A stretch of DNA of 59,555 nucleotides. Origin: Spirochaetales bacterium. GTDB taxonomy: Bacteria; Spirochaetota; Spirochaetia; SZUA-6; JAFGRV01. Below are positions 1 to 59,555 of this stretch, one piece after another. The notes beneath the pieces were generated by a model. The model made no database searches. It was given only the letters and a program-made list of their open reading frames with translations, and was not told the origin of the DNA. The first letter of the stretch is position 1. Every line of letters starts with the position of its first letter. A program made the position numbers and the translations under genes. Where the stretch lies: the NCBI GenBank assembly GCA_016937215.1, contig JAFGWI010000027.1:1-59555 (forward strand), in the 5' to 3' direction.

Positions 1-63
1 GAAGAGCATGAAATTATTGTTAGGAGTTTAGGTGATGAAGTTGAAAAAATGTATTTTTTATGA
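1..63 (+). CDS. possible 3' end of a CDS truncated by the window edge (..EEHEIIVRSLGDEVEKMYFL*)
   Basis: Frame 1 is open from base 1 to TGA at 61-63; too short to identify. Confidence 0.25.
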   Translation, partial: EEHEIIVRSLGDEVEKMYFL

Positions 64-246
64 ATTTATGGTGCGGAAAGTGGGTTCTATCATTAGCTGT
101 AATTTGAATGAAAATAAAGTCGAAACAAGCAATGAACCGAAAGCGACAGAAGAAAACTTTATAGATTCTATTGATGTAAATCATGAATATAATAACGTGG
201 AGCAACATGAAGTTTATCAATCCTGACCAAAAAATTATAACCCTGT

Positions 247-3021
247 TTATTCTTTTTCGGAACCTCCTTGAATCATTTTTATAAAATCAATCTTGCGGTT
301 CACGCCACATTTGGTATAAATATTATTGACATGCTTTTTTATGCTGCTTTCAGCTAAAGCCAGTTCAAATGCCATTTCCTTGTTCTGCTTCCCTTTCATG
401 AGCAATTTAGCCACATCACATTCACGCAAAGTCAAACCCAATTCCAGAAAACGATTTTTATGAGAAAATTGATTGTTGCCGCTTACATATTCGGATAAAC
501 GATTCATGAAATTCTTCTTGTTTTCATCAGATAATATATCATTATGATTCAGAACAGCTGCTATTTTTGCTTTTAATTCAAGAATATCAAAGGGTTTCTG
601 AATATAATCAATCGCTCCCTTTTCCAGCCCCTGCAATTTTTCACCAATAGCGGTTTTGGCAGTTAAAAAAATAAAGGGAATACTTCTGAGCTCAGATGAA
701 TTTTGAATATTTTTTAAAAATTCATAGCCATCCATCACATCCATCATGATATCGGATATGATTAAATCAGGCAGCTTTTCAAAGCCTTCGAATTTGCAAA
801 GAGCATCCTGACCATTTCTTCCATAGAAAATATTATAATCCGAAGATAAAGAATGACAAAGAAAAGAAAGCATATCTTCGTTATCTTCAACTATGAGCAA
901 ATTCTTTTTTTCTGGATCATATTCAATTTCAACTATCGCGTTAACCTCATTTATTACTTTTGAATTAAAAACAATGGATTCCGTGCCAAATAAATCACGG
1001 TTCAACTGATTTTCTTCTATAGGCCCTGCATAAAGGGGTAATTGAATGGTAAATAAAGTACCCTTTTCAAAACTACTCTGCACTTTTACAGATCCGCCTG
1101 TTTGATCTATCACCATTTTGACAATAGCCAATCCCATACCCATGCCTTGCTGGTTTGATTTCTTCTGACCAATCTGATAAAAAGGTTTAAAAATATTGTT
1201 CCATTCACTTTCAGGAATCAAGGCTCCATGATTGCCAACCGCAAAAAGACAATCCTTGTTACTCTTTCTCAATGTTATACGAATAGCCTTGCCAGGAGAT
1301 GTGTATTTCACCGCGTTTTCAATCAGATTATTAACAATCCTTGATAAAGCTGATGGGTCGATTTTAACATATATGAAATCATCAATTTCAACTTCCGGAA
1401 ATAGACCCGCATTTTCCATGGTTGGTCTGAATAGTTTTATTGCACTATTCAAAAGAGCTGAAAAATCGCTAATTTGATCATGGTTATAGAATGTTTTGCC
1501 CATAATCATTTTTTCCATATCAAGAAAATTAGTCATGTCATTTTTAAGGCGAAGAACATTTTTTCTGAGAACATCTAACTCAATAGAGGATCCCTTTTTC
1601 CTAATATATTCTTCAAGATAGTTATAAATTAAAGTAACAGGGGTTTTGGTTTCATGAGAGAAGTTGATAAAAAAATTCGTTCGTTCCTGATTAATTTTAA
1701 TCAACTCATCCTTTTGTGCTTCGATTTGCCGAGTTTGCAGCAAAACCTCCTGTTGAAGATGATTGGAGAGGTGATAAGCTGTATCATATGCTTTTCGGAA
1801 TCGGCGGCCAAGCATATAAGATTGCAGAAACAAAAAAACAATAAGCGCATATTGAATAATACCAAAATTATATTCCACAAGAAATGCCGCGATCAGATCA
1901 TTCAAAGCAGCCAAAAAAATAATTAAAAACCCAATTGAAACGAATCGCGCCCAATCCCTTTTTTCATGCACGGCCCCCATAAGTGATATCAATGCTGAAA
2001 CTCCACCTATCATAACACTCATAGGGAAAATGATAAGTTGAGATGTAAAAACTGAAGGAGGAAATAGTAATAATACAGAGAGAGAAACCAGAGATATCTT
2101 CAATACATGAAAATATTTATTTTTGAATTCACGAGGAAATAATTCTGTTAAATATAAAATCAAAAACAAAGTAGACAAATTGATACTTAAATAAAGTGCT
2201 CGAAAATAGAATGGGCTTATATTTAAAGGCGAGAACAATTCCAAGGCGTAATAATGATGCATAAAAAAGCGCAAAAAAATCATCAGGCAAAAACCCGCGA
2301 AAAAAAGACTCGTTTTATCACTCCTGCGCATTATCCATAGAATGATATGAAAAATCACCATAATAAAAATAATACCAAGAGTAAAAGCAGTATATGCCGT
2401 ATCCTTTTTTAATTCAGATGCAATAAGTTCTACATTTCCAATCCAGGGAGAAATATTAAGACCGCCATTGATATCATCAAAGTTACTGGCAAATATCGCG
2501 ACTGTGAATTCATGCGTGTCGGGCAGTGAAATTAATAATGTTCCTACTCCTGCCACAGAAAACTCTGATTGAGGAGCAGGTATACCGATCATACCTTGCT
2601 TATTACCATTTACATATAAGGTCATGGCCGTATTGTAACTCATTAGATATAATGCAGGATTCTTGATTCCAACATTCCGTAAGGTCAGATAATACCATCC
2701 ATATCCATGCCCCAGCGAATTACCTTTGATTGAGTCTTTCCAGGAGCCGGGAACAAATAAATATTCGCCATGTTGCACGTTCTCTTCCAAATTTGAAAAA
2801 GAAGATTCCTCTATTCCCCAGTAAAATTTCCATTTGCCCCGTAAATCCAGGATCGAAGTATCATCAATAGTTTGGTTTTTGAAATCAAGAATACCATCTT
2901 CAATGAAGGGAACATCAATTGCAGTGGAACAATTCGCGATGAGGACAATAAATAAAATGCCAATGAAAATATAAATAAATCGAAATTGCTTATGAAAAAT
3001 TGATATTCGCTTTACTGTCAT
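247..3021 (-). CDS. 7TMR-DISM-type membrane sensor hybrid histidine kinase with receiver and C-terminal LuxR-type HTH
   Basis: Signal/TM N-terminus, 7TM block, H-box FFINFSHETKTPVTLIYNYLEEY, HATPase NNLIENAVKYTSPG..GMGMGLAIVK, REC LLIVEDNED..DLIISDIMMD..IQKPF, LuxR HTH LTLRECDVAKLLMKGKQNKEMAFELALAESSIKKHVNNIYTKCGV. Confidence 0.9.
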   Translation of the reverse strand: MTVKRISIFHKQFRFIYIFIGILFIVLIANCSTAIDVPFIEDGILDFKNQTIDDTSILDLRGKWKFYWGIEESSFSNLEENVQHGEYLFVPGSWKDSIKGNSLGHGYGWYYLTLRNVGIKNPALYLMSYNTAMTLYVNGNKQGMIGIPAPQSEFSVAGVGTLLISLPDTHEFTVAIFASNFDDINGGLNISPWIGNVELIASELKKDTAYTAFTLGIIFIMVIFHIILWIMRRSDKTSLFFAGFCLMIFLRFFMHHYYALELFSPLNISPFYFRALYLSINLSTLFLILYLTELFPREFKNKYFHVLKISLVSLSVLLLFPPSVFTSQLIIFPMSVMIGGVSALISLMGAVHEKRDWARFVSIGFLIIFLAALNDLIAAFLVEYNFGIIQYALIVFLFLQSYMLGRRFRKAYDTAYHLSNHLQQEVLLQTRQIEAQKDELIKINQERTNFFINFSHETKTPVTLIYNYLEEYIRKKGSSIELDVLRKNVLRLKNDMTNFLDMEKMIMGKTFYNHDQISDFSALLNSAIKLFRPTMENAGLFPEVEIDDFIYVKIDPSALSRIVNNLIENAVKYTSPGKAIRITLRKSNKDCLFAVGNHGALIPESEWNNIFKPFYQIGQKKSNQQGMGMGLAIVKMVIDQTGGSVKVQSSFEKGTLFTIQLPLYAGPIEENQLNRDLFGTESIVFNSKVINEVNAIVEIEYDPEKKNLLIVEDNEDMLSFLCHSLSSDYNIFYGRNGQDALCKFEGFEKLPDLIISDIMMDVMDGYEFLKNIQNSSELRSIPFIFLTAKTAIGEKLQGLEKGAIDYIQKPFDILELKAKIAAVLNHNDILSDENKKNFMNRLSEYVSGNNQFSHKNRFLELGLTLRECDVAKLLMKGKQNKEMAFELALAESSIKKHVNNIYTKCGVNRKIDFIKMIQGGSEKE

Positions 3022-3640
3022 TTCAACTGCTTTTATTTCCTTTTTTATCTATTCTTTTCATTGCTGAATTATTGAAAGCTCCTATAAAAATGCCATGGTA
3101 AATGAAAAATCCCTCAGTAAACTTCTTTTGCGGTTAAAAACAAACATTAGCTATAATTATCGATTGAAGCTCTGCGCCTCTTGTATTAAAGAGAGATATC
3201 AATAAAAGCTGCGGTGTGTAAAAAAACCAATTCTCAGATATTGTTTTGTTAGCTGACAAAATTAACCTTAACAAGCAAAATTATAGTATTTACATTATCA
3301 AAAAAAAGGCTTTTAGTACAGTGGCTCAAGTATTTTTATACCGACTACTCGAATAAAACGCGAAAAAGCACAAAAAGTATAAAAGACAATTATTGAATAT
3401 AGGTTCCGGGAGCACTTAGCTAACGACACAGATATGAGTGATAATAATGGCTTTAAAAGCGCGCAAAAAATTGATGAAAACAAAGGCCAAAATGATGATA
3501 AACCATACTCATGGGGCTCCCAGTGATGTGGAGGGATGCTTTCCTTTTTCACTTCAACATCAGTTGATGATTAGTATGTCGCTATAGTCCTTTACTTGCG
3601 TTTAATATGCAAAAAAAGCCTTAAAAGTAAATATATTTAC

Positions 3641-3669
3641 TTGACAAATCTCGGTTCAGGAATTAACTT
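3641..3669 (+). promoter_or_regulatory. sigma70-like promoter TTGACA-N17-TAACTT
   Basis: TTGACA 3641-3646 and TAACTT 3664-3669 with 17-bp spacing, just upstream of the palindrome and the 3731 start. Confidence 0.6.
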
Positions 3670-3676
3670 TGTCATA

Positions 3677-3707
3677 GAAAGTTACTTTGTAATGCAAAGT
3701 AACTTTC
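3677..3707. promoter_or_regulatory. perfect 13-bp inverted repeat GAAAGTTACTTTG-taatg-CAAAGTAACTTTC, candidate operator of the winged-helix regulator
   Basis: Perfect dyad read directly, positioned just after the -10, upstream of the operon encoding an HTH regulator. Confidence 0.7.
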
Positions 3708-3730
3708 CAGTAAAAAGCAGGAGAATCGAT

Positions 3731-4339
3731 ATGAAAACTAACAAGGCCGATTTAGCACGCTACCTTAAGGACATTTCTACCATTAAACGAACAATTGACG
3801 AAATTGAAGAAAAACCCTATGTGGAAATCTGGGCCTTTTTTGCCTGGGGAGGCGTTGTTCTGGCAGCTACTCTGTCTAATTGGATCTTATGGACACCCTT
3901 AAAACTAACACGAGACATGTCCTTTTTCGGGATATGGATTCCGGCCATGGTACTAATGTGCCTCATTGAAATGATTTCCGGTATTCGGGTAATGAACCGC
4001 AATGCCATGGTAGTGATGACAAAATATCTTTTTAAATTCATGATTGCAGCTGCCAGCATCATGGGTGTTGGAATGGTACTGTTTTACTATCTCCTTGATA
4101 CGAATGTGCCTCTTCCTGGCATCGTTCTTCTTGTATCATCGGTTTATTATTCCTTATTCAGCATGTATTCCTTTTTTTACGCAGCGATTCATGGGGCAGT
4201 AATATTTATTCTTGGTTTGATTTTTTGTTTTTTGAATCTGCAAGGAATCGGTTTTATGGTAACAGCCGGTTTTGTTAATGCATTGGCCTTTACTTCAATA
4301 GGGTGTATTGAGCTTTTCAGGAGTAAATCTGCAAGATGA
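3731..4339 (+). CDS. multi-pass membrane protein of unknown function, first gene of the regulator/ABC operon
   Basis: Start at 3731 (MKTNKADLARYLKDISTI) after a GGAG-like RBS; several hydrophobic segments; overlaps the next gene by 4 nt. Confidence 0.75.
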   Translation: MKTNKADLARYLKDISTIKRTIDEIEEKPYVEIWAFFAWGGVVLAATLSNWILWTPLKLTRDMSFFGIWIPAMVLMCLIEMISGIRVMNRNAMVVMTKYLFKFMIAAASIMGVGMVLFYYLLDTNVPLPGIVLLVSSVYYSLFSMYSFFYAAIHGAVIFILGLIFCFLNLQGIGFMVTAGFVNALAFTSIGCIELFRSKSAR

Positions 4340-4650
4340 GCGAATACTATACCCAATTCGATAATATATTCTTTGAAAAAACCAGGCTTTCCATGATGAC
4401 CATTTTATTCAAGGAAGAAAAATGTTCTTTCAATCGTCTTAAGGACTTAATGCGACTAACAGATGGCGCGCTTTATACCCATCTCGAAAAATTGATAAAG
4501 GAAGATTATCTTGAAAAAAAGAAGGAACTGGTAGGCACCCAGGTCCAGACAATTTATTTTCTTACCAACAAGGGAAAAGAGGTTTTTAAAAAATACATCC
4601 AGTTTTTGGAAGAAATGATATTACAAAACAAATCAGGAGGAAATGAATGA
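4336..4650 (+). CDS. winged-helix transcriptional regulator (HTH_34/MarR-like)
   Basis: FDNIFFEKTRLSMMTILFKEEKCSFNRLKDLMRLTDGALYTHLEKLIKEDYLEKKKELVGTQVQTIYFLTNKGKEVFKKY is a typical winged-helix domain. Confidence 0.85.
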   Translation: MSEYYTQFDNIFFEKTRLSMMTILFKEEKCSFNRLKDLMRLTDGALYTHLEKLIKEDYLEKKKELVGTQVQTIYFLTNKGKEVFKKYIQFLEEMILQNKSGGNE

Positions 4651-5396
4651 AAAGATACTTATTCATGATTGTTATGTTTTCAGCTTTGTTATGCTTTGCC
4701 CAGGACAACCAAAGTTCTGACTTACTCAATGCCTTTGAAGAGGCCATGTATCCCGATAATTTTTTTCAAAAAGTTATCATAGAAACCTGGGAAAAAAACA
4801 CATTACGACAGGAATTGGAGATTGATAGTTATTATAAAAATGGAATGGGAACACTCATGACCATTGAAAGTGATGGTCGGTCAAAGGGGATACGCTTTTT
4901 GGAAAAAGATGATAATCTCTGGATGTACAACCCGAAGACAGCCACCCGAAAACCGGTTCGTCTATCGCCGCGCGACTCTTTTCAAGGCAGTTTGTTTTCC
5001 AATAATGATATTGGAGATTCACGCTATTCAGATGATTATGAAAGCAAATTAGTGGGACATGGGAATATAAATCATCCGGATCTGGGAACCATCGATTGCT
5101 ATGAGATTGAAGCCAAAGCCAAATCAAAAGATTCAACCTATGACACCATCAAATTATGGGGCCAGACAGGAACCAATCTCCCGATTCGTATTCAGTATTT
5201 TACAAAAAGCGGCCTGCTCTTTAAAGAACTCGAATTTTTTGAGTTTAAAACACTTGCCGGCAGAAAAAGAGCATCACGCTTGGTGATGAATTCAAAGGAA
5301 ACCGAAGGCAGCCGATCGGTGGTTAAAATACTCGAAATGGAGGAAAAAAATGATATCCCCGACAGTTATTTCACAGAAGCTTACCTTAAAAAATAG
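4647..5396 (+). CDS. outer membrane lipoprotein-sorting (LolA-like) protein
   Basis: Signal peptide and MTIESDGRSKGIRFLEKDDNLWMYNPKTATRKPVRLSPRDSFQGSLFSNNDIGDSRY, typical of this family. Confidence 0.8.
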   Translation: MKRYLFMIVMFSALLCFAQDNQSSDLLNAFEEAMYPDNFFQKVIIETWEKNTLRQELEIDSYYKNGMGTLMTIESDGRSKGIRFLEKDDNLWMYNPKTATRKPVRLSPRDSFQGSLFSNNDIGDSRYSDDYESKLVGHGNINHPDLGTIDCYEIEAKAKSKDSTYDTIKLWGQTGTNLPIRIQYFTKSGLLFKELEFFEFKTLAGRKRASRLVMNSKETEGSRSVVKILEMEEKNDIPDSYFTEAYLKK

Positions 5397-6507
5397 GAAA
5401 ATTTTTGTTTGTCTGTTCATAACCATGTCTGTCATCATTCACAGTACCGAATTTTCCATGACCGGCACATTGGGGCCTTCACTTTCAATGCAGTTTGACG
5501 AGAACCAAAACAACAAAGCGGAAATGGTTTTTGCCGCTGATTTTTCGGGAAGCCTTGTGAGCAGCCGGAATGATTTTATCTGCTCAGCCCATCTGGAATG
5601 GAACCATGAAAACGATTTTGTATGGGAACTCTGGGAAGCCGCCCTTACATACCGACCAATCGATAATTTAAGTTTTCAAATTGGAAAAATCATTTTCCCC
5701 TGGGGAATCGGCTACAGCCATTCGGTAGGTGATGTGATTAACCATAAAATCGGTGAACAAACCGAAGGGTTCTGGGGAGCGCTTTCAAGCTTTTACTTCA
5801 CCTATGACATCGCCCTTAGTTATTTGCTTTCGGTTGATGATTTTGCCGAAAATCCTGAGCTGGCCGATTTTTTTCCTAACGCGCTTCAGGGGCTCTATTT
5901 ATCTGCTGTTATCGGACCTGTTCAGGCCCAGCTATCCATAAGCCATAAGGACAAAAGGCATCTGCGGCCATCAGCCGGCTTTTCTATCGATGTTTATGAC
6001 AGCATCTTTTTTTCCGAAGTAGCCTGGGAATATGAAAATCCGGCAAGTTATTACGACCAGGGCTGGCAGGATTCGGAGACCAAGGGGAATTGGTTGTTCA
6101 CCGGTGGCTGCTTTAAAAGCATCAGCTTTTATCCGATTGAGTTTACCCTGCTGCTTGAATATCTCTATTATTCAGGCGGATATTCCAAAAATCAATGGGA
6201 AGACTATCTTGATCAACTGATATTTGATCCAATAACAACAGCCTTGGTTGTCTTGCCTGAACCATTGATGAGGCATTCCATCGACTTGAGCCTGTTATTT
6301 TCCTATGACAAGATTATGGACACAAGCATTGCCATTCGCTTTTTACCCGAAGATGAAAGCTTTTTACTTTCCGGAGGAATCAATGCCTACCTCAGTGATG
6401 ATCTTGATTTATCGTTCATAGCCTCGTGGCTATCCGGCAGTGATAAAAGCATATATGGCAGCCAAAAACAAAAAAAGCTCGGCTTGGCGCTGAAATACTA
6501 TTTTTAG
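5350..6507 (+). CDS. predicted outer-membrane beta-barrel protein
   Basis: GGAGG RBS 7 nt before the ATG; overlaps the preceding CDS; alternating amphipathic strands and C-terminal aromatic LALKYYF. Confidence 0.75.
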   Translation: MISPTVISQKLTLKNRKIFVCLFITMSVIIHSTEFSMTGTLGPSLSMQFDENQNNKAEMVFAADFSGSLVSSRNDFICSAHLEWNHENDFVWELWEAALTYRPIDNLSFQIGKIIFPWGIGYSHSVGDVINHKIGEQTEGFWGALSSFYFTYDIALSYLLSVDDFAENPELADFFPNALQGLYLSAVIGPVQAQLSISHKDKRHLRPSAGFSIDVYDSIFFSEVAWEYENPASYYDQGWQDSETKGNWLFTGGCFKSISFYPIEFTLLLEYLYYSGGYSKNQWEDYLDQLIFDPITTALVVLPEPLMRHSIDLSLLFSYDKIMDTSIAIRFLPEDESFLLSGGINAYLSDDLDLSFIASWLSGSDKSIYGSQKQKKLGLALKYYF

Positions 6508-6520
6508 GAGAGTTACAAAT

Positions 6521-7216
6521 ATGGACGAAATTATCAGGTTTAAAAATATTTCAAAGGATTATCATCTTGGCAAATCGGTTATTCACGCGCTGAAAGATAT
6601 TGATTTTGCCATTCCCCAAGGCTCTTTTTTGTCGATTGTGGGGCCCTCGGGCTGCGGGAAAACAACCATGCTCAATTTACTGGGCCTGATTGACAAGCCT
6701 AGCCAGGGCGAAATTTATTTCAAAGGGCGAGAGATTTCCAATTTGAGTGACAATCAACAATCTGAATTGCGCCTCGCTTCTTTTGGATTTATATTTCAGT
6801 CCTTTAATTTGATTCCCGTGTTGAATATTGTTGACAACATCGAGTTTCCCCTGATTCTTGCCAAAACCAGTAAGGCTGAACGGAAAAAACGTGTTATGCG
6901 TCTGGTGGATATTGTCGGCCTTCGCGATTTTATCGATCACAAACCCGACGAACTGTCGGGAGGACAACGGCAAAGAGTGGCTATTGCCAGAGCCTTGGTC
7001 AACGAACCCTCACTTGTAATTGCTGATGAACCTACGGCCAATCTGGACAGTATAACCGGGGAAAGCATACTCGAGGTTATGGAACAGCTTAATAAGGAAG
7101 AAAAGGTCACCATTATTTTCTCAACGCACAATCTACAGGTGATGAAATACGCCAAGGAAATAATTCATTTAAAAGACGGTGTGATTGAAAGCCGCAAAAA
7201 AGTGAGCGCCCCATGA
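6521..7216 (+). CDS. ABC transporter ATP-binding protein (LolD/MacB-like)
   Basis: Walker A GPSGCGKTT, signature LSGGQRQRVAIARAL, Walker B LVIADEPT. Confidence 0.95.
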   Translation: MDEIIRFKNISKDYHLGKSVIHALKDIDFAIPQGSFLSIVGPSGCGKTTMLNLLGLIDKPSQGEIYFKGREISNLSDNQQSELRLASFGFIFQSFNLIPVLNIVDNIEFPLILAKTSKAERKKRVMRLVDIVGLRDFIDHKPDELSGGQRQRVAIARALVNEPSLVIADEPTANLDSITGESILEVMEQLNKEEKVTIIFSTHNLQVMKYAKEIIHLKDGVIESRKKVSAP

Positions 7217-8421
7217 TGTTTATAAAAATTTCACTTTTTAATATTTGGAAATACAGAAAACGAACCCTTCTTGTGGTTTTTATCATTTTGGTATCAGTGT
7301 TTTTCATGTGTCTTTTCTCGGGAATGTTTGATGGAATGGCCAAGGGGTTTTACGACAACATGCTGCTCGAATCTGGTCATATTCAGATTCATCAAAAGGG
7401 CTACAAGGATTCGGTTGATTCCTTATCGCTTGATTTTTTAATGGACAATGTTGACACCATGATTAACGACACCTCGCAGATTTCTGGCATTATTCATGTG
7501 GAAAAAACCATTAATTTCGGGGCCATACTGCTAAAAGACGACAAAAATCTGACTATCAGCGGTCATGGCATTCATCAGGACACCCCCTTTTATGATAACG
7601 CCAAAAAAAATATTATTGAAGGCGATTTTATAGAAAACAATCAGACTATTGTTGTTTCAAGCGAAGTGTGCGATTTGCTTGACGCGAAATTGGGTGATTA
7701 TATTTTTGTAATGGTCCAGGATAAAAACCACAGCGCATGGTTTCAGGATTATAAAATAGGCGGTATATTCAAAAGCCAATCATCCCAATTTGATACCTGG
7801 AATTTTTTCATAAGTCACCAAGCTGCCGAAGAACTGCTTGACGCTTCCGGCTACACTTCGGAAATCAAAATCCTTATGAAGGATATAAAGGAGGCGATAG
7901 CCATTGCCAAAGAACTCCAGATAAAGCTTGGGCCCATGTTTGAGGTTGAGGACTGGAAACAAATCCATGGGTCATTGGTAATTTTCATCAAACTCTTTGA
8001 TTTGTATGTCATCTTCTTCAACCTGCTGGTGATTATCGTCTCGGCCAGTGTTATCACCAATGCCATTTTGATGATCCAATTTGACAAGGTCCGGGAATTC
8101 GGGACTCTTCGCGCTATTGGCCTGAAAAAACGGCAATTGTTTGGTCTGGTGGTAACAGAAGGGATTATCGAAGGCCTGGTCGGCGCGTCATTGGGTGTTA
8201 TGCTGGCAGTTCCGCTTATTCTTTATTTTCAGACTAATGGCTTAAATATTGGCGAAATGATGGAAAGCTTTGGTTTGGGGTCAAGTCTGAATTTTTCCCT
8301 TGAATGGGATTCCATGATGGTAAATTTTATATCGGGAATTCTGGTTGCCTTCGGAGGTTCGCTTTACGCCGCCAGAGTGAGCTCGAAGCGGTCCATTATC
8401 AATTCGCTTCACTTTGTTTAG
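7213..8421 (+). CDS. ABC transporter permease (FtsX/LolC-like)
   Basis: MacB-like periplasmic domain and C-terminal FtsX core (REFGTLRAIGLKKRQLFGLVVTEGIIEGLVGA). Confidence 0.9.
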   Translation: MMFIKISLFNIWKYRKRTLLVVFIILVSVFFMCLFSGMFDGMAKGFYDNMLLESGHIQIHQKGYKDSVDSLSLDFLMDNVDTMINDTSQISGIIHVEKTINFGAILLKDDKNLTISGHGIHQDTPFYDNAKKNIIEGDFIENNQTIVVSSEVCDLLDAKLGDYIFVMVQDKNHSAWFQDYKIGGIFKSQSSQFDTWNFFISHQAAEELLDASGYTSEIKILMKDIKEAIAIAKELQIKLGPMFEVEDWKQIHGSLVIFIKLFDLYVIFFNLLVIIVSASVITNAILMIQFDKVREFGTLRAIGLKKRQLFGLVVTEGIIEGLVGASLGVMLAVPLILYFQTNGLNIGEMMESFGLGSSLNFSLEWDSMMVNFISGILVAFGGSLYAARVSSKRSIINSLHFV

Positions 8422-8430
8422 GAGATCACC

Positions 8431-9660
8431 ATGGAATTATTTATTATTGGTTTAAAGAATTTAATCAGAAACAAACGCAGGACCATACTTAATTGTTCAG
8501 CCATATCAATCGGTATGATGGTCCTGATTATCATAATTGGCTGGGTAAGAGGTTATTTCATCGGTTTTTATCAATCCATAATCAATTTTGACACAGGCCA
8601 TTTACAGATTTTGCAAAAAGGATATATGGATGAAGAAAGGCGAATGCCCCTTGATATCAGCCTGATTCAAAGCGATGCTGTGAAAGCAGAATTATTAAAA
8701 CAGCCATGGGTAGAGACAGCTGCCGAGAGAATTGATTTTTACCTGAACCTGAGTAAAGGCTGGGACCAGGCGTCTTTGTTGTGCAAAGCGATCGAACCTG
8801 AAGCTGAAGGAAAACTGACAGTAATTAAAAAACAGATTATCCAGGGTGATTACCTGGATAAAGGGCCCGGCATCCTTATCAGCAAAACCCTGGCTGAAAA
8901 ATGGGACATTAAGCCAGGCGACAGCCTCCGTGTCAGCGCTCAGGATAAGTATCAAACACCGAATATACTCGATGTGGTTTGCCGGGGCATTTTTTACTAT
9001 GGCTACCCAGTTCTTGACAAGGCCCTGGTATTCATGGATTTAACCACAGCGCGAGAACTCCTTTCTATGGGCGATTCCGCCACTCGTATTGTTGTGCGAT
9101 TAAAACCGGGGTATTCGGTTGAAAGGAGCCTTGAATTAACCCAAAAATGGCTTGGCCCTGAAAAAGAAGCCTTTCACTGGCAACGTTTCGCCCAATCGGT
9201 GGTTTCCGCGGTAAAGGCGGATAGTGAAACCGGTTATTTTATGGTTGCCTTGATTTATCTGTTCACCATTCTGGGAATTATTAATTCCATGTCCATGTCG
9301 ATTAATGAACGCACCCGGGAGATAGGCACACTTCGCGCCATTGGCATGAAAGGGCGCACTATTGTTTCCATGTTTTTATATGAAGCTATTGGTATGGCTC
9401 TGATTTCTATTGTTTTTGCTTTTCTCTTTGTCTCGCCTTTGGCTGCTTATCTTCAGACAGTTGGTTTTGATATGTCACAATTTATTCCAGAAAATTTGCC
9501 CATTCCCTTTGGCCAGCGATTTACAGCCCATTTCATATGGTATGATTTCGCGGGAGCGGCCTTGTCAGCTGTGATTATTTCGCTGATCGGAAGCGCGATT
9601 CCCGCCCGCCGGATCTCGAAGATCACGATTTCACGGGCCATGGGTTCTTCCCACATTTAG
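8431..9660 (+). CDS. ABC transporter permease (FtsX/LolE-like)
   Basis: MSMSINERTREIGTLRAIGMKGRTIVSMFLYEAIGMALIS; same architecture as the preceding gene. Confidence 0.9.
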   Translation: MELFIIGLKNLIRNKRRTILNCSAISIGMMVLIIIIGWVRGYFIGFYQSIINFDTGHLQILQKGYMDEERRMPLDISLIQSDAVKAELLKQPWVETAAERIDFYLNLSKGWDQASLLCKAIEPEAEGKLTVIKKQIIQGDYLDKGPGILISKTLAEKWDIKPGDSLRVSAQDKYQTPNILDVVCRGIFYYGYPVLDKALVFMDLTTARELLSMGDSATRIVVRLKPGYSVERSLELTQKWLGPEKEAFHWQRFAQSVVSAVKADSETGYFMVALIYLFTILGIINSMSMSINERTREIGTLRAIGMKGRTIVSMFLYEAIGMALISIVFAFLFVSPLAAYLQTVGFDMSQFIPENLPIPFGQRFTAHFIWYDFAGAALSAVIISLIGSAIPARRISKITISRAMGSSHI

Positions 9661-9683
9661 TTATTGCCACCTGGCGTTGATCC

Positions 9684-9854
9684 GCGTTAGGGATTGGAGC
9701 CATGAGGAGCTTTTTTTCAAAAAAGCGACGAAAACCCGATTTTCACGATTAACGTGAAAACCGGGGTCGAAGCCGAAAGGCATAGTGGCGCAAAGCCCGG
9801 CCCCGCCACGGGTCCTGAAGTGAAACGGAAGGGGCCGTGGCGGGGAAACGCCCG
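9684..9854 (+). repeat. family A structured repeat, copy A1
   Basis: GCGTTAGGGATTGGAGC..GCTTTTTTTCAAAAAAGC..CCCGATTTTCACG-attaa-CGTGAAAACCGGGGTCGAAGCC..CAAAGCCCGGCCCCGCCACGG..CCGTGGCGGGGAAACGCCC. Confidence 0.9.
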
Positions 9855-10016
9855 ACTCTCTTCCCTTCAAATACATTCCTTTCAGAATCCACCTCCACTT
9901 GACAGTCCAGATCGCCTTATCTATAGTGATTCCAAGACCAAGCCTCGGGGACTTCCCTGTCCGGTTGAACCTGACAGAGGCACGGGCTGTTGATTTTTTT
10001 GGAGATTGGGGATCAT

Positions 10017-12494
10017 ATGAAGGCATACCGACCATTAGAATATCATTTGTATTTGCAGCCAGATTTAAAGAATTTTGATTTTCAGGGACAGTGTCTTATA
10101 AAGATGGAACTGTTGGAGCCACAGAAAAGCATTGAACTGGATGCTCTGGAACTGGAAATACATGAGGTAAAGGTAAATGACGAAGCTTGTTCTTTTCAGT
10201 TACTAGCTGAAAAGGAAAAACTGGTGTTAAAGGCCCCCGAAAAATGGCCTGCCGGGGTTCTTGAGCTTGATATCAGTTACACGGGAGAAATCAACAACAA
10301 AATGGCTGGTTTTTACCGCAGTTTTTACAAGAAAAAAAATGAAGACATGGCCATCGCGGTGACCCAGTTTGAGGAATCCGACGCGCGGCGTGCTTTTCCC
10401 TGTTTCGACCATCCTGGTTACAAGGCGGTTTTTTTCATTACCATGGTTGTTCCCCAGGGGCTTAAGGTTTTTTCCAATGAAGACATTGACGAGGAAATTG
10501 ATCTTGGAAAGGGGCTTCGGGAAGTCTCTTTCAAAGCAACTCCCTTGATGTCCACTTACCTTGTTTTTTTCGGAATAGGCGATTTTCAGATCCGGGTGGA
10601 CCTTGAAGACAGGCGTGTCCGGGCCGTCGCCCTTGAGGAGCGCATCAATTTCACCGACTTTTGCCTTGATTTCGGCCGCAAGAGCCTTCAATTTCTGGAA
10701 AAATACTATGGCGTGGATTATCCCCTTTCTAAAATGGACCTCCTGGCCGTACCGGATTTTGCCTTTGGGGCCATGGAAAACTGGGGCGCCATCACCTTTC
10801 GCGAAAACCTCATGCTCTATTATCCTGGTGTAACTTCCAAGGCCGGTTTATACCGTATTGCCGAAGTGGTTGCCCACGAGATCGTGCATCAATGGTTCGG
10901 CAACCTGGTGACTCCTTCAGACTGGAAATATCTCTGGCTGAATGAAAGCTTTGCCACTTTTTTCGCTTTTATCGTGGTTGACCAGTATTTTCCCGAGTGG
11001 GAAATCTGGCCCCATTTTATTTCCACTCAAACAGCCTCGGCCATGGTTCGCGATTCTTTGGACAATACCATTTCCATCGAGATTCCAGGGGGCGAGCATG
11101 TGGTGATCAATGCATCAACCGCGCCTATTATTTACAACAAGGGCGGCAGTATTCTCAGGCAGATCAAGGAATACCTTGGGGATGAGTGCTTTCAAAAGGG
11201 CTTGTCCGGTTTTTTAAAGGATTTTGCCTACAAAAATGCCGAAAGCAAGGATTTATGGACATCCCTTCAAAACGCCTCGGGCGTACCGGTTCTGGATTTA
11301 ATGAAGTCCTGGGTGGAACAGCCGGGATACCCCTGTATCCAGGTGACCCAGAACGCCGATGACCTTGTTTTTACCCAGAACCGCTTTACATACAATAGCG
11401 AACAAAACGGCAAATGGATTGTTCCTCTGAAAATCCGTTATTTTCTGCAAAACGGAGAGTCCATTGAAAAGAACATTCTTTTAAGCGAAAAGCGGCAAAT
11501 GCTGACCATGCCGCCCAAAACTCGCGCTTATAAAGTAAACTCCGGCCAGAGCGGTTTTTACAGGGTCCTCTATCAGGACCAGGACAACCTTGAAAAACTA
11601 TGCTCCATGATTGAAGAAAATACCCTGAGTCCGGAAGACAGCTATGGTGTGGAATGCGATTTATATGAATTCATGTTAACCGGAAGAATCAGCCTTGAGC
11701 AATACCTGGGCTCCATGCCCGCTTTTATCGGGCAAAGTGATTTTCTGCCATCCATGAGTTTGATCGACCATATGGAAAGCCTTATTTTTGTTCTGCCGGA
11801 AAAGCAGAAAACACAGGTAGAAGGCTATTTAAAGCAATACCTTGAATTCCTGATCACTGAGCTGGGGCTTGAGGTCAGGGATTCGGAAAAACACAGCTCC
11901 TCGGTTTTGCGGGACAGGGCCCTGCCCCTGTGGATGAAGTACAACAGCGCCAACCAGCAGAACAAGATCCAGAACATGATCAAAGCCCTGTTCGCCGGCA
12001 AAAAAACAGCGCCTGATCTGCAAAAAGGCCTTCTTCAGGCCGCGGCCATTTCCATGGCACCGCAGCTGCGCAAATTCATCGATACCGGTTTTGAAAACCT
12101 TGAAAGCGAGCATCAACGCATGAATCAGATCGCTGCCCTAGGGTATTTTAAGGAACCCGAGGACCTGAGCTGGGCCTATGAATTTGCCTTGAAGCGGGTG
12201 CCGGCGCGTAACCGCTATCTGCCCTTCGCGGGATTTTCCCAGAACCGCGATGCCCTTTCTTCGCTGTGGGATTTTTATATTCATAACGAAGCTGAAATAA
12301 CAGAGCTCCATCCTGTGCATTTTGAGCGCATTGCCGCTTCCCTGGCTGTTTCCTGCGGCCTTCATCTTGGAGAGCCTGTAAAGACTTATTTTGAGACCTT
12401 TATCAAGGAGAAAAAACTGGCCAGGGATGTTATTTCCCTGTCTCTTGAAAAGCTGGCTGTGTACAGGAATTTTTTAAAAGCCTGTGACAAGTAA
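10017..12494 (+). CDS. M1 family metallo-aminopeptidase
   Basis: GAMENWG and HEIVHQWFGNLVTPSDWKYLWLNESFA motifs (GxMEN, HExxH-18-E); start placed at 10017 after GGAGATTGGGG. Confidence 0.95.
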   Translation: MKAYRPLEYHLYLQPDLKNFDFQGQCLIKMELLEPQKSIELDALELEIHEVKVNDEACSFQLLAEKEKLVLKAPEKWPAGVLELDISYTGEINNKMAGFYRSFYKKKNEDMAIAVTQFEESDARRAFPCFDHPGYKAVFFITMVVPQGLKVFSNEDIDEEIDLGKGLREVSFKATPLMSTYLVFFGIGDFQIRVDLEDRRVRAVALEERINFTDFCLDFGRKSLQFLEKYYGVDYPLSKMDLLAVPDFAFGAMENWGAITFRENLMLYYPGVTSKAGLYRIAEVVAHEIVHQWFGNLVTPSDWKYLWLNESFATFFAFIVVDQYFPEWEIWPHFISTQTASAMVRDSLDNTISIEIPGGEHVVINASTAPIIYNKGGSILRQIKEYLGDECFQKGLSGFLKDFAYKNAESKDLWTSLQNASGVPVLDLMKSWVEQPGYPCIQVTQNADDLVFTQNRFTYNSEQNGKWIVPLKIRYFLQNGESIEKNILLSEKRQMLTMPPKTRAYKVNSGQSGFYRVLYQDQDNLEKLCSMIEENTLSPEDSYGVECDLYEFMLTGRISLEQYLGSMPAFIGQSDFLPSMSLIDHMESLIFVLPEKQKTQVEGYLKQYLEFLITELGLEVRDSEKHSSSVLRDRALPLWMKYNSANQQNKIQNMIKALFAGKKTAPDLQKGLLQAAAISMAPQLRKFIDTGFENLESEHQRMNQIAALGYFKEPEDLSWAYEFALKRVPARNRYLPFAGFSQNRDALSSLWDFYIHNEAEITELHPVHFERIAASLAVSCGLHLGEPVKTYFETFIKEKKLARDVISLSLEKLAVYRNFLKACDK

Positions 12495-12582
12495 TGCTCT
12501 CGATTTTCTGTATAATATCTTAAGGGCGCGACTTTCGCTTATTGATAAAGAATAATCCCATTCACCAGGCATTATGGGCCTT

Positions 12583-12733
12583 GGGCGTTGCCTGCCTCCA
12601 CGATGTTACGGCAGGCCGGGCTTTCCACGACTCCGCTTCGCTTCGAAAGCCCGGTGCACGGAATTACCGTGCACCGGTGTTTCAGAAAGCCCTTTTTGAA
12701 AAAAGGGCTTTCTGTCGTTCCAATCCCTAACGC
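12583..12733 (-). repeat. family A structured repeat, copy A2
   Basis: Minus strand: GCGTTAGGGATTGGAACGA-CAGAAAGCCCTTTTTTCAAAAAGGGCTTTCTG-..-CCGGTGCACGGtaattCCGTGCACCGG-..GAAAGCCCGGCCTGCC..GGCAGGCAACGCCC. Confidence 0.9.
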
Positions 12734-12797
12734 AAAAAAACGGAAAGCACTCTTTGCGGAACAAATACAAATTCCTTTACCATGTCCATATTTGCAC

Positions 12798-13244
12798 GCA
12801 GCAGGGCAATCGCATTATAATTTTTATAGTTGTTTTGTCACTCTGAGCTAGCACCCGCCGTCATTCTGAGCTATCATCCGCCGTCATTCTGAGCTATCAT
12901 CTGCCGTCATTCTGAGCAAAGCGAAGAATCTCATTTGGCATGGACCAATAGTATTCACAAATAAAAGCCTCAAACCAGGCAAGATTCTTTTAGGACGCAT
13001 GAATACAGTGAATGCCAATGAGCATTCACGCCATACAGTGAATCCCAATGAGGATTTCACGTCACCGAGCAATAAATGCGGAGCATTTATGAACAGGCCC
13101 AGGACGCATGGATATAGTGAATCCCAATGAGGATTCACGCCACCGAGCAGTAAACGCGGAGCGTTTACGACCAGGCCCCCGTCGGTCCTCCTCAGAATGA
13201 CAAGAGGTTGAAACATTATTCTTTTAATGCGATTGCCCTGTTGC
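12798..13244. mobile_element. MITE-like element bounded by about 23-bp terminal inverted repeats (family C, copy C1)
   Basis: Left GCAGCAGGGCAATCGCATTATAA (12798-12820); right arm reverse complement GCAACAGGGCAATCGCATTAAAA (13222-13244), 2 mismatches; internal hairpin modules; no transposase ORF. Confidence 0.6.
12838..12920. repeat. tandem 23-nt direct repeats TCATTCTGAGCTATCATCCGCCG (three full units plus partial)
   Basis: Units at 12838, 12861 and 12884, then partial TCATTCTGAG at 12907. Confidence 0.85.
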
Positions 13245-13294
13245 ACACAGCCAGATCTATAGACCAAAAAAAAAATCTGTGAGATGATAGCCCC

Positions 13295-13561
13295 ATGGAT
13301 GAGGATTTATTAAAAGAGCCGGGTTCTATGGACTTGAACGATCAGAAATATTTAATCAAACTGGCCAAAACTACCATGCCCTTTGGCAAATACAAGGGGC
13401 GTTTGCTGGTCAATCTGCCCGAAGCTTATGTTCTATGGTTTCAGCAAAAGGGTTTTCCCCAAGGTGAGCTCGGAGAGATGTTAAAAATCATGGTCGAAAT
13501 AAAAACCAATGGTCTTGAATACCTGCTCCGGGATATTGCCAGAAAAAGCGGAGCTTTTTAA
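13295..13561 (+). CDS. DUF3820 family protein
   Basis: MPFGKYKGRLLVNLPEAYVLWFQQKGFPQGELGEMLKIMVEIKTNGLEYLL matches the short DUF3820 pattern. Confidence 0.75.
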   Translation: MDEDLLKEPGSMDLNDQKYLIKLAKTTMPFGKYKGRLLVNLPEAYVLWFQQKGFPQGELGEMLKIMVEIKTNGLEYLLRDIARKSGAF

Positions 13562-13810
13562 AGACCCTGGGCAAAAGGGAAGCACCACATGGCTTGGCCT
13601 TAAAATACAGCACTCATGGGGTTCTCATTGGCACTTTTCCTGACAGCTTCGGTGCCTAAACAACTGAACCACTACTTGAATCTTCTGCTTCAGCACTGTC
13701 CGAAACCAACATTCACCAATGAACCAAGCCAAGGATCACAAAAAAACAGAAAAAATCCTTTAAAATTTGCCCTCAGGTCATTATTCTATTATTAGGAAGG
13801 ATAGATCTCT

Positions 13811-16800
13811 ATGGCTCAGGATGAGCGAAAAAAGCAAGGCGGTTTTTTAAAGGGAATACAGGGTTTTTTCAAGGCTGTCACCAATACAATACAGCAGGAT
13901 GACGTTGCTGAAGAGAGCCAGTCTTTTTTGCAACAGGAAGACAAAACCCAGGAAATTTTATTGTCACTGTCATCGGAAATCAATCCCTCTCAAAGCCTCT
14001 TTGCCGGGCCCTTGAATTTCCTCCATGATAATGCCGCAAGACAGGCCTATTTTAACTTTATCGCTCAACAAGAAGGAGAGGTCATCAGTTCCCTGGAACA
14101 GGAGGAAATCCAAAGGGCCAATGAGAATTTCAATTTTCACCGCCAAGCCAAGGAAAAGGAGATATCCGCCTTTCTGGAGGCTACCCCGCCCCGCGACTGG
14201 ACAGCTCTGGGTTCATCAGCCTTAAAACGCAACATCCCCCCGCACATTCTGGGACGACTTCTGGAATTGATCCTTGAAAAAGCACAGAACAATGATATTC
14301 CCGAAGATGCGGCCCAGCAAATCAAGCAAGCAGAATCCAAAATCCAGTGGCAGCTCAAGAGTGAAGAAGCGGTCATTTCCTACTTGATAAAAGCCCTGAA
14401 TAAAAAGAACAGCGCCCTTGAAAAAGGCGAGCTCCTTGAAAAAATACGCCCCCATGTAACAGGAAAAATTACCCATGAAGATTTAAAACAAAGGACCGAA
14501 GAGGTCTTTTCCAATTGGATAAAGATTTACAAAAGCCTTGAAAAGCGAAAGCGCCTGGCTGAAAACGATGATTTCAACTTTGATTCCTTTGACTTTGACG
14601 CGGAACTCCCGGAATTCGGCGAGAAAGAGGAAAACTTCCTCAAGGATTTGTCCAAAGAGGATAAGCCCGATAAAATGGCCCGGCAGCTCGAAGAGGAGGA
14701 TGAAAACCGGAAAAATCTTCTGATCAACAACATGGCCTTTGACCCCCGCTTTGACAAATACTTTGACCAGATGGTTCAGCATTTATCAAAGGATGATCTG
14801 GGCACCCTCATGGGAATCATCAGTTCCCACATTCGTCAAATCGAACAGAAACAGGGCTTTGACGCCAGTGAAGAATACCTGGAGGATATCATTAGCCGCG
14901 TGAAAAAGCGGCTGGGGCCCAACACCCTTATCGAAAACAAAATCTTGAACATCAAGCTCTATTTGCAGAAGGCCCATCAGGAATATACCAGGCAGCTCGC
15001 CGAGTTGAAAAAACGTCTGGATGGCTTAAACATTCAAGAGCAAATCGGTATTCTGCGAACCATGGGAAAGGACCCCCAATTTCAAAACATCTTTGGTACA
15101 GTTCAAAACATGGAGCGTTTACTAATAGAAGAGCATTTTGAGGAGATATTTAACGGCCTTCCTGTTAAAACCCAGGAAATTGTGGCCAAGTCACTGCTTT
15201 CCGACCTCAATTCCCTGAAAAACCAGTATCCCTATTTAATCGACAAGTTAAAACGCAAACTGGAACTGGTCAGCGCTATTGCGGAAAAACAACAGGCCTC
15301 TGTCCCTGAAGTGGATTATGGTCTGTTGAACAAAATTGTTGGTTTTGCAAGAGAAAAGTCCTATGATATTCCCCATGAAGATCTTGATGATTTGTCCAAA
15401 TCCAAAAAAAACCGTGAAGAAATTCTTAACCTGCTTCATGAAATTGACAGACTGCCCTCTCTTGACGAACGCATTATCACCGTCAAATTCTGGCTGGATA
15501 ACGCTGTGTACGAAGCCAAACCCCATCTGGAAGAATTTCTCAAAATCCATCTGAGCACTTTAAAAGAAGCCAAGGCCCGGGAAGGCGGCCTCCTGCGGAT
15601 GATTTTTGACCACTTAAAAGAACTAGAAAGCAAACAGGAAAAACTTGAATACCTGAATGAAAAGCTAAAAGACCCTGTTTACGCCCATATGCATCCTATT
15701 CTGAATAATCTTATCGCGAATATCCAAAAAGAAGAAGCTCAGGAACCTGATGTTATTACCGAACACTGGATTCGGGAGCAGATTGACTCAATTGAAGACC
15801 TGAACAGCCGAATCAACTGGATCAAAATCCGCATGTACTTGCCCTCCTTCGCTGGCTTCCAGAATCTCTTAAGGCAAATCCTTGAGGAAAGCGAAGAAGC
15901 TAGAGAATCCGCCTTCACAGAAGACCTGGAAGATACCCTTATTGCCCAGGCCAGCGTCAAATCATTGCAAGACAAGAAGGGTCAAGGCTCCGAGGACAAA
16001 ATACATAAAAACATCATATCCCTGACTCGAGAAATCATGTCTATTCCCGGCAAGGTGGAACGCCGAAAGTTCATCAAGGAACAGGAAACCCTTTATCCCC
16101 TGGATGAAGAGCATATCTTTTACAAACAAAGAAAACTGCTTTATTACCTTGTTAATGTTGATAACGATGATAAGCCCGGACAAAAACTCAAGGTATTGGC
16201 CGACAAGGTGCTTTATCATTTCAAAGAAAAGGCAGAATTTTTCAAGATTTTAAAACTTTCACGCTTTTCTCATCAAGGTAAAAGCCTTTCCATGATGGAT
16301 GAATTGAAAATCAGCGATAGTGATTTGGCTTATTACGCAGCCTATATTGTGGGATCCGATAAAACGCCCCTTGAGGTGCGGTTGAATTTCCTGAAAAATT
16401 TCAGCAAAGGCGATGTGCGGGTAGAAGAAGTCATTATTCCCAAAGGTGACATCCAGACCAAAATGGATTACAAGGATTTTTTCCAGATCACACCGGCAAT
16501 TCTTGACAAAGCCATAAAGGACCTATCCAGATATATTAAGGAAAAGCCGAAGAGAGCCTTGGACAATGAAGAGATTAATCCGGACACCCCGATGGCCGCA
16601 GCTGATGAAAAACCCTTCATGGCAAAGGAAGAAAACTTCAGGAAAGAAAAACCCAGAAAAAATGATAAACAAACGGCAACAGAAACCAGCCGCATCGAAC
16701 AGGATAAACAGCCGGAGAAGGATAACCCGCGTCAAGCGGAAAATGACTTAACACACCACCATGTTGAGGTCGATCAGGATTTGATTGAAACTGAAGTTCA

Positions 16801-18904
16801 TCAAGCCCTCCATGACACTGATAATGATTACCATACCGACAAAACCATGACTGAGACCGAGGAAGAGAATAACGCGCGTTTTCACCAAGATGAAAAGATC
16901 GCCCATCAGCGGGTTGATAATGAAACCCTGGCCAGTAATCAAGACAAGCCTTCCCCCTGGCGCGAAGAAAATGATGCATATTTACCAGAGGAGGACGCGC
17001 TGGACAAGAGCCCAGGGGAAAATAAAAACTCTAATCCCATTGATGATAAAAAACGCCTAACAGATCAAGATCATGCTTCTAGCGGCTATCAACCGAACCA
17101 GCGGGAAAAAAGCGAAAAGCCCGAAGAAAAGGCCAACACCAAAGCAAAAACACAGGAACAAAAAAATCAGGAATACTATGAGAAAAATAAAACCGAGATC
17201 GACAAGGCAGTGACCTCTCACCTGGAAAACCTGGGTAAGGAACGAAGCAAAGCTCTAATTGGACCTATGACAGAACAAACCCAACAAGCTTCCAAGCAAA
17301 AGGAAAACAGGGGCCGAATCTGGGCTGTTATGAACAACCTGAAGGCATGCTACCCCGAAGCTGTTCCGGACCTTATAGAGCAAAGCATTATTCCGGTATT
17401 TACCGAGGCAGGCGATACTCTTTCCCAGGACATTTTTACGGCCATGAACCAGAATATCTTCAAGCCCATATTGTTTCAGGGCGCCGATGTGAATGTAGAA
17501 GATTCTCTCGATGCCATCGAAAATTTTATGGGCAAAAAGGACGTGCTCACCCAAAGCCGGCCCCTGATTCTGGAAATGGCCGGGAAAATGAAAAACACCC
17601 GGTTTGATGAAATCAAAAGCAAAGTGTCACATAACCAGTCCCGGAAATCTGCTGAAAACGAGCCTGTTACGGAGGACAATCTTTTAAGTATACTCACCGC
17701 TTTAAGCCGCTTAGCTTCACCACAAGAGGCAGCGGTAAAATTACAGCAGGATTTTATTCCACGCTGTCAAAAGAGTGACAAAAAGGAGCTCCATGATAAC
17801 CTGGTACGCGTCAAAGGGATTATCGGAGCCGACAAACGGGTAAACTGGCCGGCTGTTGAAAAATATTTTGGCCCCGAAATAACCGGGATGCTGAAAAACA
17901 TAAAATCCCTCTCAGCTTCAAACATGACAGGAGAAAAAAAGGGAACTGAAAAAGCCAGTATCGCGGCAGGCACCCAAAAATTCTCCGGAGTGGAATCCTA
18001 CTTGACCAACATGGCCTTTTTTGAGGACCCCCATAAAATCATCCGTTCGGCTCTGGAAGCCCAAAAGGACCTGGAACCCCTTTTGGGTTCAGGTAAACAA
18101 AAGGAAAGGCAAGATCTGATTGATCAGCTTTATGATAATAAACAGATTTTTACATTTGATAAGCGTTTTTACATCGGTCATGGCCGCCTGGCCGATTTTA
18201 TCCATGACAAAAACAACCAGGGTTATGACAAGCCAAACCTTGCCAAAGGCTTGCTATCTTTCCTGAGCGGTCTGGAAACCAATGAAAAGGCTGCTTTTGT
18301 GGGTGTGGAACCTGAGCAATGGCCCGATTTTGAAGAACTCATGGAACAATGGTCTAGCGGTAAAAAACTTGGCCAGGATAAAAAGGAAAATCGCAGACCA
18401 CCTCGAACCGCTGGGGGAGTTCTCTCGAGCGGAGCTGGCTCCAAAAAAAAGGGTGATTCCAGTTCCGGCCTTTCTCTGTTCAGCGGAGCTTCATCCTCCT
18501 CAAAAGGCAGCAAGAATAAACACGCTTCAAAATCAACGCCTCGTTCCAGTCGAAGCCCTTCTTCAAAGCCCAACAAAACCCCTCATCCGAAAAAGCAAGG
18601 GAAGGCCAAAAAACCGGTACTTACCAGCAAAAGCAAGGAAATCCTTGACCGGGCAAATAAAATCATTACGGAAAAACTGGTTTTTTTAATCAAGCAGTAT
18701 GACACACGCAAGGACTTGAAAATGCTGGAACAATCCTATTTAAGAGGAAAAAGCGAGAACCTCAAAATGCTCATTGATCCGGTAATGCATTCTGTTTTGT
18801 ATTCCATTCTGGAAAAAGATGAGGAGCTGTGCCAGAACCTGAGCTTCGACCAAAGAAAAATTACTTCGCTTTTCTCCAAAATGATGAAAAAACTCAAAAA
18901 GTAA
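13811..18904 (+). CDS. giant 1697-aa protein of unknown function, helical, charged, with disordered and Ser-rich linkers
   Basis: Single uninterrupted ORF with RBS-like AGGAAGGA; no signal peptide; Glu/Lys-rich helical N-terminal two-thirds, disordered Asp/His/Glu/Asn-rich linker, Ser-rich segment, basic C-terminal domain. Confidence 0.85.
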   Translation: MAQDERKKQGGFLKGIQGFFKAVTNTIQQDDVAEESQSFLQQEDKTQEILLSLSSEINPSQSLFAGPLNFLHDNAARQAYFNFIAQQEGEVISSLEQEEIQRANENFNFHRQAKEKEISAFLEATPPRDWTALGSSALKRNIPPHILGRLLELILEKAQNNDIPEDAAQQIKQAESKIQWQLKSEEAVISYLIKALNKKNSALEKGELLEKIRPHVTGKITHEDLKQRTEEVFSNWIKIYKSLEKRKRLAENDDFNFDSFDFDAELPEFGEKEENFLKDLSKEDKPDKMARQLEEEDENRKNLLINNMAFDPRFDKYFDQMVQHLSKDDLGTLMGIISSHIRQIEQKQGFDASEEYLEDIISRVKKRLGPNTLIENKILNIKLYLQKAHQEYTRQLAELKKRLDGLNIQEQIGILRTMGKDPQFQNIFGTVQNMERLLIEEHFEEIFNGLPVKTQEIVAKSLLSDLNSLKNQYPYLIDKLKRKLELVSAIAEKQQASVPEVDYGLLNKIVGFAREKSYDIPHEDLDDLSKSKKNREEILNLLHEIDRLPSLDERIITVKFWLDNAVYEAKPHLEEFLKIHLSTLKEAKAREGGLLRMIFDHLKELESKQEKLEYLNEKLKDPVYAHMHPILNNLIANIQKEEAQEPDVITEHWIREQIDSIEDLNSRINWIKIRMYLPSFAGFQNLLRQILEESEEARESAFTEDLEDTLIAQASVKSLQDKKGQGSEDKIHKNIISLTREIMSIPGKVERRKFIKEQETLYPLDEEHIFYKQRKLLYYLVNVDNDDKPGQKLKVLADKVLYHFKEKAEFFKILKLSRFSHQGKSLSMMDELKISDSDLAYYAAYIVGSDKTPLEVRLNFLKNFSKGDVRVEEVIIPKGDIQTKMDYKDFFQITPAILDKAIKDLSRYIKEKPKRALDNEEINPDTPMAAADEKPFMAKEENFRKEKPRKNDKQTATETSRIEQDKQPEKDNPRQAENDLTHHHVEVDQDLIETEVHQALHDTDNDYHTDKTMTETEEENNARFHQDEKIAHQRVDNETLASNQDKPSPWREENDAYLPEEDALDKSPGENKNSNPIDDKKRLTDQDHASSGYQPNQREKSEKPEEKANTKAKTQEQKNQEYYEKNKTEIDKAVTSHLENLGKERSKALIGPMTEQTQQASKQKENRGRIWAVMNNLKACYPEAVPDLIEQSIIPVFTEAGDTLSQDIFTAMNQNIFKPILFQGADVNVEDSLDAIENFMGKKDVLTQSRPLILEMAGKMKNTRFDEIKSKVSHNQSRKSAENEPVTEDNLLSILTALSRLASPQEAAVKLQQDFIPRCQKSDKKELHDNLVRVKGIIGADKRVNWPAVEKYFGPEITGMLKNIKSLSASNMTGEKKGTEKASIAAGTQKFSGVESYLTNMAFFEDPHKIIRSALEAQKDLEPLLGSGKQKERQDLIDQLYDNKQIFTFDKRFYIGHGRLADFIHDKNNQGYDKPNLAKGLLSFLSGLETNEKAAFVGVEPEQWPDFEELMEQWSSGKKLGQDKKENRRPPRTAGGVLSSGAGSKKKGDSSSGLSLFSGASSSSKGSKNKHASKSTPRSSRSPSSKPNKTPHPKKQGKAKKPVLTSKSKEILDRANKIITEKLVFLIKQYDTRKDLKMLEQSYLRGKSENLKMLIDPVMHSVLYSILEKDEELCQNLSFDQRKITSLFSKMMKKLKK

Positions 18905-19215
18905 TGGCATTTTGAAAATCGGGGAAAAACAAGGGCGCGTGACAAGGCCCAGCATAACACCTTACTTATAGATAGGGCTTTGATCCACTTCTCACTTTCA
19001 CTCTCATAAGAGTCTGTGCAAACTGAAAGCCCGGCTCCGGGGGAGAATAAAGCAGCATTAGGCTGAATTCAATTGCCGGAAAAAGCCTAAAGGCCATTAA
19101 TTTAAAAATCGATAAAAATTACCTGAAAAAAAATGAATAGATTGAAAATTTTCCGAATTCGTATTAAAATGATATTACAACAATCAGCCTTGGGGCTAAA
19201 AAGGAGATCGCTGTG

Positions 19216-19515
19216 ATGAAAGATCGGAGAAGTCGGCCCAGGTTTAAACTGGATATTGAGGTTAATTCGGGTACGAATATTGGGGCTTCGGTGAAAAACC
19301 TGGCAGTGGGGGGAATTTGCATTATTACTGATCAGCCTTTGCAAAAGGGGAATACGATTAATCTCGTGCTGACCATGCCCGACGCGTCAAAGATCACTGT
19401 CAAGGCTTATGTGCTTTGGTCTCTTGAAATGGACCGCTCCCATTATGAAAACGGGCTCGATTTCAGAATAATCTCTATCCGCGATGTGCGCAGTCTGAAA
19501 AAATTCCTCAACTAG
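19216..19515 (+). CDS. PilZ domain protein (candidate c-di-GMP receptor)
   Basis: DRRSRPRFKLDIEVNSG..VKNLAVGGICIITDQPL resembles PilZ RxxxR..(D/N)xSxxG. Confidence 0.85.
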   Translation: MKDRRSRPRFKLDIEVNSGTNIGASVKNLAVGGICIITDQPLQKGNTINLVLTMPDASKITVKAYVLWSLEMDRSHYENGLDFRIISIRDVRSLKKFLN

Positions 19516-20024
19516 TCGTGTTTTTCCCGGGCTTCATAAAGTCCTAAAATCTCGCCATAAAAGGCCCGGTGATAGTCCTTTTGGGGATAAAAGCGGGTGG
19601 CGATTTCCTTATTCATGGCCTCTTCCATAAAATCCGCGTGATTCAAAATCCGGCATTCATAGTGAAACAAGGCCTGTCTAATATAGGGAACCTTTATATC
19701 ATCACAGGAAGCGAGTTCGAATCCACAAACCTGGGCTTTATTCTCATCCCGGCCTGAACAGCTGCCGCAATAGGCCACTTGTTTTTTATAATCATCTCCC
19801 ATCACGTTCACCGAGAATTCCGGTAATTCTATAAGCAGTTCATAGGAATAGCGGCTGGGCCGCACAACCACAGTAAAAACCGGTTTTCCCCAATACACAC
19901 CAATGGACCCCCAGCCAATGGTCATGGGGTTTCCCTGGGTGCCAGATACCAGGATGATGCCCTGTTTGCAAAAGGGTTCGATGGTTTCTTTATAGCGATC
20001 GTAGGGAGCAAGTTTTTGTGCCAT
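19512..20024 (-). CDS. flavin reductase family (flavoredoxin-like) protein
   Basis: GIILVSGTQGNPMTIGWGSIGVYWGKPVFTVVVRPSRYSYELLIELPEFSVNVMG pattern. Confidence 0.85.
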   Translation of the reverse strand: MAQKLAPYDRYKETIEPFCKQGIILVSGTQGNPMTIGWGSIGVYWGKPVFTVVVRPSRYSYELLIELPEFSVNVMGDDYKKQVAYCGSCSGRDENKAQVCGFELASCDDIKVPYIRQALFHYECRILNHADFMEEAMNKEIATRFYPQKDYHRAFYGEILGLYEAREKHD

Positions 20025-20196
20025 AATCGGCTCCTTTTTTTTGTGAGTTAGGGCCTCATAAACCCTGCGTTTGTGACAGGAACAGAGTACAGGGAATGGG
20101 GGGTGTTATGCAAGGTGAAGGGAGCTGTTTTTGATGGCTATTCGCCCGGATTCAATAGCCCTTCCTGATAAAGGCTGGCCATCTGCTTCTTGACCC

Positions 20197-20391
20197 GCGC
20201 CAGGGACCAGAGCTGTTTCAGCCATTTTTTCAAAAATGGCTGAAAAACAAAAAGCCCGCGCTTTGAAAGCGGGCTTTTTAGTCGAAGCGATAGCGGAGCA
20301 GCGGCAGGGCCCGACCCCGGCGGCTATTTGTTGAAGCGGCTCTGTCAGATAAAAAGATATCTGACTGTTTGACTGTGCCGGGGTGGCGCCC
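20197..20391 (+). repeat. family A structured repeat, copy A3 (divergent ends)
   Basis: GCGCCAGGGACCAGAGC-..-TTTCAGCCATTTTTTCAAAAATGGCTGAAA-..-AAAAAGCCCGC..GCGGGCTTTTT-AGTCGAAGCGATAGCGGAGC..GGCCCGACCCCGGC..GCCGGGGTGGCGCCC. Confidence 0.85.
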
Positions 20392-20465
20392 AATTCAGCA
20401 CCGCTTGTTTTTAAAAAATGACAGGTACTTGGCTAAGGGATAAAAACTCAGCATAATGAGGTTGA

Positions 20466-21113
20466 ATGTATTACTTAATTATCGCCATTATTATTATTTT
20501 CGTTCTTGTGATTATCAGAAAAGAGCGCCATTCCAATGAATTGAATGGTATTGACTCGATTGATGGCTTTTCCCTAAGGTCTTTTTTTAAAAGGCTTTCC
20601 TCATATTTTGACGGGGCTGTAAAAATAAGCGGGTTTGACTGGGGATTTCCCTGCTTGAAAGGGAAAAAGGAGGGGTTGGAGCTAAGCGTTACTTTTTTTA
20701 ACCAAATTATTCAGATCGAGATTAACTTTTCACCTGTGCTTGCTTTTCCGTGTTCCTTTTTGTATCAAGCTTCTGAAACCTCTCTGGCTCATTCAGAGAG
20801 CACAATTGGTCCGGCTAACAGCAGTTTTCATGATTTTTATATTGAATCTGACAATTTGCTTTTTGCCTGTGAAATTAATACCTCAGAAAATAAAAAAAGG
20901 CTTCACGATCTTTGCACTAACTTTAGCCGTCTGGAGATCCAGGCTATGTCCTTGGAGGCCGACTTTCCTGTTGAAGATATTTTATTTCCACAATTGAGCG
21001 AGTCTATTGCTAAAATGAATGAAATATTATCTTCTGTTTTGATATTGGCGCAATCCTTGACCCGGGCCAAAGGTCGTTTTCATGAGCTTTTGAGTGAATT
21101 GGAAAATAATTAG
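20466..21113 (+). CDS. hypothetical protein with N-terminal transmembrane anchor
   Basis: MYYLIIAIIIIFVLVII TM followed by a soluble domain. Confidence 0.6.
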   Translation: MYYLIIAIIIIFVLVIIRKERHSNELNGIDSIDGFSLRSFFKRLSSYFDGAVKISGFDWGFPCLKGKKEGLELSVTFFNQIIQIEINFSPVLAFPCSFLYQASETSLAHSESTIGPANSSFHDFYIESDNLLFACEINTSENKKRLHDLCTNFSRLEIQAMSLEADFPVEDILFPQLSESIAKMNEILSSVLILAQSLTRAKGRFHELLSELENN

Positions 21114-21136
21114 CTTGACCGCTTTATTAAAGAGAG

Positions 21137-21405
21137 ATCATTCTGAGGAGGTACGACGGGGGCCTGGTCGTAAACGCTCCGCGTTTACTGCTCGGTGGCG
21201 TGAATCCTCATTGGGATTCACTATATCCATGCGTCCTGGCCTGGTCGTAAACGCTCCGCGTTTACTGCTCGGCCATGCGTCCTGGGCCTGGTCATAAACG
21301 CTCCGCGTTGCTGCTCGGTGGCGTGAATCCTCATTGGGATTCACTATATGGCGTGAATCCTCATTGGGATTCACTATATCCATGCGTCCTGGGCCTGTTC
21401 ATAAA
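21137..21405. repeat. family C repeat, copy C2 (inverted relative to C1)
   Basis: TCATTCTGAGGAGGTACGACGGGGGCCTGGTCGTAAACGCTCCGCGTTTACTGCTCGGTGGCGTGAATCCTCATTGGGATTCAC.. nearly matches the reverse complement of 13100-13200; modules repeated. Confidence 0.85.
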
Positions 21406-21460
21406 TACTTGGTAATGAGTGATTGCCCATGTAACCTGTCATGAAATGATCCGAAATCCT

Positions 21461-23644
21461 CTAATAATGGACCCGAAAGCTGGCATTCCATTGTTCAGAA
21501 GGCGGGTTCTTGACATATTCAAGGCAGCGCTTCATATAGAGCACAGGCAAAATATCATCGGGCGATTTTTCACGCATCTTCTTAAAAATCCCATGGGCTT
21601 CTCTGAATTTTTTATCCCGATAGGCCATAATTCCCTCGGAAAGCAGTTCCATTGTAGCAAGCTTGTTTTCCTTGAGATTATCGGGATCAGCTGAAAAAAC
21701 ATCGTAAATGAGGCAGGGTTCGTTCCTGCCCTTGACCGTGACCAAATCCAGTTCCCGAATATCAAATTCCTCAGGATGTGTTAAGGCATTAAAGCTCATA
21801 TGTGAAATAATGATGGATACTCTGTAATATTGGGTAAGTTTTTCAAGACGTGCCGCCAAATTCACACTATCACCGATCACTGTTGTATCCAGGCGGTGCG
21901 ATGACCCTACGGTTCCCAACATCAGAGACCCGGTATTGATTCCTACTCCATTATTAAGCAAAAAGTTATGCTTGAGCTTTTGATTACGGTTAAACTCGAG
22001 TAAATTCCGGCGCATGCCAATGGCCGCTTTAACAGCTTTGTCAGCTGAAGAAAAACCCGAGAGATCACTGGGATCAGATTCCAGCTCGGCAAAAAGGGCC
22101 ATAATCGCGTCGCCAACATATTTATCAACAAAGCCCTGGTTCTCGGTAATGGGTGATTCCATCATCATTAAATAGGCATTGAGTAAATCAAAACTTTGAT
22201 CAGGACTCAATTCTTCACTCAGGCTGGTGAATTTTCTAATGTCCGAAAAAAGAACACTCATTCTCTTGAGAGAACTATTCCCCAAGGTGATATCGATGGC
22301 CGATTCTTTTCCCAATAATGAGAGAAACTGGGATGGCACAAAGCGGAAAAAAGCATTTTTCTGTTGAGAAAGCTCTATATTCAGCTCCTCGGCCTTGTTC
22401 TTTGTATCCATAAAGCGGTTGGCCGCGTTTAAGTACAAGGTAAAAATCCACAAACCAATTCCCAAATTGGTAAGCCACATGACCGGTTCCTGGAAGAAAA
22501 AGGCGTAAAACATATCATGAAAAGCAGTTAAAATAACAAGGAGCACACCCACAAAAAGAATCCGGGCATAGGGATTCCCCCTCTTCCAGGCCATAATGGA
22601 TAATACCAGGATATAAATATTCATGGGCGAAAGCAGAACCACGTAAAATACATTATATATCAAAAACATGGTGCTGGCCAAATCCGGGGCCATCCAGAAG
22701 GTGACGCAAGAGATAAGGGTCGCGGAAAAAAGGACAATTTTTACAGCAGGATGATTATGGATGTTATAGAAATCTAGAAAATAAAACACAAAAAAACATT
22801 CTCCAATAAACAATGCCGAATACCAAATTTTATTAATTAGGGTGAAATTGATGGGCATATATTCAAAGGTCAAACCAGAAGACCAAATGGCCACTCCAAC
22901 CAAGGCAATACCGATGTACAGATTAAAGCGCTCTTTGTTATTCCGAATATACATGAGAAAAAAATAGCTGGCAACAATCAGGGCCAGAAAGGTGACAATA
23001 TTGGGAAGAGCCGTATTAAAGGTATATTCGATCAGAAAGGTGGTTATCCGGTCGGTATTATTGGTTACAAAGGGAAGCTTTAAATCACCATTGCTTTTTT
23101 CCGTGTAAACCCGCATGGCAACCACATTCTTGCCCCCGTAATTGATCAACCCATCAGGAAGAATGAATGAGCGGGTAAAACAGGAATTACCGTAATAATT
23201 GTCCGGCGGCATGGAACCGCTTGTGCCTATCAAGGCTCCATTAAAATAGAGTTCCGTGGCCTCGGGCAATTTTCCGGAAAAATACCCCAAAGATTCGCCG
23301 CGCAAATTATCGGAAACATAAAAATGCTTGCGGAACCAAAAAAAATTGCTTTTTTTTATGGCGTAGGGATAACCATTGATCGGAAAAGTCAAACTCTGCC
23401 ATTGGGAATCATCATAATCAGCGCTGGCATAGTCCGCATTATCTCCAATCGCGACTTTCCAGTCATAGCCAAGATAAGTTCGCTCAGAAAGGGTCTTCAC
23501 GGTTTCAATTCCAGTACTCTCGATTTGATAAATCGGTGTGCTGCAAGCGCTTGGCAGCAGAATCCAGGCCAGAACCCACATGCAAAGGAAAAGAAAACCT
23601 TTTGGATCATGATCGAATTTTTTCAACATATAGACTTTCTTCAC
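21461..23644 (-). CDS. class III adenylate/guanylate cyclase with 7TM sensor N-terminus
   Basis: Extracellular jelly-roll-like domain, multiple TMs, cyclase domain MSVLFSDIRKFTSLSEELSPDQSFDLLNAYLMMMESPITENQGFVDKYVGDAIMALF..GVGINTGSLMLGTVGSSHRLDTTVIGDSVNLAARLE. Confidence 0.93.
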   Translation of the reverse strand: MKKVYMLKKFDHDPKGFLFLCMWVLAWILLPSACSTPIYQIESTGIETVKTLSERTYLGYDWKVAIGDNADYASADYDDSQWQSLTFPINGYPYAIKKSNFFWFRKHFYVSDNLRGESLGYFSGKLPEATELYFNGALIGTSGSMPPDNYYGNSCFTRSFILPDGLINYGGKNVVAMRVYTEKSNGDLKLPFVTNNTDRITTFLIEYTFNTALPNIVTFLALIVASYFFLMYIRNNKERFNLYIGIALVGVAIWSSGLTFEYMPINFTLINKIWYSALFIGECFFVFYFLDFYNIHNHPAVKIVLFSATLISCVTFWMAPDLASTMFLIYNVFYVVLLSPMNIYILVLSIMAWKRGNPYARILFVGVLLVILTAFHDMFYAFFFQEPVMWLTNLGIGLWIFTLYLNAANRFMDTKNKAEELNIELSQQKNAFFRFVPSQFLSLLGKESAIDITLGNSSLKRMSVLFSDIRKFTSLSEELSPDQSFDLLNAYLMMMESPITENQGFVDKYVGDAIMALFAELESDPSDLSGFSSADKAVKAAIGMRRNLLEFNRNQKLKHNFLLNNGVGINTGSLMLGTVGSSHRLDTTVIGDSVNLAARLEKLTQYYRVSIIISHMSFNALTHPEEFDIRELDLVTVKGRNEPCLIYDVFSADPDNLKENKLATMELLSEGIMAYRDKKFREAHGIFKKMREKSPDDILPVLYMKRCLEYVKNPPSEQWNASFRVHY

Positions 23645-23737
23645 ATTTTGAAATAAAAATAAATATCTGAATTGTATATATTCTAAAGAATAATAATTAT
23701 CTATGCCAGTAAAAAAACAAAAAACAGCTTTCTGGGT

Positions 23738-24238
23738 CTATAAAAAGCGCTGAAAACGGTCCTTATCCGCTTTGCAAATCGGGCATTTTTCCGGTGGATT
23801 TTCCCTTGCGCAAAGATATCCGCACACAGGACAACGCCAGACAGGAAATGGGAGGCCGCTTGTATCCAGCTTATTCTTTTCAGATGCGATTAAAGTTCTT
23901 TGCTCTTCAGAAGGACGGCGTTCTGGAATTGGCTTCACTATTTTTTCACCAGACATGACCGATGACGAAACATACAAACCGCAATAGCATGCGTCATACT
24001 CATCTACATCAGCATCCCGATAATCACATGGGCAAATAATGTCTTTATCAAGAAGGCGTTTCCCCTCTGCCGGACGGCATGGACAGGCCCAATAACCATA
24101 GCGCTCCTGATTTATCAATAGCCCTTCGATCAATTCTTTGGTCATTTCCTCGTCAGGATTCAAATGATAGGCACTTTTTTCAGCCTCATCTTTCAGCTTT
24201 ATAAAAATTTTATCTATTTCACCGGATGATATACTCAT
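23738..24238 (-). CDS. ferredoxin:thioredoxin reductase catalytic subunit fused to rubredoxin-like domain
   Basis: FTR motif ACPCRPAEGKRLLDKDIICPCDYRDADVDEYDACYCGLYVS, then rubredoxin-like PVWRCPVCGYLCARENPPEKCPICKADKDRF. Confidence 0.9.
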   Translation of the reverse strand: MSISSGEIDKIFIKLKDEAEKSAYHLNPDEEMTKELIEGLLINQERYGYWACPCRPAEGKRLLDKDIICPCDYRDADVDEYDACYCGLYVSSSVMSGEKIVKPIPERRPSEEQRTLIASEKNKLDTSGLPFPVWRCPVCGYLCARENPPEKCPICKADKDRFQRFL

Positions 24239-24273
24239 AAAAACCTTTCATCTATGGAGATTCAGTTAAAAAC

Positions 24274-24561
24274 TTATCTTGAGGAAGCGAATTCCTTGCG
24301 AATCATATCTTCATCAAAATTCGGAATGCAATGGTCATTATTAATCACGAGTAATGGATATGAAATTCGCTCTTTCCATTTATTTACAATATCTTTAACC
24401 TCGTTTTTGGCTTCTGTTTCAAGTTCATCGACATCCACATAATCATAGGCTACATCCAGCTCTTCCAAAAGGCGTTTGGTCTTCCGGCACCAGACACAGG
24501 TGCTTACTGCGTACAATTTTACATCACCGCGATCACGGCCATTTACATGTTTATAGTCCAT
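24274..24561 (-). CDS. glutaredoxin family protein
   Basis: VKLYAVSTCVWCRKTKRLLEELDVAYDYVDVDELE; start chosen at MDYKHVNG with AAGGGAAAG RBS. Confidence 0.88.
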   Translation of the reverse strand: MDYKHVNGRDRGDVKLYAVSTCVWCRKTKRLLEELDVAYDYVDVDELETEAKNEVKDIVNKWKERISYPLLVINNDHCIPNFDEDMIRKEFASSR

Positions 24562-25715
24562 AATCTTTCCCTTCATAAAAGCAGCACTAGATGTGTCAAG
24601 GATGATTCGAAACATATAACCCAGGCAAATCTTTACTACCTGCCTTGCTGGCCATGGTATTAATCTTATTTATTAACCACTCAACAAGGTGCTGCTAAAT
24701 CTTCTCTCTTGTAATATGAATATACACAATCGCTAAAATCTCCGCAATGAAAGGGGCACGTTTTTTTTTAAAATTTACTTCATCAAATTGATGCTATTCT
24801 TAATCCAGCTTTTTTATTTTTAATTACGAATTAAAAAATATAACGAAAGTTTTTTAGATTTTTCAATCAATCGAAAGTTCAAATCGATTTAAATGCCATT
24901 ACAGATCTAAAAACATAAATATAGGAGTTTCGTCTTAAGCACATTTCGAAGATCAGCCTATACACAAATTAAAAAAATCAGGTTAAACTTAATATTAACT
25001 TTGATTGGACTCAACAGAAAGTGGTTTGAATGGCTGGTATTTGTTTGAAAAAACTGTCTCTGTGCTTGGACAACTCAGGAATCGAATTCAAAAAGGGTTT
25101 TTTTAAAAAGAGATTCGCGACGCGCATCCAGGCGAAAAACCTTTGAAACAAAAGAAAGGTCTATCTTTAAAAGAGGCTTTTGCACAACCTCAAAACACGA
25201 GGATGAGACAAAAACCCCATTACATAAAGCCAAACAAACCCATAGATAATGCTTCTGCCACCAATTTATGAGAACAATCCAAAGAAAAGACCAGCATGAA
25301 TAATGACGGGAAATAAAGAAAAAAACTGAAGAGGGGGCTTTACCATGAGAGTAAAGAGCATCACCAACGAGAGGAGGCGTAATTCATGCTGAACCCCTTT
25401 TATTGATTCACAGCACCTGTTTAGCTAAATCACAATTTGGCTTTAAATGCATTAGGGACAGGAGACATGGCTTGCTTTTTTTTAAAAAATTACAAGTCAA
25501 AGCGTTTTCTGTTGTCTTATTTTCGGCAAGGCTGGATGTACACAGTGAATGCCACTGAGCATTTACGGCCAGAGGCCGGATAACCCAGTCTGCCAAAGGC
25601 AGACAACGCCCAAAAAGCATAGGTGCTAAACAAACAGGATTCACAAAATACAAAGGGGTTCCAAAATTTTCAATTTTATAATTAATCAGAAACGAAAATC
25701 AAAACGGAGGAAAAA

Positions 25716-27752
25716 ATGGATCTCAAGGCAAAAAAAATAATTCTTGCGGCCCTTATCACACTATTAGGCTTTATGATGACAAGCGCAATGGCTGCTGATG
25801 TCAATGTTAACCTTTCATCGACCAAACAGATTATCAAAGGATTTGGCGGCATGACCCACCCTGTATGGATAAGCGACCTGACAAGCGCTCAAGTCGATAC
25901 GGCTTTTGGAAATAATGACGGTCAAATCGGAATGACCATTCTTCGTATCCATGTTGATGAAAACAGCAGCAACTGGAGCAAGGAAATCAATACAGCAAAA
26001 AGAGCCCAGTCCCTCGGCGCATTAGTTTTTGCTTCTCCATGGAACCCGCCAAGCGGCCAATGGACCACTGTCAATGGCGTAAAACGAATAAACACTTCAA
26101 CCTTCAGCCAATACGCCAATCACCTCAATTCTTTTGTTGATTATATGACACAAAACGGTGTGGAGCTTTATGCCATCTCTGTTCAGAACGAACCCGACTA
26201 TGCCCATGAGTGGACAGAATGGTCAGCCACTGAAATTGTCAATTTTTTAAAAGCCTATGGAGCCAACATCAAAACACGTGTTATTGCTCCAGAATCCTTC
26301 CAATACAGAAAACAACTGTCAGACCCCATTTTAAACGATGCTCAAGCCCTTGCCAATATGGATATCCTCGGCGCCCATTTATATGGAACACAATTAAACC
26401 AATTCCCCTACCCGCTTTTTAAACAAAAGGGCCAGGGAAAGGAACTCTGGATGACCGAGGTCTATACAGATAGCAACACCGATGCTGATTCATGGCCAAA
26501 TGCCCTGGAGGTTGCCTATAATATCCACAATTCCATGGTGGAAGCGGAATTTAACGCCTATGTCTGGTGGTATATCCGAAGGTCCTATGGAATGATAAAA
26601 GATAACGGCAATATCAGCAAACGCGGCTATTGCATGTCCCAATTCACCAAATTCATTCGCCCGGGTTTCTATCGAGTAGATGCTAACAAAAACCCCAAAA
26701 GCAATGTTTATGTATCAGCTTACAAAAGCGGTGATAAAATCGTCGTTGTTGCGGTAAACCGCAACAGTTCCAACCAATCCGTTAGCCTTGCTCTCAATGG
26801 CGCGGACCTTCAAACCCTGACACGCTATACCACCTCTGGCAGCAAGAGCATGAAAAATGATGGCGCGGTTAATATTTCCGGCGGCCTTTTCAACCTGACT
26901 TTGGATTCTCAGAGTGTGACGACCTTTGTCGGCGGCTTCGAAGAAGGTACGCCGGTTGTGACTGAAGCGCCCACACCTTTTAACACACCAATGCCGGAAA
27001 ATGAAGCTTTTTATAAAGGCGGCCCTTTTAGCCTTAACGGGTCTTCTGATTATTATGATTTACCCGACAATCTTACCGCGAGCATCGACGACTTTTCCAT
27101 TACCTTAAGGGTAACTCTCAATTCTGTTGACACATGGACACGCCTTTTTGACTTTGGTGGAAATTCAGATGTTTTCATGATGATGACCCCCTCCTCCGGC
27201 AACACAAGCAAGCCCTATTTCTGTATTACCACCTCAGGAAACGACGGCGAACAAGGGATAGACTCAAGCATTGCCATGACAGCCGGCACCGAATACCACA
27301 TGGCCATTACCAAGCAAGGTACAACAGCTATTCTCTATATCAATGGTGAGGAAACAGGTAGAAACGCCACTATGACCTTACGCCCGGCTGATCTGGGAAG
27401 CACAAGCAATAACTTCCTTGGACGTTCCCAATGGGAAAACGACCCCCTCCTGAATGGCACCATCACTTCATTCCAGTTCTTCAATCGCGCCCTGAGCGCC
27501 GCTGAAGTAACAGAAGACTACAATGGAACTGTGGTCACACCAGTGCCTCAGGGCAAAAAAGGCGATGTTAACGGAGACAATGTCGTAAACATCGTTGACG
27601 CGCTGCTGGTCGCCCAGTTTTATGTTGGCTTGCCGATTGAAGGCACTTTTATTGAAGCAAACGGCGACACCAATTGTGATAATGTTATCAACATAGTCGA
27701 TGCCTTACTGATTGCCCAGTACTATGTTGGCCTTGAAAACAGCTTTTGCTAA
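25716..27752 (+). CDS. GH30 (probable glucuronoxylanase, subfamily 8-like) with LamG/concanavalin-like module and C-terminal dockerin-like doublet
   Basis: Signal peptide; SPWNPPSGQW, ISVQNEPDY (acid/base), GKELWMTEVY (nucleophile), LamG-like region, GDVNGDNVVNIVDALLVAQFYVGL and GDTNCDNVINIVDALLIAQYYVGL. Confidence 0.88.
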   Translation: MDLKAKKIILAALITLLGFMMTSAMAADVNVNLSSTKQIIKGFGGMTHPVWISDLTSAQVDTAFGNNDGQIGMTILRIHVDENSSNWSKEINTAKRAQSLGALVFASPWNPPSGQWTTVNGVKRINTSTFSQYANHLNSFVDYMTQNGVELYAISVQNEPDYAHEWTEWSATEIVNFLKAYGANIKTRVIAPESFQYRKQLSDPILNDAQALANMDILGAHLYGTQLNQFPYPLFKQKGQGKELWMTEVYTDSNTDADSWPNALEVAYNIHNSMVEAEFNAYVWWYIRRSYGMIKDNGNISKRGYCMSQFTKFIRPGFYRVDANKNPKSNVYVSAYKSGDKIVVVAVNRNSSNQSVSLALNGADLQTLTRYTTSGSKSMKNDGAVNISGGLFNLTLDSQSVTTFVGGFEEGTPVVTEAPTPFNTPMPENEAFYKGGPFSLNGSSDYYDLPDNLTASIDDFSITLRVTLNSVDTWTRLFDFGGNSDVFMMMTPSSGNTSKPYFCITTSGNDGEQGIDSSIAMTAGTEYHMAITKQGTTAILYINGEETGRNATMTLRPADLGSTSNNFLGRSQWENDPLLNGTITSFQFFNRALSAAEVTEDYNGTVVTPVPQGKKGDVNGDNVVNIVDALLVAQFYVGLPIEGTFIEANGDTNCDNVINIVDALLIAQYYVGLENSFC

Positions 27753-27781
27753 AACAGAATCATTTAGTATTTCTCTTATGA

Positions 27782-27815
27782 GATTCTTTCAAAACTGAGG
27801 TTTTGAAAGAATCTT
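27782..27815 (+). other. perfect 15-bp stem-loop after the GH30 gene
   Basis: AGATTCTTTCAAAAC-tgag-GTTTTGAAAGAATCT; no following T-tract. Confidence 0.75.
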
Positions 27816-27844
27816 GAAAATCGCGGATAAGTTATTTTATTTCC

Positions 27845-27908
27845 GGATAGCAAGTTATTTTTATAGTGCTGCCTGCAAATTGCCAATGTCAGGACTTTTG
27901 CAATTTGC
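27845..27908 (-). repeat. family B hairpin repeat, copy B1
   Basis: Reverse complement GCAAATTGCAAAAGTCCTGACATTGGCAATTTGCAGGCAGCACTATAAAAATAACTTGCTATCC aligns with 59493-59555. Confidence 0.75.
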
Positions 27909-27922
27909 TTTTATAGTTAAAG

Positions 27923-27952
27923 AAAAGCCCCGCGGAAATGCGGGGCTTTTTG
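27923..27952 (+). terminator. rho-independent terminator downstream of GH30
   Basis: AAAAGCCCCGC-ggaaat-GCGGGGCTTTTT. Confidence 0.9.
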
Positions 27953-28151
27953 CGCATTCCCACCTTCTGCAGTGAAATAATAATCACATACAAGCTGCTC
28001 TAGTAACCCACCTCGAAAAAAAGCAAAAGGATTTGACTTGCAAATTCACTTGCAACTACCTAAACTTAAATCATAATGGGTAAAATCTTATCAGTGGACA
28101 AAGAGCTTTATTTTCACAAAATACCTTTTCCAACAGAAAGGCTGTTTTAAG

Positions 28152-29447
28152 ATGGAAATACAGGACCTTTCCCATTTACTTAGTGAAATAATAAACAACA
28201 TAAACACTTTATCCAAAGAAGATACAAAGAGCAAACTAAGCGAATTTTTAACACTTTACCAGTTACAATATAATGAAATTCAACTAGGTTTCAAAATGCA
28301 GCAAGAAACCATTCTTAACTGGGAAGATGAACATCAGGAAGCTTTATCACTCATAATGTCACATCAAGCACAACAGATTGAACTGGAATATCTGCACAAG
28401 GAACTTCAAACAACCTACAAACGCCTGGAAGCCACTTCCCGTATCGATTACCTCACAAACCTGTTAAACAGAAGGACTTTAATCAATAGTATTGGCAATG
28501 AGATCAAACGAATCATGCGGCTCGAAGAAAAAGCCAGTTTTCATACCCAGGAAAATAAAAAAGAACCCCTTGTTACCGAATTTCTTGGCCATTATGCCTG
28601 CGCCTTTATTGACATTGATCATTTTAAAAACATCAATGACACCCATGGTCATGGCATCGGCGATGAGGTTTTAAAAAAACTCGGTGAAATTCTGATAAAG
28701 AACCTCCGATCAACCGATATTTGTGGCCGTTACGGAGGTGAAGAATTCCTGATTGCTCTGGCAGACACCAATTCACGGGACGCGATGATTCCTTTGGAAA
28801 AAATCGCGAAGATAATCAAAAAAACCAACTTCCGCGATGACCTGGGAGAATTGTTCAACATCACCATTAGTGCCGGCATTTCGGAATACTATCAAAGCGA
28901 TTCCAGCTATACCGACATGATAAACCGCGCAGATAAAGCCCTGTATTATGCAAAAAACAATGGAAGAGACATGGTTATCTGCTATGAAAACCAGTTTCAC
29001 AAACCAGAGGAAAAAAACACTCTCATCTTTAACCTTACTTCCAGCTGGTCCATGCTGGACTATGTGAAAAAAAAAATCAACAAACTGATTCACTCAGAGG
29101 ACAATTCCCTTTTAAATGAATCGCTGAAAATGGTTGAAGGGCTTTGTCTCCAAGCTATCCAACACGGCAGAGACCTGTCCATGAACCGAAAAATGGTCTG
29201 CCAAGTGGAAAACCATGACAACACCATCGAAATTACCATACAATTTCGCCTGATACACCTAGAGGATGCCAAAACCTTTCAGGAAGACCTTGAAAACAAC
29301 ATCATGCCCAGATTAACCTCGGACACGGTGTCACAGCAATTTCACAACCTCTTTGAATTGGCAGAAAAAAACCATTTTGACTTGAATATTGATATCAATG
29401 AATCGCCCCTCATAAAAATTCAAGCCCTTCGGCAAAAATCAGCCTGA
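28152..29447 (+). CDS. GGDEF diguanylate cyclase
   Basis: DYLTNLLNRRTL..FIDIDHFKNINDTHGHGIGDEVLKKLG..GRYGGEEFLIAL. Confidence 0.95.
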   Translation: MEIQDLSHLLSEIINNINTLSKEDTKSKLSEFLTLYQLQYNEIQLGFKMQQETILNWEDEHQEALSLIMSHQAQQIELEYLHKELQTTYKRLEATSRIDYLTNLLNRRTLINSIGNEIKRIMRLEEKASFHTQENKKEPLVTEFLGHYACAFIDIDHFKNINDTHGHGIGDEVLKKLGEILIKNLRSTDICGRYGGEEFLIALADTNSRDAMIPLEKIAKIIKKTNFRDDLGELFNITISAGISEYYQSDSSYTDMINRADKALYYAKNNGRDMVICYENQFHKPEEKNTLIFNLTSSWSMLDYVKKKINKLIHSEDNSLLNESLKMVEGLCLQAIQHGRDLSMNRKMVCQVENHDNTIEITIQFRLIHLEDAKTFQEDLENNIMPRLTSDTVSQQFHNLFELAEKNHFDLNIDINESPLIKIQALRQKSA

Positions 29448-29712
29448 AGCATCTTCTCAATCCCCGAAAAAGCAATCAAGGGATAGAGACAGCTTTACAC
29501 ACCAGAATTGACATCAGGCTTAACCTTCAGGACATAAATCGCCGACGCGGAAAGCGGGATATTTCAACCCAAACACCAATTTTTCATGAACACCAACAAT
29601 TGGATCAGCAAATCTGGACTGGATTTGCTGAAATTACAGGGAAAACCTGGTCAATTGAAAAAAAAAGCAGTATATTTATGATGAACAGTTCCTGTTCCTG
29701 TACCGGAGGTAT

Positions 29713-31014
29713 ATGATGAAACGAAGGATCCCCCTGTCCTTCCTGATGCTCTCAGCATTAATTTTATTTTCAAGCTGCAATCTAATAGTTGACGCGGTGA
29801 TAACCATACAGGATATGACCTCCCCTGCACCCAATTATATGGATACAGTTACACCCACCCCTGAGCCAAGCCCTGTAAGGCCGGTTCTCTATTCGCCTGG
29901 TATAGTTAATAATACTATGCCAAACTGGTCGTGGAGCACAAGCAACTCGGGAACAGGTCTGTTTCGCTACAAATTTGATGATTTTGATTTATCCTATGGT
30001 GCCACAGAAACAAACAGCATGTACTGCATGCCAGTATCGGCTTTTAGCGAAGGCAGTCATATTCTTTATCTTCAAGAAGAATTATCACCAGGAAATTGGT
30101 CCGAAACAGTATCAGGCGAAGCCATCATCGACTTGACAGCTCCTGCAACTGTCACCAGCAGAGATATGACAAGCGGCATGGATTTCATCATCGAAGGGTC
30201 CGCCTCGGATCTAAATGGCATCGCCTCTTACAACTGGAGTGTTTACAGTGGACCGGGTTATGCCTATTTTAGTGACAGCTACTCGCCCTCTACCATAGTA
30301 TCTTTCGATACTGACGGTAATTACACTCTAATGCTAACAGCCTGCGATTCAGCGGGAAACAGCAATAGCGATTATATTCAGCTAGTAAAGGATAGCTCAG
30401 CCCAGATGTATTATGCTTTTAACGGAAACTCAATGGATTCAAGCGGAAAGGGGCGTGATGCAAATCCTTTTTCCTCACCACTATTAACCTACGATCGTAA
30501 TGGTTATGGCAATTCAGCTTATGTTGTGGACATGGGTTATTTTATTGTTCCTCCGAGCTCACAACCGGATCTGTCAGCTGGTTTTACCATAGCCGCCTGG
30601 ATCAAACGCAACAATAACGGCGCTTCCACTTTCCAATGCATCATCGGCAATAATTACATAATTAATTTCGGCATAGGCATAAATTACCTATCCCAAAGAT
30701 TTTATATTTCAATCGGCGGACAGTCTTACAGCTTCTCTTCAAGTTATGATCCCACAGTCTATATTGATAATACTTGGCACCACTTTGCCGTAACCTTTAA
30801 CAACAGCATGAAAACCCTCGAACTTTATTATGATGGCTACCTGACAAGCAGCCTTTCCTGCCCAGCAACACTACCCCCCAACCCCACAGACAACCTGGGC
30901 ATTGGCAAGGACGGTAAAAATTCAGACAGTTTTGCCGGTGAAATTGACGACCTCTACATTTATGACCGCGTATTAAACTCATCAGAAATACATGACCTGT
31001 ATTTTAGGCCCTGA
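29713..31014 (+). CDS. lipoprotein with LamG (concanavalin-like) domain
   Basis: Lipobox ALILFSSC; C-terminal YAFNGNSMDSSGKGRDA..TWHHFAVTFNNSMKTLELYYDG..FAGEIDDLYIYDRVLNSSEI. Confidence 0.85.
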   Translation: MMKRRIPLSFLMLSALILFSSCNLIVDAVITIQDMTSPAPNYMDTVTPTPEPSPVRPVLYSPGIVNNTMPNWSWSTSNSGTGLFRYKFDDFDLSYGATETNSMYCMPVSAFSEGSHILYLQEELSPGNWSETVSGEAIIDLTAPATVTSRDMTSGMDFIIEGSASDLNGIASYNWSVYSGPGYAYFSDSYSPSTIVSFDTDGNYTLMLTACDSAGNSNSDYIQLVKDSSAQMYYAFNGNSMDSSGKGRDANPFSSPLLTYDRNGYGNSAYVVDMGYFIVPPSSQPDLSAGFTIAAWIKRNNNGASTFQCIIGNNYIINFGIGINYLSQRFYISIGGQSYSFSSSYDPTVYIDNTWHHFAVTFNNSMKTLELYYDGYLTSSLSCPATLPPNPTDNLGIGKDGKNSDSFAGEIDDLYIYDRVLNSSEIHDLYFRP

Positions 31015-31265
31015 TAGTGACAGACAGGGGCGCGGTAGTGGAAAAATAGCTATGCCATTACGGGCTTTGAAAAACTTTGTTTAAAATCTTTACCCTGTGC
31101 TGGCAGATATGCTGGCACAGGGAGCATAGCAGCTTTAATATCCCTATTCAGCCATAAATAACAAATATCCCGCATCCCGCAGTGAATTGAGGTAATTTCC
31201 TATATTATTTAGAGTTAAGTTATTGTGATCCCGAATTCAAGCACTAAAATCTCCGTTTCTTTTTC

Positions 31266-31306
31266 TCTATAATATAAGAAACTACTATTTTGTGCGGAAA
31301 GTGGGA
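31266..31306 (+). repeat. family D repeat copy D1 (TCTATAATATAAGAAACTACTATTTTGTGCGGAAAGTGGGA)
   Basis: About 41 nt closely matching the reverse complement of 50817-50858. Confidence 0.75.
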
Positions 31307-31377
31307 AAACATAGTTTACTCAGAAAATATGCTGGCTAAAAAATCAGCGAAACATCATAAAAATCAACCGTCCTGGG

Positions 31378-33144
31378 CTAACGCTTATACTTGTCCCGGA
31401 CCTGATAGCTATTGTGAAGCAGCTCCATGGCCCTGGGGCCAAGGGGTTCGCCCAGAAAATCCTTGTATAATTCCTTGATGCTTTCGTTTTCATGGCTGGA
31501 TCGGTTTTTTTTCATGCTGTCATCCTTGAAAAGCCCCTGGGCCCTTTTTATACGGATTTCATTGGTAATTGGCCAGGGCTGCCCGCCGCCGCCTACACAG
31601 CCTCCAGGGCAAGCCATCACCTCAATAAAATGATAAGGCAGAGGGGCCTTGTTCCTGATGGCATTTTTCACACCTTCAATGATAAACTCCACATTTTTCA
31701 GCCCATGAGCGACAGCCACCTTCAGTTCATGACTGCCTATGGAAATAGAAGTTTCCTTTATTCCCTCAAGCCCCTGTATTTCCTTAAGCCCCATCCGAGG
31801 CATTTCCGTGCCTGTCATGAAATAATGGGCCGTGCGAAGCGTTGCTTCCATCACACCGCCGGAGGCTCCAAAAATGGTACCAGCGCCAGAGTAATCGCCA
31901 AGGGGCGAATCAGCCACAGCCAGAAAATCCAGCTCGCTGAAAATAATCCCCGCCTGTTTAATCATGCGGATGAACTCACGGGATGTAATGGAAATATCCA
32001 CATCAAAATAACCGCTGGCTGCCATATACTCGTTTCTTCGGATTTCATATTTTTTTGAAGTGCAGGGCATAATGGAGACCACAACAATATTTGACGGGTC
32101 AATCCCCATTTTTTGGGCATAATAGGTTTTTGTCAAGGTTCCTAAAATAGCGTGGGGCGATTTACAGGAGGAGAAATAAGGAATCATGTCGCTGTAGAAT
32201 TTTTCCATGTAATCCACCCAGGAGGGGCAGCAAGTGGTGATCAAAGGAAGCCGCTCTTCATTTTCTTCCAAACGCTTTACAAGCTCACTAGCCTCTTCCA
32301 TCACCGTGACATCAGCTCCGAAATTAGTATCAAAAACCTTTTTAAAACCTATCTTGCGCAAGGCATCATAGATCTGACCAACCAAATTGGTTCCCACAGG
32401 ATAACCAAAAGCCGATCCAAGGGATGTCCTCACCGAAGGCGCGATCTGGGCAATACAGAATTTACCAGGATCACTCAAAGCCCGCCAAACACGGCCGGTA
32501 TCATCCTGTTCGTAAATCGCGCCAACAGGACAATGAGCCGAGCACTGACCGCATTTCACACAGGGCGAATCATCAAGTGAAATATCACCCGCTGGTGTCA
32601 TCAAGGTTGAGAGCCCCCGGTTTTTAAAGGTCAGGGCCCAGACATTCTGCTCTTCCTGGCATACCGTTAAACAGCGACCGCATTTGATGCACTTGCGGGA
32701 ATCAAGAACAATAGCGCCGGTGCTGCAGTCCTTGGGAACATCGGAAACCAATGCAGGCAAGGTTTTTTCACGGATACCAAAATCCTCAGCCAACTGCTGA
32801 AGCTCACAGGTCCCGTTACGACCGCAGGTAAGGCATTCATTGGGGTGGGTACTCAGAATCAACTCCAGCACTGTTCGGCGTGTCGCAATAATCTCCGGGT
32901 CGTTGGTGACAACATCCATTCCATCTTCAGCTGGGGTACAGCAGGCGCGAAGCAATTGGGAACGCCCGGCAACACGAACCACGCAGATCCCGCAAGCACC
33001 TGTTGCCACCAGATCAGGATGTTTACACAAGGTCGGAATATTCACCCTGGCCTTGATCGCGGCTTCCAAAATAGTGGCTCCCTGTACTACCTCAACTGAT
33101 TTATGATTAATCTTAAGGCATATCTTTGTGCTTTTATCTTTCAT
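31378..33144 (-). CDS. hndD: [FeFe]-hydrogenase catalytic subunit (HndD/HydA type)
   Basis: N-terminal 2Fe-2S and ferredoxin clusters; H-cluster motifs TTCCPSW, MPCTSKKYE, EVMACPGGCVGGGGQP. Confidence 0.95.
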   Translation of the reverse strand: MKDKSTKICLKINHKSVEVVQGATILEAAIKARVNIPTLCKHPDLVATGACGICVVRVAGRSQLLRACCTPAEDGMDVVTNDPEIIATRRTVLELILSTHPNECLTCGRNGTCELQQLAEDFGIREKTLPALVSDVPKDCSTGAIVLDSRKCIKCGRCLTVCQEEQNVWALTFKNRGLSTLMTPAGDISLDDSPCVKCGQCSAHCPVGAIYEQDDTGRVWRALSDPGKFCIAQIAPSVRTSLGSAFGYPVGTNLVGQIYDALRKIGFKKVFDTNFGADVTVMEEASELVKRLEENEERLPLITTCCPSWVDYMEKFYSDMIPYFSSCKSPHAILGTLTKTYYAQKMGIDPSNIVVVSIMPCTSKKYEIRRNEYMAASGYFDVDISITSREFIRMIKQAGIIFSELDFLAVADSPLGDYSGAGTIFGASGGVMEATLRTAHYFMTGTEMPRMGLKEIQGLEGIKETSISIGSHELKVAVAHGLKNVEFIIEGVKNAIRNKAPLPYHFIEVMACPGGCVGGGGQPWPITNEIRIKRAQGLFKDDSMKKNRSSHENESIKELYKDFLGEPLGPRAMELLHNSYQVRDKYKR

Positions 33145-34798
33145 GAGTATCTACTTCCCGGGTTGTTATGTATCCTTCAATTTCCTCTGGGAAATATTTC
33201 AGGGTCGAAAACACTGGATTAGCCGCAGCCTGTCCCAAACCACAGAGTGACGCATTTTTCATGGCCATGCAAAGACGTTCCAGCAATGCCAAATCATCAA
33301 GAGTGCCCCTTCCCTTTCGGATTTTCTTCAGCACCCCCAAAACCTGGGTACTCCCGATTCGGCAGGCAGCGCAGCGCCCGCAGGATTCGTCCACGGCAAA
33401 ATCAAGATAATATAAGAGCAAATCCAGAAGACTCACGGTTTGGTCAATAATTATAAATCCCCCTGAACCAATAAAAATCCCCAAGTCTCTGAGGCTTTCA
33501 TACTCAACCTTTACATCAAAGAAAGGAGGCGGTAAAATCCCTCCCGAAGGGCCGCCTATCTGAACGGCCTTGACCATAGTGCCGGTTTCAGCCACACCAG
33601 CCATGTGATAAACAATCCTTCCCAAAGAAATACCCATTGGCACCTCAATTAAACCCGAATTAAGCGCTGAACCTGTTATAGAAAAAACCTTGGTACCGCT
33701 GTTCCCCTCAGTACCGATAGCCCTGAACCAATCAGCTCCATTTCGAATAATGGGAGGAATATTTGCCAGGGTTTTGACATTATTTATCACCGTAGGCATA
33801 GTCCAAAGCCCTTTTACCGCGGGATAGGGCGGCCGGTGAGAGGGTGTGCCCCTCTTTCCTTCCATAGTGGCAATCAAGGCTGTTTCTTCACCGCAAACAA
33901 AGGTACCGGCACCCAATCTCACCTCGCAATCAAAGGAAAAATCGGTGCCTAAAATATTGTTGCCCAAAAGCTTCCAGTCCCGGGCTTGTTCTATGGCTTG
34001 CTCAATACGGCTGGCTGCCAAAGCGTATTCAGAACGAATAAAAACCCAGCCCTTAGCCGCGCCTACAGCAAAACCAGCAATAATGATGCCTTCTATCACT
34101 GAAAAGGGGTCAGATTCCATAAGGCTGCGATCAATATAAGCCCCGGGGTCGCCCTCATCTCCATTACAAATAATGTACTTTTCTGCGGCTTGCTGTTTAC
34201 GGGCAATGTCCCATTTGGCGGCTGTAGAAAAACCAGCCCCGCTTCGCCCTCTTAGGCCGCTTTTAGCCATCTCGCTTATCAAAGCTTCCGGGGTCATGGA
34301 GCTTAGCACCTTGACCAAGGCCATAAAGCCCTCTCGGGCAATATAAGACTGAATACGTGCAGGATCCACCTTACCGGTATTGGCCAAAACAATCTTCTTT
34401 TGTTCCGTAAAAAAAGGCAAATCCTGGGGAACAACAAACTGCTCAAGAAAATAGGGAAAGACAAAAGCGTCCTTTTGGCGAAAAACCTGAAGCACATATT
34501 CAAGAATGATCAAGCGAATCGTCAGGGAATCGATCTGCTTAAACAATACAGGCTCCCGGCCTTTCAGCTCGATGCGCACAAGAGGCCCCAGACTGCAAAG
34601 CCCCATGCAACCGGTGACAATCAATTTGATCCGGCCTGCAATATCATGGGAGGCAATACAATCGGTGATCGCCTGAATCACATCCTGACAGCCGGAACTC
34701 ACACACCCTGTTGACCCGCAGGTATAAATTATTCCGTCATACTTTTCCAGGTCACGGCATTCCTGTTCAGCGGTTTCACAGAGCCTTTCATAACTCAT
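33134..34798 (-). CDS. hndC: NADH/NADP-binding hydrogenase subunit (NuoF-like, HndC/HydB)
   Basis: GLRGRSGAGFSTAAKW, ICNGDEGDPGAYIDR, GAGTFVCGEETALIATMEGKRG, ESCGRCAACRIG; start placed at MSYERL. Confidence 0.95.
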   Translation of the reverse strand: MSYERLCETAEQECRDLEKYDGIIYTCGSTGCVSSGCQDVIQAITDCIASHDIAGRIKLIVTGCMGLCSLGPLVRIELKGREPVLFKQIDSLTIRLIILEYVLQVFRQKDAFVFPYFLEQFVVPQDLPFFTEQKKIVLANTGKVDPARIQSYIAREGFMALVKVLSSMTPEALISEMAKSGLRGRSGAGFSTAAKWDIARKQQAAEKYIICNGDEGDPGAYIDRSLMESDPFSVIEGIIIAGFAVGAAKGWVFIRSEYALAASRIEQAIEQARDWKLLGNNILGTDFSFDCEVRLGAGTFVCGEETALIATMEGKRGTPSHRPPYPAVKGLWTMPTVINNVKTLANIPPIIRNGADWFRAIGTEGNSGTKVFSITGSALNSGLIEVPMGISLGRIVYHMAGVAETGTMVKAVQIGGPSGGILPPPFFDVKVEYESLRDLGIFIGSGGFIIIDQTVSLLDLLLYYLDFAVDESCGRCAACRIGSTQVLGVLKKIRKGRGTLDDLALLERLCMAMKNASLCGLGQAAANPVFSTLKYFPEEIEGYITTREVDTHER

Positions 34799-35309
34799 CG
34801 ACGCTCTCCCTTGCCTCACCCTGCCACTCTGCAAGAATCTGCTTAATCTGGAGGGGATCCACCTTACTGTAAACCTTTCCATTTATCACCAGAGCCGGAG
34901 CCAAGGAACAGCAACCAATGCAACGCACATACTGCAAGTGAAAACGGCCGTCAGAAGTTGTCTCGCCAATATGGATACCCAACACCTTTTCAAGCTTTTT
35001 CAAGAGCTGCCCCGATCCCTTTAAATGGCAGGCCGTGCCCGTGCACACCGAAATCACCACATCACCCGGAGGGCTCAATTTGAAATAATTATTAAAAGTC
35101 AACACTTCATAAATTCTGGCCAAAGGAATATCCAGTGCTTCGGATATTTCCAGAGTGGATTCCCTTGAAATATAACCCCTGTTTTTCTGAATCTCATGAA
35201 GAGTCATAAGAAGAGGACTTTGTTTATTTTTCCATTTACCCAGAATCTCGCTGATGGCGCTGTTCTCCATGGCAAAAGGATTTCCAGGCCGGCCTTTTGT
35301 TTCAGCCAT
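34788..35309 (-). CDS. hndA: 2Fe-2S NuoE-like hydrogenase subunit (HndA/HydC)
   Basis: VCTGTACHLKGSGQLLKKLEK..VRCIGCCSLAPALVINGKVYSKV. Confidence 0.95.
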   Translation of the reverse strand: MAETKGRPGNPFAMENSAISEILGKWKNKQSPLLMTLHEIQKNRGYISRESTLEISEALDIPLARIYEVLTFNNYFKLSPPGDVVISVCTGTACHLKGSGQLLKKLEKVLGIHIGETTSDGRFHLQYVRCIGCCSLAPALVINGKVYSKVDPLQIKQILAEWQGEARESVDEL

Positions 35310-36463
35310 TACGCCCCCTCTCCCTGACTAACAGGATTTTCAAACAAATCCACCTGAAAGCTGCTGCCCTTGCCCTCTTCGCTTTCCAGGGCAATCTTAC
35401 CATGGTACAAATTGCTGATTTTCTGGAGAATCGACAAGCCCAGACCACTCCCGCTAATGGCATTGGTCTTCTCGTTTTTAATGCGGTAAAACTCGGTAAA
35501 AAGCTCTTCCTGATCCTCTTTGGACATACCAATACCCGTGTCACGAACCACGATGGTCAAATGATTCCCCCGTAACCCAAGACTCACATAAACATGCCCC
35601 TGGTCCACATTATATTTTACCGCGTTGGAAACAAGATTATTGAAAATAATCTCCATCTCCTGCTCATCAGATGTGAACATCAGCTTTTCCGGCGCGTCGA
35701 GGGCGATGGAAATCTGCCTTTCAGCAGCCACAACGCGATGGGTTTCCACAATTTCAGCAGCAAGGGCCGAAATATCCAGCTTCACAAGGTCACGTTTTTT
35801 GGAACCCGACTCAATACGCGTCAAATCGAGCATATCAAAAATCAGTTTGCGCATCCCCTCGATGCGTACCAGCGAGCGCTTTACCGGCTTTTCGTAAGCC
35901 CCTATGGAATCACCCATGATCTTGCCGTCAAGAAGATAAAGATAGGATTCAATCGCGGCCAAAGGAGCCTTTAATTCATGGGACAAAATGGATAAAAACT
36001 GAAAACGAATCTTCTTTTTTTCCTCCTCCAGTCGCCGGGCGTGACGGGCTGTAAGCAGATTGGTCCCAAGACGTGTCAAACTGAAGCAAAGCTCATCAGG
36101 AGTAAAAGGCTTAATCAGAAAATCGCCAGCCCCGTTCTTGATAGTGTTCACCATCACCTCAATATGGGTGAAATCGGAAATCACCACACAGACCAGTTCG
36201 GGCTGCAAGGTCTTGGCCTCCGCCATTACCCTTTCAGGATCCATGGACTCAGGATTATAACAGCAAATCAGAATATCACATTTCTCAACACCCAAAAAAT
36301 CACGGGTATGGGCCCAATTATCGGAAACCGAACAGGCAAAATCAGCCCTTAGCTTCAATTCAGGAATCACAATAAAATGGCCCTGAATCACACTTTCAAG
36401 CCCGCCGCGAATCTGTTCATTCTCGATAAAAACATGAAGATTCAAAATCGTTTTATCCAACAT
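35309..36463 (-). CDS. receiver-like domain plus histidine kinase, first gene of the hydrogenase operon
   Basis: HisKA FLSILSHELKAPLAAIESYLYLLDG; HATPase NNLVSNAVKYN..GSGLGLSILQKI; N-terminal REC-like fold with degenerate active site; stop overlaps the hndA start. Confidence 0.88.
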   Translation of the reverse strand: MLDKTILNLHVFIENEQIRGGLESVIQGHFIVIPELKLRADFACSVSDNWAHTRDFLGVEKCDILICCYNPESMDPERVMAEAKTLQPELVCVVISDFTHIEVMVNTIKNGAGDFLIKPFTPDELCFSLTRLGTNLLTARHARRLEEEKKKIRFQFLSILSHELKAPLAAIESYLYLLDGKIMGDSIGAYEKPVKRSLVRIEGMRKLIFDMLDLTRIESGSKKRDLVKLDISALAAEIVETHRVVAAERQISIALDAPEKLMFTSDEQEMEIIFNNLVSNAVKYNVDQGHVYVSLGLRGNHLTIVVRDTGIGMSKEDQEELFTEFYRIKNEKTNAISGSGLGLSILQKISNLYHGKIALESEEGKGSSFQVDLFENPVSQGEGA

Positions 36464-36535
36464 CAGTGAAATTATATTTTTTTTAGCCCTGCTGTGTCAA
36501 ATTGTTTCTATTTTTTTCCATTATATTAATGAAGG

Positions 36536-36730
36536 GGGCGTTGCCCGGAAACCTGGACCCTGTCCATTCAGCCTGATCAGCATCACCGCCCCACCCTACA
36601 CTTCGGTTCCGGGCCGGGCTTTTCAGGGCTCCGCTTTGCTCCGAAATCCTCGCCTGCCAATAAAGCAGGCTGCGGGTTTCAGGGTATTATTTTTGAAAAA
36701 ATAATACCCTGCCCTTACAATCCCTAACGC
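36536..36730 (-). repeat. family A structured repeat, copy A4
   Basis: Minus strand: GCGTTAGGGATTGTAAGGG-CAGGGTATTATTTTTTCAAAAATAATACCCTG-..-GCCTGCtttattgGCAGGC-..CGGAGCAAAGCGGAGC..AAAAGCCCGGCCC..GGGCAACGCCC. Confidence 0.9.
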
Positions 36731-36742
36731 ATTAGTATCAAG

Positions 36743-37381
36743 TCATTCAAGATAAGCACTACAGGCAATCCTGAACTCCTCCTGAGAAGAACGGAAGCCC
36801 TTTTCCTTTGGCAAAAAAGTCTTGTCAAAGTCCATTGCCCTTTGTGCATCCACATCATAAACATCACTGTGCTTTATTTTCCAGCTCTGCTTTTTCAACC
36901 ACCCCTTTTCAAGCTCAAGTGCCAGTAAAGCATAGGGAAATTTCCCTGTGGTGTCAGCAATATTCAGACTCTTTGACCCAACAAAGCCAAGTTTGCAGTA
37001 GTAATGGGGATGCCCGTAAATAACAATAAGTTTATGACCCATTTCAGCTGCTATTTTCAGCGAATGCCGAATCAATGCTGAGCCTATTCCCATCTTCTGG
37101 AATTCCGGTAAAACACTAACAGGGCCAAAACAGAGCACATCCCGACTATCCTGGTTTTCATTAATAAGCCAGGCTTTGGTGTACATGATGCTCCCCACAA
37201 TCTTGCCATTTAGCTCTGCCACAAAATCGAGCTCTTGAATAAAATCAGGATGCTGCCGCATTTCATGAACCAGATAATGCTCATCACAACCAGAAACATG
37301 AACATCCCAAAAGGCTTCGCGGGTAAGCTCTTCCACGGTTCGAAAATCTTGATCTTTTTCATGTCGTATATGAATATTCAT
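36743..37381 (-). CDS. GNAT family N-acetyltransferase
   Basis: GPVSVLPEFQKMGIGSALIRHSLKIAAEMGHKLIVIYGHPHYYCKLGF. Confidence 0.88.
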   Translation of the reverse strand: MNIHIRHEKDQDFRTVEELTREAFWDVHVSGCDEHYLVHEMRQHPDFIQELDFVAELNGKIVGSIMYTKAWLINENQDSRDVLCFGPVSVLPEFQKMGIGSALIRHSLKIAAEMGHKLIVIYGHPHYYCKLGFVGSKSLNIADTTGKFPYALLALELEKGWLKKQSWKIKHSDVYDVDAQRAMDFDKTFLPKEKGFRSSQEEFRIACSAYLE

Positions 37382-37696
37382 GATTAAGAATAATTGATAA
37401 TCTGATTTAAAACAATAGAAGTATTTTCAAAGAAGGACATATAGCCTAATCGGAAATAAAAACACTTTGATGTAAAAAATCCACAATAGAAAAAATGAGA
37501 CATAACCATCCCTAACGCGATAATCAAAAGAATAATCCTCAAATCCTTTAACACTTTTTCCTGAATTACAGGAGAAACAAATTTACTTTCCACCAAAACA
37601 CCCTGGAAGCCTCAAAAATTATCATTAAAAAAATTAAATAGTAAATCGAAACACTTATTGCGCTTTCGTTTTATCTCTGATAATACCTTCATTAAG

Positions 37697-37726
37697 TTTC
37701 GTTATATTTCGATAAATTTCGATAAA
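37697..37726 (+). promoter_or_regulatory. three tandem 10-bp repeats TTTCGTTATA/TTTCGATAAA/TTTCGATAAA upstream of a TATAAT (-10 at 37753-37758)
   Basis: TTTCG at 37697, 37707 and 37717, exactly 10 bp apart; GCTATAATATTAG downstream. Confidence 0.5.
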
Positions 37727-37860
37727 TGACTTTTTTATTTTTGTTTTCATGCTATAATATTAGAAGAAAAAAACAATTTTAAGAAAAGGAGGTTTTATTT
37801 TATTTCACTTTTGGTAAATATTTTTTTATCTGAATATACCCTTCAAATTCAGATAAAGCT

Positions 37861-37992
37861 ATGAGAAAGCATTTTATCAAAAGGGCTATCATGAAAGCCG
37901 TAAAAATCCCGACTTTCAGATTAGCCATAACATCAAAAAAAGCACGATGGAATCAATTAAAAGAAAAACAAAAAAAACAAAAGCCCTTTTAA
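37861..37992 (+). CDS. possible 43-aa strongly basic small protein (MRKHFIKRAIMKAVKIPTFRLAITSKKARWNQLKEKQKKQKPF)
   Basis: Open frame in the leader of the CE15 gene; below the ORF-track length cutoff; weak RBS. Confidence 0.3.
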   Translation: MRKHFIKRAIMKAVKIPTFRLAITSKKARWNQLKEKQKKQKPF

Positions 37993-38061
37993 TTTCAAAC
38001 ATTTCATCGCGCTGGCCTACTCATTAGTAAAAGTAATTTAAATGGAAAAGGAGTAATACCA

Positions 38062-40248
38062 ATGAAAAAAATTTTTGCACTCTCCCTGCTGTTAATACTC
38101 GGGATAGTTCCCCTATTGGCAGCCGAATGTGGAGACATAAACAATGATGGAAAAGCAGATATTGTTGACGCCTTATTGTGCGCCCAGTATTATGTAGGGC
38201 TGGAACCCACTGGAATATATACAGAAATGGCAGATGTTAATGGCGACAGTAACATCAATATTGTGGACGCTCTTTTAATCGCCCAATTCTATGTGGGGCT
38301 GATTGATGAATTGGAAGGATGCAGTGGTTCAAACCCAACTCCCCTAACACCAACAGATCCGCCTCCAACCCCCATTGCCATTGATTTGACCATCGCGGTA
38401 AACTGCGGAGGGCCGGCATACACAGCAGCAGATGGAACCAAATTTACCGCTGACAGCGGATTTTCCGGTGGTTCTACAACGACCAATAGCAAAAGCATTT
38501 CAAACACCTCCGATGACACCCTCTATCAGAGTGAAAGATACGGTGACTCATCCTATACCTTTGAAGTTCCTAATGGCGTGTTCGAGATAAGCTTCCATTT
38601 CGCGGAAAATTATCACAGTTCTTCAGGTTCACGCTCCTTTGACGTAACTATTGAAGATGAACAGGTCATTAATAATCTTGATATTTACAGTGAAGCCGGT
38701 GCCAGCACGGCTCTTGTCGAAACCATCAGCCAGGTTGAGGTCAAGGACGGGGAACTCAATATCAAGTTTATCACTGAAAATGAAAACGCACTGATCAATG
38801 CCATCAAAATCAGCGCCACGGCTTTGTCAGGTGAACCTGTTGCCAGTTTCACCATAGAGCCCAGCCGGCCCAAGCCTGGTGAGGCCGTAAGCTTTGATGC
38901 TTCAAAATCCTTTGACCGCGACGGCTCAATCCGCTCCTATTCTTGGAGCTTTGGAGACGGCGCTTCAGGAACAGGTGTCAAAGCCACGCACACCTATCCG
39001 GAAGGTACTTACGACGTAACCCTGACAGTAACCGATAACGAAGGTAAAACAGGCAGCAAAACGACCTCCATCAAGGTGTCCGAAGCCTCAAACTCCGGCT
39101 CTGCCGAGGATTCAGGCCTGGATATTCAGGTGGGCTCACCCAATGGTTCAAACGGCGGCTCCTCCAACAAGCTCCCCGATCCTTTCACCATGTGGAATGG
39201 ATCACAGGTCAAAGACATGGAAGACTGGCGAATCCGTCGGCGGGAACTGGTGGTTGAAATTGAAAAACGAATTTTAGGCGCCAAAGCGCCGCCTCCAGCC
39301 ACTATAGGCGGAACTGTCAGCGGCAGCGTATCATCATCAAGCTATACTGTCACTGTCAACAATCCAGGGGGAAGCACCTCCTTTTCGGACAGCATAAAAC
39401 TACCAACTTCCGGTTCAGCTCCCTACCCGGCCATAATTGTGGTCGGCGGCATGAATAGTTTAAGCTCCACACTTCTCAACAGTGAAGGGATTGCCACCAT
39501 CAACTACGATGCCTATAAAATTGCTTCAGAAGCATCGGGGAATTTTACAACCGGAAAATATTATGATGCTAACCCAGACTATCGCGGAAAAACCGGTGCT
39601 CTGGTAGCCTGGGCCTGGGGTGTCAGCCGAATCATCGATATGCTGGAAAAAAATCCAGGCGTCATCGATCCAAGCAAAATCGCCATTCATGGCTGTTCCC
39701 GTTTTGGAAAAGCCGCCTTTGTCATCGGCGCCTTTGATGAACGCATCGCCCTTGGACTTCCCTACGAACCCGGCACAGGCGGCGCGGCGCCGCTTCGATC
39801 ACTTCCATCACTGGGCGGTCAAAGCCTTAGCGGCTGTATTGGTGAAGCCAGCTGGTTCGGACCAACGGCCGGAAGCTACTCTTCAAGCATGGCAGTTGAC
39901 ATGAGCGACGTTGCTGCCATGTACGCCCCTCGCGGTGTGCTCTTAATGGATAACCCCCACATCGATCACCTGTCATACAAAGCCAATTACCTGGGCATGG
40001 CCGCGGCCTACGAGGTTTACAAAGCCATGGGACAATCAGGAGCATTATGGTATTTGGGTAATACAGGAAACGGCAATCACTGCAGCACCCGCTCTGAATA
40101 TGAAGCAGCTCAAAGAGCCATGATCCGCAGATTCCTCAAAGGACAAAATGTGGAAACAAAAGGCGGCCTGGACAAACATTCCAACCATGGCAATATCGAT
40201 GTTGCCGGATGGACCAGTACCTGGAAGAAAGGCAGCATTTCGCAATAA
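38062..40248 (+). CDS. glucuronoyl esterase (CE15-like) with N-terminal dockerin-like doublet, malectin-like and PKD modules
   Basis: CGDINNDGKADIVDALLCAQYYVGL, DVNGDSNINIVDALLIAQFYVGL; malectin-like CGGPAYTAADGTKFTAD; PKD SFDRDGSIRSYSWSFGDG; CE15 motif HGCSRFGKAAFV and C-terminal HCSTRSE. Confidence 0.85.
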   Translation: MKKIFALSLLLILGIVPLLAAECGDINNDGKADIVDALLCAQYYVGLEPTGIYTEMADVNGDSNINIVDALLIAQFYVGLIDELEGCSGSNPTPLTPTDPPPTPIAIDLTIAVNCGGPAYTAADGTKFTADSGFSGGSTTTNSKSISNTSDDTLYQSERYGDSSYTFEVPNGVFEISFHFAENYHSSSGSRSFDVTIEDEQVINNLDIYSEAGASTALVETISQVEVKDGELNIKFITENENALINAIKISATALSGEPVASFTIEPSRPKPGEAVSFDASKSFDRDGSIRSYSWSFGDGASGTGVKATHTYPEGTYDVTLTVTDNEGKTGSKTTSIKVSEASNSGSAEDSGLDIQVGSPNGSNGGSSNKLPDPFTMWNGSQVKDMEDWRIRRRELVVEIEKRILGAKAPPPATIGGTVSGSVSSSSYTVTVNNPGGSTSFSDSIKLPTSGSAPYPAIIVVGGMNSLSSTLLNSEGIATINYDAYKIASEASGNFTTGKYYDANPDYRGKTGALVAWAWGVSRIIDMLEKNPGVIDPSKIAIHGCSRFGKAAFVIGAFDERIALGLPYEPGTGGAAPLRSLPSLGGQSLSGCIGEASWFGPTAGSYSSSMAVDMSDVAAMYAPRGVLLMDNPHIDHLSYKANYLGMAAAYEVYKAMGQSGALWYLGNTGNGNHCSTRSEYEAAQRAMIRRFLKGQNVETKGGLDKHSNHGNIDVAGWTSTWKKGSISQ

Positions 40249-40520
40249 CAAATCACTTATAAAATAAGTTTTCCTGTGACCCGTCGATCTTTTTTAAAGA
40301 TTGGCGGGCCCGGGAGGGCTTGATTAACCGGATATTTAGCAATATCAAATGAATTCAGGGCAAAAATCCTTCCAGTCGGATAAGACATCACCCCAGCTTC
40401 CATCTCATCAAAAGGCCTTTTGCCTCGCAATGTTACTGGGGATTCTCTTCAGTGTCGCGGGCTTGTCGAGTTGGTATACCTATATCCATCTCAAAGGGTA
40501 AGGCCCTAAAGCGCTCCCCA

Positions 40521-41783
40521 TCATACCACAAGGACCACAGAATCGACTTGCTTATTCACATGAAAGCTCTGCTTCAATCCCCTGCAAACCACCTCGTATT
40601 CACCAGGGAAACCCTGAAAAACCACTTTCCCCTTTTCATCGGTCACCAGTTTTTTTTCAGCCACCCACCAGTCACCTTTTATCAGATTTTCAAGAGCCTT
40701 GAAGGATGGCTTTTCAGAAAGATCCTCACGAAGAAGACCTATCGGCGCGTTAAGCCAGCCTTTGTCTAAAAACCCCCAGAGTGTAATAGCCTCTACCTGG
40801 GGACAGGCCATAAGAATCTTGAATAAATCGCTAAGCTCCCTGGCCTGGCGCTCCTCGCCTTCGACCGTGCTGGGCCAGTCATCGATCTGATAGTCGTTGA
40901 GGTCAACAATTTCCGGCGGCATAAGGTGACCGGAAACAAGGGAAATTTCAGTCATGTGAAGCGGTAAATTATAGCGGGAAAAACGATCCAGAATATCAAG
41001 TATTTGAGCGCGGCCTCGGTAGCCCTGGTGCATATGGGTTTGAAGGCCGATGGCATCAATGGGAATACCCCGTTCAAGGCAACCTTCGATGAGGATTTCA
41101 AAGGCTTCGGTCAGGTTAAAATCATTCAAAAGCAGAACAGCTCCAGGATTGGCCTCTCGTGCCTGGTTAAACATCTCCTCCAGTAATGGAAAGCGCCCCA
41201 TTTCCAGGCATAAACGGGTCATGGCATTATCGTATTTATCAAAAATCGGCATAATCACGGCTTCGTTCACCACATCCCAGATTTCTATCAAACCTTTAAA
41301 ATCATGCATTTCACGAATAATGCGGCCTTTTTGCAACTCCAGGATTTCCTGATTGGTGTAAGACAAAAGCCACTCATTATTAACACTGTGCCAGCAAAGG
41401 GGATGGCCTTTAACCTTGCAACCGCGGTCAATATGCCACTGGGCGGCTTTTTGCAAGCCCTCGGTAAAGGGCTTTCCTTGCTCGGGTTCAAAGCTGCCCC
41501 AGTAAAATGGCAGGGTGATGAAATTGAACAATTCATGAACCTTGGCATCGCGTTTAAGAGAATATTCTTTTTTTTCCGCGTCCAGTTTGTTCATGGCCAG
41601 TGGAATGGTTTCAAAACCAGTGTTACCAAACATGAAGTCATAGCTTTTCTGGCGGAGGACAATTTCCTGACGGCTGATAGGCCCGTTATCTTTGGAATTT
41701 ATCTTCACTTCAGTTTTAACGCTACGAACATCTCGAATTCGCTGGTCAATTTCCGAATCGGAAAGAATGGTTTTCTTTAGCAT
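40521..41783 (-). CDS. GH10 endo-1,4-beta-xylanase without an obvious signal peptide
   Basis: GHPLCWH, IWDVVNEA (acid/base), GLQTHMHQGY, LHMTEISL (nucleophile), ITLWGFLDKG; N-terminus MLKKTILSDSEIDQRIRDV is not a signal peptide. Confidence 0.92.
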   Translation of the reverse strand: MLKKTILSDSEIDQRIRDVRSVKTEVKINSKDNGPISRQEIVLRQKSYDFMFGNTGFETIPLAMNKLDAEKKEYSLKRDAKVHELFNFITLPFYWGSFEPEQGKPFTEGLQKAAQWHIDRGCKVKGHPLCWHSVNNEWLLSYTNQEILELQKGRIIREMHDFKGLIEIWDVVNEAVIMPIFDKYDNAMTRLCLEMGRFPLLEEMFNQAREANPGAVLLLNDFNLTEAFEILIEGCLERGIPIDAIGLQTHMHQGYRGRAQILDILDRFSRYNLPLHMTEISLVSGHLMPPEIVDLNDYQIDDWPSTVEGEERQARELSDLFKILMACPQVEAITLWGFLDKGWLNAPIGLLREDLSEKPSFKALENLIKGDWWVAEKKLVTDEKGKVVFQGFPGEYEVVCRGLKQSFHVNKQVDSVVLVV

Positions 41784-41920
41784 ATTAATTTCCTTTATCT
41801 ACTTTCTTGTCACTCATTATAAGCGGAAGTTGAAATATCTTCAATTAGTTTATCCAGAACTTTAGATAGCTTTGATAAATGATTCGATCACACGCGCGCA
41901 GTACGAAATAGTGTAAGGAC

Positions 41921-41953
41921 AAAAAAAGCTGCCCGACGAGATCATCAGGCAGC
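41921..41953 (-). terminator. rho-independent terminator after argG
   Basis: Minus strand: GCTGCC..GGGCAGC followed by TTTTTTT. Confidence 0.85.
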
Positions 41954-41972
41954 CAGAAAATTCATGCAAAAA

Positions 41973-43244
41973 TCAGCCTTCGTGAAAACTGGCCATTTCC
42001 CCGATCTGAGGTATCTGACCTGCCTTTTTCTTGATATTCTGATGAACAATAGCAGTCACACCAGTTGAAAGCCCGTAAAGGTTCAAAAAGCCGGTAGCGT
42101 CGTGATGATCATAGGAACTCTCGCCAAAGGAGGCCAGATCCTCGATATAGAGCGAGTAAGGCGACATGCGGCTCACAATAATGATGTTGCCTTTGTAAAG
42201 GGCCACCTGGACCGAACCGGTCACATAATGCATGGCCTTGGCCATAAAGGCATCGAGGGACTCGCGCAGATAGCTGAACCACTTGCCCTGATAGACCATC
42301 TGGGAGTACTTGATGGCCAGGGTCTGCTTCAGACTGAGAATTTCGTTATCCAGACACATCATCTCGAGCTCGCGAAGGGCTTTGTAAAGAATGGTGCCGC
42401 CGGGAGTTTCATAAATACCGCGGCTCTTCATGCCCACCACGCGGGTCTCTATCACATCGTCTCGGCCAATGCCGTTGTCCGATGCCAGCTTGTTACAAGC
42501 GCTAAGAATGTCCACAGGCGCCATCCTTCTGCCGTCAAGGCCAACAGGCATGCCCTTTTCAAAATCAATGGTCACCAGTGTTTCCTTGTCAGGAGCATCC
42601 TTGGGAGATTTTGTCAGCTGGAACAAACTTTCCTGTGGTCGATTCTCGGTGCTTTCAAGATCACCGCCTTCATGACTCATGTGCCAGATATTGGCGTCGC
42701 GGGAGTAGATATTCTTCTTGGAAATATTCCCAAGAGGGATACCGTGCTTTTCGGCGTATTCGATCGCCTGCTCACGGCTGGTGATGTTCCAAAGCCGCCA
42801 GGGCGCGATCACTTTCAAATGGGGCGCAAGGGCCTTGTAGGTCAACTCAAAACGCACCTGGTCATTGCCCTTTCCGGTACAACCATGACAAACCGCGTCA
42901 GCTCCTTCTTTCAGGGCGATCTCTACCTGGCGCTTTGCTTGCAGGGGCCTCGCTATGGAAGTGCCCAGAAAATACTTGTTTTCGTATAACGCGCCTGAAC
43001 GAAGCATTGGCCAGAGATAATCCTTTACGAATTCCTCTGTTATGTCCTCAAGGTAAAGTTTCGAAGCCCCGGACTTCAAAGCCTTTGCTTCCAGCCCGCT
43101 AAGGTCTTCATTCTGCCCCACATCAGTACACACACAGACAACCTCGGGGTTATCATAGTTTTCCTTGAGCCAGGGTATGATGATCGACGTATCCAGTCCA
43201 CCCGAATAGGCCAGTACAATCTTTTTTATTTTTTCACCTGCCAT
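41973..43244 (-). CDS. argG: argininosuccinate synthase
   Basis: KIVLAYSGGLDTSIIIPWLKENY, GCTGKGNDQVRFELTYKALAP, NISKKNIYSRDANIWHMSHEGG. Confidence 0.98.
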   Translation of the reverse strand: MAGEKIKKIVLAYSGGLDTSIIIPWLKENYDNPEVVCVCTDVGQNEDLSGLEAKALKSGASKLYLEDITEEFVKDYLWPMLRSGALYENKYFLGTSIARPLQAKRQVEIALKEGADAVCHGCTGKGNDQVRFELTYKALAPHLKVIAPWRLWNITSREQAIEYAEKHGIPLGNISKKNIYSRDANIWHMSHEGGDLESTENRPQESLFQLTKSPKDAPDKETLVTIDFEKGMPVGLDGRRMAPVDILSACNKLASDNGIGRDDVIETRVVGMKSRGIYETPGGTILYKALRELEMMCLDNEILSLKQTLAIKYSQMVYQGKWFSYLRESLDAFMAKAMHYVTGSVQVALYKGNIIIVSRMSPYSLYIEDLASFGESSYDHHDATGFLNLYGLSTGVTAIVHQNIKKKAGQIPQIGEMASFHEG

Positions 43245-43263
43245 ATTATCCTCCTAAAGAAAT

Positions 43264-43290
43264 ATCCCGGCTCCATGCACGTGAGCCGGG
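43264..43290 (-). promoter_or_regulatory. stem-loop in the argG 5' region (CCCGGCTC..GAGCCGGG)
   Basis: 8-bp GC-rich stem immediately upstream of the argG RBS AGGAGG; no T-tract on the sense strand. Confidence 0.5.
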
Positions 43291-43323
43291 AAAAATTTTA
43301 TATTTAATATTTGTTATGCATTT

Positions 43324-43481
43324 GGGCGTTTCCCCGGCCCTTCCATTTTATTTCAGGGCCAGGGCCGGGCTTTGCGCAGCTCCGCTTCGCTTCGGCCTCC
43401 TCGCCTGCCAATTGGGCAGGCTGCGGGGTCTGCCGCGAGGTTTTTGAAAAAACCTCGCGGCGCTGCTCCAATCCCTAACGC
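43324..43481 (-). repeat. family A structured repeat, copy A5
   Basis: Minus strand: GCGTTAGGGATTGGAGCAGC-GCCGCGAGGTTTTTTCAAAAACCTCGCGGC-..-GCCTGCCcaattGGCAGGC-..GGCCGAAGCGAAGCGGAGC..CAAAGCCCGGCCC..GGGGAAACGCCC. Confidence 0.92.
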
Positions 43482-43520
43482 GCTTATAGCATAATCAATG
43501 CTTTGCGATTCCTTCGCCGG

Positions 43521-44717
43521 TTAAAGCGTCCGGATCACTTCTTCAAGTATCTCCACGCCTTTTTTAAGCTCATCTTTGGTGATCACTAAAGGCGGAGCGA
43601 TGCGGATGCGGTCTTTTCCGGCAACCAGCAGCAACAAACCATGGTCAATCGCTGTGTCGTAAAGTTTTCCCAGTTTTTCAGAGTCCTTTAAAACCATACC
43701 AGCTAACAATCCCTTGCCCTTTACTTCACCAAGAATATCATACCTGGACGAAAGCTCTTCCAATAACCCGGCCAAGTACTTGCCCTTGTCAGCCACCTCC
43801 TGAATGAATGCCGGGTCTGAAAGCTTTTCAAACACCTTCAATGCCACAGCCGTAGTTACAGGGCCGCCGCCAAAGGTAGTGCCATGCTCGCCCTTCTGAA
43901 CCAGCTTGTTCACTTTGGCTGGTATCAATGTCGCGCCTAAAGGTAGACCGGCAGCCAGGGGTTTAGACAGCGCCAGAATGTCAGGTGTCAATGTTGTATC
44001 CTGCCAGGCGAAAAGACTGCCGGTTCGTGACAAACCTGTCTGCACTTCATCGATAATAACAAGCACATCCAGTTTTTGACACAAAGCCTGAAGCTCCTTT
44101 GCAAAACCAGGATCAATCACCTCAAGGCCCCCTTCACCCTGAACCACTTCAATAATAACCGCGGCATAAGAAAAATCCAGCTTGGCCTTCAAATCGGCAA
44201 TATCGTTGTATTTGGCCAAAACAGAGCCGTCCAGCAAAGGCTGGAAAGGTGCCTGGTATTTTTCCTTATGAGTCACAGACAAAGCCCCCAGGGTCCTGCC
44301 ATGAAAGCCCTCGGTAAAACTCATGAGCTTATGATGGCCAGTACCTTTGGTTCGAAGCGCGTAAAGTCGCGCGTATTTTATGGCTGCCTCAATGGCCTCA
44401 GTGCCGGAATTACAAAAATGGACTGCCTCAAAAGGGCCGGTTGCCACTAGTTTTTCCGCCAGCTTGACCGCTGGCTCTGTGCTGTAAAGATTCGACACAT
44501 GGATAAGTTTCTTCATTTGGTCATAGGCTGTTTTTGCCAGGTCTTCATTACCATAACCCAGGGCGTTCACGCTAATGCCAGCGGCAAAATCCAGGTATTT
44601 GTTTCCATTGGTATCGTAAAGATAAACCCCTTCTCCTTTATCAAGCATCAAAAAATCGGAAGCATAGTTGTTTGGAAAAAATGGTTTGTGTTTTATAGCT
44701 TTATTGCTTATAAGCAT
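43521..44717 (-). CDS. argD: acetylornithine aminotransferase
   Basis: Class III aminotransferase: FCNSGTEAIEAAIKYAR, GFHGRTLGALSVT, VLVIIDEVQTGLSRTG, LSKPLAAGLPLGA. Confidence 0.95.
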   Translation of the reverse strand: MLISNKAIKHKPFFPNNYASDFLMLDKGEGVYLYDTNGNKYLDFAAGISVNALGYGNEDLAKTAYDQMKKLIHVSNLYSTEPAVKLAEKLVATGPFEAVHFCNSGTEAIEAAIKYARLYALRTKGTGHHKLMSFTEGFHGRTLGALSVTHKEKYQAPFQPLLDGSVLAKYNDIADLKAKLDFSYAAVIIEVVQGEGGLEVIDPGFAKELQALCQKLDVLVIIDEVQTGLSRTGSLFAWQDTTLTPDILALSKPLAAGLPLGATLIPAKVNKLVQKGEHGTTFGGGPVTTAVALKVFEKLSDPAFIQEVADKGKYLAGLLEELSSRYDILGEVKGKGLLAGMVLKDSEKLGKLYDTAIDHGLLLLVAGKDRIRIAPPLVITKDELKKGVEILEEVIRTL

Positions 44718-44768
44718 AATAAATCCTCCGTAAAATTAACTTCTACCGAAAAAATCGGCTTCTCAAAA

Positions 44769-45548
44769 TTATTGAATAATGCGGCTGCCTGCATCACCTG
44801 CAATAAGTGAATTCAGGTCGCCTGCTTTTAAAAACTGGCCGATGATGATTTCACCGACACCGCCCGACAGGGCTTCAATGGACGACTTCACTTTGGGGAT
44901 CATGCCGCCCTGGATCACTCCCGACTGAATCTCCGATTCAGCCTGAGAAACCGAAAGTGTTTTCAGCACCTGGTTGTCCTTCAGGATGCCGGGAATGTCC
45001 GATAAAAAAACCAGCGACTTGGCCCTCAAACTCATGGCTATAGGAAAAGCGGCTTCATCTGCGTTGATGTTTAGGGGCCGTCCCTTTTCATCCATGGAAG
45101 TGGATGCCAACAACGGAAGAAAGCCATCCTCCAGCAGCCGGTTTAAAAGCTCCGGGTTCACTCGCCGCACTTTTCCAGTGTGGTTGGTTTCACTGCCTTG
45201 GAGCCCAATGGCTTCGCCGATAAAACAGCCGCCATCGGAACCTGTCAAGCCGACAGCATTAAACCCCTCTTGATAAAAAAGCCGTACCAGCCGTTTATTG
45301 ATAAGCCCCGAAAGCATTTGGTCAACATATTTCATTTCCTCGGACGATGTCATCCGGATACCATTCACAAATTTCGGTTCAATGCCAAAATGTCTACTCA
45401 ATGCGGACACTTCCGCCCCGCCTCCATGGACAATAATAAAAGAGTAGTTCTCTGCTATTTTTTTCATGTCAGAAGCCAGGGCCAAAATCATATTTTCCTG
45501 GCCTGCCATGGCACCGCCGATTTTGATTAGAATGGTATCTTTTTTCAT
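44769..45548 (-). CDS. argB: acetylglutamate kinase
   Basis: ILIKIGGAMAG, IIVHGGGAEV, GLTGSDGGC, NINADEAA; adjacent to argD and argC. Confidence 0.93.
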   Translation of the reverse strand: MKKDTILIKIGGAMAGQENMILALASDMKKIAENYSFIIVHGGGAEVSALSRHFGIEPKFVNGIRMTSSEEMKYVDQMLSGLINKRLVRLFYQEGFNAVGLTGSDGGCFIGEAIGLQGSETNHTGKVRRVNPELLNRLLEDGFLPLLASTSMDEKGRPLNINADEAAFPIAMSLRAKSLVFLSDIPGILKDNQVLKTLSVSQAESEIQSGVIQGGMIPKVKSSIEALSGGVGEIIIGQFLKAGDLNSLIAGDAGSRIIQ

Positions 45549-45650
45549 AAAATCTTCCTTATATTGATAAATAAATTCTGCCGCTACCTGAAATCAGACT
45601 CCCCGAAGAAACGCATAACCGGATTCACTCAACAGCTTATCGCCAATAAC

Positions 45651-45793
45651 GCGTTAGGGATTGGAGCGGCATGAAATGTTTTTTCAAAAAACATTTCATG
45701 AAACCCACAGGCGCGATTTTTTCGCGCCGAGGATTTTGTAACCGCGTAAAGCCCGGCGCTTGCCGGCCCCTGGGCCGGACAAGGGCAACGCCC
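45651..45793 (+). repeat. family A structured repeat, copy A6 (shortest copy)
   Basis: GCGTTAGGGATTGGAGCGG-CATGAAATGTTTTTTCAAAAAACATTTCATG-..-GGCGCGATTTTTTCGCGCC-..GTAAAGCCCGGCGCTTGCC..GGGCAACGCCC. Confidence 0.92.
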
Positions 45794-45819
45794 AAACTCA
45801 TACACTCAAAAGTGTCAAA

Positions 45820-46854
45820 TCAGACCTCATTTGTCTGCTTCAAGGCAGTGGTCTCCTCAAAACCAAAACGGATGTTCATAGCCTGAATAGCATTTCCCAC
45901 AGCGCCTTTCACCAAATTGTCGATAGCTGAAAAAAGATAAAGGTAATCACCTTCAAAATGCCAGCTGATATCACAGCGATTGGTACCCCAGACATCGCGG
46001 GACTGGGGAATATCCTTGCGAAGCTGAATGAATGGCTCAGCGCCATAGGCTTGGGCATAACAAGCCTTCACAGCCTCTGGAGTTGTTTTGGTCGACGTCT
46101 CACAAATAATGGTGGCTGTCATTCCCCTTTTTAATGGCGCCAGATGAGGAGTAAAAAGCAGATAGGCGCTGTTGTTCACATTCAAAAGCTCCTGCTCGAT
46201 TTCAAAGGCGTGACGATGAGTCCGCCCCGGAAGATAGGCACCCGTATTCTCGGTGCGTTCGCAAAACAAATAATTATCGGCCAGCTTTTTACCCGCGCCT
46301 GATATGCCGCTGATGGCGTTCACAATCACCCTTGGGCCTATGAGGCCAGCCTTCAGCAAAGGCAAGGTTGGCAGAAGGCTACAAGTCGGATAACAACCGG
46401 GATTGGCAATAATGTCGGCACTTTTCAACTGAGGCCTGTACCACTCGCACAGGCCAAAGACAGCCTGTTTGGCCAAATCCGGCCTGGGCATTTTTTCCTT
46501 GTAGGCTTTTTCAAAAACAGCCTCGCTTTTAATGCGCAGGTCAGCTGATAAATCGATAACCACACTTTTACCGAAAAAAGGCTCGCAAATCTCGGCAGAT
46601 TTAATGTGCGGCAGAGCCGCAAAAACCACATCAGGCTTCATCGCCAACGCTTCGTCCACTGAAACAGTTTTATGGTTCACTGCCGCGGTTTTTTCAAGCA
46701 CATCCTTGCCAAGTCCGGGATCCAGCTCCTGAACCGGAATTCCTGATTTGGAAGAAGAGGCAGGAATCACCACTTCCAAATCATTGTGTTTGCTTAAATA
46801 TCGTATCAGACTCAAGCCTGTGTAACCGCTTGTACCCAAAATAGCTGCTTTCAT
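45820..46854 (-). CDS. argC: N-acetyl-gamma-glutamyl-phosphate reductase
   Basis: AAILGTSGYTGLSLIRYL, IIANPGCYPTCSLLPTLPLL, GISGAGKK, HRHAFEIEQEL. Confidence 0.97.
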   Translation of the reverse strand: MKAAILGTSGYTGLSLIRYLSKHNDLEVVIPASSSKSGIPVQELDPGLGKDVLEKTAAVNHKTVSVDEALAMKPDVVFAALPHIKSAEICEPFFGKSVVIDLSADLRIKSEAVFEKAYKEKMPRPDLAKQAVFGLCEWYRPQLKSADIIANPGCYPTCSLLPTLPLLKAGLIGPRVIVNAISGISGAGKKLADNYLFCERTENTGAYLPGRTHRHAFEIEQELLNVNNSAYLLFTPHLAPLKRGMTATIICETSTKTTPEAVKACYAQAYGAEPFIQLRKDIPQSRDVWGTNRCDISWHFEGDYLYLFSAIDNLVKGAVGNAIQAMNIRFGFEETTALKQTNEV

Positions 46855-47330
46855 AAAATTCCTCCCTTAAAATCGGTTTTTTTGCTGATTCCCTGGGCCA
46901 GTTCTTCAGGACTAATGTCCTGAACCGGCACAATCAAAATTGTGTCATCGCCGGCAATGGTTCCCAGAATCTCGGGAATTTTCAGCTGATCCAAAGCCCT
47001 GGCTACGCTTTGGGCGTGGCCAGGCAGGGTCTTTACCACTCCCAAATTATTGGAAAAATCCATGCTCAAAAAACCACGACTAAAATCCTGACGCAAAATC
47101 TCGGCACTTTCGCTTACACCCTCGTCCTGGATAAAGGTGTAAAAATAACCGCCCTTTCCATCAGAAGCTTTCACCACCTTGAGGAGCTTCAAATCCCGGG
47201 ACAAAGTAGCCTGGGTAATGGAAAAGCCCTCGGATTCCAGACGCTCCAGAAGTTCTTCCTGGCTCTGCATATGGCTCGACTGAATCAGACGCCGAATAAC
47301 CGAAAGCCTTTGGTTTTTATCATCAATCAT
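46851..47330 (-). CDS. argR: arginine repressor
   Basis: HTH QSQEELLERLESEGFSITQATLSRDLKLLKVVK; C-terminal GTIAGDDTILIV; 4-nt overlap with argC. Confidence 0.95.
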   Translation of the reverse strand: MIDDKNQRLSVIRRLIQSSHMQSQEELLERLESEGFSITQATLSRDLKLLKVVKASDGKGGYFYTFIQDEGVSESAEILRQDFSRGFLSMDFSNNLGVVKTLPGHAQSVARALDQLKIPEILGTIAGDDTILIVPVQDISPEELAQGISKKTDFKGGIL

Positions 47331-47343
47331 GGTTTTGCCTTTT

Positions 47344-47378
47344 TGTATATTTATACAACTACGCGTATAAATATACGC
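47344..47378 (-). promoter_or_regulatory. tandem ARG-box-like palindromes overlapping the argR promoter -10
   Basis: TGTATATTTATACA (47344-47357) and GCGTATAAATATACGC (47363-47378); minus-strand TTGACA-N18-TATATT runs into them. Confidence 0.7.
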
Positions 47379-47925
47379 CCAATATATTGATATTGTCAAT
47401 AGGGTTTATTTTTTTTTCAGAAATTTACTAAACGACTTAGGGCTAAGGCAAAATGTTATCAATTTTTATAGTGCGTTCTAAAGTGAAACGATGAAGAAAT
47501 TGCTCTTAGTTGAATAATAAACATTCGGTCAGGGGAGCAAACACTTTTTCAGCCGAGCAATGTGCTTGCTGCAACCGGGATTCTTCATTGCGCTTCATTG
47601 CGCTTCACTGCGTTCAGAATGCGGCAGGGGCGGACGGATCTCTGTCATCCTGAGGAGGAACGACAAAGGATCTCGGCCTGTTTAAAGACCTGGTTTGCAA
47701 AAATAGTCGCTCCCTACAAAATCAAGATTCTTTACTCCCCTTTGCCGCGTTTAGACTATGACCACAACTCGCCTGCCGAAGAGCTACGAAATTTCCGGGT
47801 ATTTTATTCAACCCAAGTTACATCAACAGTCCATAGGGCAAAAACAAATATGCTCTATTGAAAAATGACTGCAAAACACATAGAATTGAAACATCAAAAT
47901 AATTAGGATAAAAAGGGAAAACACC

Positions 47926-48720
47926 ATGAATTATAAAAAAGAAAACAAGGAAGCCTGGAACGAAGCCTTTTTCGCCCACAAGAAGGGCTGGGAAAAATCC
48001 CCTGTTGAAACAAGTCTTTTAAGGGGAGAATGGCTGATCAACAACCCTCTCATCGCCGAATTGGAAAACATTGGAATCAAAGGAAAATGCCTGGGCCAAC
48101 TTTGCTGCAACAACGGAAGGGAATTGCTTTCAGTTCTGAAAATGGGAGCAGCCAAGGGATACGGCTTTGATATTGCTGATAATTTTATAACAGAAGCAAA
48201 ACGCCTTGCCTGCTTGCTGAATCTTCCAGCGGAATTTATAACCAGCGATATCCCGGAAATTCCAGAGGATTACAACAAAAAATGCGACATCCTGATTATC
48301 ACCATTGGAGCCCTTTGCTGGTTCCAGGACCTCTTTCCCTTTTTTTCCAAAGCCGCGGACCTCTTAAAAACAGGCGGCTGGATCATCATCAACGAACAAC
48401 ACCCCTTCACTGATATGATAGCCGCGCCAGGAGAGGCTGAATTCGACGAAAGTTCACCAAACACACCAAAACACTCATATTTCCGAAAGGAACCCTGGAT
48501 CGAGTCGCAAGGCATGGATTATATAGGCGGCACGTTATACAACTCAAAAACTTTTTACAGCTTCAGCCATAGCATGTCGGAAATCATTAACAATCTTAGC
48601 CTAAACAACTTTCACATCAAAAAGCTTCAGGAATATGATTATGATATTTCGTCGAGGTTTTCCCATTTATCGCAAAAAGGATGGCCCCTTTCCTATCTGC
48701 TTTCAGCCCAAAAGGTCTGA
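47926..48720 (+). CDS. class I SAM-dependent methyltransferase
   Basis: LCCNNGRELLSVLKMGAAKGYGFDIADNFITEAK motif I-like; ILIITIGALCWFQDL. Confidence 0.85.
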   Translation: MNYKKENKEAWNEAFFAHKKGWEKSPVETSLLRGEWLINNPLIAELENIGIKGKCLGQLCCNNGRELLSVLKMGAAKGYGFDIADNFITEAKRLACLLNLPAEFITSDIPEIPEDYNKKCDILIITIGALCWFQDLFPFFSKAADLLKTGGWIIINEQHPFTDMIAAPGEAEFDESSPNTPKHSYFRKEPWIESQGMDYIGGTLYNSKTFYSFSHSMSEIINNLSLNNFHIKKLQEYDYDISSRFSHLSQKGWPLSYLLSAQKV

Positions 48721-49185
48721 GAGCAAAGTCATATTGATTTTCTCCTTCAACCATCATTTTCCTCGGGCATGGCCTGGGCACATCATTCCTTCATAATAGC
48801 CTTGATCTTCAAAACAGGCACCCTTGGCCCATGACCGGCCCAGGCCCTTCAGCATACTTGCACAGGAAGCTGTTGTGACACAGCACATACAACACATCAG
48901 CCCTGTATTTCGAGCTTGCGCACCAAGCTTACAGAAGGGCTATAAACGCGTTGCTTTTATGACCAGCGTTGTTGTTAAAAAACTCGGCTACAGGGCTTGT
49001 CCCTGGGGCCTTAAGCCCAAAGATGATTTATTTTCCCAAAACACTATCTTTTTCCAAGTCCAGCAGCACAGGGCAGGAAGCGCCAAAGCCAGAATCAATA
49101 AAAATCGTCCTATTTATTGAAATGTTTCTTGACATGGCCCCAGGCTTTGTTTAAATTTTATCTATGCTGAAACAGGGGGCAAAGG

Positions 49186-49686
49186 ATGCAAATTAAAGAT
49201 AGTGATATATTCACTTTGATTGAGAAAATCAACGATCATTACAAAAACAACATCAACAACCGATTTTTAAGAAAGGCCCTTCTCATGATGACAATTTCTC
49301 AATCAACACTGGACAGGATCGACGGAATAGACGATCGCATGTCCTATGCCAGACACGAAGGCTTCCGTTTTCAGGAAATATACGACTTTATTCTGGCCTC
49401 TGCCTCCTTTGTTTCATCAGCCAAAAAGGAAATTGCCCCCAGGTTAAAATCACTTGTAAGCGGAACATCTGTCAGCGGGCGAACGGAACTTAAAAGCGAG
49501 GGTGATAAAATCCTGCAAAATATGGCTGTGAGCAATTTCAGCTCAAACCTGGGCATTCTGGCAGACATGATAAACGAACTTTATTTGAAAACCGTCGCAA
49601 CAGATCGCAAAATGCACGAAAACAAGAACTGCGAGTTTGAAAAGAATCCAGAATTAAAGAATGTTGGACAATTACTGATAGAATAA
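49186..49686 (+). CDS. hypothetical helical protein
   Basis: Intact 166-aa ORF with GGCAAAGG RBS; no recognisable motif. Confidence 0.6.
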   Translation: MQIKDSDIFTLIEKINDHYKNNINNRFLRKALLMMTISQSTLDRIDGIDDRMSYARHEGFRFQEIYDFILASASFVSSAKKEIAPRLKSLVSGTSVSGRTELKSEGDKILQNMAVSNFSSNLGILADMINELYLKTVATDRKMHENKNCEFEKNPELKNVGQLLIE

Positions 49687-49766
49687 TCAGGCTATAATTT
49701 TTTGAGCATACAGCCAATCCTTTCCCTAATCAAATTGGTTCATTTTCAGAAAACAAGGAGTATTGT

Positions 49767-50813
49767 GTGATTTATCTCGTTACAATTGTGGTTCTCACCT
49801 TGAGCATTTCAGCTTTGTGCTCATTATCCGAGGCCGCTCTTTATTCATCCCGCCTTCCCTATCTTGAATCCATAAAGGAAAAATATCCCAAAAACCGCAG
49901 TGTAAGTCTTTTTATAAAAATGAAGAACAATGTGGAAATACCCATAACCAGTATCCTTATTCTCAATACCATAGCCAATACAGCCGGTGCCACCCTGGCT
50001 GGCATGTTCGCGGCCAAGGAATTGCCCGCGCCCTGGATTCCTCTTTTCTCAATCGCTCTCACTTTAGGAATTCTCATTTTCGCGGAAATTCTACCCAAAA
50101 CCTATGGAGCTGTTGCCTGGAAAACCATTTGGGGGAAAATTTCCTGGCCTCTTCATTTTGTGAGCATTCTGCTTTGGCCTTTGATCAAATTATCCCAGTT
50201 TATGCTTCGCCTGGTCACAAAAGGGAAAAAAACAGGAAGCGTTTCAGAAGAAGAGATAATCGCTCTGGTAAAACTCGGTGCCAGAACCGGTGAAATATCT
50301 CAAATGGAAAACAGCATTATCCAGAATATTCTCAAACTTGAAGATATTCAATTAGAGGATATCATGACACCACGGCAAATGATTTTTTCACTGGATGAAT
50401 CCATGCTCCTCACCGAGGCAAGAGAATTGGTTGAAGCCAAGGGGTTTTCACGAATACCGGTTTATCAGCAGGACAAGGAAAAGGTAAATGGCTATATTCG
50501 CGTCAACGATCTGTTGGCCACCCGAAACATAGCCAGGGAAAATCTTCGCTTAAAAGATATCTCCATGAGCATAGATAAAAAGCCAGCCACCATGAACTGC
50601 CTTACCCTGCTCATGGAATTCCTCAAAAACCGTCACCACATCGCCCTGGTACTGGACGAATATTTTCAGGTACACGGAATTGTCACACTGGAGGATTTGC
50701 TTGAAACCATGCTGGGCCATGAAATTGTTGATGAAACAGACCAGTTCGTTGATCTCCAAAAAGAAGCCAGAAAAAGACTCAAAAAATCTTCCACCCACAG
50801 CTCCAAAACATGA
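49767..50813 (+). CDS. CNNM/DUF21 + CBS-pair membrane protein (CorC/HlyC-type)
   Basis: N-terminal DUF21 TMs; EDIMTPRQMIFSLDES; HIALVLDEYFQVHGIVTLEDLLETMLGHEIVDE. Confidence 0.93.
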   Translation: MIYLVTIVVLTLSISALCSLSEAALYSSRLPYLESIKEKYPKNRSVSLFIKMKNNVEIPITSILILNTIANTAGATLAGMFAAKELPAPWIPLFSIALTLGILIFAEILPKTYGAVAWKTIWGKISWPLHFVSILLWPLIKLSQFMLRLVTKGKKTGSVSEEEIIALVKLGARTGEISQMENSIIQNILKLEDIQLEDIMTPRQMIFSLDESMLLTEARELVEAKGFSRIPVYQQDKEKVNGYIRVNDLLATRNIARENLRLKDISMSIDKKPATMNCLTLLMEFLKNRHHIALVLDEYFQVHGIVTLEDLLETMLGHEIVDETDQFVDLQKEARKRLKKSSTHSSKT

Positions 50814-50816
50814 TCA

Positions 50817-50858
50817 TCCCACTTTCCGCGCTAAAATAGTAATTTCTTAAATTATAGA
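50817..50858 (-). repeat. family D repeat copy D2
   Basis: Reverse complement TCTATAATTTAAGAAATTACTATTTTAGCGCGGAAAGTGGGA matches D1. Confidence 0.75.
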
Positions 50859-50875
50859 TAAATAGAAAAGGCTTT

Positions 50876-51030
50876 TTGGAGCTTGCCCCAGCCCTGAAAA
50901 GGGGCTCGGGCCGGGCTTTGCACCACTGCGGCTTCGCCTTCGAAGGTTTCCGGGCGGAAATCATCCGCCCGGAAACGCTTTGTTGGACTATTTTTGAAAA
51001 AATAGTCCAACATGGTTCCAATCCCTAAGC
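50876..51030 (-). repeat. family A structured repeat, copy A7
   Basis: Minus strand: GCTTAGGGATTGGAACCA-TGTTGGACTATTTTTTCAAAAATAGTCCAACA-..-TTTCCGGGCGGAtgattTCCGCCCGGAAA-..CGAAGGCGAAGCCGCAGTGGTGCAAAGCCCGGCCC..GGGGCAAGC. Confidence 0.9.
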
Positions 51031-51177
51031 TGTTATTTCTGAATGCCTATTTTAGCTGAAACAAAAATATTCTGAAAAACAGGGCTGCCTTAAAGGTTCA
51101 TAAGCCCTTTGTCAGCTCAAAAAACACTTTCCTGAAACCAATTTCAGAAAAGGGCGGAAAATGATCAATTACTCGGC

Positions 51178-52281
51178 TTACATCCCATCGGATTCATAAA
51201 CAGCAGCATCAATAACCTTATCATCAGCCCCTTTCGAATCCGACGCGCCAATATCATTTTTTTCAAGAATATCCTTTGCCAAGGACAAATCCTCTAAAAA
51301 ATCCTTGAATTCATTATAAAAAATGGACTGGTTCTGATAGCGCCCTATAAAGCGATTCATGTCCGCTTCTTTCTCTTTAAACAAAGCTTCCTTGGACCCA
51401 ATCCCTTTGATAGCACCAAGGGCCTCAAGATAATCCACCGAATCATAGGCAGCCAAAACTGCCACAACATCGGGCTTTATCAAGTCCATAATAGGCTTAA
51501 GTTGAGAAACACATTCCTTATCAAACTGATTAAAGCTTAATACCTCAGTGCCATTAAAATTATCTTCGATATAATAAACATACTTTGTATATTTTTTAGG
51601 ATCAGGAATAATAACCTTTAGCCAGTTTTGCTTCTGTAAAGTCTCCATACTGACAATCACAAAATCCATTCGTTTAAAGGTCAGATCCGTAGCGCTTTCA
51701 CCTACGACAGTGGGGCTTTTATAGAGATTAATCCTTTGTTTGGCAATACCCAGTTTTGTATCAAAAGCAAAGCCGCCTTCATAACTCCAGCCAATATCGC
51801 CTGCAATATTTTTGAATAAAGCCATTTCATGCTCTTTATCCCTCTGTTCTTTATATTTAAAACCAAGATAAGTTAGCTCATCATACAAATAAGCCCTTGA
51901 AACCACTTTGCCCGCAAAGGAACTGCCTTCCTGCAGGCCTTGACTTTCACGAATCATGACTGCATTCTGTTCCGGCGATTCCCGAAAAAGTATATTTTCA
52001 GCCACTGTCCAGCCGGTTCCAGCCTGGGACTTGATTTTATACCAGGTTGTCTCATTTCCATCAGCGTTTTTTTTCACAACAGCGCTATTGGGATTCAAGC
52101 AGCTCACAAGACTGAAAGCCTTTACTGTGGCTGTGCTGGTTCCGGAACCTGGAGATTCATACAATTGTATGGCATTTTCCTTTACAACAACTGTATCGCT
52201 AGTGTCATTTATTTTCTCTTCACAATCAAATAAAAAGAAAGTCACAAAAAGACATATTAAAAATAAAATCCTTTTAGTCAT
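51178..52281 (-). CDS. SH3-domain-like lipoprotein
   Basis: Lipobox TFFLFDC; QLYESPGSGTSTATVKAFSLVSCLNPNS..TTWYKIKSQAGTGWTVAENILF bacterial SH3-like repeat. Confidence 0.7.
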   Translation of the reverse strand: MTKRILFLICLFVTFFLFDCEEKINDTSDTVVVKENAIQLYESPGSGTSTATVKAFSLVSCLNPNSAVVKKNADGNETTWYKIKSQAGTGWTVAENILFRESPEQNAVMIRESQGLQEGSSFAGKVVSRAYLYDELTYLGFKYKEQRDKEHEMALFKNIAGDIGWSYEGGFAFDTKLGIAKQRINLYKSPTVVGESATDLTFKRMDFVIVSMETLQKQNWLKVIIPDPKKYTKYVYYIEDNFNGTEVLSFNQFDKECVSQLKPIMDLIKPDVVAVLAAYDSVDYLEALGAIKGIGSKEALFKEKEADMNRFIGRYQNQSIFYNEFKDFLEDLSLAKDILEKNDIGASDSKGADDKVIDAAVYESDGM

Positions 52282-52333
52282 TCAATTTCCTCCTAATCGA
52301 ATTTCAATCATTACTGATAATATTCATCAAATT

Positions 52334-53512
52334 TTATACAGAAATCTGAAAACTTTCAAGGAATTTTTCCATATCAAAATGCTGTTCAAAAAGAGATTCG
52401 ATCTCATCGATTTTTATTCTGTCAAATAATTCCAATTTAGTGTTTTCAAAGAGTTGCAGAATCTTTGCTTCAGCTGTTGCTATATCTTCCTGAACAAAAA
52501 TAGAGGGAATATTCGCCTCAAGAACCGCGTCTCTCACGTCATTTTCAAGATCATGATACTGGGCGCCTGTTAGTATCAGACCCGCCAGGGGAGCTTCGTC
52601 CTTTTCAATTAAATTCTGATTATATTGAATAATTTTTCTGATATTGGCCCCTTTGTTCCCTTTAGCCACCACCAAGGCCTGGGGAACCAGAAAACGTTCA
52701 GGAATGAAATTTTCCGTTGCCAGGGTAATCATTTTAGCACAAAGGGGCGGCACGCTCCAGGAAATATCATCAGGATCACCAAGAACCTGGCAACCGGCAA
52801 ATTCCCTTTTCAATATACGCATCGATGGATTCTGCAAGCTATTTATTTGGGGAAAGAACCCCAATATACTCAATTGCCCGCCAACAGCCCCAAAACGTTT
52901 ATTCAACAGGTCTTCGGTGATATATTGCTTAACGGTTGATATTTTATCTGGCAATAATTTATTAAAAATAATACCTCTAACACGGCTTTTTTTATACAAA
53001 AAATAGGAAAGATCGACTTCTAACATATCAAGGGCTTTGCCGATTCCGCCGCCAGATAAAAAAATAATTTCAGCATCGATCAGATTAGCCACCTTGGCAT
53101 TAGAAAGCCCGACTATACCGCCAACACCAGGATGACCGGTTCCTTCGGCAATAATAATTTCCTTATCAGACAAGGCTTTCACGGCTTTAGCTATTCTATC
53201 CTTTAAGCGCCGGCTTTCGGCAACAGGATCGGATGTTGAAAGAAACTTTTTGGTAAAACCCGAGGCCAGAATCACAGGTGACACCAAGGTCAGATCAAGC
53301 TCGGTAAGACCTGAAAATTCCTTAATAAGATGAGCATCTTTCTCAATTATAATGCCATTTGGCAAAACATCCACTTTTTGACCAACAGGTTTTATATAGG
53401 CGATGCGACTGGGCTCAATCACCTTTGTCAATAATGACAGCAGACCTAGACTGGTTACAGTTTTACCAGCATGCTGCCTAAAACCTGTAATATAAATAAC
53501 CTTAGGTGCCAT
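52334..53512 (-). CDS. P-loop BioD/DRTGG-like AAA family protein (similar to phosphotransacetylase N-terminal regulatory module)
   Basis: MAPKVIYITGFRQHAGKTVTSLGLLSLL P-loop; EIIIAEGTGHPGVGGIVGLSNAKVANLI; DRTGG-like middle region. Confidence 0.7.
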   Translation of the reverse strand: MAPKVIYITGFRQHAGKTVTSLGLLSLLTKVIEPSRIAYIKPVGQKVDVLPNGIIIEKDAHLIKEFSGLTELDLTLVSPVILASGFTKKFLSTSDPVAESRRLKDRIAKAVKALSDKEIIIAEGTGHPGVGGIVGLSNAKVANLIDAEIIFLSGGGIGKALDMLEVDLSYFLYKKSRVRGIIFNKLLPDKISTVKQYITEDLLNKRFGAVGGQLSILGFFPQINSLQNPSMRILKREFAGCQVLGDPDDISWSVPPLCAKMITLATENFIPERFLVPQALVVAKGNKGANIRKIIQYNQNLIEKDEAPLAGLILTGAQYHDLENDVRDAVLEANIPSIFVQEDIATAEAKILQLFENTKLELFDRIKIDEIESLFEQHFDMEKFLESFQISV

Positions 53513-53757
53513 AAACCATCCTCACAATCAACTCGCCTCTATTTCAGCTCCAAATACCAAAAAAACATCCAACCACAGCCTTAACACCAGCTAGAAGATT
53601 GTGTTTTTAGTATATCTTCTCTACTAGTCCATTTCAACTATAAAATAATTTCATTTTATATGGTCGCGTGAAAATTTAGGTTTCCCCGTAACCAAATTCC
53701 AGCATTTGTAAAACCACAACATCTTTTGCCAGTGAATATACCATTAACGAATAATTG

Positions 53758-53792
53758 GCGGCTTTAAAGTATTCACAGTACTTCAAAGCCGC
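53758..53792. other. 14-bp stem-loop (one mismatch) adjacent to the family B2 repeat
   Basis: GCGGCTTTaAAGTA-ttcacag-TACTTcAAAGCCGC (first arm 53758-53771, second arm 53779-53792). Confidence 0.65.
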
Positions 53793-53809
53793 TCATAATC
53801 AAAACAATT

Positions 53810-53875
53810 AAGCCTATTACAAAAGTCCAGATTATAGACATTCGCCAAGGGCAATAATCAATAACTTACAATATT
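53810..53875 (+). repeat. family B hairpin repeat, copy B2 (degraded stem)
   Basis: AAGCCTATTACAAAAGTCCAGATTATAGACATTCGCCAAGGGCAATAATCAATAACTTACAATATT aligns with B1 and B3. Confidence 0.55.
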
Positions 53876-53905
53876 GCAACAAGATAACCTAATCACCATT
53901 AACTT

Positions 53906-53935
53906 TTCATGAAAAAACCTCAATTTTTTCATGAA
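53906..53935. terminator. perfect 12-bp stem-loop overlapping the ilvN stop, candidate bidirectional terminator
   Basis: TTCATGAAAAAA-cctcaa-TTTTTTCATGAA. Confidence 0.55.
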
Positions 53936-54423
53936 TCTTGTTTTAATTTCTTGCCTCTTTCCATCGAAACCAGACCGCTTCGGGCAATTTCAAGGATATT
54001 ATAATGCTGAAGGATTGCAATAAAGTCATTTATCTTTTCAGGCGCACCTGTTACTTCAAGAACCATGGTATCGGCTGCAACATCCATTACTTTGGAACGG
54101 AAAACATCGGCCACCTGACAAATTTCACCGCGCTGCTGGGGCGGAGCTGTAATTTTTATCAATGCCATTTCACGATCTACCGAAGACCGTTCAGACATAT
54201 CAACCACCTTGATAATATCAACCAGTTTATTCAATTGTTTTTTTATCTGTTCAATAATCGAATCATCACCTTTACAAACCAATGTGATTCGTGACACGGT
54301 TGGATCCAAAGTGGGGCCAACTGTCAAGCTTTCAAGATTGTATCCTCGGCCGGAAAACAAACCTGATATTCGCGCCAGGACACCCTGGTGATTTTCAACT
54401 AACAATGATATCGCGTGAGTCAT
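53929..54423 (-). CDS. ilvN: acetolactate synthase small subunit
   Basis: ACT domain HAISLLVENHQGVLARISGLFSGRGYNLESLTVGPT; adjacent to ilvB. Confidence 0.96.
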   Translation of the reverse strand: MTHAISLLVENHQGVLARISGLFSGRGYNLESLTVGPTLDPTVSRITLVCKGDDSIIEQIKKQLNKLVDIIKVVDMSERSSVDREMALIKITAPPQQRGEICQVADVFRSKVMDVAADTMVLEVTGAPEKINDFIAILQHYNILEIARSGLVSMERGKKLKQDS

Positions 54424-54427
54424 ATGC

Positions 54428-56164
54428 TTATTTTTCCTTTCCTAATAGCATTTCATTTATGGCCGCGCCGGCTGGTACCATTGGCCAGACATTGGTTTCA
54501 CGTTCAATAATAAAATCAATGATGACCGGCCTATCGGTTGACAGCTTGGCTCGTTCAAGGGCTGGTACTATTTCCTCTGAGGAAGTAACCCGAATTCCAA
54601 TCGCGCCATAGGCTTCAGCCAGTTTCACGAAATCGAGTGTATAAGGATGACACCATTCTCCCTTTACACCATTACAATCGTGCTTGCAATTAGGTGTACG
54701 CATTAAACACGTAAAAGAATATCTGGAATCCTGGAATAACTCCTGCCATTGCCGCACCATTCCGAGATAACCATTATTCAGAATGGCGATAATAACCGGC
54801 AGCCCCTCCTGAACACAGGTTGCCATTTCCTGAATATTCATCTGTATTGAACCGTCACCGGCAATATTGATTACTTTTTTGTCCGGATTAGCCAACTGGG
54901 CGCCAATGGCTGCCGGAAAGCCATAACCCATGGTACCCAAACCACCTGAGGTGATAAAGGAACGAGGCCGCGAGAACTTATATTCAAGGGCTGTCCACAT
55001 TTGATGCTGACCAACCTCTGTGCATATAATCGCGTCTGAAAAAACATCACTAATAGCCTTGATAACATTATTTGGTGAAAGATACTTTTCGGATTTATCC
55101 TCAGGATTCGGATGATCCTTCACCATCTGAATCACCGACTTCCGCCATGGATCAATAGCCGGTTTTTCAAGTAATGGATATAATTCTTCCAGTACCTGTT
55201 TCGCGTCACCAACGATGGGTATTTCAACCTTTACATTGCGGGAAATGGAAGCCGGATCAATGTCAATATGTATAATCCTGGCATTGGGCGCGAATTTTTC
55301 AAGAACACCGGTAACCCGGTCGTCAAACCTGACACCGATGCCTATAATCAAATCACATTCAGACACGCTCATATTAGCGGTATAGGTTCCGTGCATTCCC
55401 AGCATACCCATGTTATAGGGATGATTTGAGGGAAGCGCGCCAATTCCCATCAACGAAACAGTTGTGGGAATTTCGACTTTATCGATCACTTTTCTGAAAA
55501 TTTCACTCGCTCCGGAAATATGCATTCCTCCGCCTATGAAAAACACCGGTTTTTTGGCTTCTTTTATTGCCGAGGCAACCCGCTTTATCTGGCCAGTATG
55601 ACCTGATGTGTTGGGGTTATAGCCTTTCAGGGAAATTTCTTCGGGATATCCCCCTTCAGCGAGTTCAATAAGAATATCTTTAGGGAGATCAACAACAACA
55701 GGTCCCGGACGCCCGGTATTGGCAATATAAAAAGCCTCTTTAAGGGTTTTCCCCAGCTCGGCGCGATCAAGAACAATATAGTTGTGTTTAGTAACTGGCC
55801 GGGTCAAACCCACAGTATCGGCTTCCTGAAACGCGTCGTTACCAATCATGGAACGCGGAACCTGCCCGGTTAATACAACCAAAGGTACAGAATCAAAATT
55901 GGCTGTTGCCAAACCGGTTATGGTATTGGTCGCGCCAGGACCACTGGTAACCAGACACACCCCTGTTTTGCCTGTGGACCTGGCGTATCCGTCGGCTGCA
56001 TGCACTGCAGCTTGCTCATGACGGGTCAAAACCAGTCGAATCGAGTCTTGCTTGTAAAGTTCATCAAACAAAGGGATTACTACCCCTCCCGGATAACCGA
56101 ACAGACAATCCACGCCTTCCTTTTTTAATGCCTCAAGAACAAGTTGAGATCCGGAAATTTTCAT
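54428..56164 (-). CDS. ilvB: acetolactate synthase large subunit
   Basis: LFGYPGGVVIPLFDELY, RHEQAAVHAADGYARSTGKTGVCLVTSGPGATN, TPP motif GDGSIQMNIQEMATCVQEGLPVIIAILNN. Confidence 0.98.
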   Translation of the reverse strand: MKISGSQLVLEALKKEGVDCLFGYPGGVVIPLFDELYKQDSIRLVLTRHEQAAVHAADGYARSTGKTGVCLVTSGPGATNTITGLATANFDSVPLVVLTGQVPRSMIGNDAFQEADTVGLTRPVTKHNYIVLDRAELGKTLKEAFYIANTGRPGPVVVDLPKDILIELAEGGYPEEISLKGYNPNTSGHTGQIKRVASAIKEAKKPVFFIGGGMHISGASEIFRKVIDKVEIPTTVSLMGIGALPSNHPYNMGMLGMHGTYTANMSVSECDLIIGIGVRFDDRVTGVLEKFAPNARIIHIDIDPASISRNVKVEIPIVGDAKQVLEELYPLLEKPAIDPWRKSVIQMVKDHPNPEDKSEKYLSPNNVIKAISDVFSDAIICTEVGQHQMWTALEYKFSRPRSFITSGGLGTMGYGFPAAIGAQLANPDKKVINIAGDGSIQMNIQEMATCVQEGLPVIIAILNNGYLGMVRQWQELFQDSRYSFTCLMRTPNCKHDCNGVKGEWCHPYTLDFVKLAEAYGAIGIRVTSSEEIVPALERAKLSTDRPVIIDFIIERETNVWPMVPAGAAINEMLLGKEK

Positions 56165-56207
56165 TTTATCCTCCTAAAACTACCATACGCTATAAAACGC
56201 TGTTTTG

Positions 56208-56241
56208 AAAAAAAAAGCCGTTCCCCAGAAGGAGAACGGCT
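56208..56241 (-). terminator. attenuator terminator upstream of ilvB
   Basis: Minus strand: AGCCGTTC-tccttcTGGGG-GAACGGCT region followed by TTTTTTTTT. Confidence 0.85.
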
Positions 56242-56282
56242 TATGCCCATTAAAAGGCCGCTTTATACTTCACTTCCGGGTT

Positions 56283-56333
56283 TCAACGCATACCCCTGAC
56301 GACGACGAGAACGACCACAAGTGCTTTGACCAT
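56283..56333 (-). CDS. ilvBN leader peptide MVKALVVVLVVVRGMR
   Basis: ATG GTC AAA GCA CTT GTG GTC GTT CTC GTC GTC GTC AGG GGT ATG CGT TGA; 9 of 16 residues Val/Leu; followed by the attenuator hairpin. Confidence 0.85.
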   Translation of the reverse strand: MVKALVVVLVVVRGMR

Positions 56334-56549
56334 GGATTGAAATATAACACTGCCCTTTAATATATTCATGATAGGCCATTATAAAATAATTATACATTTA
56401 TGTCAATAAACAGAAAATAAAAGTTTTGAAAACAAGCTGTTTATTCCGAATTTGTGATTGCCTTTTGGATATTATCAGAATAATGTTGCTTTTTCAGACT
56501 GGAAATATTTAGTTCAACTTCAAAGAATAGAAAGGCTTTTCGCGCTTTA

Positions 56550-56743
56550 GCGTTAGGGATTGGAGCAGGGCGCGGTTTTTTTTCAAAAAAACCGCGCCAC
56601 CCGAAGGCCCGCGTTTTCAGCGAGCCTTCGGGTCGAAGCCGCCAGGCGGAGCTGCGGAAAAGCCCGACCCGGTCGCCGAGAACAATGACTCTTTGTTAAG
56701 CTTTGTAGATTATAGGGTATAGGGAATGATCCGGGTAACGCCC
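56550..56743 (+). repeat. family A structured repeat, copy A8
   Basis: GCGTTAGGGATTGGAGCAGG-GCGCGGTTTTTTTTCAAAAAAACCGCGCC-..-CCCGAAGGC..GCCTTCGGG-TCGAAGCCGCCAGGCGGAGCTGCGGAAAAGCCCGACCC..GGGTAACGCCC. Confidence 0.92.
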
Positions 56744-56789
56744 GGAAAAACCTTTATTTCAGAATCAAAGCAGGAGCAGCTCAACCCGC

Positions 56790-58214
56790 CTAGGCCAGTT
56801 TGAATATCAAATACCTGGCTTCATGCTTGATATGGGTATCGAGAGTGGATTTTTCAAGTAAAAGGGTCAAAATATCACGGGCCATTTGCCGCTCATTGCA
56901 GTAAACCAGGGCCTTGGCTTTATAAAAAGCTGCTTTATCGAATTCTTCGTTTATCTCAAGGGCTGTGTTGAACAATTCTATGGCTTTGTCGTAATTTTTC
57001 ACTGAGAGCGCGGCCAGGCCTTTCAAATACCAGAAATAATCGTTTTCATCATCAAATTCAAGACAATGGTCAAAAAAGCGATCAGCCTCCTGATACTTTT
57101 TCTGCTCAAGAAGGATTTCACCTTTTTGGACCAGGAGTTCGTCATCTTCAGGGTAAAGTTCCAAGGCGTGGTTCACAACACCAAGGGCCTCGTGAAAATT
57201 GGACTTCTTGATCAAGAGGGAAACAAAACCGCACCACAATGAAGGGTCATCCTCGTCTTGTGCCAGCTCAGCACGAATCTCCTTCAGAGCCTCATCTCCT
57301 TTTAGCAAAATCAACACCTCATGCTTTAAAAGCCGCAGCCCAGGTTGATCTGGTTCATGGTCAAGCCAATGCTTCAGGGTTTCCAGGGCTTCATTAAGCC
57401 GGGAAGCTGCCATCATCACACGGATTTTAAAGGTTTTTAATTTGGGATGATCGGGTTCAAGATCCAGGGCCTTGTTCACGTATTCCAAAGCTTCCATGTA
57501 TTTTCTGTCCTGAAAATACACTAGGGACATTTTATACCAAAGCTTGGAAAAATCCGGAAACAGTTTGGATGCCTTTTGAAAGCCTTCTCTGGCTTCGATT
57601 TTTCGGCCCAGATAATAAAGCGCCAATGCCCGATACAAATGGGCGTTTCTGTGATTGGCCTTCAATTCGATGGTATTTTCAAAACAGAGCAGGCTTTCGT
57701 CAAAAGCCTTGGCCTTGTAAAGGGAATACCCTTCCTCAAACCATTCGTCATAATGGCCTTTACCGCTAAAATGCAGATCCATAAAAGCTCGGTTTTCATG
57801 GATATGGTTGATTTTATGATCAACTGCCTGGCTGGACAAAGCCGAGTGGTCGGAATTGTAAACAGCATCGGGATCCCTGAAATCATCAAGGACCTCGTCA
57901 TACTGCTCCATGTTGGAAGTAAGCATTTTTTTTAGTTCAACGGCTTCAATTAAGGCAGGGTCAATATTCAAGGCATGGTTAATACAAAAAAGTGATTTTT
58001 CAAACAGTGACAGATTATAGTAAGCGATTCCCCGGATCATCCATAACTGGGCGTCATCAACAATATCCAGACCCTTTTGAGACTGTTCCAAAACTGCTTC
58101 AAAGTGATTATTTTCAAGAAGCTCCCGCGATTTTTGAATAATATCCTTTACGTTTTCAGTCATTTTAGTTAAAGCTTTTTTAGTTGAGCTCTGAAAACGC
58201 GAATAAGCTTCCAT
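56790..58214 (-). CDS. TPR-repeat protein
   Basis: Multiple TPR-like units, e.g. ALEYVNKALDLEPDHPKL, ALGVVNHALELYPEDDEL, AIELFNTALEINEEFDKA. Confidence 0.92.
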   Translation of the reverse strand: MEAYSRFQSSTKKALTKMTENVKDIIQKSRELLENNHFEAVLEQSQKGLDIVDDAQLWMIRGIAYYNLSLFEKSLFCINHALNIDPALIEAVELKKMLTSNMEQYDEVLDDFRDPDAVYNSDHSALSSQAVDHKINHIHENRAFMDLHFSGKGHYDEWFEEGYSLYKAKAFDESLLCFENTIELKANHRNAHLYRALALYYLGRKIEAREGFQKASKLFPDFSKLWYKMSLVYFQDRKYMEALEYVNKALDLEPDHPKLKTFKIRVMMAASRLNEALETLKHWLDHEPDQPGLRLLKHEVLILLKGDEALKEIRAELAQDEDDPSLWCGFVSLLIKKSNFHEALGVVNHALELYPEDDELLVQKGEILLEQKKYQEADRFFDHCLEFDDENDYFWYLKGLAALSVKNYDKAIELFNTALEINEEFDKAAFYKAKALVYCNERQMARDILTLLLEKSTLDTHIKHEARYLIFKLA

Positions 58215-58325
58215 ATTTACCTCTTGATTTAATTTTAACCTGCCGTGAAATATTTGTCAATTAAATCATCAAAGGTCAGCAATTCATGGTCTCATTCATT
58301 CTAGGTCAATATATGTTATAATGCA

Positions 58326-59321
58326 TCAATAATCAATTCGCTCGATATCAAAGCCCAAATCATCTATCAGCTTTTTAGTTGCCTCAACCGAATCACCGCC
58401 GGTTGTCAAATAACCGTTGGCAAAAAGCGAATTAGCAGGGTAAAGAGCAAAGGACTGCAGTGAACGAAGATGCATTTCACGGCCGCCTGCTACCCTTAAT
58501 TCGGTTTTCGGCATGGCTAAGCGGAACAAACAAAGCACCTTCAGGCAATAACCGGGTGTCAGTTTTCTCGGATTTTTGATGCGGTGCCCTGGTATTGGCA
58601 TAAAAAAATTCACTGGAACCGAATCGGCCTTTACTTCTGCCAACTCAGATGTCATATCCAAAATATCCTTGGAGCTTTCTTCCATACCAATAATCACCCC
58701 TGAACAGATATCAAGGCCCGCGCTTCGAGCGCGATGAATCGTCTCCACACGGCGTACATATTGATGGGTAGTGCATATTTTAGGATAGGCCCTTTGGCTC
58801 GTGTTCAAATTGTGGTTATAGCGATTTACTCCGGCTTCAACCAGCAGCCGGGCTTCTTCGGGAGTCAACATACCGGCAGAAACACATATTTCCATGGAAT
58901 AGAGGGCTTTTATCTTTTTAACCACCTCGCATATTTTATGAATGCGGTTTTTACCCACATCACGGCCGGAAAAAACCATGCAATGCCGAAAAGCCCCGGC
59001 TTTGTATGCTTGCTCAGCTTCTTTAAGAATGAGCTCTTCACTTTTCATGGGATAAGCCGCGTCCTCATGGGTCGCGTTTTTTGATTGAGCACAATAAGCG
59101 CAATCTTCAGAGCAAAGGCCGCTCTGCACATTATCTATAATATGAATTCTCACATTGTTTTTAAAATAATGAAAACGCACCTCATAGGCTGCCCAAAGAA
59201 GTGGCAACAGTTCAATATCCGGATCATCCAGAATTCTAAGCTTATCTTCAGCAGAAATCGTCCCCTGGCTCAAGGCTTGATCAGCGAGATGACTATATTT
59301 GGTAAATTTTGATACATTCAT
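58326..59321 (-). CDS. bioB: biotin synthase
   Basis: Radical SAM CSEDCAYCAQS; SAGMLTPEEARLLVEAGVNRYNHNLNTS; CSGVIIGMEE. Confidence 0.97.
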   Translation of the reverse strand: MNVSKFTKYSHLADQALSQGTISAEDKLRILDDPDIELLPLLWAAYEVRFHYFKNNVRIHIIDNVQSGLCSEDCAYCAQSKNATHEDAAYPMKSEELILKEAEQAYKAGAFRHCMVFSGRDVGKNRIHKICEVVKKIKALYSMEICVSAGMLTPEEARLLVEAGVNRYNHNLNTSQRAYPKICTTHQYVRRVETIHRARSAGLDICSGVIIGMEESSKDILDMTSELAEVKADSVPVNFFMPIPGHRIKNPRKLTPGYCLKVLCLFRLAMPKTELRVAGGREMHLRSLQSFALYPANSLFANGYLTTGGDSVEATKKLIDDLGFDIERIDY

Positions 59322-59492
59322 AATGACTGATTATAGCAAAGTATTGTCTTTTCAACAATGAGTTTGTTCAAATTTATTAACAATTAACCTACATTCAGCT
59401 TTGAATATAGGTAATTTTTAATATTATTTAGATTTTGTTTAGCTTAAACAGGAATCACTATTTTTAGTGTTAAGGATTGTAATAATAGCAGA

Positions 59493-59555
59493 GCTAATTG
59501 CAAAAGTCCCGACTTTAGCAATTAGCAGACAGCAATAAATTAATAACTTATTATC
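59493..59555 (+). repeat. family B hairpin repeat, copy B3 (reaches the window edge)
   Basis: GCTAATTGCAAAAGTCCCGACTTTAGCAATTAGC: 9-bp outer stem plus AAAGTC/GACTTT inner stem, then AGACAGCAATAAATTAATAACTTATTATC. Confidence 0.8.

Follow-up and report, generated by a model that had tools for sequence, protein, structure and literature searches.

A dispersed intergenic cloverleaf element with variable, matched stems in a spirochaete genome that may act as folded single-stranded DNA

How do the two arms of a hairpin stay matched in copy after copy when their letters look unrelated between copies? The question is raised by positions 12,583-12,733 of a 59,555-nucleotide stretch of a Spirochaetales genome (contig JAFGWI010000027.1; the whole stretch is called the window here), where a first-pass annotation had described a hypervariable stem, hairpin I, around an invariant apex in a family of repeats, A1-A8. 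Read directly, the outer stems named for A2-A8 are all seven perfect inverted repeats, and a hairpin I with variable, matched arms is confirmed. The stem of A1, described as shorter, does stand apart, but not as a degenerate A2: it is a member of a class with a fixed internal loop (GAGGAGG/CCGACGA). The apex, TTTTTTCAAAAA, is common without being strictly invariant; it is exact in 144 of the 188 genomic places described below, and occurs 25 times in the window at up to one mismatch, against 5.2 expected. As an explanation, we consider the chances slightly better than even that hairpin I belongs, as one arm, to a non-coding element scattered between genes and working as folded single-stranded DNA, through the strand that reads TTAGGGATTGGA. 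The arms would then stay paired because the whole repeat seems to be selected to fold as a DNA strand.

The interval holds one complete element on the minus strand, copy A2, placed at 12,582-12,733 by our covariance model R1 (147.7 bits). The whole repeat is an intergenic cloverleaf of about 152 nt, composed of P1, P1b, P2 and four hairpins, hairpin I being one arm. In A2 the fold is a closed multibranch P1 - P1b - P2 structure with hairpins I-III inside and hairpin IV between P1b and P1. Alignment of the copies gives P1 as nnnTT/AAnnn, P1b as GGG.TT/AA.CCC with a fixed A.G mismatch, and P2 as four pairs. On the minus strand of A2, the 5' arm of P1 (GCGTT, 12,729-12,733) pairs with AACGC (12,585-12,589); hairpin I (12,683-12,714), read from the sequence, joins CAGAAAGCCCTTTT and AAAAGGGCTTTCTG around the apex; hairpin II (12,651-12,677), taken from the DNA fold, reads CCGGTGCACGG-TAATT-CCGTGCACCGG; the hairpin III region (12,635-12,650; GAAGC-GAA-GCGGAG) carries a small loop assigned to the GNA/GNNA type from loop counts; and hairpin IV (12,590-12,616; GCCTGCC ... 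GGCAGGC) is given by both the DNA fold and covariation. The DNA minimum-free-energy fold of this copy is the covariation structure (z = -7.6).

The other copies in the window are A1 (9,684-9,854, plus strand, R1 86.8 bits), which has the internal loop in hairpin I, A3 (20,197-20,326, plus, 79.1 bits), A4 (36,535-36,730, minus, 120.3 bits), A5 (43,323-43,481, minus, 116.7 bits), A6 (45,651-45,794, plus, 95.6 bits), A7 (50,877-51,031, minus, 140.8 bits) and A8 (56,550-56,744, plus, 101.0 bits). A decayed ninth copy of 225 bp lies in a shell of terminal inverted repeats at 25,413-25,637 (plus strand); its core (25,449-25,612) is matched by R1, the apex is missing and pairing is badly broken. An 8-bp duplication, GATTCACA, stands on both flanks of this copy, the one such case in the window. 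A second, small hairpin-repeat family (GTGAATGCCAATGAGCATTCAC, AAACGCTCCGCGTTTA and variants whose matched arms differ) was also seen at 12,992-13,180, 21,161-21,392 and 25,529-25,567; it lies between genes, is often nested inside the arms of cloverleaf elements, and has short stems that also vary yet remain paired.

The source genome (G000; 5.09 Mb in 335 contigs) contains 148 exact pairs of TTAGGGATTGGA with the apex and none of the reversed control pattern. R1 found 26 matches in 113 kb of blindly picked contigs (L084-L091), which extrapolates to about 1,000 copies per genome. Detection that ignores the stem, using only the 5' motif at up to one mismatch, yielded 188 places. When up to one mismatch is allowed, stems of 8 bp or more are present at 171 of these (13 in shuffled segments) and stems of 10 bp or more at 144 (shuffled, 1); perfect stems of at least 10 bp were found at 116 places and of at least 12 bp at 111 (shuffled, 0 for both). 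The concern that most genomic copies might have an imperfect hairpin I, or none, is not borne out by the 171 places with a stem. Contigs L052, L057, L069, L076, L088, L089 and others end inside an element, and many such ends are expected if near-identical copies break the assembly.

Five classes of copy were distinguished: class I (GCCATG...AAAGCG), class II (...CTGAAACCC), class III (...CCAACA), class IV (GAGGAGG/CCGACGA, with the internal loop in hairpin I) and class V. All seven class V copies are without hairpin I, which is therefore a variable module and not the essential core. Class V copies, for example those at L047:2609-2809, L079:1309-1509, L088:7700-7902 and L243:1504-1704, lie inside the inverted-repeat shell, have a long conserved inner arm, CCCCGCAGCAGACCG...GGTTCTGCGAGGAG, and are the copies matched by the Flavo-1 model described below.

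Beyond this genome, the exact pattern was found in none of the 40 nearest genomes. At class level, 59 of 297 genomes carry R1 relatives, and at phylum level 52 of 296; examples are G148 with 113 copies, G163 with 91 and G482 with 46. A Hymenobacter plasmid carries a complete intergenic member (R1 53.4 bits), three further Hymenobacter plasmids have DNA-level matches, and one IMG/VR viral contig has one R1 match (50.6 bits). A pattern match in a Verrucomicrobiales MAG from a genome-contig scan was single, lay in coding sequence and was set aside as chance. In G163 (L156), a second structured stretch, AGGGTCTACTTGTAGCCCC...CCTGCGAGCTTACA, is conserved ahead of several copies, and the shell is unlike that of G000. 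TD-2 RNA (RF03162), an RNA of Treponema denticola, has matches at L114:1295-1389 and 3037-3130, near an element, in a probably T. denticola-like genome; TD-2 matches in the carrier genome G068 make Spirochaetota the probable phylum.

Covariation extends over the whole fold. With the structure drawn by eye before testing, both partners have changed in 37 of 53 pairs among 28 copies of G000 (score 0.549, against 0.143 shuffled), a signal abolished by sliding the partners out of register; phylum-wide, this holds for 49 of 52 pairs among 69 distinct sequences (0.445 against 0.108). In the 28 copies, both sides have changed in 11 of 14 pairs of hairpin I and 13 of 15 of hairpin II. P1, with arms about 140 nt apart, changes on both sides in G000 and across the phylum (GCGGC/GCCGC, GCACA/TGTGC, CGGAC/GTCCG), and P2, with arms about 90 nt apart, also covaries. 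Strong structural selection on the arms, one of two explanations offered in the first-pass annotation, is thus supported, as every variable helix covaries. The many freely varying stems of this one genome amount to a natural set of compensated variants.

We propose that the strand would fold when the DNA is single-stranded, during replication, repair or transfer, and that a putative structure-reading protein would recognise the conserved joints and loops of the cloverleaf and, by binding there, help the element to spread or be retained. Such a protein would read shape and joints and not stem letters, so stems could drift freely provided the partner changes too; copies losing the fold would stop spreading and then decay. 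No co-occurring protein was found, and Y1 transposase and integron integrase are absent from some element-rich genomes. If stem letters are free to drift, a given stem would be a neutral lineage mark and not a guide. The barcode idea, with its suggested search for stem targets, gained no support: arm 10-mers occur 297 times elsewhere in the fetched genome, against 333-338 expected under a Markov model, and an apparent 1.7-fold excess of these 10-mers, which would have suggested guide or barcode targets, was gone under that background. Phage and plasmid collections gave no match to the window copy.

Strong covariation is equally a property of structured RNAs, and the element could be one, like Rfam's Flavo-1, with transcribed copies and selection on the RNA fold; we regard this as unlikely. 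Selection on an RNA should allow G.U pairs but not A.C pairs. G.T and A.C mismatches number 131:107 in 150 copies and 32:33 phylum-wide, against 14:0 in tRNA stems of the same fetched DNA, a small control of 11 tRNAs (Fisher p = 4e-4 and 2e-4), although some helices have a slight G.T surplus, for example 28:11 in class I P1. With DNA energies, the complete P1b+P2 core appears in the minimum-energy fold of 26/28 copies of G000 and 53/69 phylum-wide; with RNA energies it is misfolded in most copies (complete in 3/28 and 7/69), and the complementary strand with DNA energies gives 4/28 and 8/69. The tRNA acceptor stem was found slightly better with RNA energies (76/77, against 71/77 with DNA energies), so the DNA result is not just a matter of more permissive parameters. 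Most loops of hairpin III (70/98) are GNNA with a pyrimidine in third place, GNYA as opposed to the GNRA of RNA. Comparisons of energy parameters are an indirect test of the acting form. Genomic setting also bears on the question: none of 120 copies lies inside a predicted gene, orientation is mixed, no fixed partner gene or strong gene context was seen for these copies, no neighbour gene is common to the elements of low-copy genomes, and the gene-orientation test revealed no terminator-like preference for convergent genes. This lack of a fixed strand or gene context speaks against an RNA, but in tandem gene pairs the sense orientation is modestly favoured (34 versus 18), which leaves room for a transcribed role. 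Together the evidence, indirect but concordant, points to folded DNA over RNA.

The RNA reading draws further on homology with Flavo-1. This motif (Rfam RF01705) was listed in 2010 for Bacteroidetes with no function given (PMC2864571), and in Flavobacterium psychrophilum its matches are indistinctly sense or antisense and many are untranscribed (PMC9723704); that the matches in this species are not strand-linked to transcripts weighs against an RNA. The Flavo-1 model matches elements of G148 and G203 above the gathering cut-off (42 bits). In G000 it finds 40 places, all below the gathering score (best 35.7 of 42), several of which coincide with class V copies (C111, C225, C258, C280, C94). The window copy has no Flavo-1 match, and Rfam models gave nothing at gathering score on the window, with chance-level matches only at E<=5. 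R1 matches L254 and L257 at the same places as the Flavo-1 model, and residue-level alignment (L243, L254, L255, L257) contains the core helix ccGAUuG/AaAGCgg with its A.G mismatch, followed by a P2-like helix. Judged from this alignment, the core of the element is related to Flavo-1. A sub-threshold Termite-leu RNA match at L257:983-1070 runs antisense to a strong element match (L257:921-1071, minus strand), with which it may share hairpins.

The elements are most likely folded single-stranded DNA members of a Flavo-1 superfamily. We put forward more tentatively, at somewhat less than an even chance, that Flavo-1 and its relatives as a whole form a cross-phylum superfamily of folded single-stranded DNA and not of RNAs, in which a protein reads the DNA cloverleaf and the stems are free to diverge, and which reached about 1,000 copies in a spirochaete-type lineage, partly in inverted-repeat transposon shells. 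If so, what is known as an 'RNA motif' would become a mobile DNA structure; should the element act as folded DNA, looking for a Flavo-1 ligand or target RNA would be misguided, and the protein reading the DNA cloverleaf would await discovery. Comparing G.T with A.C, DNA with RNA energies, and strand with strand is cheap and could be used on other orphan 'RNA' motifs.

A mutational account needs no selection: palindrome correction by template switching between the arms, the second explanation in the first-pass annotation, would by itself keep the arms identical. Template switching is known to homogenise imperfect inverted-repeat arms (PMC8604942, PMC7202029), close copies are separated by paired substitutions that include double transversions (L040 versus L038, L083 versus L027), a pattern that also counts for the folded-DNA reading, and in copies detected with the model the decay of hairpin I lags behind that of P1 and P2. 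This slow decay is a biased result, because decayed copies were found through hairpin I, which R1 detection rewards, and some 3' arms in the first decay analysis were broken by nested insertions; the apparent support is traced to these two sources. In the stem-independent search, the non-Watson-Crick fraction of the stem rises from 0.05 at 1-2 anchor mismatches to 0.31 at 3-5, a set in which some members are wrongly assigned class III copies whose internal loop is native; decayed copies thus lose hairpin I pairing. Loop inversions, a product of template switching, are absent at all 188 places, and one inverted apex was seen outside them, in a copy in L054. P1 and P2 covary although each has only four to five pairs and distant arms. 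The matched arms are better explained by selection on the fold, combined with the birth and death of copies, and palindrome correction seems to us improbable.

Some copies have moved by transposition. Many class I copies lie between the 13-bp GTATTTGTTTAGC, 36 nt upstream, and its inverse, about 25 nt downstream, and 8-bp target duplications are perfect in 11 of 42 shelled copies and within one mismatch in 16 of 42 (control, ~0). Class I copies are thus miniature inverted-repeat elements that have transposed. Only in classes I and V did copies show terminal repeats and target duplications; among 52 copies of classes II-IV the left shell end is present in just 4, and the search in these classes gave one candidate at most. 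A long element with GTATTTGTTTAGC ends and a duplication, such as would carry a parent transposase, was absent from the fetched part of the genome, and joining the flanks revealed no empty sites inside repeats.

Two known kinds of palindromic site were weighed as identities for the element. A REP/REPIN-type repeat moved by a RAYT (Y1) transposase would likewise be intergenic, palindromic and of high copy number, and a Y1 protein lies ~300 bp from one copy in G000; this reading was rejected as very improbable, as the Y1 transposase does not track the element (no PF01797 match in the carriers G163, G482, G169, G203, G068, G242 and G152), which is also far larger, branched and without a noted GTAG/CGTC tag. 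An integron attC site, the best-known folded single-stranded (recombination) site, is scarcely credible and largely refuted, even with an integron integrase adjoining two copies in G000 and R-box-like motifs on the flanks of class I copies: the box order is reversed (GTTYAGC ... GCTRAAC versus R''(RYYYAAC)...R'(GTTRRRY)), no integrase exceeds the cut-off in G163, G148, G072, G169, G242 and G368 despite 8-113 copies, the integrase is far from most elements in G068 and G203, and copies are dispersed in both orientations. We note that the integrase gene of G000 (L160:770-2277; contig C94) appears to be split by an insertion of ~170 bp; downstream of the gene lie two elements and one isochorismatase-like ORF.

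Compared with known systems, the preferred reading of the element as folded single-stranded DNA shares features with several. Like attC sites, one orientation of a single DNA strand would be folded and the fold conserved over sequence, whereas box polarity is reversed, IntI is dispensable and copies are dispersed. REP/REPIN sequences and RAYTs (PMC3116915, PMC3733652) likewise involve high-copy intergenic palindromes, but the elements here are larger, branched and do not co-occur with Y1. Class I copies resemble MITEs in being non-coding, ~190-430 bp long, and equipped with 13-bp terminal inverted repeats and 8-bp target duplications; they differ in carrying a conserved, covarying cloverleaf, which spans phyla and in most copies has no shell, and in that the parent transposase was not found. 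With Flavo-1 the elements have in common the ccG-A-Uu ... Aa-G-Cgg helix with its internal A.G mismatch and covarying U-A pair, GA-rich joints, a P2-like helix and an intergenic location. Flavo-1 itself, catalogued as an sRNA of Bacteroidetes, is modelled over 76 positions with a single inner hairpin; the elements described here, at ~152 nt, have in addition the closing helix P1, hairpin IV and as many as three inner hairpins.
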